From a bacterium (GTDB lineage: Bacteria; Arandabacterota; Arandabacteria; Arandabacterales; Arandabacteraceae): a DNA stretch of 64,000 nt. The position numbers and the translations under genes are program-made. Positions within the stretch are counted from its first letter, which is position 1. Every line of letters starts with the position of its first letter. Positions 1-64,000 of this stretch are shown here, piece by piece. The notes under the pieces are model-generated. The model searched no databases. It had not been told where the DNA came from and saw nothing but the letters and a program-made list of their open reading frames with translations. The DNA is taken from NCBI GenBank assembly GCA_029933125.1, contig JAOZOU010000001.1, positions 318,073 to 382,072 on the forward strand, in the 5' to 3' direction.

Positions 1-101
1 CGCGGTCTGCGTCTTGGCGGACCAGTCTGAGGCCGTTTCCCTCGCTTGTGTTTCTTCTTGTTCTTCCGCCTCGGCTTGTGTGAGCCTGATCGAGCTTTCA
101 C
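1..101 (-). CDS. Possible 5' end of an unidentified gene, running off the left edge
   Basis: Downstream of the pullulanase stop on the same strand, a GTG at 101-99 is preceded by GGAGG nine bases upstream and opens a stop-free frame to the window edge. The 33 visible residues are very basic (many Lys/Arg, beginning MKARSGSHKPRRKNKKKHKR). A second stop-free frame starting at a GTG ten bases earlier gives an acidic Glu/Gln-rich peptide but has a worse ribosome-site spacing. I cannot identify the product from so few residues. The call rests only on the ribosome site and the open frame. Confidence 0.25.
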   Translation of the reverse strand, partial: MKARSGSHKPRRKNKKKHKRGKRPQTGPPRRRP

Positions 102-156
102 TGTATTTCACCTCCCCTCAATCTTTCACTCTCCTGCGCCTTCTCTTTGAGGACCT

Positions 157-3039
157 TTATCTATAAAGAATCATCGCACTTATGCGTGGGACTTTGACAT
201 TTCCGCCTGAAACCTCACTCACACCCGTCCTCACCGCGCTCGTTCCCGCTTCATCGTCATCAACTACAACTGTCCATGAGCCATCGGGAATAGTGAAGTT
301 GACATCCCTCGGATTGGGATTGAGAAGCACAAGAACTTCATTCCATGAGTCGCCCGTGTTGCCACGCTTCAGACGATATCCTATGCATCTCGGCGGTACA
401 GGTATACCAAGGTCATCATCAAAGAACTTGAGATTGGCTTCAACATCCTGGCGAGTTTTCATTCTGAAGACAGGATGACCCCTTCTCAGGGAAATCAAGC
501 CCTTGTAGTAGGTGAAGATATCATAGTTTTTCTTTTTCCACTCCCAATCAATCATGTTGATGGCATCAGGCTGATTGTAAGAATTGGAATTGCCATGCTT
601 GGTTCTTAGCATCTCCTGCCCGCTGTGGATGAAAGGAATACCCTGCGAGGTGAGCACAAGAACGGCACCAAGCTTGTCCATTCGCTTGCGATCTTCATCA
701 GTAACATTTCGGTCATTTCGGGTGGTGAGGATAAGGCGATCCCAGAAGGTGTGATTATCGTGACTCGCAACATAGTTAATGGCTTCAAGAGGACTATCGG
801 CAAAATCATTTATGCTGCCTTCGATTCCCCGCTTTATCCGATCAACATTTATGCCAGCCTGAACATAGCCTTTGCTTAAATCGAAAACGCCACCCTTTAT
901 TGCATCACGGAAATTATCTCCGAAAACAGCAAAGCCCTTGCCACGTTGCATCCCCTTGACCGTAGGGGTGATTGGGGTCTCGCCACCAGTCCATGGTTCA
1001 CCATGTATAACTATATCGGGCTTTATAGCTTTAAGCTCCCGCACGATGGTCTCAACGGTTTCAAGATCCATAAGACCCATCAGATCAAAGCGAAAACCAT
1101 CGATATCATATTCCTGTACCCAATATTTACATGACTCGACAATGAACTTACGCATCAGGGGTGCTTCACTACGTGTTTCATTGCCCGTGCCCGAGCCATT
1201 CCAGTAGCTTCCATCATCCTTGAGTCTGTAGTAATAACCTGGGACCAATCCTTCAAAACTGAAAATCCTGTCAGGCTTATACTCAGCTGTGTGGTTGTAA
1301 ACCACATCCATCACGACTTTAATGCCTTTTCGATGAAGCGCATCAACGAGGCGCTTAAATTCTTCAACTCGCTTTGCATTATGCTGCTGTGTGGCATACC
1401 AGCCATCAGGCGAATTGAAGTGTACAGGCATGTAGCCCCAGTTGTATTGATCACTTGTCTCATCATTGAAGAAATCCTGAATCGGCATTATCTGGACAAC
1501 TGTAACCCCGAGCTCCTCAAGGTGATCGATACCAGTCTTGATTGTAGGATCATCAGGAAGAGTTGTACCCGTTTCGGTCAATCCCAGGTACTTGCCCTTG
1601 CTTGTGATACCCGAATTAGGAGCAATTGTAAAATCTCTGATGTGAAGCTCATAGATTATGGCCTCGCTTCGATCAAACTTAGGATAGGGTGCAATTGGCG
1701 TCTCATCTTTTATTATCATTGCACGTCCATTGTGAGCAGTATTGCATCTTGAATAGGGATCAATGAGCTCACGGTGCGCATCAAAGAGAGGATCGAAGCC
1801 ACTTGCTTTAAGCGTATAGTACTTGTTGAGAAGATCCCCGCTAATAGTGAGTTCCCAGATGCCATGGTCCCTGTAGGTCATCTGATATTCCTGCCCCTTG
1901 CCTCCAACAGGAAGGTCGTAAACAACTACTTTCAGGCTTCGCGCTGTTGGAGCAAAAACACGGAAGGTGGTCGAGCTTGGTGTATAGATGGCACCAAGAG
2001 TCTCATCCGCATAGAATTCAGGTGTGTCGAGGATTGCTCTTGGTTTAAGATTTGTTGGCTTGAAACCTTCAACTTCAATAATGAACTTCTCAAGGGTATC
2101 GGCTCGCACATCAAGGTCCCGCCCAATCTTAAGACCAATGGTATAGGGTGAACCCTTGCGAGGCGGAAGACCGCGAACTTCCTCTACTTTTATTTTCTTT
2201 CCAGATGCACCCTTTATCTTGAAGGCATCTGGCTTGAGGCTTGATGCAGGCAGAGGCGCTGAAAGGGAGACCGTAATCGCCCGCTTGCCATCAACAAAAG
2301 CGCCTACTATCCACGGTGTGGTATCGGGTTTTTCACTGAAAAGCTCATCATTGCCTGCAAGAATCCAAACCTCATTACCCATGAAGGGATACCAGATGCG
2401 ATCTGGTGGATCTTTGGAAGCCCAGTTGCCGAATTTTGGCAGAAGCCCTATCTGCATTCCATCGCCACCATAGTTCTTGCGTTCGACTTTGAAGATGAGA
2501 CCGTAGTCGTCCTTGCCAACAGCAACAAGCTCGTGTGAATCCTGATCAGTCCTGTCATCCCATGTCCATAAGGTCCAGCCCTCATAGTCACCGCCAGGGC
2601 GATGGTAGTGAACTGTTATGATCGGTCCGACATCTTTTCCCATAACTTCCTCACCTGGTCGCTTGCTAAAAAGCCGGGGATTGCCTGAGACAATCCAGAT
2701 TTCATCTCCCAGCTGGGGGCGCCATATTCTATCCGGTGGATCTTTGCTTTCCCAGTCTCTAAACTTGGGCAAAAGGCCGATCTGAGTCCCATCACCATAA
2801 TTCGACTTAATAACATGGAAAATGAGACCAAAATCATCCTTGCCTGAGGCAACTATCTCGCGAGAGTCCTGATCAGTCTTGTCATCCCACGTCCACAGCG
2901 TCCAGTCGGTATAGTCGTTACCATAGCGTTTATAGTGGACAACGAGGGTATCGCTCGTGGCGCAGGAGCCCTGCGTAGCGACAATGCTCACAAGCAAGCA
3001 GATTGAAAGCGTAGCAATCCTTATAGAAAGGCGAAACAT
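157..3039 (-). CDS. pulA: Secreted type I pullulanase (GH13) with two PUD starch-binding domains
   Basis: Hydrolyses alpha-1,6 branch points of pullulan, starch or glycogen outside the cytoplasm. I place the start at 3039 because GGAGGG sits just upstream and the protein then opens with a signal peptide (MFRLSIRIATLSICLLVSIV). An ATG at 3102 also exists, but its AGGAGG is only two bases away. Two consecutive PUD/CBM41-like domains (about residues 30-125 and 140-240, both with WTLWTWDD) are followed by a linker, a CBM48-like domain (near TTFRVFAPTARSLKVVVYD) and the GH13 barrel. Catalytic regions visible: VVMDVVYNHT, DGFRFDLMG (nucleophile Asp), IHGEPW (acid Glu) and ASHDNHTFWDRL. The pullulanase signature YNWGYDP reads YNWGYMP here. 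Length (960 aa) suits an exported multi-domain pullulanase. It likely feeds the intracellular glucan phosphorylase encoded at 48886-51453. Confidence 0.93.
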   Translation of the reverse strand: MFRLSIRIATLSICLLVSIVATQGSCATSDTLVVHYKRYGNDYTDWTLWTWDDKTDQDSREIVASGKDDFGLIFHVIKSNYGDGTQIGLLPKFRDWESKDPPDRIWRPQLGDEIWIVSGNPRLFSKRPGEEVMGKDVGPIITVHYHRPGGDYEGWTLWTWDDRTDQDSHELVAVGKDDYGLIFKVERKNYGGDGMQIGLLPKFGNWASKDPPDRIWYPFMGNEVWILAGNDELFSEKPDTTPWIVGAFVDGKRAITVSLSAPLPASSLKPDAFKIKGASGKKIKVEEVRGLPPRKGSPYTIGLKIGRDLDVRADTLEKFIIEVEGFKPTNLKPRAILDTPEFYADETLGAIYTPSSTTFRVFAPTARSLKVVVYDLPVGGKGQEYQMTYRDHGIWELTISGDLLNKYYTLKASGFDPLFDAHRELIDPYSRCNTAHNGRAMIIKDETPIAPYPKFDRSEAIIYELHIRDFTIAPNSGITSKGKYLGLTETGTTLPDDPTIKTGIDHLEELGVTVVQIMPIQDFFNDETSDQYNWGYMPVHFNSPDGWYATQQHNAKRVEEFKRLVDALHRKGIKVVMDVVYNHTAEYKPDRIFSFEGLVPGYYYRLKDDGSYWNGSGTGNETRSEAPLMRKFIVESCKYWVQEYDIDGFRFDLMGLMDLETVETIVRELKAIKPDIVIHGEPWTGGETPITPTVKGMQRGKGFAVFGDNFRDAIKGGVFDLSKGYVQAGINVDRIKRGIEGSINDFADSPLEAINYVASHDNHTFWDRLILTTRNDRNVTDEDRKRMDKLGAVLVLTSQGIPFIHSGQEMLRTKHGNSNSYNQPDAINMIDWEWKKKNYDIFTYYKGLISLRRGHPVFRMKTRQDVEANLKFFDDDLGIPVPPRCIGYRLKRGNTGDSWNEVLVLLNPNPRDVNFTIPDGSWTVVVDDDEAGTSAVRTGVSEVSGGNVKVPRISAMILYR

Positions 3040-3139
3040 TCTTCCCTCCTTCGAAGAGCCTAGAAGTGGTAGGGTAGCTAATTCGTGATCTAAGGCAATC
3101 ATAACCTCCTGGATTCAATGAGACAAGCTCTTTAGTCAT

Positions 3140-3168
3140 TTGACTTATCAGGCTTTCTCAACTATAGT
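3140..3168 (+). promoter_or_regulatory. Sigma-70 type promoter for the SHMT-like gene
   Basis: TTGACT (3140-3145) and TATAGT (3163-3168) are separated by exactly 17 bases, placing a transcription start near 3175 and a short leader before the ATG at 3212. It lies in the divergent gap between the pullulanase and the SHMT-like gene. Confidence 0.65.
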
Positions 3169-3211
3169 CTCGAGTTGGTGTCTAACTTTTCTGTAGTTTG
3201 GAGGGAATGTG

Positions 3212-4645
3212 ATGGATGAGCTTAAGAGAAAACTTGGGGAAGTCAGCCGAAGGGTTGTGGAGAATAATCTCTGGCGGCAACGAGCTTGCTTCAATCTTAT
3301 ACCTTCCGAGACAACACCAAGTCTCATAGTAAAGATGTGTGAGATCTCGGATCCTGCCGGTCGCTACGCCGAACACCGAACCATGAAGGGCAAGGAGATC
3401 TATTTCTACCAGGGAACAGATTTCATTCGCGATATTGAAGAGGAAACAAGGAATGCGATTCGGAACTACTTTGGCTGCAAGGAAGCTGAGTTACGGACAA
3501 TTAGCGGGCAGATGGCAAATGAGGTTGTCTTCAAGGCAATGGTTCGCTTCCTCAACAGGCAGGGTGGAACATCCATGAAGCGAATGCGCCTTGTAATGAA
3601 TAATGATCTCACCAAAGGCGGACATCTGAGTTCCCAGCCAATGGGTGCTCTTTTCAACTACGTTGATGTAGATCCAGAGACTGGCAAGGAAGCAGTCATA
3701 AATTTCCCAACAAGAAGTGACAATCCTTACAAGATTGATGCTCAAAGGATGGCAGAACTCATCGAATCCAGGAAGCCTGATCTCATTGTTTTTGGAAAGA
3801 GCATGTTCATATGCCATGAGCCAGTAAAAGAAGCTAGTGAAGCAGCTGCAGAGCTTAAGCCTCGACCTGTCATAATGTATGACATGGCACACGTGCTTGG
3901 TCTCTATGGTGCATTTCAGGCACCACTTGATGAAGGGGCTGACATCCTAACTGCCAGTACGCATAAGACCTTCTTTGGCCCTCAGCGTGGTGTTGTGGTT
4001 AGCAATCTCGAGAAGGGACATGATCTCAGAAAGTTGTGGATTGAAATAAAGGGACGTGCTTTCCCGGGTTCGACAAGCAATCATCATCTTGGAACCCTGC
4101 TTGGGCTTCTCATTGCCACCTATGAGATGAATTTCTTTAAGGATGCTTATCAGAACCAGGTTAGAAAGAATGCAAAGGCATTTGCAAGGGCACTCAAGAA
4201 CCACGGACTTGATGTCGAGGGTGACCCAGCGGAGGGCTACACCGAGACACATCAAGTCATACTCAGGGTGAGCAAGTACGGCTCGGGAGAGGAGATAGCG
4301 CGAAGACTTGAGGAAAACAACATTGTCTGCAACTACCAGGCTCTTCCAGACGATGAGAGCTTCATCCATTCAAGCGGGATTCGAACTGGCGTTCAGGAGA
4401 TGACTCGCTTCGGAATGAAGGAAGGCGATTTTGATAAACTCGCTGCACTCATGGCTGAGGTAATCATCAATAACAAGAATGTTAAGGACGAGGTTGAAGC
4501 CTATCGCCAGAACTTCACTGAAATGAAATACTGCTTGCCAGTGGATGATGCTTGCGAGCTTGGTGCAAAGATACTGGTATCAATCTTTCCAAAGAGTGAA
4601 TATGCGAGAAGGTTTGCGGATGCTCTGGCATCTGCGGTCGAATAG
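3212..4645 (+). CDS. glyA: Serine hydroxymethyltransferase-like PLP enzyme
   Basis: Fold-type I PLP enzyme of the glycine hydroxymethyltransferase family, which interconverts serine and glycine with tetrahydrofolate. The start at 3212 has GGAGGG six bases upstream; an overlapping GTG at 3209 is less well spaced. Visible motifs: LIPSETTPS (the SHMT 'ASEN' region) near residue 30, YDMAHVLGL (residues 223-231, PLP-pyridine Asp) and STHKTFFGPQRG with the Schiff-base Lys at about 252. The usual YAEGYPGxRYYGG segment is replaced by GRYAEHRTMKGKEIYFYQG. At 477 aa it is longer than the common 415-430 aa form, so this is a divergent branch. Another aldolase-type activity in the same family cannot be excluded. 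Its end is convergent with tatA, 59 bases away. Confidence 0.75.
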   Translation: MDELKRKLGEVSRRVVENNLWRQRACFNLIPSETTPSLIVKMCEISDPAGRYAEHRTMKGKEIYFYQGTDFIRDIEEETRNAIRNYFGCKEAELRTISGQMANEVVFKAMVRFLNRQGGTSMKRMRLVMNNDLTKGGHLSSQPMGALFNYVDVDPETGKEAVINFPTRSDNPYKIDAQRMAELIESRKPDLIVFGKSMFICHEPVKEASEAAAELKPRPVIMYDMAHVLGLYGAFQAPLDEGADILTASTHKTFFGPQRGVVVSNLEKGHDLRKLWIEIKGRAFPGSTSNHHLGTLLGLLIATYEMNFFKDAYQNQVRKNAKAFARALKNHGLDVEGDPAEGYTETHQVILRVSKYGSGEEIARRLEENNIVCNYQALPDDESFIHSSGIRTGVQEMTRFGMKEGDFDKLAALMAEVIINNKNVKDEVEAYRQNFTEMKYCLPVDDACELGAKILVSIFPKSEYARRFADALASAVE

Positions 4646-4704
4646 AAGATGAAGATGTGGCGGTAACCTTTTGCGCTCGGCTTGAAGTGAGGCAGAGAAA
4701 AGGC

Positions 4705-4902
4705 CTACTCCTTGTCCTTCTCGGGTGGCTTAGCCTCACCCGGGGATTTTTTCTCTGACTCCTCATCCTCACCCCTGACACCCTTCTTGAATTCTCTTAC
4801 CCCCGAGCCAAGCGACCGCATGAGCTGAGGGATACGCTTTGCTCCAAAGAGCAGAAGAATGATTACAATGATGAGGATGATCTCCGTCGTTCCTATTCTC
4901 AT
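4705..4902 (-). CDS. tatA: Twin-arginine translocase subunit TatA/E
   Basis: A 65-residue protein with one N-terminal membrane helix (TEIILIIVIILLLFGAKRIP), the conserved FGAKRIPQLMRSLG hinge and amphipathic helix, and a charged Lys/Glu-rich tail. This is the standard architecture of TatA, which polymerises to form the conduit for folded, twin-arginine-signal proteins. No tatC or tatB lies next to it in this window, so it is an orphan tat gene here. It is convergent with the upstream SHMT-like gene and divergent from the RNA phosphotransferase gene. Confidence 0.93.
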   Translation of the reverse strand: MRIGTTEIILIIVIILLLFGAKRIPQLMRSLGSGVREFKKGVRGEDEESEKKSPGEAKPPEKDKE

Positions 4903-5015
4903 AACACCACCCTGACGGTTAGTAATTCTTGCCTGAGATCCAATCTATTTTCTATGATCATATGATAAGTATAGGCAGGTCAATAGGATTTTACTCTCAA
5001 AAGCGGTGCGATTCT

Positions 5016-5576
5016 ATGGAAGAGAAGGTACGCCAACGTCTTAGCAGATACATCAGCTATCTTCTACGCCACCATCCAGAGAAAGGTGGGCTCCAACTTG
5101 ATGCAAGGGGGATGGTGTCCCTCAAATGCCTTCTTGAAGCGATCCACAAGAAACCTGGCTATGACTGGGTTACTATCGAAGACATCCGATATGTTGTCAA
5201 AACGTGCCCCAAACAGCGCTTCCTTCTCGATGGTGATCGCATATGTGCCCGCTATGGGCACAATGTGAGACTCAAACCAATTGATCCAGGAAAGCCAGTT
5301 GAACCCCCAGAGGTGCTTTATCACGGGACAACCCGTAGATCAGTGGGATCCATACTGAAAGATGGCTTGAAAGCCGCTGAGCGTCAATTTGTCCATCTTT
5401 CAACAACACCCGGTATGGCACTTGAGGTTGGGAGACGAAGGGATAGAAAACCACCGCTTCTGATTGTCAGTGCGAGGAAAGCCTATAAGGATGGCATTCC
5501 GTTTTACCGGGCAACGGAAGGCATCTATCTAGCACCCTACATCCCTGCTAAATATATAAAGGTGAAGGACACATAA
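5016..5576 (+). CDS. kptA: RNA 2'-phosphotransferase, Tpt1/KptA family
   Basis: Transfers an internal RNA 2'-phosphate to NAD+, the last step of eukaryote-type tRNA splicing. In bacteria it is an orphan RNA-repair or ADP-ribosylation enzyme. I choose ATG 5016 (MEEKVRQRLSRYISYLLRHH) because the family begins at this point; a longer form from 4929 adds 29 unfamilial residues. The N-terminal winged-helix part (LLRHHPEKGGLQLDARGMVS) carries the conserved Arg-His. The C-terminal NAD-binding half shows LYHGTTRRSVGSILKDGL and FVHLSTTPGMALEVGRRR. The 186-residue length is typical. The ribosome site is weak. The gene stands alone, transcribed towards the convergent C10 peptidase gene. Confidence 0.9.
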   Translation: MEEKVRQRLSRYISYLLRHHPEKGGLQLDARGMVSLKCLLEAIHKKPGYDWVTIEDIRYVVKTCPKQRFLLDGDRICARYGHNVRLKPIDPGKPVEPPEVLYHGTTRRSVGSILKDGLKAAERQFVHLSTTPGMALEVGRRRDRKPPLLIVSARKAYKDGIPFYRATEGIYLAPYIPAKYIKVKDT

Positions 5577-5591
5577 ACCATGCGGCGCTAC

Positions 5592-5620
5592 AAAAAGGGG
5601 GATCTTGAGACCCCCCTTTC
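5592..5620 (-). terminator. Intrinsic terminator of the C10 peptidase gene
   Basis: AAAGGGGG (5594-5601) pairs with CCCCCTTT (5612-5619) around a 10-base loop. Read on the minus strand, the 3' arm runs into TTTTT, the arrangement of a rho-independent terminator about 30 bases past the stop of the minus-strand peptidase gene. It may also slow the convergent kptA transcript. Confidence 0.7.
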
Positions 5621-5647
5621 AGCCAGCTTTGCAACTATCAAACGCTT

Positions 5648-8449
5648 CTATCTCAGGTAAACAACTCTTCGCGTAACCACCTTCTTATCGGTCTTAAGTC
5701 GAACAAAGTAGATACCACCTGCAACTCGCTTGCCATTGCTATTCTTACCATCCCATACAAAAGAATATTCACCAGGCGCGAGCGTTCTCGAGTCAATCAG
5801 TACATCAACAAGCTTGCCGCTCACATCATAAACCGCAAGCCCAACATTGCTGCGCGAGCTGATAGCGAATCTTAGAATTGCAGATGTCTTGAAGGGATTG
5901 GGTTCTACTGGATAGAGCACAAGCTCGGCACAAGCCACATTCCTGACACCCGATAATGATTCCTCTCCAATTTCAATCACCTGATTAGCTGCAACACCTG
6001 ATGTGTCGAAGACAACACCTGAAGGCCAGTGTACCTGGAGACTGTCAATTGTTGCATATCTGCCAACACCGAACCTGGCGACGAGTGAGTTCTGGCTACA
6101 ATAGCCTGAACCACCTGAAATCTGCCTTACCTGCACCCCATCGGGTGTCATAACCCTGACAAGAGCACCGATCGCAGCTTTGTTCGATGGCGTGCCAACA
6201 AGCTTGACACCAAGCCAATTGTTGGCGGGCTGATACTCATTGTGGAAGAGGAAATTGGAAGTCCCACTGTTTGCAACGTAGATATCGGGTTTGCCATCGC
6301 TATCGTAGTCTGCCCAAGCGATACCTCTTGCCTCCCCTGCATCACCAAGCGGAGTGACGGTGACATCCTTGAAGGTGCCATCACCGTTGTTTCTAAATAT
6401 GACGTTTGCATCGCCACCTATGGCAAGATAAAGATCGAGATCACCATCCTTATCATAATCTGCCCAGGCAGCTCCGTAGCCAGCACCATTGTTATCAAGC
6501 GGCGAAGAGGTGACATCGGTGAAGGCTGCACCATCATTGCGCAAAAGCCTATTGGCAGTGCCATTGTTCACGATGTAAAGATCGAAATCGCCATCATTGT
6601 CAAAATCACCCCAGGCGGCTGCCCTGCCATTGCCAGTGTCACCAAGTGGGCCAGTGGTCACATCTGCGAAGGTACCACTATCGTTACGGAGAAGCTTGTT
6701 GGCTCCGTCGTTTACAATGTAGAGGTCCGGGTCACCATCGTAGTCGTAATCACACCATGAAGCAGCATAGCCATTTCCTGCGTCGCCCAAAGGGCCTGAT
6801 GTGACATCCGTGAAGGTTCCATCGCCGTTGTTCTTGAGAAGCTTATTGGAACTACCATTGTTTACAATGTAGAGATCGACGAAACCGTCATTGTTGTAAT
6901 CCCCCCATACTCCAGCCTCACTATTTCCGGTATCGCCAAGTGGACCTGTTGTCACATTTGTAAAGCTTGCTCCATCGTTACGCAGAAGCTTATTGGCACT
7001 GCCACTGTTACAGAAATAGAGATCCAGATCACCATCATTGTCAAAATCTGCCCAGGCAGCTCCACGGCCACTCCCAGTATCACCAAGAGGACCAGCTGTT
7101 ACATCTGTGAAAGTTCCACCGTCATTGCGGAAAAGTCTGTTTGCTGTGCCATCGTTTGTTATGTAAAGATCTGGATCGCCATCATTGTCATAGTCACCCC
7201 AGGCCACCCCGTAGGTGCTACCACTGTAGCCAAGGGCGCCCGATGTCGCATCGATGAAGTCTGCACCAGGCTCTATACCAACAAGGGCGTACTCCACCAT
7301 GGGATCGCAGCCTGACCATGGGCAGTAGAGCTCATCCACAGCATACCAGTTATTATGAGACCCACCCCAGCCGTAATTCATATGCACATAGTTGGTAACA
7401 TCGTCAATGTAGCCATCGCAGATAAGGGAGTGGCTGTAGATGTGATAGTGCATGGGTCTGGGCGGATTTGCATCAAGCTGCTGTTTCAAGACGGCAAACC
7501 AATCCTCCGCTGTTGCATAATTGCTTCGGTTCTTACGTCTAACCCTGTTGAGATATTTGAAATAGGTGGGATAGACGGTCAACCCATTTGCAGTATATGC
7601 ACTCGACCCGCATACACCATAGTCCATCTGCCATGCATGACCCACGTCCTTGCAAAGCTGGGCAACTGCTGCAGCCTGAGTTGAATCGTAGGTTATGTAC
7701 CACTTCTTCATGTGCCACCAGTCATACGGATGATTGAAACCAGCACTAAGCGTTCCACCCCCAACGTCACCACCGCAAGACTGGTCGCCATCCCAGAAAT
7801 ATGACTTTGAACCGACGCCATAGGAAGGGTGTCGCCAGTATCGCATTATCTGGCAGGCTGCCGTTGCAACGCATCCAACAAGACACCTTCCTCCATCCCC
7901 CATGGGGCAGCTATCATTGAAGGGCACTCCCTGATCCCACCTAGTGTTAAGGAGAGGGCCGACAGTATCCACTGAGGCTGGTGCCTGAGCTCCCCCGAGA
8001 ATCCATGACCACTGGTCAGTCACCTGCTTGGGCGGCAGACTCGAGCTCAGCAAAGCAGACTCACCATAGGTTTCCTCGATAGTTTTGCATGCACTCTCGA
8101 CAGCATCTTTTACTAGCTGCCAGTAGCCTGTGTCACTCTCAGGATCAAAACTCTCTGTGAAAGAGAAGGATTTAACAGGTGCAAGCCATCGCGTTGCAGG
8201 CACAAAGACATAGCCGGACGGACTTATCGTGACATAATAGCCGAGTAGCATGTCACCACGCCAAACATCATCACACGATACGACCTCTGCCTCCTTGGCA
8301 TCGCCCCATTTGCCATAGATATCTATCATGTGATCAACAAAGTTGGATGCTATTACAACAGCATCCAGCCCTGTGACAGCCTCACTCCGGGCTAAGGTGG
8401 GAATAACAATGAGGGCTATGGAAATAACCAGGGCGCTCAATGCCTTCAT
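5648..8449 (-). CDS. Secreted C10 (streptopain-type) cysteine peptidase with VCBS repeats, ASPIC/UnbV and sorting domain
   Basis: Likely a cell-surface or secreted peptidase. The order is signal peptide (residues 1-22), Spi-like propeptide (about 25-140), C10 peptidase domain (about 150-395), seven VCBS/FG-GAP repeats of roughly 47 residues (about 398-730, each with a DYDNDGDPDLY-type calcium loop), an ASPIC/UnbV domain (about 735-835) and a FlgD-like C-terminal domain starting VEPNPFKTSAILRF. The catalytic Cys is C193 in LVGCVATAACQIMRYW and the catalytic His H356 in VHMNYGWGG. GGAGGT lies nine bases before the ATG. Fusing a C10 peptidase to a full VCBS propeller-like array plus UnbV and a sorting tail is unusual. 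Substrate is unknown. Confidence 0.88.
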   Translation of the reverse strand: MKALSALVISIALIVIPTLARSEAVTGLDAVVIASNFVDHMIDIYGKWGDAKEAEVVSCDDVWRGDMLLGYYVTISPSGYVFVPATRWLAPVKSFSFTESFDPESDTGYWQLVKDAVESACKTIEETYGESALLSSSLPPKQVTDQWSWILGGAQAPASVDTVGPLLNTRWDQGVPFNDSCPMGDGGRCLVGCVATAACQIMRYWRHPSYGVGSKSYFWDGDQSCGGDVGGGTLSAGFNHPYDWWHMKKWYITYDSTQAAAVAQLCKDVGHAWQMDYGVCGSSAYTANGLTVYPTYFKYLNRVRRKNRSNYATAEDWFAVLKQQLDANPPRPMHYHIYSHSLICDGYIDDVTNYVHMNYGWGGSHNNWYAVDELYCPWSGCDPMVEYALVGIEPGADFIDATSGALGYSGSTYGVAWGDYDNDGDPDLYITNDGTANRLFRNDGGTFTDVTAGPLGDTGSGRGAAWADFDNDGDLDLYFCNSGSANKLLRNDGASFTNVTTGPLGDTGNSEAGVWGDYNNDGFVDLYIVNNGSSNKLLKNNGDGTFTDVTSGPLGDAGNGYAASWCDYDYDGDPDLYIVNDGANKLLRNDSGTFADVTTGPLGDTGNGRAAAWGDFDNDGDFDLYIVNNGTANRLLRNDGAAFTDVTSSPLDNNGAGYGAAWADYDKDGDLDLYLAIGGDANVIFRNNGDGTFKDVTVTPLGDAGEARGIAWADYDSDGKPDIYVANSGTSNFLFHNEYQPANNWLGVKLVGTPSNKAAIGALVRVMTPDGVQVRQISGGSGYCSQNSLVARFGVGRYATIDSLQVHWPSGVVFDTSGVAANQVIEIGEESLSGVRNVACAELVLYPVEPNPFKTSAILRFAISSRSNVGLAVYDVSGKLVDVLIDSRTLAPGEYSFVWDGKNSNGKRVAGGIYFVRLKTDKKVVTRRVVYLR

Positions 8450-8669
8450 CTCAACTTACCTCCTCTTGACAATTTCCAGCAGCTAAACACAAGAACGCCT
8501 TCTTCTCACATTTTACCATAAAACGGCTATCTTTTCAGCAAAATTCATGGGGCTTGAGACGGTTGTCGATGGGAAGCAGGTCCTTGCGACGAGACAACTC
8601 GCACAGACTTGGGCAAGAGGGTGCTGTAATTGTAGTGGAATTCTTTTTGGGGTCCTCTTTACAACTTAT

Positions 8670-10868
8670 CTATCCAAAGAGCCGCTGGAGATCTTCCTCA
8701 CTTAACTCTTCGAGTCCTTCATCGCCAATCTCAATAGCTTTGCCACTGACTAGAAAGATAACATTCTCACCAAGTGCCATCACCTTGCCGAGCGAGGGAT
8801 CTCGCTCAAGCAGCTGTGACTGCGCCTTACTATAGACCCTTATCTTGAGAACCTCCTGCCCCTCGGTATAGTTACTCTCAACCCAGGTATTCTCAGTCAG
8901 ATAGAAAGTTCGTGTGCCTACATTGCGAATTGCTCGCGATGTCTCGATCTTTTCGCCATCAAGAATAAGGGTCTGACCGACCGCTTTGGAAGCCATCCTT
9001 AGCTGGCTCATGCGAACGCTTTGATCAACAGCAGCTTTACCTGTCGAAGGGGCTCTAACAGACTGCATTACACTTCGCCGGGCCGTATAGGCAAAATTCG
9101 CCTGGGTTACTTTCTCGGGTTCCCTAACGAGGTATGATGTGTACGGAGTCACTATGCCAAATCGCTTGCTCAACCTCACAATCTCATCGATAAGCTCATC
9201 CTGCGAGCCATGAAGCCTTATCTCGTCCAATAGGAAGCCTATTTTTCTCTGAGCCCATACGTAAGGCACGTAATCGCTAAGGCGATTCTTCTCTTCGAGC
9301 GACTGGACGAGTTCAAACCTCTGAGTTTGCCCCTCGGCTTTACCCTCAAGAACGATTTTTGCAGTCCCTGAACCGCGATATCGCCCAGTTAGGATTATCT
9401 GCGAACCCTTGAACACATCCGACAACTGCGTTGGGAAGACGTCGTAGATTCCCATCGAACCATAGTCTATTTTGATATCGGTAAGGATGGGATAGCTTAT
9501 CATGGCGTAGAGATTAGAGACTTTGACCTCTATATCCTCCTCTGGACGAACATATTGTGTTGCACCACGGTGCTGAAGTGAGAGCTTATCAAGGAGATTG
9601 GTGTTCACATCGTATCCAACACCAAAAGCGAAGAGGCGCACCTGTGGAGGCGCAATCGAGTCAGTTCTTGCAAGTATTTTCCTCACATCGACTATGCCCA
9701 CCGTTGGGAGTCCATCCGTAAGAAAAAGCACAAAGGCTGGCCGATCTTCCCCTTCGAGCATGTGAAATGTAGTTTCCAGGGCGAGATCGATGTTTGTGCC
9801 GCCCCTTGCATCCATTGCATCAATGTGCTCTATGGCTTTGGAAATATTCTCACGCGTAGCCTCAACCAGATTTTGGAAGACTCTATCAGGCTGTTCATTG
9901 AAAACTATGACATTGAACCTATCTGCTGGATTGAGACTCCGGAGGCAATACTTGAGAGCACCCTTTGCCTGCTCAATCTTCTCGCCAGCCATGCTTCCTG
10001 TTCGATCAAAAACGAAGACAACATCTTTTGCTTCAATCTCATGCTGCTGAACCTCAACCTTTGGGGCTGCGAGCAACATGAAATAGCCGTCTTCATCTCG
10101 AGGCTTATAGGTGACAAGCCCAAGCCCGATGTCGTCCTCAGAAAGTGTATAGTAAGCAACCAGATCCCTGTCGGGCTTAACATTGGACTTCTCATAGGTT
10201 AGGGTAGCTGAATGGTCATCGGGCCGCCTGATGCTCACTCCAGGCAGGGGTGAGTAGATGTTTCGAATCGGCACCTTCGAGTGAAGGTCAATGTAGACTC
10301 GCACGCTTTCGATCGGTTTTGCTGAGAACCGCTCCGTGTCCAAAGGATAAATGTAAGTTACGGTGCTGTTCTGCTCGCTGAGAATCTCTGTATATTCAAG
10401 CTCAATCCGGGCTTCCCCATGAGCAGGTATTGGATAGACTCGAGCCCTGAACATGCCACGCCCAGCATATTCAAGCAGAGCTGGATCCCTACGCTTTCGT
10501 ACAATGGCTTCATATATGCGTCTTGCTTCATCAGCATCGAGGATCTCTCCCTGGACTGGCTCATTCCCCAGCCAAAGTCTAAAATCTTTTACTGCTGCTC
10601 CCTCAGGAATTGGGAAAATATATGTTCCTTCGAGGTCTCTGTCGTAGTCACTTGTGAAAACCTGATCGATGTGCGTTCGGGCGAGCTGCCCATCTATCGT
10701 TACATCAACATGATGGTACTTGATGGAAAAAGGCATCCGTTGAGGAGCAACAATTACATGAGATGGGTTCGTCCAATCCCCTGGAACCAAAACACCATCA
10801 GCGAGGGCGGGGCCTAAAGGAATAGTGAGCAATATCACAGTGAGTAGAGCAGTTGTGACCCGTAGCAT
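8670..10868 (-). CDS. Exported VIT and VWA domain protein (inter-alpha-trypsin-inhibitor heavy-chain-like)
   Basis: The start at 10868 has GGAGGAGGG seven bases upstream and directly gives a signal peptide (MLRVTTALLTVILLTIPLG); ten extra residues are possible from 10898. A VIT domain covers about residues 25-150 (PFSIKYHHVDVTIDGQLART to the EYTEIL region). A von Willebrand A domain follows at about 285-460, with the metal-site DRTGSMAGEKIEQA (Thr-Gly-Ser variant of DxSxS) and FVLFLTDGLPTVG. The C-terminal ~270 residues have no motif I recognise. Family members are exported and proposed to act in adhesion or extracytoplasmic protein binding; no substrate is visible. It follows the small membrane-protein gene on the same strand, with tandem 22-bp repeats in the gap. 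Confidence 0.85.
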   Translation of the reverse strand: MLRVTTALLTVILLTIPLGPALADGVLVPGDWTNPSHVIVAPQRMPFSIKYHHVDVTIDGQLARTHIDQVFTSDYDRDLEGTYIFPIPEGAAVKDFRLWLGNEPVQGEILDADEARRIYEAIVRKRRDPALLEYAGRGMFRARVYPIPAHGEARIELEYTEILSEQNSTVTYIYPLDTERFSAKPIESVRVYIDLHSKVPIRNIYSPLPGVSIRRPDDHSATLTYEKSNVKPDRDLVAYYTLSEDDIGLGLVTYKPRDEDGYFMLLAAPKVEVQQHEIEAKDVVFVFDRTGSMAGEKIEQAKGALKYCLRSLNPADRFNVIVFNEQPDRVFQNLVEATRENISKAIEHIDAMDARGGTNIDLALETTFHMLEGEDRPAFVLFLTDGLPTVGIVDVRKILARTDSIAPPQVRLFAFGVGYDVNTNLLDKLSLQHRGATQYVRPEEDIEVKVSNLYAMISYPILTDIKIDYGSMGIYDVFPTQLSDVFKGSQIILTGRYRGSGTAKIVLEGKAEGQTQRFELVQSLEEKNRLSDYVPYVWAQRKIGFLLDEIRLHGSQDELIDEIVRLSKRFGIVTPYTSYLVREPEKVTQANFAYTARRSVMQSVRAPSTGKAAVDQSVRMSQLRMASKAVGQTLILDGEKIETSRAIRNVGTRTFYLTENTWVESNYTEGQEVLKIRVYSKAQSQLLERDPSLGKVMALGENVIFLVSGKAIEIGDEGLEELSEEDLQRLFG

Positions 10869-10934
10869 TCCTTTTCCCTCCTCCTTGCTCAAACGCACTC
10901 AACACTAAATCTTCCCTATTTAGGTAAACCCAGG

Positions 10935-10978
10935 TTCTCCAAGAGAGTTCCCGAGATTCTCGAAGAGTGTTCCCGACG
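10935..10978. repeat. Two tandem 22-bp direct repeats upstream of the VIT/VWA gene
   Basis: TTCTCCAAGAGAGTTCCCGAGA (10935-10956) is followed immediately by TTCTCGAAGAGTGTTCCCGACG (10957-10978), 18 of 22 bases identical. The period equals two helical turns and the pair lies 66 bases before the VIT/VWA start, so it could be an operator. No regulator can be assigned. Confidence 0.5.
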
Positions 10979-10993
10979 TCGCCCAGTGTCAAG

Positions 10994-11554
10994 CTAATAG
11001 ACCAGTCCCCTAGGCTCGGGTTTGGGAGCCTTTGCAAGCCTCGCAGTGGCACCGGCCATGCTAATAACCATCGGCGCTAGAAATACGATCTGGGCTATGG
11101 CCAGAAACCCCGGCCCTACACGAAAGGCTGCAGGAGGGGCTATAAAGGCCATACTGAACACAAATTTTAAAATCATAGACACAAAGACCAAGTCTGTGAG
11201 TATACAATACCCCAAATAGATTCGTTCGGTGACTCTCGGAACCTTGAGGTCATATTCTTCAACGCAGCTATTGTATTCCTTGGCAAAACCCCAGAAGGCC
11301 CTGAAGATCCAGTACATGTTGAAAATCGGTATGAAGAGAAGCCCAACAGCCAAACCTGGAGTGATCTTTGTCGTGTAATCTTGAAGTGACTTCCATGCCT
11401 TCCACAACATCACTAGAAGGACAATGCTCGCATAGAGGCCAGCCAAAGCGGCAAGGGCACCTAAACTATTGTTGGGACTCGCCGCCAATCGCAGGGCAAC
11501 TTGAAGAACAATACCGCCAACTATCGACACTAAATAGAACACCTCGGATCCCAT
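10994..11554 (-). CDS. Small integral membrane protein, DUF4328-like
   Basis: A 186-residue protein with about four membrane helices (near residues 5-25, 33-52, 70-88 and 115-170 with two segments). It contains the motif ITPGLAVGLLFIPIFNMYW followed by IFRAFWGFAKEYN, which recurs in DUF4328-type membrane proteins of unknown function. GGAGGT six bases before the ATG supports the start. It is followed on the same strand by the VIT/VWA gene 126 bases later, so the two may be co-transcribed. No enzymatic motif is visible. Confidence 0.7.
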   Translation of the reverse strand: MGSEVFYLVSIVGGIVLQVALRLAASPNNSLGALAALAGLYASIVLLVMLWKAWKSLQDYTTKITPGLAVGLLFIPIFNMYWIFRAFWGFAKEYNSCVEEYDLKVPRVTERIYLGYCILTDLVFVSMILKFVFSMAFIAPPAAFRVGPGFLAIAQIVFLAPMVISMAGATARLAKAPKPEPRGLVY

Positions 11555-11575
11555 TCTCCTACCTCCTTCCTATCC

Positions 11576-11633
11576 GGGGTCGGAGCTAAAAATCCGCAAA
11601 CCCAACATGCTGGGGTCGGAGCTAAAATCCCGC
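11576..11633 (+). repeat. REP-like repeat cluster A (two 22-nt units, 36-bp period)
   Basis: GGGGTCGGAGCTAAAAATCC (unit begins 11576) and GGGGTCGGAGCTAAAATCCC (unit begins 11612) are 22-nt units separated by a 14-nt unrelated spacer. Both begin exactly 36 bases apart. The same unit occurs three times in reverse orientation at 12720-12813. Such GGGGTC-rich units resemble REP sequences linked to RAYT transposases, though no transposase gene is in this window. Confidence 0.75.
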
Positions 11634-11772
11634 ATCTGCCTCCAGCTGAGAATATCACTATTCCTCCAGTAGTGCTACAAAATTTCCATGTCTGACTGCG
11701 GGGAGAAAGTGTATTGGGCGTAGTCAAGGGCTGCCTGCAACAGAGGAGGTTAGCGGAGGTTCTTGCCAGAAA

Positions 11773-12090
11773 TCATCTTGCTAGAATTATCTTACCGGCT
11801 AGGTGGTAGCTTCCAAGCCTTATCCTGTAAAAGTAAGTGCCCGGAGCTAGGCGCTCGCCCTGCACATCATGAGCATGCCAAACAAAGGTATGAAGACCGG
11901 ATGCGACATATTCGTTGACAAGATTCGCGACGTGCCGACCCGTGGCATCATAGACTTCCAAAGAGAAAAATATTGGAGAAAGGCTGCTATTGGTGCGAAA
12001 ACCTATCATGGTGCTGGCAGTGAAGGGATTGGGATAGAAAGCAACCTCGACTGAGCGAGGAATGTCAATATCCTCATCTGTGAGAAGAGC
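11773..12090 (-). pseudogene. Detached C-terminal FlgD-like sorting domain of the rhodanese gene
   Basis: The frame directly following the TAA that ends the rhodanese gene stays open for 105 codons and encodes an Asp-rich linker, then VEVAFYPNPFTASTMIGF and a complete FlgD-like/Por-type sorting domain ending AGKIILAR. It is in the same frame as the rhodanese with no gap, so the parent was a 240-residue exported rhodanese carrying a sorting tail. An internal ATG at 12009 would start inside the domain and lacks a signal peptide, so independent function is doubtful. Loss of the tail would leave the rhodanese unsorted, unless the TAA is read through. Confidence 0.7.
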
Positions 12091-12495
12091 TTATGAGCAG
12101 TCCTCGGTTTCCCACTCCCAGGCATCCATACCTCCAAGCATGTCAAAGACGTTACTAAAACCAACACTATCCAGAAAGTTGGTAGCAGCATTGCTCCTTG
12201 CACCGCTACGACAAACTACAATTATACTGTCGGCAGGATTTAGCTCCGTATAATGATCCTGAAGGTAGCCAGAGTTCCACGGCATGTTGATAGCCCCGGG
12301 TATATGCCCTGGGGGCGTATAGGTGGTATCGCAAAACTCTGAATACTCCCTGACATCTACTATGACTGAGTTGGTTCCCCCATCCAGAAGAGCCTTAATT
12401 TCCACTGGGGTTAGATCGGTGTGTGCACATGCTATGACCGACAATGCCACAATAACTGGGAAAAAGACCGCCGACGATGCGATAACGAGCTTCAT
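12091..12495 (-). CDS. Exported rhodanese-domain protein, ended by an in-frame TAA
   Basis: A 134-residue protein with a signal peptide (MKLVIASSAVFFPVIVALSV; an Ala-Cys at 22-23 could be a lipobox) and one rhodanese domain. The domain shows VIVDVREYSEF, PPGHIPGAINMPW and the active-site loop VVCRSGARS (Cys nucleophile). Rhodaneses transfer sulfane sulfur or sense thiols, here in the envelope. The domain is complete. The next codons after its TAA (12093-12091) continue in frame into a C-terminal sorting domain, so this is probably the front part of a broken gene. It lies between two inverted REP-like clusters. Confidence 0.75.
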   Translation of the reverse strand: MKLVIASSAVFFPVIVALSVIACAHTDLTPVEIKALLDGGTNSVIVDVREYSEFCDTTYTPPGHIPGAINMPWNSGYLQDHYTELNPADSIIVVCRSGARSNAATNFLDSVGFSNVFDMLGGMDAWEWETEDCS

Positions 12496-12719
12496 TACGT
12501 CCTACTCCGTCAACATCTCTTTTCCCGTCCTGTGAGTATTTCACGCATGGCTACCCTCCACCGCCGCAAAACGCCGCAATTAATGTTAACTTATTTGATT
12601 ACCTAAATCGATTGCTCATATCTGCACCATAACGCATCGATAGTGCTCCGGTGGACGTCTTGGATGATGATCGCCGGTGGCCTATGCAGATAAGATGATG
12701 CTAGCGCTTGGGGTCAGGT

Positions 12720-12813
12720 GCAGTTTTTTAGCTCCGACCCCGATTCGTCGAATTTGCAGTTTTTTAGCTCCGACCCCAATTTGGGGAGTTTGCAGTTTTT
12801 TAGCTCCGACCCC
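12720..12813 (-). repeat. REP-like repeat cluster B (three 22-nt units, 36-bp period)
   Basis: GCAGTTTTTTAGCTCCGACC(CC) occurs identically at 12720-12741, 12756-12777 and 12792-12813, with 14-nt unrelated spacers, so starts are exactly 36 bases apart. It is the reverse complement of cluster A. A GGGGTC at 12710-12715 can pair with the GACCCC of the first unit to form a hairpin. The remainder of the 12496-12719 gap shows no gene I can support. Confidence 0.8.
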
Positions 12814-12844
12814 GTGTTGACTGGGGTTCAGGTTACATGTAGGT

Positions 12845-13471
12845 TTGGGGGAAGACTTTGAGTCGCAAGGCAATTTCCTGTTCCGTTGGCGCGGCTATCT
12901 TCCTTTGCTTCTTATCCCACTCGTAATCCTCGCCTTGCACGATTCAGAGTGGTTTGAGAAGAGTTTTGGAAACCGAGCTGAAGATATGTATGAGTGGTTT
13001 TGTGTTGGTCTTTCCTTTGCTGGACTTGCTATCCGCTGCCTCACCGTTGGCTTTGCTTCTGGCGGAACACCGGGCAGGAACACTCACGGGCAAGAAGCTC
13101 AATCCTTGAATACAAAGGGAATGTATTCAATAGTCCGCCATCCGCTTTACCTCGGCAACACTTTGATCTTTCTCGGAGTGTTGCTTTTCCTTCAGGTTTG
13201 GTGGCTTATTTTGGTCGGTATCTTCCTCGTTTGCTTCCACTACCAAAGGGTTGCATTCGCCGAGGAGGAGTTCTTACGGCGTAAGTCTGGTGAATCCTAT
13301 CTCCAGTGGGCAAAATCCACACCCGCGTTCATCCCCAGACCTGGCAAATGGGTTCAACCAGATCGTCACTTTTCAGCGAAGAAAGCTATTCGAAAGGAAT
13401 ACAAAAGTCCTTGCAACCACCCGCTATCACACTTCGTTGACCTAACGCCATTCGTTGCCTACAGCGCTTGA
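12845..13471 (+). pseudogene. Isoprenylcysteine carboxyl methyltransferase-family membrane protein, frameshifted C-terminus
   Basis: Membrane methyltransferase of the ICMT/PEMT superfamily. The start is a TTG with no strong ribosome site, immediately after the REP-like repeats. Visible: GNFLFRWRGYLPLLLIPLVI (first helix), the SAM-binding region GMYSIVRHPLYLGN, and AFAEEEFLRRKSGESYLQWA, all near-canonical. After PGKWVQPDRHFSAKKAIRKEY the sequence stops resembling the family. In the +2 frame the DNA reads TKVLATTRYHTS before a stop, which suits the expected continuation better, so a small indel near 13400 probably truncated the last helices. The remaining 208 residues might still fold. Substrate unknown. 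Confidence 0.65.
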
Positions 13472-13590
13472 CGCCCAGCCTTCAATTGAGATACCATGGA
13501 TGGACCAGGGAGCGAGGCCAGAGAATTGTTCTCATCTGTGGGAACTTGATGTGAGCGAGATTTACTGACTTCGATCGACGGGAGGTCAAT

Positions 13591-13806
13591 ATGGAATATG
13601 TCGATGCGATAACCAAGGAGATTGATAAGTTTGCAAAAAGTGAGAGCCAGCGAAAACGCCTTAGAGCACTCCTCAACCGCATTATCAAGGCAATTGAAGG
13701 TGAGAACGCAATTTATCCTGCAGAGGCAATCAAGCAAGAGCTTGATTCCCTAACCCAAAAGGCTGATGAAATCGCCGAGGAAATAGCAGGCAAAATAGAG
13801 GAGTAA
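13591..13806 (+). CDS. Small helical protein, first gene of the Rad50-like cassette
   Basis: A 71-residue acidic, all-helical protein (charged heptad-like pattern from residue 3 to 71, no Cys, no membrane segment) that I do not recognise. GGGAGG five bases before the ATG gives a strong start. Its stop overlaps the ATPase start by one base (TAATG), which implies translational coupling and a matched dose with the ATPase. By position it is likely a small partner or regulator of the ATPase/nuclease pair, analogous to the short coiled-coil subunits found beside exonuclease VII- or SbcC-type enzymes; this is inference. Confidence 0.75.
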   Translation: MEYVDAITKEIDKFAKSESQRKRLRALLNRIIKAIEGENAIYPAEAIKQELDSLTQKADEIAEEIAGKIEE

Positions 13807-15959
13807 TGACTATGGCTACAGGATTCCGACTTAAGCAGATCTCAATAAGTGGTTTCCGGGGTTACGGAGAACAAAGGCAGGTGATTGATCTTGCATCACC
13901 TATTGTCCTGCTCATCGGCAACAATCGGAGCGGCAAGAGTAGTACCCTCAATGCTATAGAGTGGGCTCTTTACGGAAGTGAAGTGGTCGGCAAGAAAATC
14001 GGGATAGAAGAACGCAAGGGTTGGCGTGTTGTTAATCTATCCGCCAAGAAGGCTCATGCCGAACTCATTATCTCAACTGCCACCGGTGACATCAAGGTAG
14101 TGCGATCCCAAAGTGGAAGCCGCAAGTCTGGTGAAACTTTCTACTACATCGACGGCGGCAAGAAATACTTCGATGAGACGGGGTTATGGACCCGTCTCGG
14201 GCTCGACGCTAAAGATTTCATGAGCTCCGTCTATCTTCATCAGGAAGTGGTGAGGGATATTCTCGTAACCACCCCAAAAGTGCGCAAGGATGCTCTCGAT
14301 AGACTACTCGGGGTCTCCGAGCTCCGCTCCCTTCGCGAGGCATTTTCCAAGATAAGGCGCTCAAGTTATGAAAACTGTATTGCGGACTTGCTCGAGGATC
14401 TTGAGGACCGCATCGAAACCCGTACCAAAGCTTACAGAGAGCAAATCGAGGATGCTAGGGAAGAGGGCAGGGAAATGGGACTTACAAAGTCCGATTTTAC
14501 ACTCAAGGGGATGAAGGATCAAGCCAGCCATGCTATCACGCTTCTAAAGAAAGTCGCTTCCAAGGCGCGAGTGAAGATCACAAGACTCAGCCCACCTTCT
14601 CGCATAAGCCAGTATGAAGACTTTGTAAGGCAGGTGAGATTGCAAATCCAGAGGCTCAGAAGCGAAAATCCGGCTGCAACAACACAGCACAATCTTTACA
14701 AGAAGCGACGTCGCCTTGAGGAACTCCAAGGAAGCTATGAGCACTGCCTCGCCACGCTTAAGAATGTAAAGAATAAGCTAAGAGCCCTGGAGAAGCGGCA
14801 TGGCAGCCTCAAGACTATCAAGAACCGCATAGGCCATCTTGAGAGCGACGACAAACGTACAGCAGATGAGGTTGCAAAGGTAAGTGACAGGATAGCAATT
14901 GTCGACCAAGCCATCTCCTACCTCAAACGCCTGCCTCAGAAGAAAGATCAAATAGCATGCCCTGTCTGTGAACAGCCAGTTCGGCGGTCGCAACTCCTAA
15001 AAAGGCTTGTCTCGCTAAGAGAGCAAGCTTCAAAGGAAACTGAAAATCTCCTCAGTAAGCGAAAAATGATCGGTCAGGAAATCCGATCACTGAAGAAGAC
15101 AATAGACGACATAGAGGTCCTTTCCAAAGAGGATCTTCCAGATGCAAAAGCCGAACTCCGATCGGTCATCGAGGAGATTTCTCGAGAGACGCGCAAGAAG
15201 ATAAAAGATTCCGATGACCCTGTTGTGATTATCGAAAAGGAAGAAGAAAGGATTGAAAAACAGTTAGAGAAAAACAAGCGACTCCTTGGGGAGTATACCA
15301 AGTCACTCTCCCTTGTTGAAGATGTGCTCACCAGGATTGATCTCATTGGTGGAGCCCTTGAGACAGCCAACAAGATAAAGCAGGTCGAGTCAATAACGAG
15401 CTCGAATCTGTGGAAGACTCTGCGTCACCAACAATCCAAGCTCATGCAGATGCTCGATGATATTGAAAAGCTCGCGCATGCCATAAGTTCTGTTCATGTC
15501 AGGGTCACAAGAACCAAACTGGGACAGGCTGAGAAAGGCATCGTTGAATACTATCGGACACTTGTACACAGACCTGACTTCGATGCCATAGAGATTAGCC
15601 AGGATGATTTCGATGTGTATGCGATAAGCAATGGAAAGAGGCAAAAGGTTATATCGGTATTCAATCAAGGAGACATGAATTGTGTTGCCCTGAGCATCTT
15701 CCTGGCTCTCGCCGCCAATCAGACTCAGGAAGGGCCTGGCTTCGTGATGCTCGATGATCCTTCCCAAAGTCTTGATTCTATTCAGAAGAAAAGGCTGGCG
15801 GATGTCATAAACAAAGCTTCGGCATCCAAGCAGATAATTCTAGCAACGATGGACGAGGAACTCGCTACGAACCTTATGAGGAATGTGACAAAGAGGAAAA
15901 AGGTGTATCAATTCGGTGAGTGGGACCCCCACAAGGGCCCGAGTATTACAGAGGTCTAA
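13806..15959 (+). CDS. Rad50/SMC-like ATPase with zinc-hook CxxC
   Basis: A 717-residue AAA/ABC-type DNA-repair ATPase. Walker A is GNNRSGKSS (residues 38-46), the Q-loop Gln is Q146 (SSVYLHQEVV), two coiled-coil arms run about 180-375 and 400-565, and between them lies a Rad50-type hook CPVCEQPV (C385, C388). The signature motif is atypical (VFNQGDMNCVALSIFLAL, about 618-635, instead of LSGGE), Walker B/D-loop is FVMLDDPSQSLDS (646-658), and the switch His of Rad50 (SHDEEL) is Met (TMDEEL, 681-686). It is shorter than SbcC/Rad50 (about 850-1050 aa) and has no Mre11/SbcD partner. The next gene encodes a different nuclease fold. Likely works on DNA ends or invading DNA with that nuclease. Confidence 0.85.
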   Translation: MTMATGFRLKQISISGFRGYGEQRQVIDLASPIVLLIGNNRSGKSSTLNAIEWALYGSEVVGKKIGIEERKGWRVVNLSAKKAHAELIISTATGDIKVVRSQSGSRKSGETFYYIDGGKKYFDETGLWTRLGLDAKDFMSSVYLHQEVVRDILVTTPKVRKDALDRLLGVSELRSLREAFSKIRRSSYENCIADLLEDLEDRIETRTKAYREQIEDAREEGREMGLTKSDFTLKGMKDQASHAITLLKKVASKARVKITRLSPPSRISQYEDFVRQVRLQIQRLRSENPAATTQHNLYKKRRRLEELQGSYEHCLATLKNVKNKLRALEKRHGSLKTIKNRIGHLESDDKRTADEVAKVSDRIAIVDQAISYLKRLPQKKDQIACPVCEQPVRRSQLLKRLVSLREQASKETENLLSKRKMIGQEIRSLKKTIDDIEVLSKEDLPDAKAELRSVIEEISRETRKKIKDSDDPVVIIEKEEERIEKQLEKNKRLLGEYTKSLSLVEDVLTRIDLIGGALETANKIKQVESITSSNLWKTLRHQQSKLMQMLDDIEKLAHAISSVHVRVTRTKLGQAEKGIVEYYRTLVHRPDFDAIEISQDDFDVYAISNGKRQKVISVFNQGDMNCVALSIFLALAANQTQEGPGFVMLDDPSQSLDSIQKKRLADVINKASASKQIILATMDEELATNLMRNVTKRKKVYQFGEWDPHKGPSITEV

Positions 15960-15961
15960 TC

Positions 15962-16483
15962 TTGGGACTTACCACGAACGTTAGAGCTGGCCTAAGAGAT
16001 CTACAGAAAAAGCACGGCAAGGAGTTTGGCAAGATTATACAGAAAGTTCTCGCCCTATCGCTTAAACGCCTCGGATATCGACTTGCTGAGGAAAGAACCG
16101 TGCAAGGTGTTGATATCGACATAATTCACGAAGAGACAGGTGAAAGAAGAGCAATAGAAGTCAAAACATGCATTTACAGTGACGTAACAATTGGTTTTAA
16201 GGATGTTGAAGGACTTAAGCGTCGAAGCCTCGATGGCTATGAATCCTTCTATGCTGTCCTCTCGCTTCCTCTTGCCGTCACGATCGGTTGGGTAATGGTG
16301 CCAGCCCAGGACATAGCTCCGGGTAAATACAATGTCGTGACCTTGGCATACCGAAAGCAAGAAGACTTCTCAGAGCTTGTCAATGAATGCTTCACCCCCA
16401 CTTTTGAAGACCTCATTGACGAATTGCTCAGGTGCAAGCCGGGCAGTGTGCTCAAGTTTCTTAAAGACAATCATGGCATCTGA
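15962..16483 (+). CDS. PD-(D/E)XK-like nuclease, partner of the Rad50-like ATPase
   Basis: A 173-residue protein. The TTG at 15962 has GAGG seven bases upstream and starts two bases past the ATPase stop; a longer form from GTG 15920 would overlap the ATPase. The core reads E21 (GKEFGKIIQKVL helix), GVDIDIIHEETGERRAIEVKTC with D51/D53, E66 and K68, and a following helix (VEGLKRRSLDGYE). This matches the alpha-beta-beta-beta-alpha-beta order and E...D...ExK pattern of PD-(D/E)XK restriction/resolvase-type nucleases. I see no specificity domain or methylase. The tight coupling with the ATPase suggests one complex. Specific family not recognised. Confidence 0.7.
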   Translation: MGLTTNVRAGLRDLQKKHGKEFGKIIQKVLALSLKRLGYRLAEERTVQGVDIDIIHEETGERRAIEVKTCIYSDVTIGFKDVEGLKRRSLDGYESFYAVLSLPLAVTIGWVMVPAQDIAPGKYNVVTLAYRKQEDFSELVNECFTPTFEDLIDELLRCKPGSVLKFLKDNHGI

Positions 16484-16712
16484 GCATTCCTGCAAGAGCT
16501 TGCTCGAGATTCAAGATGGTTTCGCATCATTTGAGGATTCTGCCATCTGCCATGGAGCACCACCGCTAAAAGAGAACAGGGGAGCTCGTGTAGCTAGGTC
16601 CAAAAGTTTTGCTGCGATGCGCCAAGCCACGATTTCTAGAATTTGCAGTGAGGAAGCGCGACAACTTGTATGCCTGGCTGAACTATGGTAACATATTCTA
16701 GGGGTGAGGCTG

Positions 16713-17090
16713 ATGAGATATCTCGCCATTGCATTGCTCATTATACTGGCTCCTGCCTATTCCTATGGTGTTATCAAAGCCAATCCCAAAGCGGGAAAGT
16801 CTGAGGTACCGACAATCACCTCAACCGGCCGTGAGGATTCACTTGCAGAGCTTAGGTCACTCCATGGCAAGCGTGAACGCCGGCTCTTCAGGCTCCACCT
16901 TTGGGCAAGATCTCTCAAGGGCGACATGAAGCACATCTATGATACTTATGGCTTCCCGTCAACGAGATATCGTGAGGAGACCATGGGGCGTGTGACTGAG
17001 AAATGGACATACCTCACACAAGGTCTTGAGTTCACCTTCAGAGATGGGAAACTCATCAAGACGCGTCACTTCATACCCTCATCACGCTAA
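16713..17090 (+). CDS. Small exported protein of unknown function
   Basis: A 125-residue protein with a signal peptide (MRYLAIALLIILAPAYSYG), a low-complexity stretch, then a basic helix (RERRLFRLHLWARSL) and a compact domain HIYDTYGFPSTRYREET...TEKWTYLTQGLEFTFRDGKL. The TYG-FPS...KWTY...FTF-DGKL pattern resembles the SmpA/OmlA (BamE-like) two-layer fold, which is only a loose resemblance. A GTG at 16704 could add three residues. It stands alone, 220 bases after the nuclease gene, with nothing else recognisable in that gap. Confidence 0.6.
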   Translation: MRYLAIALLIILAPAYSYGVIKANPKAGKSEVPTITSTGREDSLAELRSLHGKRERRLFRLHLWARSLKGDMKHIYDTYGFPSTRYREETMGRVTEKWTYLTQGLEFTFRDGKLIKTRHFIPSSR

Positions 17091-17095
17091 GGCTG

Positions 17096-17125
17096 AAAAA
17101 GGAGGATACCGATTGTCTATCCTCC
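17096..17125 (-). terminator. Intrinsic terminator of the msrB gene
   Basis: GGAGGATA (17101-17108) pairs perfectly with TATCCTCC (17118-17125) around a 9-base loop. On the minus strand the stem is followed by TTTTT (complement of 17096-17100). It sits just past the stop of the minus-strand MsrB gene and a few bases from the convergent small-protein gene. Confidence 0.75.
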
Positions 17126-17142
17126 ATCCCCGTGACTTATAT

Positions 17143-17997
17143 CTACCCCTCGGTTCTGATCTCGCCGGCTTTCCCATTCCCACTTGAGGGCTTGAACTCA
17201 AGAGCGCCCGAGTTAATACAGAAACGCAAGCCTGTCGGAGCTGGACCATCGTCAAAGACATGGCCAAGATGTGCATCACACCGACTGCACAGGATTTCCG
17301 ACCGGACCATACCATGGCTTGCATCTGTATTTGCGACCACTGCCTCCCGGTCAATCGGAGCGGTAAAGGATGGCCAGCCAGTTTCTGAATCAAACTTATT
17401 ATCCGAACTGAAAAGCGGTTGTCCGCAGCAGACACAATAATAAATACCCTTCGCCTTGTTGTCCCAATACTTGCCGGTAAAGGGTTCCTCTGTGCCCTTC
17501 TGTCTCGTGATACGATATTGCTCTGGGGTGAGTTGCTTACGCCATTCGGCATCCGTCTTTTTTACCTTCATCCTACCAATATACCTCCCTGAGTCCCGCT
17601 CGGCCGCGTCCCTGCACGCCTGTGAGCAAGTAAAGTTATGCTTACCGTCAATGACAATGTAAGGCGAATCCTGAGTCACAACGAATATTGTTCCATCGAA
17701 AGGACACCTCACTGAATCCCCGATGTTTGCTTCGGCATCGCCGAGAAATTGGGTTTTGATTCTTGCGGCTCCGCTAGGTTGTTTTGGCTCAAGTGAATCT
17801 GCATCCATGCATGAAACACGTACTCCTTTCCCACGATTGCCCCTCGCCGTGGCTTCGTCGTGATTGGCAGAACCAACCGGGGAGCAAGATGCTGCTAAAG
17901 AGTGAGTCCAGAATGCTCCGATTAGAATCGATAAGACTGCCAATCCAACCATCAACAATACGCTTTTCTTCTTTCCTCGAGTTCTTGGTAGCCTCAT
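17143..17997 (-). CDS. msrB: Membrane-anchored peptide methionine-R-sulfoxide reductase with extra Cys-rich domain
   Basis: Reduces methionine-R-sulfoxide in damaged proteins. After a basic N-terminus and one membrane helix ([18 protein letters not shown], signal anchor or signal peptide) comes a Cys-rich segment (about residues 90-140: [12 protein letters not shown]...[22 protein letters not shown]-like). A complete MsrB domain follows (about 150-275). MsrB landmarks: [15 protein letters not shown], zinc cysteines CVCCGQPLF and [15 protein letters not shown], and the catalytic Cys in [10 protein letters not shown] start at ATG 17997; a TTG two codons earlier is possible. Export places it in the periplasm, repairing oxidised envelope proteins. 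The reducing partner is not visible here. Confidence 0.93.
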
Positions 17998-18106
17998 TCC
18001 CAACGTCCCTTCCTCAAGCTAATAGATTCTCGCCCAACATCCTACTACTTTGATGGAGGTAAATTGGAAAGGTTCCGCCAGGATTTACCCTCAGTAAATA
18101 ACAGCG

Positions 18107-18135
18107 TTGACCTGAACCAGGCAAAGTGATAGATT
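18107..18135 (+). promoter_or_regulatory. Sigma-70 type promoter for the enolase gene
   Basis: TTGACC (18107-18112) and TAGATT (18130-18135) are 17 bases apart, upstream of the enolase ATG at 18203. No second promoter is evident before the downstream gpmI gene, so the two are probably transcribed together. Confidence 0.5.
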
Positions 18136-18202
18136 AGGTCGCTGATCAACCTTGTTCTTGTTACTTGACAGAGTCAATGGCTGGAAGGAGATGAGTAGCA
18201 TC

Positions 18203-19465
18203 ATGCCGAAGATCAAGTCCGTAGTGGCGCGCGAAATCCTTAGCACTAGCGGTTATCCAACCCTCGAGACCATCGTGAAGCTCGAGGATGGAACTGCTGG
18301 AGTTGTTTCTGTCCCTTATGGAACCTCCGCTGGTAAGCATGAAGCCATAACTCTGTTTGATGGTGACCCCAAGCGTTACCGAGGAAAGGGGATGCTCAAA
18401 GCACGTGATAATGTCAACAAGGTTATCGCTCCTCAACTCGTTGGGCTTGATGTTGCTGATCAAAGGGCTATCGATGATAAACTTGTCTCGCTCGATCCTT
18501 CTCCGCAGCGAGCCAACCTCGGAGGCAATGCAATCCTAAGCGTATCGCTTGCGTGTGCAAGGGCAGCATCCATAACACTCGGCGTTCCGCTTTATAAGCA
18601 TATAAGAGAGACTTATGCTATCAGACATTCCGACTATGTCCTGCCCCATCCCATGATGGTCGTAATCGAAGGTGGACGCCATGCAGACAATTCCACCGAT
18701 CTTCAAGAGTATCTTGTCGGTGTGATACGTGATGCGGGTGGGCGTGAAAATGTTCGCATGGCAATCGAGGTCTATTTTGCTCTTGGCAAGATTCTGAAGG
18801 CGAAGGGATATAGCACTAATGTCGGAACTGAAGGCGCTTATGCTCCGACAGCGATAGGTTCAAATGAGGAACCTCTTGTTTTGATTGAACAGGCAATGAA
18901 GGATGCTGGCTACGAGCCAGGCAAAGACGTTGGTATAGCAATAGATCCTGCTGCCAGCGAATTCTATGGTGAAGATGGCAAGTATCACCTTAAGCGCGAC
19001 GGGAAGGTGCTTAACTCCGATGAGATGATATCCTTCTATGAGAGCCTGGTTAGTAAGTATCCCATCTTCTCTCTCGAAGACGGCCTAAGTGAAGATGACT
19101 GGGACGCCTGGCCGAAACTCAACGCTACACTCGGAAGCAAGATAATCATAATGGGTGATGATCTAACAGTTACAAATGTCAATCGCCTCAAGATGGCAAT
19201 CGACCGCAAAGCAATAAATGCCATTCTCATAAAGCCGAATCAGTGTGGAACCCTGACTGAGACTGTGGAAGCCATAAAACTGGCCCAGGACAACGGCTTG
19301 AAAACAGTTGTCTCCCACAGAGGCGGGGGCGAGACAACAGATACCTTCATCATAGATCTGGCAACTGCTGCCAATTCAGACTTTGTAAAGGTTGGGCCAA
19401 CGCGCGGCGAGAGGGTTGTGAAGTACAACCGACTTATGGAGATCGCCGATGAGCTTGGCAAGTGA
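18203..19465 (+). CDS. eno: Enolase with altered active-site loop
   Basis: Interconverts 2-phosphoglycerate and phosphoenolpyruvate. I start at 18203 (MPKIKSVVAREILSTSG), which matches the family N-terminus; AAGGAG lies 12 bases upstream. Conserved: VPYGTSAGKHEA (loop 1, Ser42), HADNSTDLQEY, VGTEGAYAP (Glu210), IEDG-type SLEDGLSEDDW, GDDLTVTN and the catalytic Lys344 in LIKPNQCGTLTET. Differences from typical enolase: DSRGNPT reads STSGYPT, and SHRSGET reads SHRGGGET, replacing the phosphate-binding Ser by two Gly with one residue inserted. Length of 420 aa is normal. Placement directly before phosphoglycerate mutase supports a glycolytic role; a modified substrate range is possible. Confidence 0.88.
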   Translation: MPKIKSVVAREILSTSGYPTLETIVKLEDGTAGVVSVPYGTSAGKHEAITLFDGDPKRYRGKGMLKARDNVNKVIAPQLVGLDVADQRAIDDKLVSLDPSPQRANLGGNAILSVSLACARAASITLGVPLYKHIRETYAIRHSDYVLPHPMMVVIEGGRHADNSTDLQEYLVGVIRDAGGRENVRMAIEVYFALGKILKAKGYSTNVGTEGAYAPTAIGSNEEPLVLIEQAMKDAGYEPGKDVGIAIDPAASEFYGEDGKYHLKRDGKVLNSDEMISFYESLVSKYPIFSLEDGLSEDDWDAWPKLNATLGSKIIIMGDDLTVTNVNRLKMAIDRKAINAILIKPNQCGTLTETVEAIKLAQDNGLKTVVSHRGGGETTDTFIIDLATAANSDFVKVGPTRGERVVKYNRLMEIADELGK

Positions 19466-19558
19466 GATCGACCTGAATTGGCTGATTTTGAGCCAGAGCA
19501 TGCAAGCCCGGGAGCCCGCTGAGCCGCAAACGGAAGATGGCATTCCTGAAGGTGGAAA

Positions 19559-21247
19559 ATGAACCGACCACTTGTGCTTGTCATACGTGATGGGTGGGGC
19601 ATAGGTAAACCTGACGACCCAGGAAACGCTGTTGCCGCTGCTCATACGCCCGTCATCGATAAGCTCCTTGCAACGTGTCCTCATACCATCCTTGGATGTG
19701 CAGGTGAGGATGTTGGGCTTACACCTGGTTCCCAGGGTTCTTCGGAAGTTGGACATCTCAACATGGGAGCAGGAAGAATAGTTGAACAAGAGGTTGTCAG
19801 AATCGATAAGCGCATAAGAGATGGCTCCTTCTTCACGGACCCCAAGCTCATAGGTGCAATCGAAAATTGCAAACGAAGAGGCTCAAAACTTCATCTCATG
19901 GGACTTGTGCAAGATCAGGGTGTCCATGCAATGGATACCCATCTTTATGCCCTTCTTGAGCTCGCACACCGCCACAATCTCAAACAAACGTATGTCCATT
20001 TCTTCTCTGATGGGCGTGATACACCTCCGCGAAGTGCTCTCATCTACCTCGAGCGGCTTGAATCCAAAATGGCTGAGCTGGGTGTGGGGAAAGTTGCATC
20101 AGTCATGGGACGCTACTATGCAATGGATAGAGATCGCAACTGGGCGAGAACGAGACTTGCCTATGTTGCTCTGACCGAAGGTGAGGGTTTATACGCCCCA
20201 TCAGCGAGGGCTGCCATCGAAGGAGCCTACAGGCGAGCGGATGAGGCTATCAGGGAAGCCAAAGCCTCTGGTAGAGAGATTGAAGGTATAATTGAAACCG
20301 ATGAATTCATAAGACCGACTCTCGTTGTTGATGGCGATGGCAAGCCGATCGCAACAATTGAGGATGCTGACTCCGTAATTTTCTTCAACTACAGACAGGA
20401 TAGGGCTGTACAGCTTACGATGGCTTTTGTAGAAGATGAATTCGACTTTCCTGACTTCCATCGTCCAAAGAAACTCGACATCTACTTTCTTGGAATGACC
20501 CGCTACTATGACACCTTCACCAACTATGTCATTCCACCAATGGATATGTCGAACATTCTCGGAGGAGTGCTTGCAGCAAATGGATTGTGGCAATTGCGAA
20601 TTTCTGAGACCCAGAAGTTCCGCCATGTAACAAGCTTCTTTAACAGCAAGCGGGAAGAACCATTTGCGGGTGAGGATCGCATCCTCGTCGATAGCCCGAA
20701 GGTCCCGGAGGAACATAAGCCTGAGATGAGTGCGTACGAGGTAACCCAAATGGTCGTAGATGCTATCACAAATGGGATAGCTCATGTACGTGATCTTGCC
20801 AAGCAGACTGAGCATGTTACCCTTTACCTTGCTCCACCCCTTCCATCACCACCTGAAAGACTAAGTGATACCTATGACGTTATTATCCTTAACTTCGTAA
20901 ATGGTGACATGGTTGGTCATACAGGTGTTTTTGAGGCAGCTGTAAAGGCGATTGAGACAGTTGACGAATGCGTTGGAAAGGTTGTCGATGCCGTGCTTGA
21001 GCGAGATGGCATAGTGCTGGTTACGAGCGATCACGGTAATGCCGAGCAGATGATAGACCCAAAGACTGGCAAACCCCAAACTGCTCACACAACCAATGAC
21101 GTTGAATTCATTTTTGTTGCAAATAGGACCGAAGGTGTTAGGTTGCGAAAGAGGGGCATCCTTTCAGATATCGCCCCAACCATGCTTGAACTGTTGAAGA
21201 TTCCCATCCCACGTGAGATGACAGCGCAAAGCCTTTTCGAGAAGTAG
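19559..21247 (+). CDS. gpmI: 2,3-bisphosphoglycerate-independent phosphoglycerate mutase
   Basis: Interconverts 3- and 2-phosphoglycerate using two Mn ions and a phosphoserine. Landmarks: VIRDGWGIG (metal Asp), GSQGSSEVGHLNMGAGR (catalytic Ser), HFFSDGRDTPP, MGRYYAMDRD, FFNYRQDRA and the C-terminal metal cluster VTSDHGNAEQM and AHTTNDVEF. At 562 aa it is about 50 residues longer than the usual enzyme. An insertion LAKQTEHVTLYLAPPLPSPP precedes the FVNGDMVGHTG motif. It follows enolase by 93 bases on the same strand, so the pair covers two consecutive steps of lower glycolysis. Confidence 0.95.
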   Translation: MNRPLVLVIRDGWGIGKPDDPGNAVAAAHTPVIDKLLATCPHTILGCAGEDVGLTPGSQGSSEVGHLNMGAGRIVEQEVVRIDKRIRDGSFFTDPKLIGAIENCKRRGSKLHLMGLVQDQGVHAMDTHLYALLELAHRHNLKQTYVHFFSDGRDTPPRSALIYLERLESKMAELGVGKVASVMGRYYAMDRDRNWARTRLAYVALTEGEGLYAPSARAAIEGAYRRADEAIREAKASGREIEGIIETDEFIRPTLVVDGDGKPIATIEDADSVIFFNYRQDRAVQLTMAFVEDEFDFPDFHRPKKLDIYFLGMTRYYDTFTNYVIPPMDMSNILGGVLAANGLWQLRISETQKFRHVTSFFNSKREEPFAGEDRILVDSPKVPEEHKPEMSAYEVTQMVVDAITNGIAHVRDLAKQTEHVTLYLAPPLPSPPERLSDTYDVIILNFVNGDMVGHTGVFEAAVKAIETVDECVGKVVDAVLERDGIVLVTSDHGNAEQMIDPKTGKPQTAHTTNDVEFIFVANRTEGVRLRKRGILSDIAPTMLELLKIPIPREMTAQSLFEK

Positions 21248-21399
21248 CTCGTGAAGAGTCCTCGAAAGAAACATCATAGTAAGCCTTGAGGCTAAGCGCA
21301 AACAACTTGTGGCGAAAGACATCGATGGGTGATATTGTCAGGAATATATTTCAGCCTGCAATTACTGCAGACACAGATTCAACGTGAAAGGGGATGAAA

Positions 21400-22860
21400 A
21401 TGGAAGGATTTAAAAGGCGACAATTGCTTTGCTGCTTTGTGATGATTGCCCTTCTCACAGTTTCTTTAGGAGGGCTTTGGCTGCCATCATCTTTATCATC
21501 TGCACAGCATGCTCAAGGTGCAACGGGCTTATGGCAGGGAAAGCTTGTCGTCCCTGGAGGTTCACTCAGGATAATCTTCAAAATCACCCAAAAGCCAGAC
21601 GGTACGCTCGCTGCAAGTATTGACAGCCCTGATCAGGGAGCCAGCGGCATCCCTGTCCAAGAAGTGATAGCGAAAGGCGATAGCCTCATACTCGATGTCA
21701 GTGTTGTCGCCGCACGCTTCGAAGGCAAGCTCACAAATGATTCAACGCTCACGGGTGTGTGGCACCAAAGTGGAACTGCCCTACCGCTTGAACTCACACG
21801 CACCGAAGAGGCTCCTCAAATAAAGCGTCCGCAAGAGCCGAAGCCGCCCTATCCCTACCGTGAAGAAAAGGTAACATTCGAAAACAAGGAGGATGGAACA
21901 AAACTGGCTGGAACCCTCACCCTACCTGACACCACCGGACAATTTCCCGCAGTTGTACTGATATCAGGCTCAGGGCCTCAGGACCGTGATGAGACTGTTT
22001 TTGGCCATCGACCATTCCTCATCATAGCAGATCACCTTACACGCAAAGGTATTGCGGTACTCCGCTATGATGATCGCGGAGTTGGGGGTTCGTCGGGTGA
22101 CTTCTCGAGTGCAACAACCGAGGATTTTGTAGGTGACGCCCTTGCAGCGATAAATTATCTCAAAGGGCGGCAGGAGATAGATCCACGAAACATAGGACTC
22201 ATTGGTCATAGCGAAGGAGGACTTGTTGCACCACTTGCCGCAACGCGTTCAAATGATGTTGCCTTCATTGTCCTGCTTGCACCTCCAGCCATCAAAGGTG
22301 AGGATCTACTTCACATTCAGGCAGAACTCATTGCAAGGGCAAATGGTGTTCCAGAGGCGGCGATTCAGAAAAATCTTGCACTACAAGACACCGTGCTCAA
22401 GATAGCCAAGCAAGTTAAAGATGTTGAAAAGGCTCGTGCCCAGATCAAAGAGATATTGCAACAGGCTCTTGCTGAGATGACTGAGGAGGAAAGGAATGCA
22501 ATCGGGCTTAACTCTGAGCTCATCGATAAGCAAGTTGATGAAGTGCTTTCTCCTTGGTTTCGTTATTTCATATCATACGATCCGAGACCAGCGCTTGCAA
22601 AGGTAAGATGCCCTGTTCTGGCTCTATATGGAGAAAAGGATCTCCAGGTGCCACCTCTCAATAATGCGCCCTTCCTTGAGGAAGCACTCATCTCTGGAGG
22701 CAATGAGGACGTCAGTGTGAAGGTGCTCCCCAATCTGAATCATCTCTTCCAGACTGCCGAATCCGGCTCACCAAGTGAATATGGCACAATCGAGGAGACA
22801 GTAGCACCTGTTGCTCTTGAAGTCATAACCAAGTGGATACTCGAACGCTTAAGGAGGTGA
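21400..22860 (+). CDS. Exported alpha/beta hydrolase (serine aminopeptidase/dienelactone-hydrolase-like)
   Basis: Start at 21400 with AAAGGGG six bases upstream; an ATG two codons earlier also exists. A basic N-terminus and hydrophobic stretch (LLCCFVMIALLTVSLGGLW) form a signal peptide. Residues about 40-140 form a beta-rich domain (TGLWQGKLVVPGGSLRIIFK) often found before such hydrolases. The hydrolase follows, with LISGSGPQDRDET (oxyanion), VLRYDDRGVGGSSG, the nucleophile Ser in GLIGHSEGGLVAP, Asp in LYGEKDLQVP and His in LPNLNHLFQ. Acts outside the cytoplasm on an unknown ester or peptide. It is monocistronic, with a remnant-bearing gap downstream. Confidence 0.88.
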   Translation: MEGFKRRQLLCCFVMIALLTVSLGGLWLPSSLSSAQHAQGATGLWQGKLVVPGGSLRIIFKITQKPDGTLAASIDSPDQGASGIPVQEVIAKGDSLILDVSVVAARFEGKLTNDSTLTGVWHQSGTALPLELTRTEEAPQIKRPQEPKPPYPYREEKVTFENKEDGTKLAGTLTLPDTTGQFPAVVLISGSGPQDRDETVFGHRPFLIIADHLTRKGIAVLRYDDRGVGGSSGDFSSATTEDFVGDALAAINYLKGRQEIDPRNIGLIGHSEGGLVAPLAATRSNDVAFIVLLAPPAIKGEDLLHIQAELIARANGVPEAAIQKNLALQDTVLKIAKQVKDVEKARAQIKEILQQALAEMTEEERNAIGLNSELIDKQVDEVLSPWFRYFISYDPRPALAKVRCPVLALYGEKDLQVPPLNNAPFLEEALISGGNEDVSVKVLPNLNHLFQTAESGSPSEYGTIEETVAPVALEVITKWILERLRR

Positions 22861-23010
22861 CCGCGTCACCTACTTCCAGATAAGCGTGATGCCATCCCAG
22901 GTGGCAGCTGTAGTAGCGGATTCGCATTCAGATCGCTTATTGCCAATTGCTCCACTTGCTCGACGATGAGTGTTCTCACAGACAATCGAGACACTGCAAC
23001 TCAGATCGAT

Positions 23011-23361
23011 TCATTTGAACATCACTCTTATAGTGCCCCAAGTGGTTGGGTTTGTCTCGTGGTGGCAAGTGTCGCAGTCTGAACAAATAACTGTGTGCGT
23101 ACTATCGAGCCATGGGGTCCAATTCACCCTACCGTAGAAACGCAAGGGCTCTGGACAAAGCGCACCCCAGTAGTTACTGCTCTGAGCATGATAATGACGA
23201 GATACCCCAGGCCTCTTTTGGGAAAAATCAATTCCCCACACTCCCAGTTGCACTATCTCAGTTGGTGTTTGACTAACCATGTGGCAGGAGGAACCGAGCC
23301 TCCTAGAGGTGACCTGTATGACCAGGCACCTCATCTCGACAAACCGGAACAAAGATCGCAC
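23011..23361 (-). pseudogene. Probable remnant of a beta-helix surface protein
   Basis: On the minus strand this open frame contains HAQSSNYWGALCPEPLRFYG followed by RVNWTPWLDSTHT, the pattern (NYWG...V.W.PWLDS) that closes right-handed parallel beta-helix domains in secreted proteins of this type. It continues to CSDCDTCHHETNPTTWG. There is no signal peptide, ribosome site or full beta-helix, so it looks like a degraded tail of such a gene. The remaining 22861-23010 and 23362-23488 stretches show nothing else I can support. Confidence 0.35.
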
Positions 23362-23488
23362 ACCCTGACGTCAATACTCTTTCCGTACCGCGCAAGCCAA
23401 TTATCGTTGCGGTCAAGCCTCCTTTGCGGTATGCTTGGAACGATTCGCGGATAGGTCGATGTATTCACCACTCAAAAAGGAGCTTACA

Positions 23489-25426
23489 ATGAAAGGAATC
23501 CTTGCAGATGTCCGCTTGCTTACAATAGTCATTTTTTGTTTCCTGTTGCTTCTTTCGTGTGCCAGGGAGGCACGGCACCAGATGCCTGAGCTTATTCCTC
23601 GTGAGGTGATCTTCGGAAACCCAGTAAAGGCTCTGCCCAAAATCTCTCCAGACGGCACGAGAATGGCCTATCTGGCTCCCGTTGACAACGTTCTCAATGT
23701 TTGGGTCAAAACAATTGGAAAGGACGACGACAAGCCGGTCACACATGATACTGACCGTGGAATCCGCATCTACTTCTGGGGTCAGGATGGCAAACACATT
23801 CTCTATGCCCAGGATATTGGGGGAAATGAGAACTGGCGTCTCTATGCTGTTGATCTTGAGACAGGCGAGACCACGGATCTAACTCCATTCGAAAACGTGC
23901 AGGTCCGCGTAGTTGCTCATGACAAGCACTTCCCAAATGAACTCATAATCGCAATGAACAAGGAAAACCCACAGCTGCATGATGCATACCATCTTGATCT
24001 CAGAACTGGAGATCTAAAGATGGTTGCCAAGAACCCTGGGAACTTCGTTGGATGGATGACCGATGCCAAACTCACAGTAACTGGGGCACTTGCAGCCCGA
24101 CCGGACGGTGGTTTTGATTTTATGACACGTGATAGCGAGGGATCGCCATGGCGCCTACTGATTTCCTGGGATAGTGAGGACGCCCTTTCGAGCAATCCGA
24201 TTTCCTTTTCAAAAGATGGAAATTCTGTCTATTTGATAGATTCTCGCGGAGCAAATTCTGGTCGGCTCGTAAAATACGAATTAGCAACAGGCAAGACCGA
24301 AATTCTGGCCGAGGATCCACAGTATGATGTCGACAATGTTCTTATCAATCCTGATACTTATGAGCCTGAGGCAGTGACCTTTCTTAAAGACCGCCAGGAG
24401 TGGCATATCTTGGATCAAGCCATACAGAATGATATCCAGGCTATTGCTGACCTCGATTATGGTGACTACTTCATCTATGATCGAGACAATGCCGATGATA
24501 CGTGGCTCGTCGGCTTCACAAAGGATGATGGCCCCGTCTCCTATTATGCCTTTGACCGCAAGACGAAGAAGGGAACTTTTCTCTTCGATACCCGCCCTGA
24601 GCTCAGGAAGTACAGGCTTGCCAAGATGGAACCGATCTCTTTCACTGCAAGTGATGGCCTCACCATCCACGGTTACATAACCTATCCTCCCGGAAAGGGG
24701 AGAAAGAACTTACCGCTGGTACTTAATGTTCACGGGGGACCCTGGTATAGAGATGCCTGGGGCTACAATCCTGAAGCCCAGTGGCTTGCTAACAGGGGCT
24801 ATGCATGTCTCCAGGTCAACTTCAGAGGCTCCACGGGTTATGGCAAGAATTTCTTGAATGCAGCAAACAAGGAGTGGGGCGGCAAGATGCACCAGGATCT
24901 TGTCGATGCAGTAAATTGGGCAATCAAGCAGGGTATTGCTGATCCTAAGCGAATTGCTATCTATGGTGGCTCCTACGGCGGCTATGCAGCCCTCGTTGGA
25001 GCAACCTTTACGCCTGATCTTTTCTGCTGTGCAGTGGATGTCGTCGGACCAAGCAACCTCCTTACCTGGATAAACTCACTCCCACCATACTGGGAAGCTA
25101 TGCGCTCGCTTCTTTACAAGCGCATAGGGAATCCCGAGACGGAGGAAGAATTCCTTAAATCTCGTTCACCACTCTTCAAGGTCGATAAGATAAGGATCCC
25201 CATGCTGATTGCTCAAGGAGCAAATGATCCAAGAGTTCCCAAGGCTGAGTCTGAGCAGATTGTCGAGGCTCTCAAAGCCAAGGGCATCGAATATGAATAT
25301 CTTGTGTTCCCAGATGAGGGACATGGCTTTGCCAAACCTGAGAATCGCCTCAAGTTCTACGCAGCTGCGGAGAAATTCCTGTCAAAATACTTGGGCGGCA
25401 GATATGAAGAAGCTGCTGCGAAATAA
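23489..25426 (+). CDS. Lipoprotein S9 (prolyl oligopeptidase/acylaminoacyl) peptidase
   Basis: The start at 23489 has AAGGAG six bases upstream and gives a lipoprotein signal (VIFCFLLLLSCAREA, lipobox Cys). An N-terminal seven-bladed beta-propeller (about residues 40-370, with SPDGTRMAYLAP, DRGIRIYFWGQDGKHILYAQ) is followed by the alpha/beta-hydrolase domain. That domain shows LVLNVHGGPWYRDAWG, the nucleophile Ser in YGGSYGGYAALVG, Asp in QGANDPRVP and His in PDEGHGFAKPEN. It cleaves short peptides, probably at the outer face of a membrane for amino-acid scavenging. A second, non-lipoprotein S9 enzyme is encoded at 36141-38027. Confidence 0.92.
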   Translation: MKGILADVRLLTIVIFCFLLLLSCAREARHQMPELIPREVIFGNPVKALPKISPDGTRMAYLAPVDNVLNVWVKTIGKDDDKPVTHDTDRGIRIYFWGQDGKHILYAQDIGGNENWRLYAVDLETGETTDLTPFENVQVRVVAHDKHFPNELIIAMNKENPQLHDAYHLDLRTGDLKMVAKNPGNFVGWMTDAKLTVTGALAARPDGGFDFMTRDSEGSPWRLLISWDSEDALSSNPISFSKDGNSVYLIDSRGANSGRLVKYELATGKTEILAEDPQYDVDNVLINPDTYEPEAVTFLKDRQEWHILDQAIQNDIQAIADLDYGDYFIYDRDNADDTWLVGFTKDDGPVSYYAFDRKTKKGTFLFDTRPELRKYRLAKMEPISFTASDGLTIHGYITYPPGKGRKNLPLVLNVHGGPWYRDAWGYNPEAQWLANRGYACLQVNFRGSTGYGKNFLNAANKEWGGKMHQDLVDAVNWAIKQGIADPKRIAIYGGSYGGYAALVGATFTPDLFCCAVDVVGPSNLLTWINSLPPYWEAMRSLLYKRIGNPETEEEFLKSRSPLFKVDKIRIPMLIAQGANDPRVPKAESEQIVEALKAKGIEYEYLVFPDEGHGFAKPENRLKFYAAAEKFLSKYLGGRYEEAAAK

Positions 25427-26092
25427 AGTTCGTTGAGCATTTTGAGGATAATTCGACGGTCTCGAGTGAGGGATTTGCCTCGGCTCGAGTGAAGCGGGGC
25501 TGCTGTGAGACCTGACACCTGATTATCTCGTGTAGCAGTCTAAGCATCTCGCCTGACGACACTTCGATCTCGATGACGTGTGCGAACATCTCGCGTGAGA
25601 CCGCGAGTATCACACCTGCCTGTGCGAGGTTTATGCCTACCGCAAAGTGAATCTCAGTTACTGCTTGCGGGTGGCACCCCATCTACTCACAATAATGACT
25701 GCCTCATTTGCAACCCGCAACTTCATTAGCCAGACTATTGCATGATATTAAGACATGATCAACCCCTAAGATTCACCCATCTCTAAAAGCGTGAACTTCT
25801 CTTCAAAGCCCATTACTTCCACTCTCCAACCCTTGTGGAGTTGTTACGAAATTGGTGTGAGCTCCTCTGATGTACTCCTGCCTGTCGTCACCACCTGGGC
25901 ATCTGGAGCCACCCATCTAATGCCTCCAGCTACCCCCTGAAGTACCTTCCAACTCACATCTCCAAGGCACCCAATTCTCACCACCCTAGGGGGGTCACCA
26001 TCTCCCCACCCATTCCCGTGCCGCCATAAAATTGTGCTTGCAATTGGTGTAATAGTGGTGATATAATACGTCCCAAGAAGAGTTGTGGGAGC
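25427..26092. other. Long intergenic stretch without a supportable gene
   Basis: The first 250 bases contain several imperfect, irregularly spaced copies of a TCTCGxGTGAG-type motif (for example CTCGAGTGAGG at 25463, CTCGAGTGAAG at 25483, CTCGCGTGAGAC near 25590). Short frames on either strand lack ribosome sites and family features. The end of the stretch holds the promoter at 26038-26067. Confidence 0.4.
26038..26067 (+). promoter_or_regulatory. Sigma-70 type promoter upstream of the beta-helix protein
   Basis: TTGCAA (26038-26043) and a perfect TATAAT (26062-26067) are 18 bases apart, predicting a start near 26074. The main downstream gene starts at 26319, leaving a 245-base leader that contains a short open frame. 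Confidence 0.6.
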
Positions 26093-26095
26093 GTG

Positions 26096-26287
26096 ATGAG
26101 TGTGAGACGCCCGGTCGAGCGTTCGCCGCATGGTGGTGCTTTCTCTGCTCAAAGCAACCCAGATCCTACTTTCCAAACTTCTATTCTCAGGACTTCTATT
26201 CTCGAGCCCGACCTCATTGATGAATCCGATATGCAGGAAAGTTGCTTAGAAGGTATTTGCCACACCACGCTCCTGAATACACTTTAG
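26096..26287 (+). CDS. Possible short leader ORF (63 codons)
   Basis: An ATG about 20 bases past the predicted transcription start is preceded by GGGAGC at suitable spacing and opens a 63-codon frame (MSVRRPVERSPHGG...). The peptide has no signal, membrane segment or recognised motif. It ends 32 bases before the beta-helix gene. It could be a leader peptide or chance; evidence is only the position and the ribosome site. Confidence 0.25.
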   Translation: MSVRRPVERSPHGGAFSAQSNPDPTFQTSILRTSILEPDLIDESDMQESCLEGICHTTLLNTL

Positions 26288-26318
26288 AGTTCCTGCCATA
26301 TCGAAAGGAGTGAGGAAG

Positions 26319-27467
26319 ATGCCAAAAGGAATTGCTTACCTGGCAGTTTTGATGGCACTGGTCTGCCTGCTCAACCACCCATCAGATGCCGGAATCATCC
26401 ACGTGCCCGACCAATACCCCACGATTCAGGATGGGCTGAATGCAGCTAACCCAGGTGACACTGTCCTCGTTGAGCATGGCACGTACCAAGAAAACATCCT
26501 CTGGCCAGACACGCCGAGCATAAAACTCTTTGCAAATGAGGCCGCACCTCCAGAATCCACAGTCATTGAGCCAATGCTTGTGCCTTCACCAGTCATCACA
26601 ATTGCACCGCCTATTCTACCAAGCCCCATTGATTCAACAACGATCATAAGAGGCTTCATCATAAGAAATGGGTATGCCATAGACGGTGGTGGAATCTATC
26701 TCCGCAATGCTTCCCCAACAATTGGAGACGCAGTTTGCGGCAATCTTTTCGAGAACAATCATGCCGATCAATATGGTGGGGCGATATTTTGCGAATCCTC
26801 CCAACCAATCATCCAGTGCAGCAAATTCGAAGGCGATTCCGCTGTGTATGGTGGCGCCATTGCAGCCGTTGATAGCTCAATTCCACAAATTCTCAAGGAT
26901 AAAATCAGGGTGTGCATTGCTCAGGATGGCGGTGGGATCTATTGCAGTAACAATGGCCATGTGATTGAAACCGTGATAGAAGAGTGCACAGCTACGTCAA
27001 TGGGTTCAGCCCTACACATGAGTGGTGCAGGTGTGGTCAGGGGTTGCACAATCACCCTGAATTCGGGTCGAGCGGTCTTCTGCAATGGAACGCTGGAAAT
27101 AGAGTCCAGTTACATAGCGCAGAATGCCGGTGGAGCAATTGAAGTTGCGGTAGGTACAACTGCCTACATAGATTCGAACACCATTGAGGGCAATTCGGCT
27201 CCGGATGGACCAGCCATATATTCTCACGGTGGAACTGTGACAGTCAGACACAATAACATAGTGAATAATTCTTGCCTTACTGCAAAAGGGACCAAGCAGG
27301 CATACATGCCAGGAGCAATTCACGTTGAACACGGGACGGCAGTCATTGAGAATAACTCAATAACTGGCACCATTGATTTACTTGCCGCTGGCATCTCGGT
27401 TTGTGATGTTGGTGGATCGATTTCCAATAACAATATCCACAACAATTACGCAGGGGTATTTACCTGA
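26319..27467 (+). CDS. Secreted right-handed beta-helix protein, N-terminal part (ends at in-frame TGA)
   Basis: Start at 26319 with AAGGAG eight bases upstream, giving a signal peptide (MPKGIAYLAVLMALVCLLN). It opens with IIHVPDQYPTIQDGLNAANP...DTVLVEHGTYQENI, the standard entry of a parallel beta-helix (DUF1565/pectate-lyase-like). Many short rungs follow (GNLFENNHADQYGGAIFCES, NGRAVFCNGTLEIESSYIAQ-like). The helix is not finished when TGA (27465-27467) occurs. The next codon continues the same frame through the remaining rungs, so this is the front part of one 1,036-residue protein. Probably a surface or secreted carbohydrate-binding or structural protein. Confidence 0.8.
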   Translation: MPKGIAYLAVLMALVCLLNHPSDAGIIHVPDQYPTIQDGLNAANPGDTVLVEHGTYQENILWPDTPSIKLFANEAAPPESTVIEPMLVPSPVITIAPPILPSPIDSTTIIRGFIIRNGYAIDGGGIYLRNASPTIGDAVCGNLFENNHADQYGGAIFCESSQPIIQCSKFEGDSAVYGGAIAAVDSSIPQILKDKIRVCIAQDGGGIYCSNNGHVIETVIEECTATSMGSALHMSGAGVVRGCTITLNSGRAVFCNGTLEIESSYIAQNAGGAIEVAVGTTAYIDSNTIEGNSAPDGPAIYSHGGTVTVRHNNIVNNSCLTAKGTKQAYMPGAIHVEHGTAVIENNSITGTIDLLAAGISVCDVGGSISNNNIHNNYAGVFT

Positions 27468-29429
27468 GGGCAAGTTCGCGCCGCAGTTTACGGCGATACA
27501 GTAAGCTCGAACATTTATTGCGGATTCTTCATTTCTGGATACTCAACTGCCAACGTCTCCCAGACTGATACACTCATTATCCGGTATTGTTCAGTAACAC
27601 ATAACAACTATGGACTTGCCCGAGGTTCGGGAGCCCAGCCAGTCCGCGCAACTTGGTGTCAGTTCAGTGACAACCAGAGCTTTGGTGTTTACAATGATGC
27701 GCCTGATCCTGAGATTGACGCGCGCTTTTGCTGCTGGGGGCATCCGACAGGACCGAGTGGTGCTGGCCCTGGACTCGGGGATGCTGTTAGTGACTATGTG
27801 CTCTACTATCCATGGCTAGCCAACGGCACAAACATTGCGACCTCGTCAAGACCCGATCCAACAGCCTATAACAACTCCCGCAAGATCGTGAGAGACGAGT
27901 GCCCACCCTATTACAAGGTTGTCTATACCGACGAGATGGGGGTCTGGATAACAATGACATCCGATCCCGTGCATGGTCGGTGGACTGATCCGATTGAGAT
28001 CTGGCCTGTTGATATGGCGCACCATTCCTCCCACCCAGCGCTTGCAATTGAATATGTTGACGTCGCAGGTGGGGGTGTGCCCTATTCGAGGCTCCATCTC
28101 GTCTGGTCTGAGCATATACCTGACGAGACTCAGCCTGGTGAGATCTACTATGCCTACAGTGAGGATGGTGGCTTCACCTGGAGCATCCCGACGAATCTCA
28201 GCCAATCCCCTGACCTCGCTTCCGAATACCCATCGATCGCAGTCGATGGTACAGGTGTTGTTCATGTGGTTTGGCAGGAAACTGTCGGCTTGAGCACCGA
28301 CATCTTCTATGTGAATAACGGTGTCGATGACTGGACTGAGCCTGTAAACATCAGCGCTGGACTCACATTCGCCTCGTGGCTTCCTGCAATCGCAAGTAAC
28401 TACACCTACTTCTACGGGACGATGCCCCCCCTCGTGCCCGACGATCGAGTCCATATAGCGTGGACCGAATTCACCGACTATGGCTCGGGAGTTACACCAT
28501 GGATTGCTTATCGCTCTTATGACCCCTTCTACGGTTGGATACCTCCGCTTGACTCACTCCCTGAGGATGCAACCCAGGGGACGGGAGGAGCATTTGCCAG
28601 CATCGTTGCCTATCCCTCAGGCTTTGAGGTTGGCAGGGGTGCAGCAGTTGTCTGGCAGTGGCCATTCTACGATGAGAATCCTCCTTCAACCCCTTGCGGC
28701 ATCTGGTTCAATGAGCGAACCTCGGGAGTCTGGGGAACGCCAAGACCTGTCTGGGTATCGATACCTGAGGTTACACCTTCATGGTTCCCGTCGCTAGCTA
28801 TCCAAGTGGGTCCCTTTGATCCCAACGTTGTTAACGACACCCTCTGGTGTGTCTGGGAAGAATGGAATGTGCCCGAGATTGGCCGAAGCGAGATCTATTC
28901 TGCCTACTCAACTGACTTTGGCAATTCCTGGAACTTCTATCTTAACCTCTCGCAGTCCCATTGGGACATCTCTCGCTATCCCAACCTTGGATATCAGAAG
29001 GGGGTCACTTTCAACGGGCTCTATGATCTTGCCTGGACTGAGATACCAATGTTTGGTGGCAAGCAGCCTCTCTCTTTTGTTTACTACCTCGGGGCAACAA
29101 GTCTTGAGGATTCCATCTTTGCCGGTCTAACGCCTCCATCAACGCTCGAGACATCCCCCATCGTTGCAACTGTTCTTCCTAACCCGGCAAGTGACCGTGT
29201 AACCTTCGCTGTCAGCGTTACTCAGCCATCGGCAGTGGAAGTTACTATCTATGACGTGGAGGGAAGGCTTGTTAAGAGGCTCGAAGGCTGTGGGGCAAAA
29301 GCAGGCACGCATCTGCTTACCTGGGATATGAAGAATGCCAAAGGCTTTGAGGTTGCTGCCGGCATCTATTGGTATGTTGCAAGAGGTGCTGGATCAAGGA
29401 CTCAGGGCAAAGTTGTGGTCATGAGATAG
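27468..29429 (+). pseudogene. Continuation of the beta-helix protein: last rungs, BNR-like domain and sorting domain
   Basis: From the base after the TGA the same frame is open for 653 codons. It encodes further beta-helix rungs (AAVYGDTVSSNIYCGFFISG, NNYGLARGSG), the canonical beta-helix closure CCWGHPTGPSGAGPGLGDAV then YYPWLANG, and a sialidase/BNR-like region with Asp-box-type repeats (EDGGFTWSIPTNLSQSPD, STDFGNSWNFYLNLSQS). A FlgD-like C-terminal sorting domain starts VLPNPASDRVTFAV and ends QGKVVVMR. A GTG at 27798 could start a shorter product, but it sits inside the beta-helix closure and lacks a ribosome site. If the TGA is real, this half is untranslated or made only by read-through. 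Confidence 0.75.
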
Positions 29430-29867
29430 GAAAAACGGAGCTAAACGTGCGGCCCTCTGGCTGCTGAGGTTTTCGCCAGAGGAAAATGCAGCTGGCCGCC
29501 TCGCCTGGTAGAATGCGATTTGAAAGCCTGGCAATCGGGGTTCTAACACGTCCAGTAGGCTGACATATTCCGAGCGAAGCATGCCAGCTTAAGGAGTCAT
29601 TGGTTTTCCTCGAGTGGCACATTGCCTCAAGCGATTAAATCTTGCCAGCGATGCCTTCTCTCTTTCACATCTTCACTCTCAAGTCAATTCAAATATTCAG
29701 TCAGATACTTAGATACAGCCAATAGCACAGCCTGTCAAAGTACGAAGAGTTGCAATGGGTGCAGGAGATGCGCAATAGAATCCTTGAGACTCACAATTGG
29801 AGTGATTGGGGCTTTGATCCCGTAGGGGGCGGGAGCCGGCGAGCTCCCGCCTGGGGATGGGGGTGAT
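29430..29867. other. Intergenic stretch with two hairpins and no gene
   Basis: CCTCTGGC (29454-29461) pairs with GCCAGAGG (29475-29482) just past the beta-helix gene, without a T-run. A second, stronger hairpin lies at 29828-29851. No open frame here has a ribosome site or recognisable product. Confidence 0.4.
29828..29851 (-). terminator. GC-rich hairpin past the ZU5-like gene
   Basis: GGCGGGAGC (29828-29836) and GCTCCCGCC (29843-29851) form a perfect 9-bp stem with a 6-base loop, 17 bases downstream of the minus-strand ZU5-like stop. There is no T-run after it on either strand, so termination would have to be hairpin-only or factor-dependent. Confidence 0.4.
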
Positions 29868-30269
29868 CTAGTCTGCGAGCGCGTAACGGGAGAAGTGTGT
29901 GGTATAGGTTACTGCCCAGGTATTGCCTTCATCATTGTCTTCATCATCGACGATTATGGTTTCAAGTGGTAACCACTGGCCCGTGACCTCATCCCTGAGA
30001 GCAACCACCAGATCATCCGGATCTATGCCGTGCTCCTTCAGGTAGTCCTCATAGACTTCGAGATTGAAAGCGATCATGACAGGCTCTGCAAACTGCATGC
30101 CGTCAGGACCCACGAAAACCGCATAGTAAGGATCATCTTGTGTGATCGATATGACTGCATCCTGGGCAAGAGCCTCGGCTGGGATGGTGACCCGGCAGAA
30201 GTCGAGTTGCACGAACCCGCCTTCATCGGCTGAGATAAGCTCGCTCGCCGACCCCATTCCGTTATGCAC
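29868..30269 (-). CDS. ZU5-like domain protein, probably 5'-truncated
   Basis: The 133 visible residues contain a ZU5-like beta-sandwich: GGFVQLDFCRVTIPAEALAQ...ISITQDDPYYAVFVGPDGMQF then VMIAFNL and, near the end, WAVTYTTHFSRYALAD. Such domains occur in exported or cell-surface proteins of unknown function. The only start in frame is a GTG at 30269; the frame is open 111 bases further upstream to a TGA at about 30380 without ATG, GTG or TTG in a useful position, and no signal peptide is encoded. A degenerate copy of the REP-like unit lies just upstream. I therefore suspect a decapitated gene. Confidence 0.5.
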   Translation of the reverse strand: MHNGMGSASELISADEGGFVQLDFCRVTIPAEALAQDAVISITQDDPYYAVFVGPDGMQFAEPVMIAFNLEVYEDYLKEHGIDPDDLVVALRDEVTGQWLPLETIIVDDEDNDEGNTWAVTYTTHFSRYALAD

Positions 30270-30270
30270 C

Positions 30271-30287
30271 TTCTTAGCTCCGACCTC
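30271..30287 (-). repeat. Degenerate REP-like unit
   Basis: TTCTTAGCTCCGACCTC matches the core TTTTTAGCTCCGACCCC of the clusters at 11.6 and 12.7 kb at 15 of 17 positions. It sits immediately 5' of the only usable start of the ZU5-like gene. Confidence 0.4.
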
Positions 30288-30393
30288 AGAAGGGTTGACG
30301 AAGAAGCCAGGTTTTGATATGGTGATGGAGTTGCATCTGAGTTGAATCCCTGGTGTTACGATAAAGCCAAATCAGGTTAGAGGGGGTTGAGGT

Positions 30394-32433
30394 ATGCCAA
30401 TAGTTGATTCTAAGACTGGAAAGATCCGGAAGGACTATACGATTGAGGAACTGACTGAAACGGCGCGGCGAATGAGAGGTTACAATTTGATTGCGCTGGC
30501 CTGTGCGGGTTCTGGGCATTCCGGTGGGACGCTTTCGATCATGGATATCGCAGCAGCTCTGTATCTGAAGGTTGCTCGTCATGACCCTGAGAATCCTTAC
30601 TGGGAGGATCGTGACCGCATAGTTTGGTCAACTGGGCACAAAGCTCCCGCCCTCTACATAGCGCTAGGTATGGCAGGCTACTTCCCGGTTGAGGATGTGG
30701 CAAGACTACGTAAGCTCTACGCCCCCTACCAGGGCCATCCCCACTGGAAAAAATTAGCTGGTGTTGAGGCTTCAACGGGCTCACTCGGACAGGGTCTGTC
30801 AATTGCAAACGGTATTGCACTTGCTGCAAGACTGGATAACAAAGATTATCACGTTTTCTGCATCATGGGTGATGGCGAGCAGCAAGAGGGTCAGATCTGG
30901 GAAGCGGTCATGGAGGCAGGGCATTACAAGCTTGACAACCTTACGGGCATCCTTGATAAGAATCGGCTCCAGATAGATGGCTGGGTCGAAGAGGTCATGA
31001 ACATCGACCCCATAGTCGATAAGTACAAGGCTTTCAGCTGGAACGTCATCGAGGTCGACGGACACAACATGAAGGAGATCGTCGAGGCACTTGAAGAAGC
31101 CAAAGCTTACAAGGGCAAGCCAACCCTCATTGTTGCGCATACAACCAAGGGCAAGGGTGTAAGCTTTATGGAAGACGTTGCTGGCTGGCATGGCAAGGCA
31201 CCTTCTGTTGAGCAGATGGAGCAGGGGCTTAAGGAATTGGGTCTGTGGGATGAAATGCCCGTTAAGAAGATGTTCCAGATCGCAGCTGACTATCAGAAGG
31301 AAGCAACTGCCAAACTCGAAGCTAAGCAACCAAAGTTCAGCCGTGACTATTTTTGGAACAAAGGCGAACGAATGAAGGTTGACATGCTACCGACCCGAAA
31401 GGGCTTCGGCAAGTGTCTGTCTGAGACTGGCGATGACGAGAGGGTGGTTTGCCTTGGCGCCGATATTTCCGATTCGATAACAATCAGCGAATTCTATAAA
31501 GGCTGCCCCGGACGTGAGCGTCGATGGTTGAGCATGGGAATAGCTGAACAGAGCTGCACTGGGGTTGCGGCGGGACTGGCTAAGGAGGGCAAGCTGCCGG
31601 TCTTCGGAACGTATGGCGTTTTCGCTTCGGGACGTAATCTTGATCAGCTGCGTACCACCGTCTGCTATGGTGAATTCAATGTTTTCGTAGCAGGCGCTCA
31701 CGGAGGCGTCTCTGTAGGTCCGGATGGGGCGACTCATCAGGCACTTGAAGAGCTTTTCCAGACCTGCGGTCTGCCCAACATGACAGTTGAGGTTCCTTGC
31801 GACTATGTTGAGACACGGCGGGCAGCCGAATATCTCCTCTTCCAGGTCAAGGGTCCGAAATACATACGATTTGCACGCGAAGCAACACCGATTGTGACGA
31901 CGCTCGAGACACCCTGGAAGTTTGGAGAAGCCAACGTTATCCGCTATCGTGGTGAACAGGACAGGTTCATCGATGCCTTTGAACACAAACTGGCCTCAGA
32001 GTATGAGAGTGAGAATGAGGATCTGAGTATCATAGCTTGCGGTCCGAGCGTACCGGAGGCAATGCGAGCCGCTTACATCTTGAAGGAGGAATTTGATATT
32101 GAGACCCGTGTGATCAACATGCACACCGTCAAGCCCCTTGACAGCCGGGCGATTGTAAGAGCTGCCCTTGAGACAGGGATAGTCCTCACAGCAGAGGAGC
32201 ATCAGGTCGGAGGTTTTGGCAACAGAGTTGCCGGGGTTGTCGTTCAATCAAAGGAGCTTTATGGCAAGCCGATCATAATGGCCATGATAGGTGTGAAGGA
32301 TCGTTTCGGAGAAAGCGGTGCACCCTGGGAGCTTGTTAGGGAATTTGAAGTGAGTGCAGAGCATATTGCCGCTAAGGCAAAAGAGCTCCATGACTTCGCA
32401 AGGAAGGGTGCAGAGACCACTCGTAGGGTCTAA
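30394..32433 (+). CDS. tkt: Transketolase
   Basis: Thiamine-diphosphate enzyme of the non-oxidative pentose-phosphate pathway. Full-length single-chain form (679 aa), not split as in many archaea. N-terminal half: GSGHSGGTLSIMDIAAAL, STGHKAPALYIAL, STGSLGQGLSIANG and the ThDP/Mg motif GDGEQQEGQIWEA...DKNRLQIDG. Middle domain: GIAEQSCTGVAAGLA with catalytic Glu and GAHGGVSVGPDGATHQ. C-terminal domain follows (SIIACGPSVPEAMRAA, INMHTVKPLD). The start is supported by GAGG just before the ATG. Its stop is 21 bases from the first gene of the membrane operon, so read-through transcription into that operon is likely. Confidence 0.96.
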   Translation: MPIVDSKTGKIRKDYTIEELTETARRMRGYNLIALACAGSGHSGGTLSIMDIAAALYLKVARHDPENPYWEDRDRIVWSTGHKAPALYIALGMAGYFPVEDVARLRKLYAPYQGHPHWKKLAGVEASTGSLGQGLSIANGIALAARLDNKDYHVFCIMGDGEQQEGQIWEAVMEAGHYKLDNLTGILDKNRLQIDGWVEEVMNIDPIVDKYKAFSWNVIEVDGHNMKEIVEALEEAKAYKGKPTLIVAHTTKGKGVSFMEDVAGWHGKAPSVEQMEQGLKELGLWDEMPVKKMFQIAADYQKEATAKLEAKQPKFSRDYFWNKGERMKVDMLPTRKGFGKCLSETGDDERVVCLGADISDSITISEFYKGCPGRERRWLSMGIAEQSCTGVAAGLAKEGKLPVFGTYGVFASGRNLDQLRTTVCYGEFNVFVAGAHGGVSVGPDGATHQALEELFQTCGLPNMTVEVPCDYVETRRAAEYLLFQVKGPKYIRFAREATPIVTTLETPWKFGEANVIRYRGEQDRFIDAFEHKLASEYESENEDLSIIACGPSVPEAMRAAYILKEEFDIETRVINMHTVKPLDSRAIVRAALETGIVLTAEEHQVGGFGNRVAGVVVQSKELYGKPIIMAMIGVKDRFGESGAPWELVREFEVSAEHIAAKAKELHDFARKGAETTRRV

Positions 32434-32454
32434 CGCAATAGGGGTTCACGGCTG

Positions 32455-33642
32455 TTGAAGCTGCTGGTAGCGATCTATGTTGCTATAGTTAGCCTAGTTC
32501 TGTTTGATGTTGGACTCATCCAGGCTGACACCCATACACCTGCCGAGCCAGATTCCGTCAAAATATTTCCTCCCAAAATAACCGCTCTAAAGGACACACC
32601 GAATGATGCCGGAACAAGCATTGATATCCTCTGGGAACTTTCACCTTCAGAGTCCCTCTTCCCTGGCGCGATAATCGAATACCAAATCTTTAGAGCCTCT
32701 TCACCCGAAAGTACTTTTGAGCGAGTTGGAGCCGTACCCGCTGGTGTTTCGAAGTTTTCAGATGGAGGAACAGAGCCTGGAAAGCCCTACTGGTATAAAG
32801 TGGTTGCAGTTGGTGACAGCCAGCAGGCTGCTTCAGAAATAGCGGGTCCTGGCAAAAGCGTGATGCAGTGGTTTGACCGCCGGCGCAAGGGTGTTCTGGT
32901 TTTTGTTATCCTCATTTGCACACTCATCGCTGTCTTCATTGAGGTTGCTAAAGCAAAGAAGGGTAAAATGTTCCTCAGGCACCTTCCTGTCTTTGATGCC
33001 ATCGATGAAGCCATTGGGCGTGCGACTGAAATGGGTAAGAAGGTGCTTTATATTATGGGGCAAAGCGACGTCGATGACCCCCAGACGGTGGCAAGCATGA
33101 GTATCCTCGCCAGGGTGGCTGAGAAGACGGCTGCCTACGGAACAAAGCTCGATGTACCATGTGTTTGGCCGATGGCTATGAGCATGGCTCGGGAAACGGT
33201 TAAGGAGAGCTTCCTGCGTGCGGGGAAGCCAGATGCTTACAAAGAAGATGATATCTATTACCTGACAAGTGATCAGTTTGGCTATGTGGCTGGCGTTGAT
33301 GGTGTGATGATGCGAGATCGGCCTGCAGCGAACTTCTATCTTGGCGCTTTCTATGCCGAGTCCCTGATTTTTGCAGAAACAGGCTATACAACTGGAGCCA
33401 TTCAGATTGCTGGAACCGCTATGGTGGACCAGCTGCCATTCTTCGTTGTTGCTTGTGACTATACGCTTATTGGTGAGGAACTTTATGCTGCTGGTGCATC
33501 CCTTTCAGGCGATCCCATCCAGATAGGGAGCATCCGCGGTCAAGATATTGCTAAGGCAATCTTTTTCTTTTACATAATTGCTGGTGTTGTACTCAAACTC
33601 GCAGGGATAAATTGGCTTGAAACTTTGCTGAGGTTGGACTGA
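32455..33642 (+). CDS. Membrane protein with fibronectin-III-like domain; first gene of a four-gene membrane operon
   Basis: TTG start with AGGGG ten bases upstream. Order: signal peptide (KLLVAIYVAIVSLVLFDVG), FN3-like domain (about residues 38-135: IDILWELSPSES...YWYKVVAV), a membrane helix (GVLVFVILICTLIAVFI, about 145-162), then a ~200-residue domain I do not recognise (GKKVLYIMGQSDVDDPQTVA, VPCVWPMAMSMARETV, YAESLIFAETGYTTGAIQIA) and a C-terminal helix (AIFFFYIIAGVVLKLAG). The unknown domain contains several small-residue hydrophobic segments (IQIAGTAMVDQLPFFVVACD) and may be partly membrane-embedded. The FN3 part is predicted outside. Strict co-orientation and small gaps with the next three genes suggest one complex. 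Function unknown. Confidence 0.75.
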   Translation: MKLLVAIYVAIVSLVLFDVGLIQADTHTPAEPDSVKIFPPKITALKDTPNDAGTSIDILWELSPSESLFPGAIIEYQIFRASSPESTFERVGAVPAGVSKFSDGGTEPGKPYWYKVVAVGDSQQAASEIAGPGKSVMQWFDRRRKGVLVFVILICTLIAVFIEVAKAKKGKMFLRHLPVFDAIDEAIGRATEMGKKVLYIMGQSDVDDPQTVASMSILARVAEKTAAYGTKLDVPCVWPMAMSMARETVKESFLRAGKPDAYKEDDIYYLTSDQFGYVAGVDGVMMRDRPAANFYLGAFYAESLIFAETGYTTGAIQIAGTAMVDQLPFFVVACDYTLIGEELYAAGASLSGDPIQIGSIRGQDIAKAIFFFYIIAGVVLKLAGINWLETLLRLD

Positions 33643-33659
33643 TCCTCAGGGAGGAGTAA

Positions 33660-34283
33660 ATGAGGCTCCAGATACCTCTTGCGATCATCCTGGTAATGGG
33701 TATCTTCACACTTGTTACAGCGTTTATTCCTGCCAAACCCATCGCCGATGTCAATCAATTGCTTCGTAACTGGTATATTGGAATTATCACCTTCTTCATA
33801 TTCCTCGGCACATTTAACCTTGCAAGAGTAAATATCAACAAGATAAAGAGACGGCGTAGGGATTGGGGCTATTCTTTCATCCTCCTCGGTTGCCTGGCTC
33901 TCATGCTCTTCCTTGGCTTTTATAAGGGGAGAGCAAGCACAGAAGAGGGTCAGCCGTTTATGTATCTTTACTTCAATGTTCAATTCCCGCTTGGTGCCAC
34001 AATGTACTCTTTGCTTGCTTTCTTTGTCACTTCAGCCTCCTTCAGAGCCTTCAGGGCACGGAATAAGGAGGCTCTTTGCCTCTTGCTGGCTGCCGTTATC
34101 ATAATGCTCGGCAGGGTACCGGTGGGAACAGCTATCTGGAAAGGCTTTCCATCAGTGACCGAATGGATAATGAATTATCCAAACGCAGCCGCCAAGCGCG
34201 GAATAAGTCTTGGTATAGATCTGGGGCTCATATCAATGGCTCTCAGGATGATTCTTGGAATCGAAAGGTCTTACATGCAATAG
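33660..34283 (+). CDS. Polytopic membrane protein, second gene of the membrane operon
   Basis: ATG preceded by GGAGGAG. About six membrane helices in 207 residues (IPLAIILVMGIFTLVTAFI, WYIGIITFFIFLGTFNLA, WGYSFILLGCLALMLFLG, MYSLLAFFVTSASFRAF, LCLLLAAVIIMLG and the C-terminal LGLISMALRMILG). Between helices lie a basic loop (RVNINKIKRRRRDWG) and IMNYPNAAAKRGISLG. No transporter or enzyme signature is visible. Seventeen bases separate it from the first gene of the operon and nine from the third. Unrecognised family. Confidence 0.7.
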   Translation: MRLQIPLAIILVMGIFTLVTAFIPAKPIADVNQLLRNWYIGIITFFIFLGTFNLARVNINKIKRRRRDWGYSFILLGCLALMLFLGFYKGRASTEEGQPFMYLYFNVQFPLGATMYSLLAFFVTSASFRAFRARNKEALCLLLAAVIIMLGRVPVGTAIWKGFPSVTEWIMNYPNAAAKRGISLGIDLGLISMALRMILGIERSYMQ

Positions 34284-34292
34284 GAGCTTAAG

Positions 34293-35117
34293 TTGAGCGT
34301 CATTGAGAAACTGAGCAAGCTCGATAGGCGATATGTTTTCTTGGCCGTAGCCATCGCTGTTTCGCTCCCCATGTTTTTCCCACTCGGTTTGCCAGTTGAG
34401 GTAACCGCTCCGGTGAAGCAGCTTTACGATGTTATCGAAGAACTCCCCGAAAGATCGGTAGTCCTGATATCAATTGATTATGATCCATCGGGTGCTCCAG
34501 AGCTTCAGCCGGCTACACTTGCCATCCTTCGCCATTGTTTCAAGCGCAACCTGAGGGTTTTGGTGCTTGGCATGTGGGCACCTGGAGTCCCTCTGGGAAT
34601 GAAGGCACTTGATGAGGTTGCAGTCAAAGAGTTTAACAAGAAGTATGGTGTCGATTACGTAAACTTTGGTTACAGACCAGGCGGTGCCATCTTTCTTGTC
34701 AACCTTGGGCGTGATGTCCACGATGTTTGTAGAACAGATGTCTATGGTACCCCTGTTGATGAACTGCCAATGATGCGGGATGTCCACTCAGCGAAGGACA
34801 TTGCTCTCGTTGTAACAATGTCAATGGGAGTCCCTGGCAGTGACCAGTGGATATTCTACTATCAAGCCCGCTATCGCGGAAAGCTTGCCACAGCTCAGAC
34901 AGCTATTGGGGCTCCGCGCTACTATCCCTATCTTCAGACAGGCCAGCTTGTTGGCCTTATTGGAGGGATGAAGGGGGCAGCAGAGTACGAGAGACTCGTC
35001 AAAACAAGAGGCTTTGCATCAATTGGAATGGACTCCCAATCGGCAGCTCATATGTTGATAATTGGGCTTGTTGTTCTTGGTAATTTCATCTTCTGGATGG
35101 AGAAGAGGAAGAAATAG
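34293..35117 (+). CDS. Bitopic protein with an extracytoplasmic alpha/beta domain, third gene of the membrane operon
   Basis: TTG start with AGGAG six bases upstream. One membrane helix near each end (YVFLAVAIAVSLPMFFPLG, about 14-32; LIIGLVVLGNFIFWM, about 254-269) frames a ~210-residue domain. The domain has alternating strands and helices: SVVLISIDYDPSGAPELQP, HCFKRNLRVLVLGMW, VNFGYRPGGAIFLVNLG, IALVVTMSMGVPGSDQW, TGQLVGLIGGMKGAAEYE. The motif DYDPSGAPE and the Gly-rich GGMKGAAEYE loop look like ligand-binding turns but fit no family I can name. Only operon context speaks to function. The stop abuts the start of the fourth gene. Confidence 0.7.
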   Translation: MSVIEKLSKLDRRYVFLAVAIAVSLPMFFPLGLPVEVTAPVKQLYDVIEELPERSVVLISIDYDPSGAPELQPATLAILRHCFKRNLRVLVLGMWAPGVPLGMKALDEVAVKEFNKKYGVDYVNFGYRPGGAIFLVNLGRDVHDVCRTDVYGTPVDELPMMRDVHSAKDIALVVTMSMGVPGSDQWIFYYQARYRGKLATAQTAIGAPRYYPYLQTGQLVGLIGGMKGAAEYERLVKTRGFASIGMDSQSAAHMLIIGLVVLGNFIFWMEKRKK

Positions 35118-35759
35118 ATGTTAATGACAAGTGGTCCATGGGTCTGGGTAGCAGCTTTGCTCACGCTTGCAATCTATAGTTTCCTCTACAAGGACAATCC
35201 CTTCTACAAGGTTGCTGAATACATCTTTGTGGGCATATCTGCGGGTTACTGGGCAATATTCCTGTGGTGGAATTATGCCTATCCGAATCTTTTCGAGCCT
35301 TTGGGCAAGGGTAAATACATGAACATTATCCCGGTTGTCCTGGGCTTGATGATGTTTACCCAACTCTTCAGGCGCACCGCATGGCTTGTGAGATTTCCCT
35401 TAACCTTTGTACTTGGTGTGAGTCTGGGGCTACAGATAGTCGCTGCAGTTGAAGGTGATATGGTTCCGCAGCTCAGAGGCACATTCTCGCCCTTCACACC
35501 AGGAGCCCTTTTCGGCACCTACGATTTCTGGACATCAGTTGGTTACATAGCCCTGCTCGTTGGCGTGCTCACCACGCTTATCTATTTCTTCTTCTCAAAG
35601 GAACACAAAGGCATCCTTGGAGTCGGTGCGCGTATCGGGATCTATTTCCTCATGATTGCATTCGGAGCATCCTTCGGCTATACCGTGATGGCTCGTATCT
35701 CTTTGCTCTTCGGCAGATTGCATTTTCTCTTCGTAGACTGGATGCATGTGATAAAATAG
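35118..35759 (+). CDS. Polytopic membrane protein, fourth gene of the membrane operon
   Basis: Starts on the base after the previous stop (TAGATG). 213 residues with about six membrane helices (VWVAALLTLAIYSFLYKDNP, YIFVGISAGYWAIFLWWNY, MNIIPVVLGLMMFTQLF, RFPLTFVLGVSLGLQIVA, VGYIALLVGVLTTLIYFFF, GIYFLMIAFGASFGYTVM). Between helices is an acidic loop AVEGDMVPQLRGTFSPFTPG. No recognised signature. Together with the three genes before it, this gives two polytopic and two domain-bearing membrane proteins, in proportions suggesting a channel/transporter-like or assembly complex. A small zincin gene follows nine bases later. Confidence 0.7.
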   Translation: MLMTSGPWVWVAALLTLAIYSFLYKDNPFYKVAEYIFVGISAGYWAIFLWWNYAYPNLFEPLGKGKYMNIIPVVLGLMMFTQLFRRTAWLVRFPLTFVLGVSLGLQIVAAVEGDMVPQLRGTFSPFTPGALFGTYDFWTSVGYIALLVGVLTTLIYFFFSKEHKGILGVGARIGIYFLMIAFGASFGYTVMARISLLFGRLHFLFVDWMHVIK

Positions 35760-35768
35760 CTCTCACCA

Positions 35769-36137
35769 ATGTTCACCCTAAGTGAAGAAGAATTCGAAGA
35801 AGTCGTATCCAAGGCTATTGAAGATTTGCCGGAGGAGTTCAAATCCAAACTTGACAATGTCGATGTAGTGGTTGAGGACTACCCTTCGGCAGAGATAAGG
35901 AGACGCTTCCCACCCAATCGCCTCATTCTAGGTCTCTATCAGGGTGTACCTCATAAGAGACGCACCACAGGTTATGGCCTTGTCTTGCCCGACAAGATAA
36001 CTCTCTTTAAGCGCAACATAGAGATGGTGTCCTCAAGCCGCGAAGAGATATATGCACGCATCCGCAAGACACTTCTTCATGAGATAGGCCACCACTTTTC
36101 CCTAAGCGACAGAGACCTTCGCAGAATGGGGTGGTAG
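35769..36137 (+). CDS. Minimal zinc metallopeptidase (zincin) domain protein
   Basis: A 122-residue soluble protein ending in LLHEIGHHFSLSDRDLRRMGW, the HExxHxxxxxD zinc-binding motif of the minimal zincin family (PF06262-like). The upstream part (FEEVVSKAIEDLPEEFKSKL...VDVVVEDYPS...LILGLYQGVP) matches the usual two-strand lead-in. Family members are short and their substrates are unknown. It lies nine bases after the membrane operon, so it may be translated from the same message, perhaps acting on one of those proteins, which is inference. It is convergent with the S9 peptidase gene, three bases away. Confidence 0.85.
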   Translation: MFTLSEEEFEEVVSKAIEDLPEEFKSKLDNVDVVVEDYPSAEIRRRFPPNRLILGLYQGVPHKRRTTGYGLVLPDKITLFKRNIEMVSSSREEIYARIRKTLLHEIGHHFSLSDRDLRRMGW

Positions 36138-36140
36138 CAC

Positions 36141-38027
36141 TTATCGCTTCAAGTGCTCATCGAGGAATTCGACCATCCTCCTGTAGAATGTTAGGCGATT
36201 GGATAGCTTGGAAATACCGTGACCCTCATCAGGAAAAATGAGCAATTCGACTTTGCCGCCTCTAGCTTTTATGGTCTCAGCAATCTGACGGGCTTCTTCA
36301 ACAGGTACCCTCGGATCGTTCTCACCATGGACAACCAGCAGGGGAGCTTTGATCCTTTCAGCATGGGTTATGGGTGAAATCTCCTTTAGGAACTCCTCAT
36401 CCGTAAGTGGCCCATATTCGGCTTCACGTAGTGCACGGCGGTATTCAGCTGTATTCCTCAAGAAGGTGACAAAATTGGCTATCCCTACCTGATCGATGCC
36501 TGCACCGAAGATATCCGGATATTCAACGAGGGATGCAAGAGTCACATAGCCACCGTAGCTAGCCCCCTTTATGGCAACTTTCTTAGGCTCAGTATAGCCA
36601 TTTGCAATCAACCACTCAGCGGCAGCCCCAATATCGCGAATCGAATCCTTGCGCTTCTTATAATCATCTAGCTTGATATAGGCTCTTCCGTAGCCTGCAC
36701 TTCCTCGGATATTTGGAGCAAGCACTCCGTAACCATTGAGAATAAGATACTGAAAGTGTCTTATGAAGGATGGTCGAAATTGGCCCTCAGGCCCTCCATG
36801 GGCATGGATGACAAAAGGGATTGGCTTACCATCCCAGTCCCGTGGAAGATAAAGAAAGGCGGGAACCTCAAGTCCATCGAAGCTCTTGTATCTGATGAGC
36901 TTGGGTTCGACAAACAAGGACTTGTCAATCCCGGCGTAGGTTGAGAATGTGAGTTGCTTGAGGCTATCTTCATCGATGTCATATTCCCAGACATCCGGTG
37001 GCTGGGATGCCGAGGTGAAAGTGAAAAGCATCTTGCCACCCATAGCGATTGTAAGATCGGAAACAATCCCTGTGAGCCTTTCAAGACTACGGCGAATATG
37101 GCTCGTGAGATCCTCAAAATAAAGAACGCCGTAGCCATTGACATTTTCAACCCAGGCAAGATACCTTCCATCAGGCGATATCTCGAGCTCCTCGCTTTCC
37201 CACTTCGAATCGCCATTTATGAATTCTATCTTGAGATCCCCAAGCGACATCTTTGCCACTTTTGCAAGCCCATCGGGATTCATATTTGTGATGAAATAAA
37301 CAGTTGAGCCATCAGGAGAAAGTCTACCATTCCAGAAGATATAGTCTTCCTTATGTGGGGTTAGAAGCCTTGCCTCGCCACTGCCGACATCTACAAGATA
37401 AAGATCGCTGTTGACATTACTCTCATAATGCTCGACCAGAAGCTTTGACCCATCTCTAGATATGTCTGCAGGCGCATTCCATCCTGGCTTGTCCCAGACC
37501 TTGTGTGGCTCTGGATCCTTGAGACCGACTTGATATACATTGACCCCATATATGAAGAAATCCCTTCCATTCTCTTCATTGCTGGCGTAGTAGATTCGCT
37601 CACCATTCTTATCCCAGACAGGAGAGCCGTATCTTACCTTAGAATTGACTAGCAGAGCCTCGCCTGTACCTGCAAGCGTGTCAAAGACGTAAAGATCTGA
37701 CTGCTCACTGCCTCCACTGCTCGCTCCTACAATGACGAGCTTGCCATCAGGTGATATGCGGTAGAAATCGATACCGTCAACGAAAGCGGTTAACTGATAA
37801 GGCCAACACATGTCCTCGAAATGATAGACCTGATCAACACCAGACATCCATGAGCGGAAGAATGCCTCCTCGCCATCGGAGCTTATCTGGGGCGATGTTG
37901 CTGAACCAATTTGCATAAAGGTTTCAATCGAGGGACTCTTGGGGCTGTGAGCCACCGAAGCCAAGAGGTGGCTTTGAGTTTGCATCAGCACAAGTGCAAG
38001 TAACAGGCAATATTGGATTCTCTTCAT
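36141..38027 (-). CDS. Exported S9 prolyl oligopeptidase-family peptidase
   Basis: GGAGGT before the ATG and a signal peptide (IQYCLLLALVLMQTQSHLL) define the start. A beta-propeller (about residues 35-360; ISPDGKLVIVGASSGG, SRDGSKLLVEHYES, SPDGRYLAWVENV) is followed by the hydrolase domain. That domain shows FVIHAHGGPEGQFRP, the nucleophile Ser in KGASYGGYVTLA, Asp in HGENDPRVPVEEA and His in PDEGHGISK. Length (628 aa) is normal. Unlike the S9 enzyme at 23489 it has no lipobox. Peptide scavenging in the periplasm or outside is the likely role. Confidence 0.92.
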   Translation of the reverse strand: MKRIQYCLLLALVLMQTQSHLLASVAHSPKSPSIETFMQIGSATSPQISSDGEEAFFRSWMSGVDQVYHFEDMCWPYQLTAFVDGIDFYRISPDGKLVIVGASSGGSEQSDLYVFDTLAGTGEALLVNSKVRYGSPVWDKNGERIYYASNEENGRDFFIYGVNVYQVGLKDPEPHKVWDKPGWNAPADISRDGSKLLVEHYESNVNSDLYLVDVGSGEARLLTPHKEDYIFWNGRLSPDGSTVYFITNMNPDGLAKVAKMSLGDLKIEFINGDSKWESEELEISPDGRYLAWVENVNGYGVLYFEDLTSHIRRSLERLTGIVSDLTIAMGGKMLFTFTSASQPPDVWEYDIDEDSLKQLTFSTYAGIDKSLFVEPKLIRYKSFDGLEVPAFLYLPRDWDGKPIPFVIHAHGGPEGQFRPSFIRHFQYLILNGYGVLAPNIRGSAGYGRAYIKLDDYKKRKDSIRDIGAAAEWLIANGYTEPKKVAIKGASYGGYVTLASLVEYPDIFGAGIDQVGIANFVTFLRNTAEYRRALREAEYGPLTDEEFLKEISPITHAERIKAPLLVVHGENDPRVPVEEARQIAETIKARGGKVELLIFPDEGHGISKLSNRLTFYRRMVEFLDEHLKR

Positions 38028-38177
38028 CTCTTACCTCCTTCCTGAGAATTTCTATTCTAAACATATCATGGAGTAATTCAAGATGTGCTTGCCCCTCCTA
38101 TCTTCATTCCGCTATCCTTTAACTACAATTGGCAGGATGTCCAAAGCCATCATCTGAACTTAGCATGGAGGGTGGAC

Positions 38178-38678
38178 TTGAAACTTGAATTCAAATTTGA
38201 TTCCAAGCTCAGGCGCAAACCAGGACACTACTTGATTCAGAGTGCCGTTGCGGGATTCATGACAATGATGTTCCTGAGTTTTCTCCGTCTTGTAACTTAT
38301 CACGGAATAGTGGCTGCACTTGGAGCCACGACTTTCATGATCTTTACCATGCCCCATCGTGTCTCAACACGACCACGTTATGTGATAGGTGGCTATGTGA
38401 TGGCTGCCATAACTGGCATCCTCGTTAATTTTGCATTTAAACTGCCTGAACCTCAGGGACAGATACTGGCTACATTCATAGTTGGAGCAATAACGGTTGG
38501 AATTACCAGCCTTCTTATGGTTTCAACGAATACTGAACATCCACCTGCAGCAGGTTTTTCGCTTGCTCTGATTCTCCAACCTTGGGATTTTCGAACGCTC
38601 CTTTATGTGCTTGCATGGGTGTGCTTGCTTTCAATTGCCAAGCACGCCTTGAGGCGCTACCTGGTTGATCTTCTTTGA
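38178..38678 (+). CDS. HPP-family integral membrane protein
   Basis: The TTG at 38178 has GGAGG six bases upstream and gives a family-like start (KLEFKFDSKLRRKPGHYLIQS); upstream codons back to 38085 do not look like this family. Four membrane helices follow, with GIVAALGATTFMIFTMPHR and the hallmark STNTEHPPAAGFSLAL between the third and fourth. HPP proteins are small four-helix membrane proteins, with a role in nitrite transport shown for some cyanobacterial and chloroplast members. The substrate here is unknown. The gene is isolated between oppositely oriented genes. Confidence 0.85.
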   Translation: MKLEFKFDSKLRRKPGHYLIQSAVAGFMTMMFLSFLRLVTYHGIVAALGATTFMIFTMPHRVSTRPRYVIGGYVMAAITGILVNFAFKLPEPQGQILATFIVGAITVGITSLLMVSTNTEHPPAAGFSLALILQPWDFRTLLYVLAWVCLLSIAKHALRRYLVDLL

Positions 38679-38742
38679 GAGTGTGAATCACCCATGGAGA
38701 AAACTTGTAGCATGCCCTTCGGAAGCAATCCAGGCCGAAGGT

Positions 38743-39945
38743 CTAGGATTCAATTGATGCTTGCTCATCGCCTGAGCTGGCGACACCAACCTCATCTCTT
38801 TTTAAAGCATCACGCACAACAACCTTGAGGGGCTCAGCAATACCCATTGCTCGCTTGTAATTCAAGAGGCGCACCTTCATTGAGGGAATAACCTCTTGCC
38901 CCTTCTTTATTACAAGCACACCCGAGGTTGTCTTCACATCGTCAGCAAGGATCATCCCAGGTATGAGCTCTTCAACCTTCAGGAACTTTATTTCCTCTAC
39001 ACGCCTGAGATCAGCAAGATGCTTGAGCGCCGAAAGCACGTCTGGGTCATACCAGCCGTGCCTCGTCTCCATTATGAGACACGCCTCTTCTGGGCTATGG
39101 CCCGACGCAACAAGCGTATCAAAGTCGAGGGCCACTTTGAGGATTCGTGCACCTAGAGGGATTGCTCTGCCGCGTTTTGCATCTTCTGGAAGGCCAGTTC
39201 CGTCGAAGAGCTTCTCCTGATAGGCAACAATTTCGGCAATCGCCTCCAGCCTTGGGATATTGCTTATGAGATCTGTGCCAACCTTAACGTGGTTATAGAA
39301 CATCTCAGATTCTTCATGCGAGAGAGGGCCACCCTTATACGCCTTAAGAAGAGTCTCTTCAGGAACGACCACACATCCGATCTGAGAAAGCATAGCTGCT
39401 ATTTCTGCCTGCCATGAATCTTCAACATCGAGCAATCGGCATATGTCACGGACGACACGACTCACTCGGGAGGCTCGGCCAAAGGCCGTTGGATTGACCA
39501 TGGAAAGTACTTCAGTCAGGACATGTATACTCTGCCTCAGGGTCTTCTCGAGGAGCTCCTTCTCAGCAGTCACGAGCTCATACTGGCGTATGCCTGCCTC
39601 AAGCGTGCGACTAAGTTGCTCTGGCGGGCAGGGCTTGGTGAGAAATCTGAAGATGTTGCCCTCGTTTACTGCAGCTATTGCAGTTTCGAGTGTGGAGTTT
39701 CCTGTGAGCATTATACGAACTGTTTCTGGGTTGATTTCCTTCACCCGTATCAGAAATCGGATTCCATTCATTCCCGGCATATTCATGTCAGCAACAACAA
39801 CAGGGAAGGGACCTTTGGTCTCTAGAATCTCCAGCCCCTGCTCTCCACCAACAGCAGTATATACCTCAAAGTTTCGGTAGAGCTGGCGCTTAAAAGCGGC
39901 TAAAACATTGGGCTCATCATCAACAAACAGAACTTTCTTGCTCAT
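38743..39945 (-). CDS. Response regulator with degenerate HD-GYP-like output domain
   Basis: An N-terminal receiver (residues 1-120: VLFVDDEPNVL, phospho-acceptor Asp in VVVADMNMPGMNG, Lys in FLTKPCPPEQL) is followed by an RpfG-like helical domain (about 150-310). The metal ligands of a true HD-GYP are missing: the HD position reads AAMLSQIGCVVVPEE instead of LLHDIGKIGIP, and the GYP loop reads FDGTGLPEDAKRG. The protein thus probably binds rather than hydrolyses cyclic dinucleotides, or works only as a scaffold. It overlaps the upstream REC-HDOD gene by 26 bases and is last of a four-gene signalling operon. GGAAGGG precedes the ATG. Confidence 0.85.
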   Translation of the reverse strand: MSKKVLFVDDEPNVLAAFKRQLYRNFEVYTAVGGEQGLEILETKGPFPVVVADMNMPGMNGIRFLIRVKEINPETVRIMLTGNSTLETAIAAVNEGNIFRFLTKPCPPEQLSRTLEAGIRQYELVTAEKELLEKTLRQSIHVLTEVLSMVNPTAFGRASRVSRVVRDICRLLDVEDSWQAEIAAMLSQIGCVVVPEETLLKAYKGGPLSHEESEMFYNHVKVGTDLISNIPRLEAIAEIVAYQEKLFDGTGLPEDAKRGRAIPLGARILKVALDFDTLVASGHSPEEACLIMETRHGWYDPDVLSALKHLADLRRVEEIKFLKVEELIPGMILADDVKTTSGVLVIKKGQEVIPSMKVRLLNYKRAMGIAEPLKVVVRDALKRDEVGVASSGDEQASIES

Positions 39946-41149
39946 CTTCTATCCCTTCCTTTTGGAGCTCCTGCAGACAAACCTCGCGCCAAATCGGTAG
40001 TTTCGATGAAAAACCTATACTCTCAAGATACATTAAATCCATCTGAGGAATACTACCGCTATCACGATTTCCGAACTCATGGTCAAGAGCATCAGCAACA
40101 TGCACGGCAAGAACCAAACTCAGGTCTTTAGCAGCCGAGAGCCCTGGATTGTGATGATACGCTAGAGCTTCAACAATATTATCCGGGAACGCCCATAGAC
40201 CCATGAGATAGCCTCCGATTTCCGCATGACTTATGCCGAAAATTCGTTTTTCAGCTTCAAAGAAGGCTACGCCCTCGGATTCTGCCATCTTACCAACCTC
40301 GATGTAATCCTGCGGTAGGTTCGCAGCAAGCATGAGTTTGCCAGCATCATGAAGCATACCAGCAACGAAAGCATCCCCGTCTCGCTCACCATCACCAGTC
40401 ATCATGATGCGCTTCGCCAGGCGCCCGACATTCATACTGTGACGCCAGAGCTTGTCAGAATTTATTGCATTCGCGAGATCGACCTTGAGTTGGGAGAAAA
40501 TATGAACAGTGAATACTAAGCCCTTTATTACCTCCAATCCTAGAAGACTCACAGCCTGAGCCGGATCGGTAATACGTCTCGGAAGTCCAAAGAAAGCCGA
40601 ATTCACGAGTTGAAGCACCTTGGCTGTCATTCCAATATCACGTGAAATTATCTCGCCTATCCTTTGAATTGAGGTTTCAGGGGAACGCAGTTCCTCCATT
40701 AGATCTAAATAGACCTGCGGGAAACTCGGAAGCGTGCGGATTTGCTTGGCAAGTCTGCCTACGGCATCGTCTGCGAGGAGCTTTCTGAGGTCACTGGCAC
40801 GCTTGACAGCATTCTTCAAGGTATCAGCATCACATGGCTTGCTCAAGTATTGATGAGCGCAGCCGACTGACTTAAGCACAAGATGCTGATCCGAATGTCC
40901 TGAAAGAATGAATCTGATAGTATCAGGATATTTCTCTGTCACCTCAGCCAACAGTTCCGCACCATTCATGCCTGGCATGCGCATATCCGTCACTATCACA
41001 TCAAACTTCTGCTGTGAGAGCATCTCGAGTGCCTTCTCAGCACTCTCAGCGAAGCACATCTCCCATTCACTGCGCATTCCATAGAGCATGCGCCTCAGTC
41101 CTTCAAGCACACGGAGTTCATCATCGACAAAGAGTATGCGCATCTTCAT
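39920..41149 (-). CDS. Response regulator with HDOD output domain
   Basis: Receiver domain (residues 1-120: ILFVDDELRVLEG, Asp in VIVTDMRMPGMNG, Lys in YLSKPCDADTL) fused to an HDOD domain (about 140-345: TLPSFPQVYLDLMEELRS, LVNSAFFGLPRRITDPAQAV, GMLHDAGKLMLAANLP). HDOD domains are HD-fold signalling modules lacking hydrolase activity in most characterised proteins and regulate motility or cell-cycle outputs. I start at ATG 41149 (AGAGGA upstream); a GTG two codons earlier is possible. Seven histidine-kinase-proximal genes in this region share the strand, and the kinase stop is 12 bases upstream of this start, so kinase and regulator are likely partners. Confidence 0.9.
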   Translation of the reverse strand: MKMRILFVDDELRVLEGLRRMLYGMRSEWEMCFAESAEKALEMLSQQKFDVIVTDMRMPGMNGAELLAEVTEKYPDTIRFILSGHSDQHLVLKSVGCAHQYLSKPCDADTLKNAVKRASDLRKLLADDAVGRLAKQIRTLPSFPQVYLDLMEELRSPETSIQRIGEIISRDIGMTAKVLQLVNSAFFGLPRRITDPAQAVSLLGLEVIKGLVFTVHIFSQLKVDLANAINSDKLWRHSMNVGRLAKRIMMTGDGERDGDAFVAGMLHDAGKLMLAANLPQDYIEVGKMAESEGVAFFEAEKRIFGISHAEIGGYLMGLWAFPDNIVEALAYHHNPGLSAAKDLSLVLAVHVADALDHEFGNRDSGSIPQMDLMYLESIGFSSKLPIWREVCLQELQKEGIEDEQESSVC

Positions 41150-41161
41150 AGCCACATCCTC

Positions 41162-43273
41162 TTAAGCATCCCTCTTGATGGGAAGGCGGATCACAAAAGT
41201 TGTACCCTTGCCCTCCTCGGTCTCAAATGTAAGAGTCCCCTTATGTTTCTCTACAATAACCGAATGAGCGATGGTAAGCCCCTGCCCTGTACCCTTTCCG
41301 ATTTCCTTGGTTGTGAAGAAGGGATCAAAAATTCTGTTGCGAATGTCCTTGGGTATCCCGCACCCTGTGTCCTTTATCCTCACTTCAACCCAATTACCAT
41401 CACGCCTGGTTGTTATCATGATCTTGCCCTTCCCATTTGAGCCATCTCCAACAACTTGCGCTATGGCGTGAGCTGCATTTACAACCATGTTGAGAATTGC
41501 CTGATTGAACTCACCCTGAAAGCCGTGGACAGGAGGAATGTTCGGGTCGAGGTCGAGTTCACAATCAGCGACATATTTCCACTCATTTCTTGCGATTGTG
41601 ACAGTGCTTTGTATCGCCTTGTTGACGTCAAATGGAGATGCAACTTTGTCATCAGGGTGCGAGAAATCCTTCATTGCTTTAACGATTTGGGTGACACGTT
41701 CAACCCCTTCAAGAATCTGATCAATTGCTTTGGGTATCTCCTCGGAAATGAAATCAACATCCATGTTTTCAAACGCATCACAAGGTGAGCTTGCCCTTTG
41801 CACATCTTGCCCACTGCTTGTCTTTCCACTGCGGAGGGCATTGAGAGCTCTGGAGATGTCACCGAAGGCATCTTTCAAGAAGAGTGTATTATCGCCAATG
41901 TACTGCATCGGGGTATTTATCTCATGAGCGATGCCGGCTGCCAGTTGCCCAATCGACTGGAGTTTCTGCATTTGGGCCATCTGGTACTCGAGAGCCTTGC
42001 GTTCAGTGATATCACGAATGATTGCCATGAAGTGGGGTCTTCCACTCAGGCTTAGTAGGGAAACAACGAGATCAGCATGAAAACTCCTACCATCCTTTCT
42101 TCTGACTTCGCAGTCGCTAATGGTGTGTGCCCCTTCCGACGGCAGGCTTTCAAATAACTTCTTCATCTTATCCTTCCAACTTTCAGCCCAGATATCCTCG
42201 AAACATAGGTGCTGGATCTGTGAACTCTCGTAGCCCAGCATTCGCAGAATCTTTTTATTTACCATCGTGAACTTGAGTGTCTCAAGGTCACCAATCACAA
42301 TTCCATCGGCAGAGTCTTCAAAAATGGCTCTAAAGCGCTGCTCAGATTCCTGAAGACTCGCTTCAGCCTTCTTGCGCTCGCTGATGTCCCTAACAACCCC
42401 TATTGCGTGCCAGCCATCATGGGATTGCGCTGCGGCCAAGGAAAGCTCGATTGTAACTTCCGAACCATCTTTGCGAATTGCTGGCAGCTCAAGTGTCTTA
42501 CCAATTGCAGGCCCTGTGCCTGTTTCCTGAAAGCGCTGGAAGCCTTCGATGTAGGCACTGTGCAAGTGCTTAGGTGCAACAACCACATGGAGCTCCTGGC
42601 CCATCATTTCATCTGCCGTATAGCCAAATAGCTCCTCTGCTGCATTGTTCCAGTAAGTGACCTCCCCAGCACTGTCAATCATTATTATGGCGTCCCTTGC
42701 GGTATCAGCAATAAGCCTAAACTTGGATTCCTGCTCCTTGAGACGCTCCTCAGACTGCTTGTGGGAGACCGTCGTTTCAAGAACTCGGACTACCTGCCTC
42801 ACGAAGCTTGTTACTTCATCACTGTAACCTTCTGGAGAATTGGCAAGAGCCAAGAATCCTTCACCTGGAAAGTCATAACTGAAAGGAACGATGATGAGAT
42901 TGTCAAGATGACCAACCTCAGCTTCGACTCCCAAGGGAGGCGGGCATTGTGATTTGACCTCAATGACAGTCGGCTCCCCACACTTAAGAGCACTCAACCA
43001 TATGCCATCAGGTTTCTCATTCAGGGCCATTCGGTTGGGCGGATTGAGGGTGAGGCAAATTCCCCTGAAGCAATCATCAGCATCGAGGCTACCCAACCAA
43101 CCTATGTTGCTTGAAGTAGCCTCACAGATAATTTTCAGTGAATGGTTCAGGAGATCCGCTTCACCCTGACTTGTTCTAAGAGCATCAACAAGTGCTATGA
43201 GAACCCTTTGGAGCTCACCTCCTGACCATCTCTCAGCCGAAACAGCTTGAACATCTCGCGCTCGCACGCTCAT
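41162..43273 (-). CDS. Cytoplasmic GAF-PAS-PAS histidine kinase
   Basis: 703 residues without a membrane helix. Order: GAF-like domain (about 20-170), PAS (about 180-300, IADTARDAIIMIDSAGEVTY), PAS (about 305-425, RAIFEDSADGIVIGDLETL), dimerisation/phospho-acceptor domain with the His in AAGIAHEINTPMQYIGDN, and a HATPase (N-box VVNAAHAIA, G1 RIKDTGCGIPKDIRNRIFDP, GKGTGQGLTIAHS). The 'HEINTPMQYI' H-box is typical of orphan sensor kinases. ATG 43273 sits directly against GGAGGG; a GTG two codons in (43267) has better spacing. It lies seven bases after the hybrid kinase gene and is followed by two response regulators. Confidence 0.92.
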   Translation of the reverse strand: MSVRARDVQAVSAERWSGGELQRVLIALVDALRTSQGEADLLNHSLKIICEATSSNIGWLGSLDADDCFRGICLTLNPPNRMALNEKPDGIWLSALKCGEPTVIEVKSQCPPPLGVEAEVGHLDNLIIVPFSYDFPGEGFLALANSPEGYSDEVTSFVRQVVRVLETTVSHKQSEERLKEQESKFRLIADTARDAIIMIDSAGEVTYWNNAAEELFGYTADEMMGQELHVVVAPKHLHSAYIEGFQRFQETGTGPAIGKTLELPAIRKDGSEVTIELSLAAAQSHDGWHAIGVVRDISERKKAEASLQESEQRFRAIFEDSADGIVIGDLETLKFTMVNKKILRMLGYESSQIQHLCFEDIWAESWKDKMKKLFESLPSEGAHTISDCEVRRKDGRSFHADLVVSLLSLSGRPHFMAIIRDITERKALEYQMAQMQKLQSIGQLAAGIAHEINTPMQYIGDNTLFLKDAFGDISRALNALRSGKTSSGQDVQRASSPCDAFENMDVDFISEEIPKAIDQILEGVERVTQIVKAMKDFSHPDDKVASPFDVNKAIQSTVTIARNEWKYVADCELDLDPNIPPVHGFQGEFNQAILNMVVNAAHAIAQVVGDGSNGKGKIMITTRRDGNWVEVRIKDTGCGIPKDIRNRIFDPFFTTKEIGKGTGQGLTIAHSVIVEKHKGTLTFETEEGKGTTFVIRLPIKRDA

Positions 43274-43279
43274 CCCTCC

Positions 43280-46200
43280 TCATTTTGACACTGATGCTTC
43301 CCGAATCTGATTTTCTTCTTCTTGAGTTATGACCTTCCTTGCAGCAAGGGCGCGGCCAATTGTTCTTAGAAGCTCCACAACAGAAAATGGCTTGGCAATG
43401 AATCCAAAGCCGTCCTCAGCAAGCTCGCGCCACGATGTTTCGCCATCTGTGTAGCCACTTGTAAGCACAATTGCAACTTTGTCGTTTCGTGCCTTCACCT
43501 CATTTGCAAGTTCGACACCTGAGCCGTCCGGCAAAACAACATCTGTAAGGACCAGATCGAAGGTATACTCTTCAAGAAACTTGCGGGCTTCATTGCAGGT
43601 TTGAGCCTTGGTAACTTCATAACCGTTCTCAGAAAGGATTCTAACAAAGAGTGTCATCACGGATTCCTCGTCTTCGACAACGAGGATTCTCGATCCTTTG
43701 CCTTTGAGATCGGCTGAGGCAGGCGGTTTTGGCTCACTGAGCGGTGCCTCAAGAACCGCTGGTAGATAGACCCTGAAGGTTGTCCCAACATCTTTTCGAC
43801 TTTCGACTTCGATTCTGCCGCCGTGCTGTTCAACTATGCCATGAACAACTGCGAGCCCCAATCCACCTCCATGTTTTGACCGCTTGGTCGTAAAGAATGG
43901 TTCAAATATGTGCTTGAGGGTTTCCTTGTCCATGCCTACGCCTGTATCGTCAACGGTGATACAAACAAACTCCTGCTCCTCTGGACTATCTTGCTTGATG
44001 TGAGCCTTAAGCCTCGAATTGTGGGTGGCTATTGTGATCTTGCCACCATCAGGCATGGCTTCCTTCGCATTGAGCACAAGGTTCATTATCACCTGTTCAA
44101 TATTGCGTCTGTCTCCCTTCACTCGCCAGGCTTGAGGATCGAGCTTCGTCTCAATGGTTATGCTCTCTCCAATCAGCCGGGAAAGCATCGTGGTCATACC
44201 GTTGACTATTGCATTGATATCTACAAGTGTTGTCTCCATTGGGTGACTTCTGCCGAAGAGCAGCAGCTGCCGAGTGAGATCAGCAGCACGGTCACTAGCC
44301 TTCTTTATTTGCCTGAGATCACAAGCCATCTTACTTCCCTTGTTGACCTTTGTAAGCACGAGTTCAGCGTAACCACGAATCGTTGCAAGCAGGTTGTTGA
44401 ACTCATGGGCAATGCCACCAGCAAGAGCCCCGAGGGCTTCCATCTTTTGAGCTTGCTGTAGCTGAAGCTGTACAACTTGTTTTTCCTTCTCAATACGGGC
44501 TCGCTCACGTTCCTTAGCCTCACTCCGGAGACGCTCATGTATTATAGGGGCGATATTTCGTGTGATGCGCTCTAGCATCTGTACGTCTTCTGGAGCCAGC
44601 TGGCTCGGACAATCACCGATACCAAGTATGCCAACGAGCTGGCTTTCAAGCATAAGCGGAGTAATAGCGACATTCCTGAGTTTGTGCTTATCATCATAAG
44701 TTGGAATTTCTCCTTCAGCCGTGAGTGTTCGCCTGACAGCAAGCGCTTGCTTCCAAGTATCTTCAAGCGAATGCCTGTCCACCTTTTCCCCACTCGATGC
44801 TGAAGCCCCGTCACTTAATGATAAACTATGGAAAGTAATTTCATCGTTACCGATGAAGACTCCAAGACATCCATATCCAGCCCTGAGGGCTGATGTGATT
44901 ATCTTGAGAGTCTCACTCCAGACTTCCTCACCATGGGTGGTTACGAAGGTGGATGCTATTTCATGACATATGCGAAGCTCTCTCTCAGAGCGTTGCAGAC
45001 CTAGCTCAGCCCGCTTGCGTTCAGAGATATCCTCAATGAAGCCATCGATTCGCGTAATTTCACCCTTGGAATTGAGGATAGGATTAGCCCTGTAACGAAC
45101 CCACTTTGTTTTCCCACTTTTCGTGACAATGCGATACTCCTCGTTTATGGAGGTCTTGTTGGCAAGACTGCGTTTGATATTGGCTTCCACTCGCTCACGA
45201 TCGCCAGGATGCATTATGCTTTTCCAGAGCTCAGCATCCTCAAGAAACTCGTGAGGTGAGTAACCTGTTAAGTCTTTGACTTTTCCCGAGACAAATAGAC
45301 AACTCGCGAAGGGATTGCTGCCACTTGAATAGACGACCACAGGGATATTCTCGCTAAGAAGCCTGTATCTTTCCTCACTGCGGCGTAGTGCTTCCTGTGC
45401 CTTGCGTTCGGCTGTGACATCTATGCATACTCCAATCCAGCGGGTAATCTTCCCAGTCTCACCAAGAACGGGTTGGCCTTTGCTAAGCCAATGAAGCCAA
45501 TGGCCATCCTTATGCTTCACACGATATTCATATCTTATCGGGTGGCACGATGTGCGGTGAAATTCGACAGCTTCTTCAAGCCAACGACGATCCTCAGGAT
45601 GGATGAGCGCTAGCCAGCCCTCTATGGTTCTTGGTATATCACCAGGTGCATAACCTAAAAGACCGGCTATATCTCCATACCATGTGAGCTCATCACTTGC
45701 CACTTCCCATGTATAAACGATGTCACTACCCAGCTCGGCCGCAATCCTCAATCTCTCCTCAATTGCAAGTCGCTCGCTTACGTCTTTTACTACTCCAACC
45801 AGACCCAGGATGTTGCCCTCTTCATCCCGCATTACTGCGCTGCTCACCTCGACCGGGATCTTTTGCCCATCCTTGATCACTATCTTGTATCGGTAATCAA
45901 TTGTGGTCCCGTGCTCCATCAGATATTGCATGTCAGCTCTGGCCCGGTCCCTATCCTCCGGAGCAAGCAGCTGCAGCACATCCTTACCAATGACCTCACC
46001 TGCATCCCTGAACCTTCCGAGCCTTACGCCTGCCTCATTGATGTGAGTTATCTTGCCGGCAAGGTTAGCAACCACCATAGCCTCACTAGAAGCGGCAAAG
46101 GCAGCCGAAAGATACTCTAGGCACTCCTGCTGCTCTTTTCTCTGGGTAATGTCCTGACCGAGGCTAAGGATGCCAAGGAGTTTTCCTTTAGTATCCCTTA

Positions 46201-46705
46201 CGGCAGTGTTGCGCCACGAGAGGGTATAGAGCTTGCGATCCTTGCCGACCAAGGAACCCTCAAAAGGGTCGTCACCCCGTGAGTCGCCTCGAACGAAACC
46301 CTCAAGAAAGCGCCTGGCTGCATCTCTGGTATCATCGGAGAAAAGATCGAGCCAGATCTCTCCAACCAAGTCCTCCATCTCAAGACCAATGATTCTGCAA
46401 AGCATAGGATTGGCATAATAGATCCTTAAATCGGGTTTGAGAAAAACAGCAGCTACCCTTGCATCCCGAAAGTACATCTCAAGGATTTCATCATCGATGA
46501 GCAGCATTGGCTTTCGAAGGTAGTTTGTCACGATCAAGAAGATAAGAAGTGTGCCAGCAGTGGCAGCGCCCAGCTTAACTGCCTGTTTGAGACGGAAGAA
46601 GCCAGGTGATAGATGCCCACCGAATACATCAAGAAGCAAATCTGTAAGGACGAGTCCGATGACTAAACAGAGGACAACGATTGCGTAGCGATGGCGCTTA
46701 GGCAT
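43280..46705 (-). CDS. Hybrid histidine kinase with two membrane helices, four PAS, GAF and receiver
   Basis: AGGAGG six bases before the ATG. Two membrane helices (YAIVVLCLVIGLVLTDLLL; LGAATAGTLLIFLIVTNYL) with a short external loop suggest it senses the cytoplasm or membrane. Four PAS domains follow (about residues 75-560), then a GAF-like domain (about 580-730) and HisKA with the phospho-His in AGGIAHEFNNLLATIRGYAE. Next are HATPase (MNLVLNAKEAMPDGGKITI, DDTGVGMDKETLKHIFEPFF, HGGGLGLAVVHG) and a C-terminal receiver (ILVVEDEESVMTLF, Asp in LVLTDVVLPDGSG, Lys in FIAKPFS). Heads the signalling operon with the second kinase and two response regulators. Signal unknown. Confidence 0.93.
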   Translation of the reverse strand: MPKRHRYAIVVLCLVIGLVLTDLLLDVFGGHLSPGFFRLKQAVKLGAATAGTLLIFLIVTNYLRKPMLLIDDEILEMYFRDARVAAVFLKPDLRIYYANPMLCRIIGLEMEDLVGEIWLDLFSDDTRDAARRFLEGFVRGDSRGDDPFEGSLVGKDRKLYTLSWRNTAVRDTKGKLLGILSLGQDITQRKEQQECLEYLSAAFAASSEAMVVANLAGKITHINEAGVRLGRFRDAGEVIGKDVLQLLAPEDRDRARADMQYLMEHGTTIDYRYKIVIKDGQKIPVEVSSAVMRDEEGNILGLVGVVKDVSERLAIEERLRIAAELGSDIVYTWEVASDELTWYGDIAGLLGYAPGDIPRTIEGWLALIHPEDRRWLEEAVEFHRTSCHPIRYEYRVKHKDGHWLHWLSKGQPVLGETGKITRWIGVCIDVTAERKAQEALRRSEERYRLLSENIPVVVYSSGSNPFASCLFVSGKVKDLTGYSPHEFLEDAELWKSIMHPGDRERVEANIKRSLANKTSINEEYRIVTKSGKTKWVRYRANPILNSKGEITRIDGFIEDISERKRAELGLQRSERELRICHEIASTFVTTHGEEVWSETLKIITSALRAGYGCLGVFIGNDEITFHSLSLSDGASASSGEKVDRHSLEDTWKQALAVRRTLTAEGEIPTYDDKHKLRNVAITPLMLESQLVGILGIGDCPSQLAPEDVQMLERITRNIAPIIHERLRSEAKERERARIEKEKQVVQLQLQQAQKMEALGALAGGIAHEFNNLLATIRGYAELVLTKVNKGSKMACDLRQIKKASDRAADLTRQLLLFGRSHPMETTLVDINAIVNGMTTMLSRLIGESITIETKLDPQAWRVKGDRRNIEQVIMNLVLNAKEAMPDGGKITIATHNSRLKAHIKQDSPEEQEFVCITVDDTGVGMDKETLKHIFEPFFTTKRSKHGGGLGLAVVHGIVEQHGGRIEVESRKDVGTTFRVYLPAVLEAPLSEPKPPASADLKGKGSRILVVEDEESVMTLFVRILSENGYEVTKAQTCNEARKFLEEYTFDLVLTDVVLPDGSGVELANEVKARNDKVAIVLTSGYTDGETSWRELAEDGFGFIAKPFSVVELLRTIGRALAARKVITQEEENQIREASVSK

Positions 46706-46794
46706 ACATTTCCTCCTTGTTCAATTATCGGCAGGTCCTCAAGGTGGGTTTAGGAGAAGCCTTCTCGAAGTGGCAGCACAACGGTTGTCTATGC

Positions 46795-47544
46795 CTAAGA
46801 GGCTGGCTTCATCGCTTCAAAGACAAGAGCATAGGCTCCGAATATGCCGTACCACGGCTTGTGAAGGTGATACATCCGGATGACAAAACCCATTCGCGCA
46901 AGATTAACAAGCATCTCAAGGGCAAAGATTCTGTGAACGAGAGCTCCCTTCTTGCGGATGGGATCACGGTGAAAGATGGGGTCTTTAGTCAATATCACTC
47001 TGCCTCTCAGATCAATGATGGTGCGTATCTCATCGAGAACCCGATCTGGATGAAAAGGAACGGTGAAGATATGCCTGCCTCCGGGTTTGAGAACTCTGAA
47101 TACCTCACGATGCGCACGATAGGGATCAGGAATATGCTCGAAAACATCCGATGATATCACAAGGTCCACTGTCTCATCACCAAGTCCAAGCCGCATGAGA
47201 TCCTGATGCATGATACCTCTTACCATCTCTCCCGGTTCGTAATCTTCTCCGAAGTATTCGCTCGAAATATAATTCTCCATTCCAACCAGTTGTCTGTGGA
47301 TCGCACCACCTGCCTCGGTGTTATAGATCACATAGCCGTCAAGACGGTGAAGATCCCTGAGGGAACGAACTTTCACACCTGTTGCGGAAGCCACGGCGCT
47401 GCAGATCACAACCGCCAACTGGCGCTGCCTGTTGGTTGAACCACACCTTATGCACCTGCATCTTTCCCTGATGTTGCCTCTTATCCTAACAATCACGGTC
47501 AGGCTTCCGCAGACGGGGCACCTTGCCGGTGCAGCAATAGTCAT
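46795..47544 (-). CDS. Zinc-ribbon plus SAM-dependent methyltransferase
   Basis: I start at ATG 47544 (MTIAAPARCPVCG) because residues further upstream do not resemble protein of this family; the ribosome site there is weak. An N-terminal Cys4 ribbon (CPVCGS...RCRCIRCGS, about residues 8-40) precedes a class I methyltransferase: a degenerate SAM site (YVIYNTEAGGAIHRQ), DLVISSDVFEHIPDPYRAH and FRVLKPGGRHIFTVPFH. A basic C-terminal half ends WYGIFGAYALVFEAMK. Ribbon-plus-methyltransferase proteins of this kind often sit in polysaccharide or glycan loci. Substrate unknown. It follows pfkA on the same strand. Confidence 0.8.
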   Translation of the reverse strand: MTIAAPARCPVCGSLTVIVRIRGNIRERCRCIRCGSTNRQRQLAVVICSAVASATGVKVRSLRDLHRLDGYVIYNTEAGGAIHRQLVGMENYISSEYFGEDYEPGEMVRGIMHQDLMRLGLGDETVDLVISSDVFEHIPDPYRAHREVFRVLKPGGRHIFTVPFHPDRVLDEIRTIIDLRGRVILTKDPIFHRDPIRKKGALVHRIFALEMLVNLARMGFVIRMYHLHKPWYGIFGAYALVFEAMKPAS

Positions 47545-47718
47545 TCTCCTAGCAATAAGCTCCTGCCACGACGATTTTCTGGCCAGCGGAAAGAGGGCGA
47601 AAGGTCTGAGCCTGCATGGGATTACAGGTCGCTGTTCAGCTCCCTTCGTATCGAATCCCTTGTGCTCCAAACTCGTCGATGTGGGTGATATCGTAGAGCA
47701 TGAGTCCATTTGTAACCT

Positions 47719-48873
47719 CTATGCAGGCGTGCCAGCGAATGTCTCCTTGCGGCCATCAGCTTGGCATGTCTCGAAGCCGTCGCCGAAGGATACTGCTGTA
47801 GCCCGAGTTGCTCTTATGATGTCACTCTCGGGATCAACAAGTCTCTGCTTACCGGCTATCTTTGCAATTGGAACCGTACCTATCTCGTTGTTCCGAACGA
47901 CAACCATGGTACCCGTCTCGCCCCGCACCAGCGCATTGACAGCTTCAACACCCAGCCTCGTGCAAAGCACACGATCGCTTGCTGTAGGGGTGCCACCACG
48001 CTGGATATGGCCAAGAACGATCGCTCTACACTCAGCCCTTACCTTTCCTTCGAGCTCATTGCAGAGCCATCGCGCAATGCCCCCAAGTCTTACAGGCTCA
48101 GCGCTGTCTTTCACAATTCTTTCAACAAATTGTTTGCCACCGACAGGGCGCGCTCCTTCGGCAGCACAGATGATCGTGGAACGCCTGCCATAGCGTTCTC
48201 TCTCATCAATTGCCTCCACGATGGCTTCAACTCTGAATGGGATCTCAGGGATGAGAATGATATCCGCTCCTCCTGCCAGTCCTGCCTCAAGGGCAATCCA
48301 ACCAGCATTTCTTCCCATAGTCTCAACAACGAGAATACGATGATGGCTACTAGCAGTTGTCTGAAGTCGATCTATGGCCTCAGTGGCTATCGCCACTGCT
48401 GTATCGAAGCCAAAAGTGCGGTCGGTCTCAGGAATGTCATTGTCAATCGTCTTTGGGACACCAACAATAGGGATTCCCTTGCGCTCAACGAACTTGTTGG
48501 CAATTGCCATCGTTCCGTCGCCGCCGATAACCACAAGCCCATCGAGTCCAAGATGTTCTATATTCTGAACAACCTCATCAGAGAGATCTTCAACGACTAG
48601 CTTCCCACACACGATACGTCTATATTCAAAGGGGTCTCCCTTATTGGTTGAACCCAACACTGTGCCACCTCTGAAAAGCAATCCCTTTACATCGTCCATC
48701 TTGAGCCGTCGAGCCTTGGGTATGCCAAGGAGGCCATCAAAAGAGTCGTAGATTCCAAAAACCTCAAGTCCGTATTCCACGATTGCACACTTCGTAACCG
48801 CCCTTATGACCGAGTTTAGTCCAGGGCAGTCACCGCCACAGGTCAAGATGCCGATCCGTTTTATCGTCTTCAT
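47719..48873 (-). CDS. pfkA: 6-phosphofructokinase with mixed ATP/PPi signature
   Basis: Phosphorylates fructose 6-phosphate. ATG 48873 has AGAGGT upstream; a GTG three codons earlier is possible. Motifs: GILTCGGDCPGLNSVIR, GGDGTMAIANKF (Gly123, the E. coli Gly104 position, as in ATP-dependent enzymes), VPKTIDNDI (Lys144, the E. coli Gly124 position, where Lys is typical of PPi-dependent enzymes; catalytic Asp147), ETMGRNAGWIALEAGLA and GHIQRGGTPTASDR. Gly+Lys together occurs in some ATP-dependent enzymes such as those of trypanosomatids, so the phosphate donor cannot be read off safely. It follows glucan phosphorylase by 12 bases, joining glycogen breakdown to glycolysis. Confidence 0.93.
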   Translation of the reverse strand: MKTIKRIGILTCGGDCPGLNSVIRAVTKCAIVEYGLEVFGIYDSFDGLLGIPKARRLKMDDVKGLLFRGGTVLGSTNKGDPFEYRRIVCGKLVVEDLSDEVVQNIEHLGLDGLVVIGGDGTMAIANKFVERKGIPIVGVPKTIDNDIPETDRTFGFDTAVAIATEAIDRLQTTASSHHRILVVETMGRNAGWIALEAGLAGGADIILIPEIPFRVEAIVEAIDERERYGRRSTIICAAEGARPVGGKQFVERIVKDSAEPVRLGGIARWLCNELEGKVRAECRAIVLGHIQRGGTPTASDRVLCTRLGVEAVNALVRGETGTMVVVRNNEIGTVPIAKIAGKQRLVDPESDIIRATRATAVSFGDGFETCQADGRKETFAGTPA

Positions 48874-48885
48874 GTCTTTCACCTC

Positions 48886-51453
48886 TTAGCCATCAGCCCA
48901 TCTGATGAGACCGAGCTGTAAAGCGTGCTTGAAACGTTTCCTTGATGGGATGACTCTCGCTGTAAGCCCCTGGTTTCCACCTTCCCTGCACGGAATCAGA
49001 GCACGGTAAATATGGATACCATCAACTTGGCTCTCGGGTAGCATTTCTATGATTTCAGGCTTGGCTATCTTCTCGAAGGGATCGAGCTCACCAAAGTAGA
49101 CTTCTACGGTAACATCGGCAGGATCGAGTCCACCAAGATTGACCCTGGCAATAACCGGTATGCGACTCCCAACACGTTCCTCACCTGTTATCTCCGCCGT
49201 AACCTCCTCAATCCTCACACTGCCCCAGAGTTGCCGCAGCTTTGCTATCCACCTTACACAGTCTTTTACCTCGCCAAAACCTTCCTTCTTGAGGCTTTCG
49301 AATTCATCGATTGCAGGCAGATAGAACTTCCTTGCATATTCCTTGACCATACGATCGGTGTTGAAGAAGTGGCAGAGATTGCGCATCGATCGCTTCATCA
49401 TTGATATCCACTGCCTGGGAAGTCCATCACGACCGCGCTGATAGAAAAGCGGGATGATCTCCCTTTCAAGCAAATCATAAAGGGCGTTAGCCTCCACATG
49501 ATTCTGGTAATCAAGATTGGCGTACTCCTCACCCTTACCAATTGCCCATCCTATCTCAGGCGTGTAGGCCTCATTCCACCATCCGTCAATTGTGCTGACG
49601 TTTAGTCCACCATTGGGAACAACCTTCATTCCGCTCGTGCCACTTGCCTCCATGGGCCTAAGTGGTGTGTTGAGCCATACGTCAACCCCCTCAACAAGGT
49701 AGCGTGAGACAATCATATTGTAATCCTCGACAAAGACGATGTGATTGGAAAGGTCCTCCTGACGAGCGAAATGGATTATCTTGCGAATCAATTCCTTTCC
49801 TTGATTGTCACGGGGGTGGGCTTTTCCTGAGAAGATTATCTGGACAGGTTTCTCGGGATTTGTCAGAATGCGCTTGAGGCGATCGGGATCCTTGAGAAGC
49901 AAGTCGGCTCGCTTATAGGTTGCGAATCTTCTTGCAAAGCCAATTGTAAGTGCTGAAGGATCAAGCACCTCTTCAGCCTTGGCGATGGCTTCGCGCGAAG
50001 CTCCCTGATTTGCAAGCTGTCTCGCCAGGCACCTTCGAACAAAGGCAACAAGACGCTCTCTCCTTCGCTCGTGTGTACGCCAGAGTTCAGCATCAGGTAT
50101 GCGCCAAACGCCTTCCCAGATGGTCTCATCAGTCGGTCTGTCAATCCAGCTCGAGCCGAGATAGCGGTTAAAAAGTGAGGCCATATCACGTGATACCCAG
50201 GAGCCGATGTGAATGCCATTTGTGACATGATCTATCGGCAATTCATCAAAGGGAACATCTGGCCACATATTTTCCCACATACGCCTCGATACGTCACGGT
50301 GGAGAAGACTTACGCCGTTCACTATGGCTGATTGTCTTATAGCCAGACGCGCCATGTTGAAGCCTTCATTGCCAGCATGTGGACTTAGTCTGCCCATCCT
50401 GAGAAAATCTTCCATCGAAATGCCCATCTGGCTGATATAGTTTCCAAGATGGGCTTCAACAAGGTTCCTCGGAAATTCATCGATCCCGGCAGGCACAGGC
50501 GTATGGGTTGTGAAGATGTTTGATCTGCGAGCAAGCTCCTGAGCCTCCTCAAAGCTCAAGCCTTGCTCATTCATGAGTTGCCTTATGCGCTCGATTGCCA
50601 GGAATGCTGAATGCCCCTCATTCATATGATAGACAACGGGGCTAATACCTAGGGCTCTAAGCATCCTTACGCCACCAATCCCGAGAACTATCTCCTGCCT
50701 TATCCTCATATCGAGGTCCCCGCTGTAAAGCTGGCAAGTAATGAGGCGCTGAGGTTCGCTGTTCTCAGGTATGTTCGTATCGAGAAGTAGGAGCCAGTTT
50801 CTCCCGACTTCAACCTTCCAACATCTCACCTTCACCTTCTCATTGCCGACGTCAACTTCAACTGTCCTTGCATTGCCTTCTTCATCGAGGATGGGTCTGA
50901 CGGGAAGGTTGAAAAAGTCGTTGGCAGCCTCTTTCTCCTGCTGCCACCCGTCCATATTGAGATACTGACGAAAATAGCCTTGCTGATATAGGAGTCCTAT
51001 TCCCACAACTGGCACGCCTAGGTCGCTTGAGGATTTGAGGAAGTCACCAGCAAGGATTCCCAGACCACCAGAGTAGATGCGTAAACACTCGGTTAGCCCC
51101 CACTCGGCAGAGAAGTAAGCAATAAGGGGAGAGGTAGTTCTTCGGAACTTACTGAACCACGTACTTGTTTCGCTTAAGTATTTTTCATATGATGCCCTGA
51201 CTCTAGCGAAATGCTCGAGGAAGGCTTCATCTGAAAGCAATGTCCGAAAGCGTTCCTGGGAAAGCCTATTGAGCATTACAATTGGGTTGTGAAAGCTCTC
51301 CTCCCAGAGATCCTCATCAAGCCTTCTAAAAAGATCAATTGCCTCGTGATCCCAGCACCAGAGTAAGTTGTACGCAAGTTGTTCAAGTCCAGCGAGTTCG
51401 TCGGGGATAGAAGGCCTAACATTGAATCTGATCACATGGCTAACGCTGTTCAT
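48886..51453 (-). CDS. glgP: Alpha-glucan (glycogen/maltodextrin) phosphorylase
   Basis: GT35 enzyme releasing glucose 1-phosphate from alpha-glucans. The N-terminus matches the DUF3417-bearing form (LAGLEQLAYNLLWCWDHEAI). Landmarks: YFSAEWGLTECLRIYSGGLG, YHMNEGHSAFLAIERI, TTHTPVPAGIDEFP, GFARRFATYKRADLLLKD, FSGKAHPRDNQGK, and the PLP loop MEASGTSGMKVVPNGGLN with the Schiff-base Lys. Length (855 aa) is normal for this subfamily. Its start overlaps the stop of the HD-GYP/HDOD gene by four bases, and pfkA follows 12 bases later, so the three are one transcriptional unit. Works downstream of pullulanase or on stored glycogen. Confidence 0.95.
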   Translation of the reverse strand: MNSVSHVIRFNVRPSIPDELAGLEQLAYNLLWCWDHEAIDLFRRLDEDLWEESFHNPIVMLNRLSQERFRTLLSDEAFLEHFARVRASYEKYLSETSTWFSKFRRTTSPLIAYFSAEWGLTECLRIYSGGLGILAGDFLKSSSDLGVPVVGIGLLYQQGYFRQYLNMDGWQQEKEAANDFFNLPVRPILDEEGNARTVEVDVGNEKVKVRCWKVEVGRNWLLLLDTNIPENSEPQRLITCQLYSGDLDMRIRQEIVLGIGGVRMLRALGISPVVYHMNEGHSAFLAIERIRQLMNEQGLSFEEAQELARRSNIFTTHTPVPAGIDEFPRNLVEAHLGNYISQMGISMEDFLRMGRLSPHAGNEGFNMARLAIRQSAIVNGVSLLHRDVSRRMWENMWPDVPFDELPIDHVTNGIHIGSWVSRDMASLFNRYLGSSWIDRPTDETIWEGVWRIPDAELWRTHERRRERLVAFVRRCLARQLANQGASREAIAKAEEVLDPSALTIGFARRFATYKRADLLLKDPDRLKRILTNPEKPVQIIFSGKAHPRDNQGKELIRKIIHFARQEDLSNHIVFVEDYNMIVSRYLVEGVDVWLNTPLRPMEASGTSGMKVVPNGGLNVSTIDGWWNEAYTPEIGWAIGKGEEYANLDYQNHVEANALYDLLEREIIPLFYQRGRDGLPRQWISMMKRSMRNLCHFFNTDRMVKEYARKFYLPAIDEFESLKKEGFGEVKDCVRWIAKLRQLWGSVRIEEVTAEITGEERVGSRIPVIARVNLGGLDPADVTVEVYFGELDPFEKIAKPEIIEMLPESQVDGIHIYRALIPCREGGNQGLTARVIPSRKRFKHALQLGLIRWADG

Positions 51454-53537
51454 GACGCTACTCCCGCTGTTACCTCATTAAAGGTTGCCTCGAGTTTGCC
51501 CTCCTGCTCCTCTATTTCGTCTTTCATGCTTTCGAGCTCAAGCAAGTACTGGCTACCCAGTTCGCGAAGAATTACAGGATTAAGTTCGAGCATCACAAAC
51601 GGGATGAAACCGAGGCTTGAGCTGTCCATTGCTCGAGCTGCGATATCAGCCATATGGATTATCCGAACAAGGTGGGCACCATTGGCATCCTCTGTAACCA
51701 GCGTTGGACTGTGATGATAGGCAATCGCGTTTACAAGCAACTGTGGAAGTTTCCAGCGCACGGCTGCCCATGCTCCGATCCGCGTATGATCAAAACCGAC
51801 AATCTCTTCCTCAACGCCAACAAGAGGTTTGCCACTTTTGTAAGCCTCAACTATGACCTTCGCATAAGCACCGGCCTTAAACCTCAGACACAATGCCTTG
51901 CCGACATCATGAATAAGGCCAGCTGTGAAGGCTTCTTCGCAGTCAACGCTGCCCCACTTCCCGGCAAGTGCTCTTGCCCATGCTGCAGTCTTAAGAGCAT
52001 GCTTCCAAAGGAGATCGTACTCCTCAAACCCCTGGCCAAGGCTGCTTAAGAGGTCAGCATAGGCTATGTTGACTACGTGATTACGAATGGCTTCAACGCC
52101 GAGGATGGTGGTTGCCAGCGGAATTGTTGCAACCATGTGGGGAAGCCCATAATAGGCTGAATTGACAAGCCTCAGAACGCGACTTGCAAGTCCTTCATCT
52201 GTTGAGAGTACCTTTGCGACTTCACCGAGGGATGCATTTGGATCATCGAGCAGACGCCGCACCTTGGAAAGAACCTGGGGGAGGGAAGGAATAGCTTTCA
52301 GATGCTTACCATAGATGCGTTCAATGTCATCGTAAGATCGCTCATCAATCTGTCTTGAAGTTGAAGGCAAACGAACATAGCGAAGTGATCCACGTTCATG
52401 CGCTCGCCTGAGAGCTCCAAGCAGAACGGGATCAAAGTTCTTCTTGACTTTGCCTTGAAGTATTTCGATCGCTTCTTCATGGGTTGATGCCTGCCTAAAA
52501 GGTCGATCCGAAGTTATCGCATCGAAGGCATCAGCAAGCGCTATCACACGTGCTATGAAGGGAATACTATCACCAGAAAGTCCGAAGGGATACCCCGAAC
52601 CATCAAAATGCTCATGATGGTAGAGAACACCTGGGATGATATCTTTGAATCCCGTGCAAGCATTAAGGATTTCCGTGCCTATTATGGGATGCCGTTTTAT
52701 CCTTTCGTATTCCTCATCACTCAAACTATCCTCTTTGAGAAGTATGTTGTCAGGTATGCCAACCTTTCCTATGTCGTGGAGTAAGGCTGCAATTCTTACT
52801 TGATTTCGCATCCCCCATGAAGACTTCTGGACCTTATCATGAGCAAGCTCATTCAAGATTGCCATGGCATACATGGCAACACGATGTGAATGGCCATGAG
52901 TGTTAGGATCGCGAGCATCAAGAGCTGCGGATAGAGCATGAGCAAAGGATTGAAGTTTTTGCTCGCTCCTCGCTTCGCTTATTATCTGCTCACAGATGCT
53001 ACTGAGGTTGGCCGCTCCGATAACCAGCCTGAGTTCCTCCTCAGGTATGAAGGAATCTCCCATCTTGATAGCAATCACAACTCCTGCAATTGCCGACTCC
53101 ACCTTGACGGGGACAGCAATGGTATCTTCCGCGCTTGGTTTCTTATTTGAAATCTCATCGATATGGATTGCTTCGTCACTTTCGGGGAATGCTTGTGTCT
53201 CAATCATTTCACTAATGCTTTTGAGCCTTTCGTTCCATGTCCTCTTGTCTACCCCTTGAGAGGCTCCAAAGAGCTGAGCATCAGGTTCGCTTGCGTCATA
53301 AATGAATATCGCAACTTCGTTACAGTTGATGCTCTTCCTCGTAGTCTCTGCTATCTGGCTAAGAACGGCGGTGATACTTCCAACATCATCATCATCCACA
53401 ACACCCTTGGCTGAAGACCTGGACCGATTCTCAGCGCTGACAGGGAATTTTCTTTCAGCAAGCTCTCGGAAGCGCTCCCTTCCTGCCTGGGAAGCCAAGG
53501 CATCAAATAGAGTGATGTCCTTGTCAAGGTTATTCAT
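51450..53537 (-). CDS. GAF, HD-GYP and HDOD domain protein (cyclic-di-GMP phosphodiesterase candidate)
   Basis: ATG 53537 has AAGGAG six bases upstream. An N-terminal GAF domain covers about residues 45-195. A complete HD-GYP domain follows (about 200-370) with HSHRVAMYAMAI, the HD pair in ALLHDIGKVGIPD, VLYHHEHFDGSGYPFG, DAFDAITSDRPFR, so hydrolysis of cyclic-di-GMP is expected. An HDOD domain comes last (about 410-610: SLPQVLSKVRRLLDDPNASL, LVNSAYYGLPHMVATIPLA, GLIHDVGKALCL). HD-GYP and HDOD in one chain is uncommon. Its start overlaps the end of the MotB-like gene and its end overlaps glgP, placing a c-di-GMP-degrading enzyme between the stator genes and glycogen catabolism. Confidence 0.92.
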   Translation of the reverse strand: MNNLDKDITLFDALASQAGRERFRELAERKFPVSAENRSRSSAKGVVDDDDVGSITAVLSQIAETTRKSINCNEVAIFIYDASEPDAQLFGASQGVDKRTWNERLKSISEMIETQAFPESDEAIHIDEISNKKPSAEDTIAVPVKVESAIAGVVIAIKMGDSFIPEEELRLVIGAANLSSICEQIISEARSEQKLQSFAHALSAALDARDPNTHGHSHRVAMYAMAILNELAHDKVQKSSWGMRNQVRIAALLHDIGKVGIPDNILLKEDSLSDEEYERIKRHPIIGTEILNACTGFKDIIPGVLYHHEHFDGSGYPFGLSGDSIPFIARVIALADAFDAITSDRPFRQASTHEEAIEILQGKVKKNFDPVLLGALRRAHERGSLRYVRLPSTSRQIDERSYDDIERIYGKHLKAIPSLPQVLSKVRRLLDDPNASLGEVAKVLSTDEGLASRVLRLVNSAYYGLPHMVATIPLATTILGVEAIRNHVVNIAYADLLSSLGQGFEEYDLLWKHALKTAAWARALAGKWGSVDCEEAFTAGLIHDVGKALCLRFKAGAYAKVIVEAYKSGKPLVGVEEEIVGFDHTRIGAWAAVRWKLPQLLVNAIAYHHSPTLVTEDANGAHLVRIIHMADIAARAMDSSSLGFIPFVMLELNPVILRELGSQYLLELESMKDEIEEQEGKLEATFNEVTAGVAS

Positions 53538-54279
53538 GGCCATCTCCTTCCTTCACATTGTAGATAAGAGATATCTCCACCCTTCGGTTCTTACGGCGAT
53601 TTTTTTCGGAATCATTAGGAACAAGCGGAGCCTGATCTGCGAGTCCCAGCGCGTAGAGTGACTCTGGCGGAACAGCATGTGCCTCAAGATAGTGAACCAC
53701 ATTTACTGCACGTGAAATGGAAAGTTCCCAATTTGATGGGAATTGAGGTGTCGAAATCGGCAGATCACAGGTGTGGCCAACAACAAGAACACGACCGGGT
53801 CTTGCTCTGATGGCCTCGGCTGCAAGTTCAAGGACAGGCTGAGCTTGGGGTTTGATATCAGCACTTCCCCGCTCGAAAAGCAATGCATCTGAGATACGGA
53901 GCTTTATTCCCTTCGAGGTCTCCTCAACAACGAGTTCTTCGTTTTCGCCAAGATCCGAACGCTTCTTGATAGCTTCGACAGCTTTTTCATATTCACTCTT
54001 TCCCTCGGCCCCTTCACCACTCTTAACCAAGACCTCCTGTGGGAGAAATCCCACAGAGCCACTGTGGAGCTGGTCTCTGCCGCCTGCAAACGGCATGAAT
54101 GAAAAAGCGCCCTTGACCGAACCAATAGCTTTTCTGAAGCGCGGCTCCTTTATTTGTGCAAGTGTGACCATGAGAATCATGAATGTCAGCAAAAGTATCA
54201 TCAGCGAGACATAGGTGACCATAAAGCTGTCTTCCTCTGCATCAGCCTTCTTCCGAACTGGACGATAGTCATTCGGCAA
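53530..54279 (-). CDS. motB2: MotB/OmpA-like stator protein lacking the proton-binding Asp
   Basis: 249 residues: short basic N-terminus, one membrane helix (MVTYVSLMILLLTFMILMVT, about 20-39) and an OmpA peptidoglycan-binding domain (about 120-245: LLFERGSADIKPQAQPVLEL, VVGHTCDLPISTPQFPSNWE, NRRKNRRVEISLIYN). In MotB the helix carries YADxxT with the proton-carrying Asp; here the matching positions read YVSLMI, so Ser25 replaces the Asp. It overlaps the true MotB gene by 11 bases and shares the OmpA motif DLPIS...FPSNWELS with it. Likely a partner subunit in a mixed stator, or a peptidoglycan anchor. Confidence 0.85.
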   Translation of the reverse strand: MPNDYRPVRKKADAEEDSFMVTYVSLMILLLTFMILMVTLAQIKEPRFRKAIGSVKGAFSFMPFAGGRDQLHSGSVGFLPQEVLVKSGEGAEGKSEYEKAVEAIKKRSDLGENEELVVEETSKGIKLRISDALLFERGSADIKPQAQPVLELAAEAIRARPGRVLVVGHTCDLPISTPQFPSNWELSISRAVNVVHYLEAHAVPPESLYALGLADQAPLVPNDSEKNRRKNRRVEISLIYNVKEGDGHE

Positions 54280-55015
54280 AAGGCAGCCCCCCTCTTAGGT
54301 CGAACTCTATCTCAACTCTGCGATTGCGCCTTCTTGCCTCCTCATTCACATTCGGAACGAGCGGATCATATTGGGCTCTCGCGAGAGCTGCAAATTTGAC
54401 ACCCTCACCCGTTAGTGATCTAAGTATTCTCAAAACGTTGGTTGCTCTACGAGCTGAGAGCTCCCAGTTTGATGGAAACTCTAGTGTTGATATCGGCAGA
54501 TCACATGTATGACCTGAGATGATAACTATCGCCTGCTCCCTGGTTGCGATCTTTGCTATCGTCCTTAGGAGATCCCTGGCACTCGGTTTCACTGCTGCCT
54601 TTCCAAGATCAAAAAGGATGGGGGTTTGAATTCTGAAAAGCACACCAGTTTCGGTCGTCTGAACCTCGACTCCTTCCTGTTCCTCAATTGCTTTCTTTAT
54701 CTCCTCCGCGCGTTCGCGGATTGGACGGCGCGTGGTTTCTTCAAGCTGCCCAACGTCAGCGAAAAGGGGTATCACACCTGCATGTCCCGGGAAGGGGCCT
54801 GTTCCGCCACCCGGTATCACACGATTTCCTTTTGTGCCTGGGATAACTGCAAGCGCACCCTTAATTGAATGAACCGCGCTCTCCCATTTGCCAGGCTGAT
54901 AAGAACAGAAAGAGTAGACAAGCACAAAGAAAGTGAAAAGCAATGTGACCATGTCACCGAAAGTGGTGAGCCATCCCTGGCCCCCTTCGCCCTCCGTCTT
55001 CTGTTTTCCAGGCAT
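54269..55015 (-). CDS. motB: Flagellar motor stator protein MotB
   Basis: 248 residues starting at the ATG of the TGATG overlap with motA. The N-terminal membrane helix carries WLTTFGDMVTLLFTFFVLV with the conserved proton/sodium-binding Asp21. A plug-like amphipathic stretch and linker follow, then an OmpA domain (ILFDLGKAAVKPSARDLLR, ISGHTCDLPISTLEFPSNWE, NEEARRRNRRVEIEFDL) that anchors it to peptidoglycan. It forms the ion channel with MotA and supplies torque. Translationally coupled to motA upstream and to a second MotB-like gene downstream. Confidence 0.93.
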   Translation of the reverse strand: MPGKQKTEGEGGQGWLTTFGDMVTLLFTFFVLVYSFCSYQPGKWESAVHSIKGALAVIPGTKGNRVIPGGGTGPFPGHAGVIPLFADVGQLEETTRRPIRERAEEIKKAIEEQEGVEVQTTETGVLFRIQTPILFDLGKAAVKPSARDLLRTIAKIATREQAIVIISGHTCDLPISTLEFPSNWELSARRATNVLRILRSLTGEGVKFAALARAQYDPLVPNVNEEARRRNRRVEIEFDLRGGLPFAE

Positions 55016-55797
55016 CACCGCGTACCAGCTTTAGCAGGAATGAGATTCTCTCTCATCTTGGGAGCGAGGAAAGCCTTAAGTTTCCTTTCAACGACCCGGG
55101 GACTGTCGCCTGATTGGATTGACCTTATTCCCTCGATGATCAGTTCTTTGACCATAACCTCATGCTCAGAGATGGTTTCAAGCTTGCCAGCAAGAGGTAA
55201 GCAGATGAGGTTGGCAATCAAAGTTCCGTAGAAAGTTGTTATCAAGGCAACTGCCATTCCAGGACCAATTGAAGATGGATCCTCAATCGATCGCAGCATC
55301 TGAATTAAGCCTATAAGTGTACCTAACATACCGAAGGCTGGGGCATACTTTCCCATTGCCTTAAACATTCCCTGCCCGCGCTTGTGGCGTTCCATGAGGA
55401 AGTTGAGTTCCATACGAAGCATGGACGTTACGAGATCTGGATCAAGACCATCGATAGCAAGCTCAAGACCACCCTTCATGAAGGGATCATCGACTGTGGC
55501 AAGATCCTTTTCGAGAGCAAGCAGACCTTCACGCCTCGCTTTCTCAGCAAAAGTTACGAGCTTGCGTATCGTCTCCTGAGGAGAAGCTGTCTTGTGGAGA
55601 AAAGCATTCTTCACAACACCGACAACTCTAAGGATGTCACCCAAGGGATAGTTCATGAGGGTTGCAGCAACTGTTCCGCCCGCAGTGATCATCAGCGAGG
55701 GGATGTTGATGAAGATGGCAACCCCACCACCCTGGAAGATTGCCATAAAGAGAAGGCCACTGCCAGCCAATATACCAATAACAGTTGTTATGTCCAT
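55015..55797 (-). CDS. motA: Flagellar motor stator protein MotA
   Basis: 260 residues with four membrane helices: ITTVIGILAGSGLLFMAIF, a second helix near IPSLMITAGGTVAATLMNY, then a cytoplasmic domain with the charged torque-generating loop (MLRMELNFLMERHKRGQGMF), and helices 3 and 4 (FGMLGTLIGLIQMLRSI; VALITTFYGTLIANLICLP). Pro/charged residues typical of MotA are present. Ion conduction is with MotB, encoded next with a TGATG overlap; FlbD is encoded upstream with a 10-base overlap. The absence of a strong ribosome site suggests coupled translation. Confidence 0.95.
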   Translation of the reverse strand: MDITTVIGILAGSGLLFMAIFQGGGVAIFINIPSLMITAGGTVAATLMNYPLGDILRVVGVVKNAFLHKTASPQETIRKLVTFAEKARREGLLALEKDLATVDDPFMKGGLELAIDGLDPDLVTSMLRMELNFLMERHKRGQGMFKAMGKYAPAFGMLGTLIGLIQMLRSIEDPSSIGPGMAVALITTFYGTLIANLICLPLAGKLETISEHEVMVKELIIEGIRSIQSGDSPRVVERKLKAFLAPKMRENLIPAKAGTR

Positions 55798-56003
55798 ACA
55801 GTTTCCTCGCTCGATCTTGCAAGCCTATTCACTTTGGCAGCAAATTGGGTGAAGCGCTCGGCAACATCCTCAGGCGCCTCACAAACCATGAGTTTCTTAC
55901 CCGTTGTCAATGTGATCAGAGTATCAGGGGTCGCTTCAAGCAGTTCGATCAGGTTAGGATTGACGAAGATCTGGTTGCCGTTAAGTAAAGTGAGCTCTAT
56001 CAA
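55788..56003 (-). CDS. flbD: Flagellar protein FlbD
   Basis: 71 residues from a TTG start at 56003, which has GGAAGG nine bases upstream and gives the family start MIELTLLNGNQIFVNPNLIE; a 14-residue longer form from 56045 is not family-like. The core ELLEATPDTLITLTTGKKLM and the C-terminal helix VAERFTQFAAKVNRL are typical of the small FlbD/swarming-motility family found beside motA/motB. Its exact role in motility is not established. It overlaps motA by 10 bases. Confidence 0.88.
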   Translation of the reverse strand: MIELTLLNGNQIFVNPNLIELLEATPDTLITLTTGKKLMVCEAPEDVAERFTQFAAKVNRLARSSEETVWT

Positions 56004-56041
56004 TTGTATCGACCTTCCCCGGGTATATTTACTGGAGTCGA

Positions 56042-56338
56042 TCAAAGACCGAAAAGCTCCAGAAGCTTCTTAGCAACATGATTGATAACTTCTTCAGTTC
56101 CGTAGAAGCCGCTTCTTACCCTTTCGCCTATCTCAGCTCTTATCTTCGTCACGCCAGATTCGAGGCGTTTGAGGTCTCCACCCACAGCGTTCCCACTTTT
56201 CCCTATCTCGTTTCTTCCATCGCCTGAAATATCTACGATGTCCCGCTTCTTGACGTTGGATTGACAGCACCTTTCAGGCTTTGATGGTTCAGAGCCCCCA
56301 ATTGGAGGAATTAAGTTGCCATTTCCTCCTATAACCAA
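56042..56338 (-). CDS. FlgM-like anti-sigma factor candidate
   Basis: 98 residues from a TTG at 56338 with AAGGAGGT seven bases upstream, giving MVIGGNGNLIPPIGG; GTG starts three codons earlier overlap the ribosome site. A polar, disordered middle (RDIVDISGDGRNEIGKSG, like the FlgM 'DxVxIS' segment) precedes a C-terminal helix pair VTKIRAEIGERVRSGFYGTE then INHVAKKLLELFG, which closely follows the FlgM sigma-28-binding pattern (I..I...I..G.Y....-.VA..LL). Position between fliD and flbD fits. Identification is by pattern only; another flagellar small protein is possible. Confidence 0.55.
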   Translation of the reverse strand: MVIGGNGNLIPPIGGSEPSKPERCCQSNVKKRDIVDISGDGRNEIGKSGNAVGGDLKRLESGVTKIRAEIGERVRSGFYGTEEVINHVAKKLLELFGL

Positions 56339-56359
56339 CCTCACCACCTCCTTGTTACA

Positions 56360-57772
56360 CTACATCCCGAGCAAGCTTGAGTAACTATTGGCAACAGCCT
56401 GCGACATCTGCAATGCGTAGAGCGCCTCCTGAAGTGCAGCAAACTGATCGCGCAGCGTTTTCTCTCGTACTCTTATATACTCCTGCTCCCTATCTATGCT
56501 GTCTTCAAGGAGATCGATTTTCGAACTTACTGCGTTCCTACTCGATGAGATAGTGCCGCCAGGGCTCGTGTACCCATCGAGCAAAGAAACAAGTGATGTA
56601 GCAATACCGTCTGTCCCTGCAAAGAGCTCTTCGAGGGCTTCAGGGTCCTGACTTATCGCCTCCTCAAGAGTGTCGGAATCGGAAACGGAGAAGCTCCCAC
56701 TCCTGGTAGAACTGATGCCGATCTGACTCAGGGCGCTATAGCTTGAGGAAGAGACAAAAGCGTTCATAACCTGCCGCATATTTGTACGCAGAGTTATGTA
56801 CGGATAATCTCCTGAAAGAATCCCTCTTTCATAGGTAGTACCATCAACGCTTGTCTTGGCAACGAGGTAGTTGAAGGCATCATTGTAAGCTGACAGGAAA
56901 TCCTCAATCTCTGATTTTATCCCTTCCACATCAATTGAAGTGGTAAGTGTGATGGGACTATCACCTGTCTCTTGCTCAGCAAGAAGCGTTAGCGTCATGC
57001 CCTCGATGACATTTTCAACAACATTGCTACTGCTTACAACATTGATGCCATCGACCGTAAGCTTGGCATCGAGTTCGTTGTTGCCAAGATCTGCATAGAT
57101 GTAACCACCAACTGTATCAGTCGCCTGTGAGGCATTGGTCACACCGAGGATTCCCAAGAGCCCATCGGTATCTGTGAAAGTCATCTTGCCAGCAGTTCCT
57201 GTCGAACCACTTGTAATGGAGAGCTTGCATGTAGTTGGGGTATCAAGCACGCAGGATGCCACAACAGCACCATCGGTGGCATCGTTTATCGCAGTAGCAA
57301 TCTTGGTTAGCACAGTTTCATTGGTGTCCCCAGAAGAGATTGTTACACTTACATCATAGGTATCGTCACCCACCGTGATTGAAAATGTCTTGGTACCGGA
57401 ATTACTTGAACTCAATGTAGTGGCATCCTGGTCGTATCTGTTAGAAACCACGCTATGAGCTCTAGCAAGCTGGGTGACAAAAACGGTATGCGATCCCTCG
57501 GTTGCACTCCCGGATGCTATCGCAGTAAGGATTGTCTCATCAGAGGATGACACTGTCTTAGACCGAAAGATTGATGATGTGCCAGTCTGGGAGAGACGTT
57601 CAGCGGCATCCTGGAGTGCCTCTAGCTTCGAGTCAAGATCGGCAAAGACAGCGCTTTTGACCTCGAGTGTTGATTTCTCTGCTTCAAGGGAGGTTACCCT
57701 ATCCCTCAGGTAATAGAGGTACTGATTGAGAAAATCGTCGAGGCTAATGGAACCTATCTCATTGGATGACAT
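56360..57772 (-). CDS. fliD: Flagellar filament cap protein FliD (HAP2)
   Basis: 470 residues. The N-terminal region (ISLDDFLNQYLYYLRDRVTS, coiled-coil) and the FliD_N core (LDSKLEALQDAAERL, LARAHSVVSNRYDQ) are followed by a Ser/Thr-rich central domain containing DTYDVSVTISSGDTNETV, typical of FliD. The FliD_C half follows, with FLSAYNDAFNYLVAKTSVDG, a LSQIGISSTRSGSFSVSDSD-type motif and the C-terminal coiled coil (SSKIDLLEDSIDREQEYIRV, LQMSQAVANSYSSLLGM). Caps the growing filament and folds flagellin. GGAAGG precedes the ATG, and the start overlaps the fliS end by 14 bases. Confidence 0.94.
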   Translation of the reverse strand: MSSNEIGSISLDDFLNQYLYYLRDRVTSLEAEKSTLEVKSAVFADLDSKLEALQDAAERLSQTGTSSIFRSKTVSSSDETILTAIASGSATEGSHTVFVTQLARAHSVVSNRYDQDATTLSSSNSGTKTFSITVGDDTYDVSVTISSGDTNETVLTKIATAINDATDGAVVASCVLDTPTTCKLSITSGSTGTAGKMTFTDTDGLLGILGVTNASQATDTVGGYIYADLGNNELDAKLTVDGINVVSSSNVVENVIEGMTLTLLAEQETGDSPITLTTSIDVEGIKSEIEDFLSAYNDAFNYLVAKTSVDGTTYERGILSGDYPYITLRTNMRQVMNAFVSSSSYSALSQIGISSTRSGSFSVSDSDTLEEAISQDPEALEELFAGTDGIATSLVSLLDGYTSPGGTISSSRNAVSSKIDLLEDSIDREQEYIRVREKTLRDQFAALQEALYALQMSQAVANSYSSLLGM

Positions 57773-58115
57773 TCTCGCCTTCCTCCACTACACTCTCGGC
57801 ACTCTCAGTTGCCATCCTCTCTATCGCAGTCGCCCACATATGTCTCATTTCACTTATTATCTTGAGCGCCTGCTCGTAATCGTTCTTCTTCACCAAATCA
57901 AGACAATACTCATAGAGACTAAAGAGACGCCCGGATATTTCTTGATAATCAAGGTCAAGTGAGCTCATGAGCTCCACAAGGCCCTTGCTGGCTCCCTTCA
58001 TATCAGAGTTCTTGAGGCACTTAATCACGTGGTCATAAAGCACAAGAATCAGTTTGCCGGGTGATGCCCCAACAACCTGATTTTCCTTGTAGGCATTGAT
58101 TCCGTCATAGTCCAT
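57759..58115 (-). CDS. fliS: Flagellin export chaperone FliS
   Basis: 118 residues from ATG 58115, which has GGGAGGAG eight bases upstream and gives MDYDGINAYKENQVVGASPG, the usual FliS opening; a 10-residue longer form from 58145 lacks a ribosome site. The four-helix bundle shows KLILVLYDHVIKCLKNSDMK, LMSSLDLDYQEISGRLFSLY and a tail EMRHMWATAIERM. Binds the flagellin C-terminus and keeps it unpolymerised until export. It follows the flagellin gene on the same strand, with a strong hairpin in between, and overlaps fliD. Confidence 0.93.
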   Translation of the reverse strand: MDYDGINAYKENQVVGASPGKLILVLYDHVIKCLKNSDMKGASKGLVELMSSLDLDYQEISGRLFSLYEYCLDLVKKNDYEQALKIISEMRHMWATAIERMATESAESVVEEGENVIQ

Positions 58116-58171
58116 CTTGCCTGCTCCTCCCAAAGGAACGCTCATGTTGCGAGAAGATTCCCTTTATTCCT

Positions 58172-58203
58172 GGTTGGTGCCCCTTGGCTAAGGGGCACCA
58201 ACC
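58172..58203 (-). terminator. Strong hairpin between flagellin and fliS
   Basis: GGTTGGTGCCCCTT (58172-58185) pairs perfectly over 14 bp with AAGGGGCACCAACC (58190-58203) around a GGCT loop. It lies 30 bases past the flagellin stop. No T-run follows, so it may act as a partial terminator or a 3' stabiliser letting flagellin be made in excess over FliS/FliD. Confidence 0.6.
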
Positions 58204-58232
58204 TTAGGGGCGCCTTCCGTGCTTGCTTTTCC

Positions 58233-59078
58233 TCAACCACCTCTGATCAGAGTAAGAATACTCTGAGGAGCCAGGTTCGCCTGTGCTAGCATTGCCGTAG
58301 CCGTTTGCTGGAGCACAAGATACTTAGTAGCCTCGAGTTGCTCCATAGCCATGTCAGCATTGTAGATACGGCTATAGGAAGCCATCACGTTGGTTATTGC
58401 AACCGAGACATTGGCTTCCTTGATGCTCATTCTTGAAGATGTTGAACCAATGGATTGCAGGCTGGTGTTGATGGTGTTGATCGCTGCGTTCACATTCGCA
58501 AGCGAAGTGGAAGCAGCTGAGCTTGTCGATACATCGAGATCGGAGTCAGCAACACTGAGAGCAGAAGATCTGTGATCTTGCGAAATTCCGAAGCTCAAGG
58601 TATCCGTAGCCTGCTCGCCAACCTGGAACTGCTTGCTCGTGTAGGTACCATCGAGCAATGTCACCCCACCCCAGGTTGTCTGCTCAACAATCTGGTCGAT
58701 TTCAGCCGCCAGATCGTCTAGCTGGCTTTCCACTGCAGCACGCTCGGAGCTGCCGAGGGTATCATTTGCAGCCTGAAGGATCTTCTCCTTCATGGTGATA
58801 AGGATCTCACTTATCTGCTGAATACCACCCTCAGCAACAGCAAGCAGGTTCTGGACGTCACCGATGTTATCACGGGCAACAGCCAGACCCCTTGCCCTCG
58901 AATCAAGCTTCTTGGCAAAAGTCATACCTGCAGGATCATCAGCTGCACTGTTGATCCTCCGGCCCGTTGCCAAGCGGAGCTGATGAAGACTCAGCTTGGA
59001 ATTAACCTCACGCAGCGCGTTGAGGGCATTCAAGGCTGCGATATTGGTATTAATACGACTGAGGTCTGCATTCGCCAT
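58233..59078 (-). CDS. fliC: Flagellin
   Basis: 281 residues, a short flagellin with almost no variable D2/D3 region. The N-terminal D0/D1 helices are standard (INTNIAALNALNALREVNSK, RLATGRRINSAADDPAGMTF, LAVAEGGIQQISEILITMKE, GGVTLLDGTY). The C-terminal D1/D0 follows (INTSLQSIGSTSSRMSIKEA, ATKYLVLQQTATAMLAQANL, ending APQSILTLIRGG). GGAAGGGGG precedes the ATG. A sigma-28-type promoter lies about 215 bases upstream. Two glycosyltransferase genes directly upstream suggest the filament is glycosylated, and its many Ser/Thr residues in SVADSDLDVSTSSAASTS would be possible sites; that is inference. Confidence 0.97.
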   Translation of the reverse strand: MANADLSRINTNIAALNALNALREVNSKLSLHQLRLATGRRINSAADDPAGMTFAKKLDSRARGLAVARDNIGDVQNLLAVAEGGIQQISEILITMKEKILQAANDTLGSSERAAVESQLDDLAAEIDQIVEQTTWGGVTLLDGTYTSKQFQVGEQATDTLSFGISQDHRSSALSVADSDLDVSTSSAASTSLANVNAAINTINTSLQSIGSTSSRMSIKEANVSVAITNVMASYSRIYNADMAMEQLEATKYLVLQQTATAMLAQANLAPQSILTLIRGG

Positions 59079-59293
59079 GACCTAAAACCCCCTTCCGATC
59101 ATCTTGACCTCACTGGGGCTTCCTTGCCTGCTTCGGTACTTGCCTTCATGGCAACTACCCCGAAAAGTTTCCTCAAAACCAGCAAGCCATAAGCACTCGA
59201 AAGTGCAGGCAAGAAGAACCAACACCTCCCTTCATAAGAGCATCTCATTTATTCGCTTTGCGCCCATGGTCGACATTCTGACTCCCACAAGAC

Positions 59294-59320
59294 CTATCGC
59301 TAGGTGGGCCAAATACTTTA
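59294..59320 (-). promoter_or_regulatory. Sigma-28 (FliA)-type promoter for flagellin
   Basis: On the minus strand TAAA (59320-59317), 15 bases, then AGCGATAG (59301-59294) matches the flagellar sigma-28 layout TAAA-N15-GCCGATAA with all four -35 bases and five of eight -10 bases. The predicted start is near 59286, leaving a leader of about 200 bases before the flagellin ATG. The rest of the 59079-59369 gap shows no gene. Confidence 0.55.
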
Positions 59321-59369
59321 GGGTTGAGTAAAAGAAAATCAAGCCCGGATCGGCTAGCTTTGCAGTTTC

Positions 59370-60827
59370 TTACATCTGTTTGCCATCAGTGAGAACCGCT
59401 ACTGCAAGGTCTTCCTTACCAAGGTGGTGATAAAGCCCGGCAAGCTTCTTTCGAGCATCGCTATCCTGAGGATCCATAGAGATGGCAGCTTCATAGGCAG
59501 CTGCTGCACCCCCAAAGTCCTTTGCCTTTATCTTGAGAATTCCAAGACATTTAAGGAATTGACTTCCACCCATGCCACGCTCAACTGCATTGGTCAACAC
59601 TTCGATGGCTTTGGCAATCTCTCCACAGGCTAAGTATGACTTTGAGAGCTCGAAGTGAAGTCTTTCATCCTCATCACATATCTTCAAAGCCTCTTCAAAA
59701 TGGATGACCGCTTCACTGAATTTCATCTCCTCAAAGGCAAGCCTCGCAAGCAGAATGCGGGCATCATAGTTCTCTCCCATCTTGAGCGCGTCCTTAAGAG
59801 CCTTGCGTGCGGTTTCAATCTCGCCTCGGGCAAGTCTACATTTGGCTACGAGGACTAGCGCAGAAGGTACATCTGGGTCAAAGTCAAGGCGATAGGATGT
59901 ACTCAATCCCCTGCCTCTTACCTTCTTGAGATACTTAACGATCTCAGTTTCTGCCTCCTCGTAAAGCTTTAGACCAAAGAGAGCCGAACTTTTGACAAGA
60001 TGTGTACTTAACAAATTGGGATTGAGACGCTTAGCCCCTTCAAGCATTTTGAGGGCTTCCTCATAGCGCCTAAGCTTTATGAGAGCTGAGGCGAGATTCT
60101 GAAGACACACAGCTCTTATCTGCTTGGGAAGACCCCGCTTGCCAAGCGCATCTTGATAGTACTCAACAGCTCTTCCGTATTCACCGAGAAGATTGTGAGT
60201 TTCCCCAAGATGAAAAAGGGTAAGACTATCTTGAGGAATTTCATCTAACTGCATCTCAAGCATCCTGAGATTACGCCTGAGCTTCTCATCCATCTTCTCT
60301 CTGGAAAGATCATAGCCCAAGTGCCTGATCACTATTGCCGAGGGAATCACTTTGGCACCAAGCCTCAGGAGGGAGGGTAGAATCTGCTCATGAACTCTTC
60401 CCTCAAATCTTACTCCCGGAAGGCGCCTAAAGAGCCTGGGAAAAGAGTTTACAAAGACTTTTCCAGCACCTGACCTCAATGGGCTTTCAATTCGCACAAA
60501 GTAAGCATCAGCGCCTTTAGCAAGTGCAGATTCGATCTCAGCAATTGATTCCTCAGGAAGGTATTCATCAGCGTCGAGGAAGAAGATCCAATCAGAGGTT
60601 GCTGTCTCTATCGCTTTATTCCTTGCTTTGGAGAAATCGTCCTCCCAAACATGCTCTACGACGACGGCTCCGGAAGATCTGGCAACATCAGGTGTTCCAT
60701 CGGTCGAACCTGTGTCGACGACTACAATCTCATCAGCCACAGACTTTACACTGGCAATTGCTCTCTCAAGATTTTGGGCCTCGTTCTTAACAATCATACA
60801 AACCGTCAAGGTAGCATTGTTTGCCAT
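59370..60827 (-). CDS. GT2 glycosyltransferase with C-terminal TPR repeats
   Basis: 485 residues. An N-terminal GT2 domain (about 1-230: LTVCMIVKNEAQNLERAIAS, EIVVVDTGSTDGTPDVA, the DxD-type DWIFFLDADEYLP, RLFRRLPGVRFEGRVHEQI) is followed by TPR units to the end (SLTLFHLGETHNLLGEYGRA, LKMLEGAKRLNPNLLSTHLV, SKSYLACGEIAKAIEVLTNA). This GT2-TPR architecture occurs in protein glycosyltransferases. Starts ten bases after the stop of the larger glycosyltransferase gene and sits upstream of flagellin. Flagellin is therefore the most likely acceptor, but this is context only. Last residue is near 59370, leaving the flagellin promoter region. Confidence 0.9.
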   Translation of the reverse strand: MANNATLTVCMIVKNEAQNLERAIASVKSVADEIVVVDTGSTDGTPDVARSSGAVVVEHVWEDDFSKARNKAIETATSDWIFFLDADEYLPEESIAEIESALAKGADAYFVRIESPLRSGAGKVFVNSFPRLFRRLPGVRFEGRVHEQILPSLLRLGAKVIPSAIVIRHLGYDLSREKMDEKLRRNLRMLEMQLDEIPQDSLTLFHLGETHNLLGEYGRAVEYYQDALGKRGLPKQIRAVCLQNLASALIKLRRYEEALKMLEGAKRLNPNLLSTHLVKSSALFGLKLYEEAETEIVKYLKKVRGRGLSTSYRLDFDPDVPSALVLVAKCRLARGEIETARKALKDALKMGENYDARILLARLAFEEMKFSEAVIHFEEALKICDEDERLHFELSKSYLACGEIAKAIEVLTNAVERGMGGSQFLKCLGILKIKAKDFGGAAAAYEAAISMDPQDSDARKKLAGLYHHLGKEDLAVAVLTDGKQM

Positions 60828-60837
60828 GACATAGCCC

Positions 60838-63800
60838 CTATGATTTCTTTGAACTCGTTCTCAAGGCTTCAAGAATGCTCTTTGCCCTCTTGTCATCCTG
60901 TGAGATTGTGAGTGCCATCTCACAGAGTTTACCTGCTGTTTCAAGATCACCAAGTGAGGCAAAGGTCTCGGCGACAGCACTATAGACGTCTGAGTTGTGG
61001 CCATGCTGGGCGATGAGTGATGAAAAAATGTTACCCGCCGTCTCAGCCTTGCCTGTTCTAAGATAAAGATCACCAAGATTCTTCATTGCTTCCCAGTTGC
61101 CTCCGTCGAGATTTATTGCTGTTTCGAAGGCTTGCTCAGCCTCCCCGATCCTTCCGCCTTCGAATAGAAGGCAGCCAAGGTTGTTCCAAGCACGTGAATC
61201 CTCTGGTGCTATCTCAAGAAGATGCTTAAAGACACTGACAGCCTCACCGCTTCGTCCATTGAGCGCAAGCACGACACCTTTCTCATAAAGAGCTTCAATA
61301 AACATGGGCATATGCTTGAGTGCCTGATCAAAGTGTACAAGAGCTGAGTCAATGTCATTGGTGCTAAGGGCGCGTCTGCCCTCAAAGAGACTCATAACCG
61401 CAAGTTCCTCAGGATGAGGTCTAACCTTAGACATGTGGATATAGCTCTGCCTGGCGCACACTATTCTCAATCCCCTATCCTTGATGCGTTGCTCAAGCTC
61501 CAGGAGCACAGCTGCAGATGAGAAGCTCCTGGAGGGTTTGCAACCGAGCAGAACCTCTTTGCCTATCGCAAAAGCCACCGGATAGCCAATGTCAACATCA
61601 ATCACCCGTCCCTGCCACTCAAGCGAGTTCTTACGCGCAAATCGAAAGAGGGGTTTGCCTGGGAGTTTATACTTGGGCTTGGTGAATTGTTTGCCCCAAC
61701 CCGCATTACTTGCCGCCAGCGCGCATCCCACACCATCGCCTTGGAGCGCTGAGATTAAGCCCTTCTCCCAATCAGGGGTAAGATGGGCACCTCCCATCAC
61801 GAAGAAAATGGTCTCAGGAGCTTCCTCAGTTATCTTCTCGAGGATCTGATCTGCCAGACCATCCTTCCCATCTATCTTCACAACGTTCATATCTGATGCA
61901 AACTCATCGAGATTTGCCACATGCGAGACGAGCTCTTCACCTGATGGGAGAATGAAGAGAAGTGGTTTTAGGTCTCGCTTAACATTTGGATCTCTGGCGT
62001 CTCGAATTTTGTTGTCAAGTAAACCTCTCCACTTTTCGAAAAACTTCCTCCGATTCTCCTCCATGAGCTTTTCATAGTTAATCCCAATGGCTCTGAAGGT
62101 CTTACTTCCAGCATGATGCACAAAGACATCCTTTGCCCATAGTATCTTGTAACCAGCAAGGCGAGCACGCAAACAAAGATCGTCGTCTTCGTAATTCCCG
62201 GGTCCGAATCTCGTGTCGAAGAGTCCTATCTCCTCAAGCATACTTCGCCTTAAAAGCATGCATACTCCCACCACCTTTTCCACATCGACGGCCTGATGAC
62301 GATTCCTCGCATAGAGATTTTCACTGAAATTGTACAGATCCTTTTCCGTCTTGTAGGAGGTTGGTATTTGCTGCACACTTGCGGCGAAATTGGTGGATGG
62401 AGCCACAATGCCTACCTTTGGGTCACGCTGCATATGCCACAGGAGGCGTTCGAGCCAGCCCGGTGTGACGATGGTGTCATTGTTGAGAATGACTATGTAG
62501 TCTCCATGTGTATGTCTTATACCCTGGTTGCATGCATTGGCAAATCCCGTGTTTGTCTCATTTCTTATGACTTCAATATTATTCTGGTCAGCCTCATAGG
62601 CAATGTCTTCATCAGAACCATTGTCAACAATGATAAGCCGAAAAGGTAGTGTCGTATTTTTCTTTATGCTCGTCCAGCAAGTGCGGGTGTCTGCTAGATT
62701 ATTATGCACAGGCACAACTATACTCACATTGGGCTCTATCTCGGGAACCGCGGGGAGAACCTTAAAGCCACTTGATTCAAAGTCCTCTTTTGAGAAAGCG
62801 AATTCTTGAGCAGCCTCCCCTCGTCTCCCCTTCTTGATGAAATCAATTATCTCAAGCCAGTACCTCTCGGCAGCTTCAAAGCTGTAATGACGCTGAGCAT
62901 GGATTCTGCCCTCATTTGATAGTCTGTCCCAGAGCTCATCATCCTTGTACACATTGATAACCTCTCTGGCAAAATCTTCTGGATCGTCGGCTATGAGGGC
63001 ATTCCTTCCATGTGTGAGATTCATGCCCTCAGCACCGATGGAGGTGGTTACAATAGGTATTCCTGCTGCCAGAGCCTCACCAATTTTGCCTTTCAATCCT
63101 GAACCATATCGGAGAGGTACAACAAAAACCCTCGAGCTCATGAGATACGGGGTCACCTCTGGGACAAAACCTGTAACTATGATATCCTCAGCTGCCAGTC
63201 GTTTCACCTTTTCAGTGGGATTGTTCCCAACAATGTAGAACTTCACATGTGGCAGATCACGTTTGACGTGAGGGAGTATCTCTTGCACGAAGTAGATGAC
63301 TGCGTCCTCATTGGGGTCATGATTGTAGTTGCCAACGAAGACGATACCATCTCCCCTGTCTTTCCTCCTTGCCTCAGGCAATGGATGGATGTCGGTTGAG
63401 ATTCCCACTCTGAGCCAGGGGACTTCCTCGAGAAGAAGGCGGCGATCTTCCTCTGTAACAGTTAGCACCATATCGGCTCGCTTGTACATCTCCAGTTCAA
63501 GCCGTTTGGTCTCAATTGCCTTCCAGAGAAGAGCAGGATCACCACTTATCCTTGCCCTTCGCCTTTCCCTTATGAATGCAAGGTCATAAGAATCGATTAT
63601 GAACACGCTCCTAGAGGAGTATGTACGAATGTCTCGCCAGTATTGATGGGCAACATGGTGGAAACCAACGATTATCGCTTTGAAATCATTTGACTTAAGC
63701 AACAGGGGAAAATCTATCCAGATCGGTCCCTGAATCTCACATCCCATGTTCCTCAGGCGTGTCTGATCCGTGTGAAAGACGGTTATACCCATTTTTTCCA

Positions 63801-64000
63801 GTTCATTTATATACTTGAGTTGCCCTGCCCCATTGCGAGCGAGGAAGACTATGTCGAAGTATTTGTTGAGAATCTTAAGGGTATTGAACCAGCGTTTCTC
63901 ACCAGCTGCACGATCATACATTGGCAGGAAAGGCAGAATTATGAGTATCTTGTCCCTGCCCGTCGAGGATCTTATTTCGAAAACATTCTTGCGATGACGC
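60838..64000 (-). CDS. Two-domain glycosyltransferase (GT4 plus GT2) with TPR tail, 5' end off the window
   Basis: The frame is open to the right edge, so the start lies outside; residues before the internal ATG at 63921 (GRDKILIILPFLP then MYDRAAGEKRW) belong to the usual GT4 entry. Visible order: GT4-type domain (to about residue 370 from that ATG; IVFVGNYNHDPNEDAVIYFV, VVPLRYGSGLKGKIGEALAA), GT2 domain (about 400-650; VSIVVPVHNNLADTRTCWTS, IVILNNDTIVTPGWLERL, YEDDDLCLRARLAGYKI), a 200-residue region I cannot name, and TPR repeats (about 880-1020; VFKHLLEIAPEDSRAWNNLG). One protein joining two transferase activities; probably builds the flagellin or surface glycan. Confidence 0.9.
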   Translation of the reverse strand, partial: RHRKNVFEIRSSTGRDKILIILPFLPMYDRAAGEKRWFNTLKILNKYFDIVFLARNGAGQLKYINELEKMGITVFHTDQTRLRNMGCEIQGPIWIDFPLLLKSNDFKAIIVGFHHVAHQYWRDIRTYSSRSVFIIDSYDLAFIRERRRARISGDPALLWKAIETKRLELEMYKRADMVLTVTEEDRRLLLEEVPWLRVGISTDIHPLPEARRKDRGDGIVFVGNYNHDPNEDAVIYFVQEILPHVKRDLPHVKFYIVGNNPTEKVKRLAAEDIIVTGFVPEVTPYLMSSRVFVVPLRYGSGLKGKIGEALAAGIPIVTTSIGAEGMNLTHGRNALIADDPEDFAREVINVYKDDELWDRLSNEGRIHAQRHYSFEAAERYWLEIIDFIKKGRRGEAAQEFAFSKEDFESSGFKVLPAVPEIEPNVSIVVPVHNNLADTRTCWTSIKKNTTLPFRLIIVDNGSDEDIAYEADQNNIEVIRNETNTGFANACNQGIRHTHGDYIVILNNDTIVTPGWLERLLWHMQRDPKVGIVAPSTNFAASVQQIPTSYKTEKDLYNFSENLYARNRHQAVDVEKVVGVCMLLRRSMLEEIGLFDTRFGPGNYEDDDLCLRARLAGYKILWAKDVFVHHAGSKTFRAIGINYEKLMEENRRKFFEKWRGLLDNKIRDARDPNVKRDLKPLLFILPSGEELVSHVANLDEFASDMNVVKIDGKDGLADQILEKITEEAPETIFFVMGGAHLTPDWEKGLISALQGDGVGCALAASNAGWGKQFTKPKYKLPGKPLFRFARKNSLEWQGRVIDVDIGYPVAFAIGKEVLLGCKPSRSFSSAAVLLELEQRIKDRGLRIVCARQSYIHMSKVRPHPEELAVMSLFEGRRALSTNDIDSALVHFDQALKHMPMFIEALYEKGVVLALNGRSGEAVSVFKHLLEIAPEDSRAWNNLGCLLFEGGRIGEAEQAFETAINLDGGNWEAMKNLGDLYLRTGKAETAGNIFSSLIAQHGHNSDVYSAVAETFASLGDLETAGKLCEMALTISQDDKRAKSILEALRTSSKKS

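Follow-up and report, generated by a model that had tools for sequence, protein, structure and literature searches.

A rare three-gene bacterial operon joins a Rad50-like zinc-hook ATPase to a Holliday-junction-resolvase-type nuclease and a small helix-rich protein

The 64,000-nucleotide stretch of bacterial DNA analysed here (hereafter the window) carries three adjoining genes that most likely encode a machine for immunity, or otherwise for DNA repair, that has so far gone uncharacterised. Their products are a small protein (S), an ABC ATPase of Rad50 type that carries a coiled coil and a zinc hook (A), and a PD-(D/E)XK nuclease similar to the Holliday junction resolvase Hjc (N). We see about an even chance that they form a three-subunit Rad50-type DNA-sensing nuclease that limits invading DNA. 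Somewhat more tentatively, we propose that the trio is an immune system not described before, whose ATP-gated, Rad50-like sensor of DNA structure would fire a Holliday-junction-resolvase-type nuclease via a dedicated adaptor of about 70 residues.

All three open reading frames were confirmed on the forward strand of the window. S (13591–13806, 71 aa) is the first gene of the operon and is followed by A (13806–15959, 717 aa) and N (15962–16483, 173 aa). The tight packing noted in the first-pass annotation is indeed present: S and A overlap in a TAATG motif, and a gap of 2 nt separates A from N. Translation of A could start at the overlapping ATG (13806) or at the ATG at 13812, of which the latter better matches the homologues, while N begins at a TTG (15962) that is kept as start codon in the genome of the sister species. 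Non-synonymous divergence between the window and the sister species is far below synonymous divergence in each of the three genes, and because synonymous sites are at or near saturation over this large distance, the conservation is informative. The smallest of the three, annotated as a small helical protein, is a genuine gene and no chance reading frame. An ORF of 66 to 80 aa lies at the position of S in 10 of 10 loci (shuffled DNA gives 4.3% per locus), and pN is well below pS at 39% identity to the S of the sister species. S appears helix-rich from its sequence; it matches no family in Pfam, PADLOC, or NCBIfam, and HHalign finds it unlike the small proteins from other Rad50-like operons.

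The ATPase A contains the Pfam domains SMC_N and AAA_23, and its closest PDB relatives by profile are archaeal Rad50s (4e-25). Foldseek with a predicted model of A (pLDDT 86) ranks Mre11-Rad50 first and LmuB third. As annotated, the hallmarks of a Rad50-like hook ATPase are all found: the Walker A motif GNNRSGKSS (residues 38–46; 13917–13943) whose residues G43, K44, S45, and S46 do not vary among 10 homologues, the zinc hook CPVCEQPV (residues 385–392; 14958–14981) with C385, P386, and C388 equally invariant, and the Walker B and D-loop segment FVMLDDPSQSLD (residues 646–657; 15741–15776), in which D650 and D651 are invariant in the same 10. All homologues thus keep the CPxC of the hook, and the closer eight also its CEQ. 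The Q-loop of Rad50 is retained. Residue alignment to M. jannaschii Rad50 (3aux) likewise upheld the unusual features noted before. A degenerate ABC signature, FNQGD (residues 619–623; 15660–15674), takes the place of Rad50 LSGGE and is found in 8 of 8 closer trios, with LSQGD in the diverged locus L035 and FSAGQ in L053. The Walker B LDDP aligns with Rad50 LDEP and places an Asp at the position of the catalytic Glu in 10 of 10 homologues, and M682 (15849–15851) stands at the position of the switch histidine, where 9 of 10 homologues have Met and L053 has Gln. A has other residues in place of the signature serine, the catalytic glutamate, and the switch histidine, and the loss of these three helper residues of hydrolysis suggests a slow, switch-like ATPase.

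The assignment of N as a PD-(D/E)XK nuclease is supported by its fold. With an AlphaFold model based on nine sequences (pLDDT 95.3), Foldseek places archaeal Hjc structures in each of the first 20 PDB positions (E from 2.3e-5, probability 1.0) and RecU after them, with target-normalised TM scores to Hjc structures of 0.56 to 0.72 within the top 15. Phage resolvases head the named viral matches of N. The Pfam family Hjc (PF01870) is matched by seven of nine N members (best 3.8e-5). The diverged N of L053 scores 21.3, above the curated cut-off of 21.1, and the N of the window has no Hjc match. The catalytic motif proposed by the first-pass annotation holds only in part: D53, E66, and K68 (16118–16165, forward strand) align with D33, E46, and K48 of Hjc 1gef and are invariant in 10 homologues, but E21 is nearly invariant, being absent in L012, and its assignment as the invariant residue of motif I is not supported. 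The invariant Q27 instead probably occupies the position of the helix-1 glutamate E9 of Hjc, judging from an ungapped extension of the alignment. Besides sharing the fold and the D/ExK centre of the archaeal resolvase, N differs from it in being a bacterial protein bound in an operon with A and S, in this putative Gln at the helix-1 glutamate position, and in a C-terminal extension of added helices from about residue 134, which could serve for docking on A or S.

Relatives of A were found with a two-sequence profile search of genome contigs. At each complete-contig locus S lies upstream and N downstream of A, and genome searches added two further, diverged trios. The exact combination hence recurs in unrelated bacteria, with the order S-A-N at 10 complete loci, while L013 is a contig-edge fragment with the end of A and N. 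Across the ten complete loci S measures 69 to 76 aa, A 708 to 724 aa, and N 164 to 186 aa, with gaps of -4 to 82 nt between S and A and 2 to 73 nt between A and N. Every inspected N homologue adjoins A. Pairwise identities between loci are correlated among the three proteins (A-N rho 0.82, Mantel p 0.0008; A-S 0.62, p 0.0016), which is also expected from shared descent alone and hence speaks for joint inheritance, not contact.

Hosts of the trio are the window's genus, Candidatus Solincola, Geothermincola, and Geohydrothermomicrobium of the Actinomycetota (whose class we take to be Geothermincolia), WOR-3, and one further bacterial group (G291); every carrier with a named record is a metagenome bin. 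The trio is rare and patchy across these unrelated bacteria, with 3 carriers among 386 sampled genomes (two of them from the window's genus), 6 among 31 genomes of the class of G041, and 2 of 147 and 1 of 125 genomes in two phyla. No copy was found on 72,556 plasmids, in 50,697 phages, or in IMG/VR at the sensitivities used, and these searches returned only weak N-terminal matches to haloarchaeal ATPases. An archaeal origin was considered and rejected: the contig assigned to Candidatus Methanosuratincola petrocarbonis (L011, MAGV01000052.1) is 99.7% identical at the DNA level to a contig of a G041-class genome, indicating bin contamination, and none of 299 other genomes of the Methanosuratincola phylum has N.

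In the window, the trio is flanked by a phospholipid-methyltransferase-like gene on one side and by msrB, enolase, and phosphoglycerate mutase on the other, a housekeeping neighbourhood and no defence island. The description of nearby scarred accessory DNA in the first-pass annotation holds only in part: repeats of 36 nt do occur about 11.6 and 12.8 kb into the window, but the genes next to the trio itself are the housekeeping ones just named. These tandem repeats with the core GGGGTCGGAGCTAAAAA (11575–11634 on the forward and 12719–12826 on the reverse strand, mutually inverted) bracket about 1.1 kb with a rhodanese gene and give six matches in the window, where none are expected by chance. 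Downstream of the trio, gene D (16704–17090, forward strand) encodes an exported-looking protein of 128 aa with a signal-peptide-like sequence and no Pfam family. D has a 66% identical neighbour in the sister species (G002) and lies next after the trio in the window and the sister species alike, but is absent at the other trio loci and so is probably no part of the system.

The locus of the sister species is the same, with a gene for a type II DNA methyltransferase between msrB and the trio. Contig ends had at first suggested a differing locus, but a 31-bp exact overlap of contig ends in G002 makes it the same as that of the window, and mobility within the genus was rejected. The trio thus keeps its position in the sister species, which implies vertical inheritance within the genus. 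The methyltransferase, located in G002 between msrB (L141) and D (L006:5818-6732) and not in the window, may have been gained or lost recently. A and N of the two species are 57% to 58% identical and S 39%, compared to 82% to 85% for enolase and phosphoglycerate mutase, so the trio diverges faster than these flanking genes; the msrB-like neighbour is itself just 51% identical.

Other loci have different surroundings. At both WOR-3 loci an OLD-family ATPase-TOPRIM gene lies 3' of N on the same strand, about 90 nt away in L053 and about 900 nt away in L054 (PADLOC Old matches at 3e-113 and 7e-93), and in L055 a NERD-UvrD helicase gene (1.7e-74) is located directly upstream of S. Altogether OLD-nuclease, NERD-helicase, or methyltransferase neighbours are present at 4 of 10 loci, with ordinary neighbours at the other six. 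Such defence-type neighbours point to immunity but are suggestive only. Near the diverged trio of L053 we also observed a toxin-antitoxin-like pair (308–2010), composed of an XRE/IrrE-protease gene and then a PIN-type DUF4411 gene.

The obvious point of comparison for the trio is Mre11-Rad50/SbcCD, with which A shares the ABC head, the coiled coil, the CPxC zinc hook, and a nuclease partner. The two differ in that N is a PD-(D/E)XK nuclease of Hjc fold and not an Mre11 metallophosphatase, in the FNQGD signature, Walker B Asp, and switch Met that A has for LSGGE, Glu, and His, in the much shorter coil of A, and in the extra protein S. That the trio replaces SbcCD/Mre11-Rad50 in DNA repair, with A tethering and opening DNA ends or junctions, the Hjc-like N cutting branched intermediates where Mre11 would normally act, and S as regulator, seems to us less likely than defence, though it draws on several observations: the nearest solved relatives of A by sequence are Rad50s, the fold of N is that of a recombination resolvase, and the location in the window is a housekeeping one with vertical inheritance in the genus. 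Moreover, the reported lack of an SbcD/Mre11 partner extends beyond the operon, since no such gene was found in the window, beside the trio, or elsewhere in its genome (G000). SbcD was not found in six trio carriers (G000, G002, G291, G428, G044, and G047) and is present in two genomes of the same family that lack the trio. However, five carriers (G041, G042, G043, G046, and G418) do have an SbcD/Mre11-type match below the curated cut-off, so the trio is no simple replacement of SbcCD. Its patchiness (6 of 31 genomes in the class, 1 of 125 and 2 of 147 in the phyla) would be unusual for a core repair system, and the OLD, NERD-helicase, and methyltransferase neighbours as well as the faster divergence relative to flanking genes also argue against repair. 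A complex for chromosome maintenance or fork processing without immune role, in which an SMC-like clamp guides a structure-specific resolvase, is very improbable: an Hjc-like nuclease together with an SMC/Rad50 clamp would fit the resolution of stalled forks, but the trio is rare and patchy.

Among known defence systems, type II Lamassu (LmuACB; ABC-3C, DdmABC) is closest in design, as it combines a hook ATPase, a small protein, and a nuclease in three genes and shares the degenerate ATPase centre and the patchy spread. Using PADLOC models dated 2023, the top match of A is LmuB PDLC03859 (147 bits, 1.8e-43) over its full length, LmuB structures are among its Foldseek matches, and a zinc hook is present in many LmuB (PMC10586767). 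One could therefore view the trio as a divergent Lamassu with A as LmuB, N as an LmuA-type nuclease effector, and S as a much reduced LmuC, but we consider this improbable. True LmuB proteins score 435 to 469 bits on PDLC03859, compared to 147 to 171 for the trio ATPases and 90 to 140 for other Rad50-type proteins. A has no DUF3732 match in Pfam up to E=1, whereas a control locus with a true LmuB (L033; PDB 9hqu, 6e-206) shows this domain at 6.5e-54 and LmuC upstream. PADLOC finds no LmuC or LmuA match for S and N, though it detects the LmuC of the control locus. LmuB and L038 group together (98/94) apart from the trio ATPases (91/96) in a small tree of few rows and long branches. The Walker B of A reads LDDP and not DQP as in both LmuBs found here, LmuB having been described with Glu replaced by Gln at the same catalytic site (PMC10586767). 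Gene order is small protein-ATPase-nuclease in the trio and LmuA-LmuC-LmuB in Lamassu, and S is half the size of LmuC. Without DUF3732, LmuA, or LmuC, and outside the LmuB branch, the trio has a Lamassu-like design but is not a Lamassu member; membership is largely refuted despite the top PADLOC match, and the trio matches none of the named systems tested. The findings that the first-pass annotation had listed as refuting its reading were not observed, as the trio recurs, N has a nuclease fold, and the LmuB match does not amount to Lamassu membership.

Other comparisons are more distant. Systems with CxC-clade ABC ATPases and DndE (PbeABCD) and DndD likewise encode a coiled-coil ABC ATPase and a small partner protein in operons for defence against invaders (PMC10853773). 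However, A scores just 70 bits to PbeC, and neither S nor N gave a DndE or modification/restriction match, nor were any such genes seen among the inspected neighbours. OLD/Gabija-type systems also combine ATPase and nuclease for defence, and OLD-family genes adjoin two trio loci, but in OLD the TOPRIM nuclease is part of the ATPase polypeptide, and A has none. A parallel arrangement was observed in L045 (976–4343) and L047 (976–4292), in both on the minus strand, with genes for a GIY-YIG-like protein (150/153 aa), a small protein (61/63 aa) without HHalign similarity to S, and a Rad50-like ATPase (805/811 aa) with the hook CPLCLQ; this operon may be a second ATPase/nuclease/small-protein system.

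Taken together, we lean towards defence, which is favoured by the patchy spread, the fast divergence, and the neighbours at four of ten loci. We count against it the housekeeping neighbours in the window, the vertical inheritance within the genus, the six of ten loci without an obvious defence neighbour, and the absence of matches on plasmids, in phages, or in IMG/VR at the sensitivities used. In the proposed immune mechanism, two A subunits would be joined through the zinc hook and the dimer would clamp unusual DNA such as ends, hairpins, or branched replication forks once ATP engages the heads. With the support for hydrolysis weakened, we propose that this clamp is a slow switch and not a motor. 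S may bridge A to N or keep N inactive, and N, probably dimeric like Hjc, would cut the DNA bound by A. Phage or plasmid DNA would be destroyed as a result or, similar to Lamassu, infection would be aborted, with a stand-alone Holliday-junction-resolvase-type nuclease in the role of LmuA or Mre11.

Wadjet and Lamassu, at the least, are immune systems that have recruited Rad50/SMC-type ATPases. If the immune reading is true, the trio would be a third such lineage, in which a resolvase-type nuclease replaces Mre11 and a tiny adaptor is added, and would illustrate how a single sensor of DNA structure can be coupled to various cutters. Its compactness would also make it useful for asking whether these sensors recognise DNA ends, hairpins, or branched forks. 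If its role is instead in repair, the trio would stand out as an unusual kind of Rad50 complex, one without Mre11.
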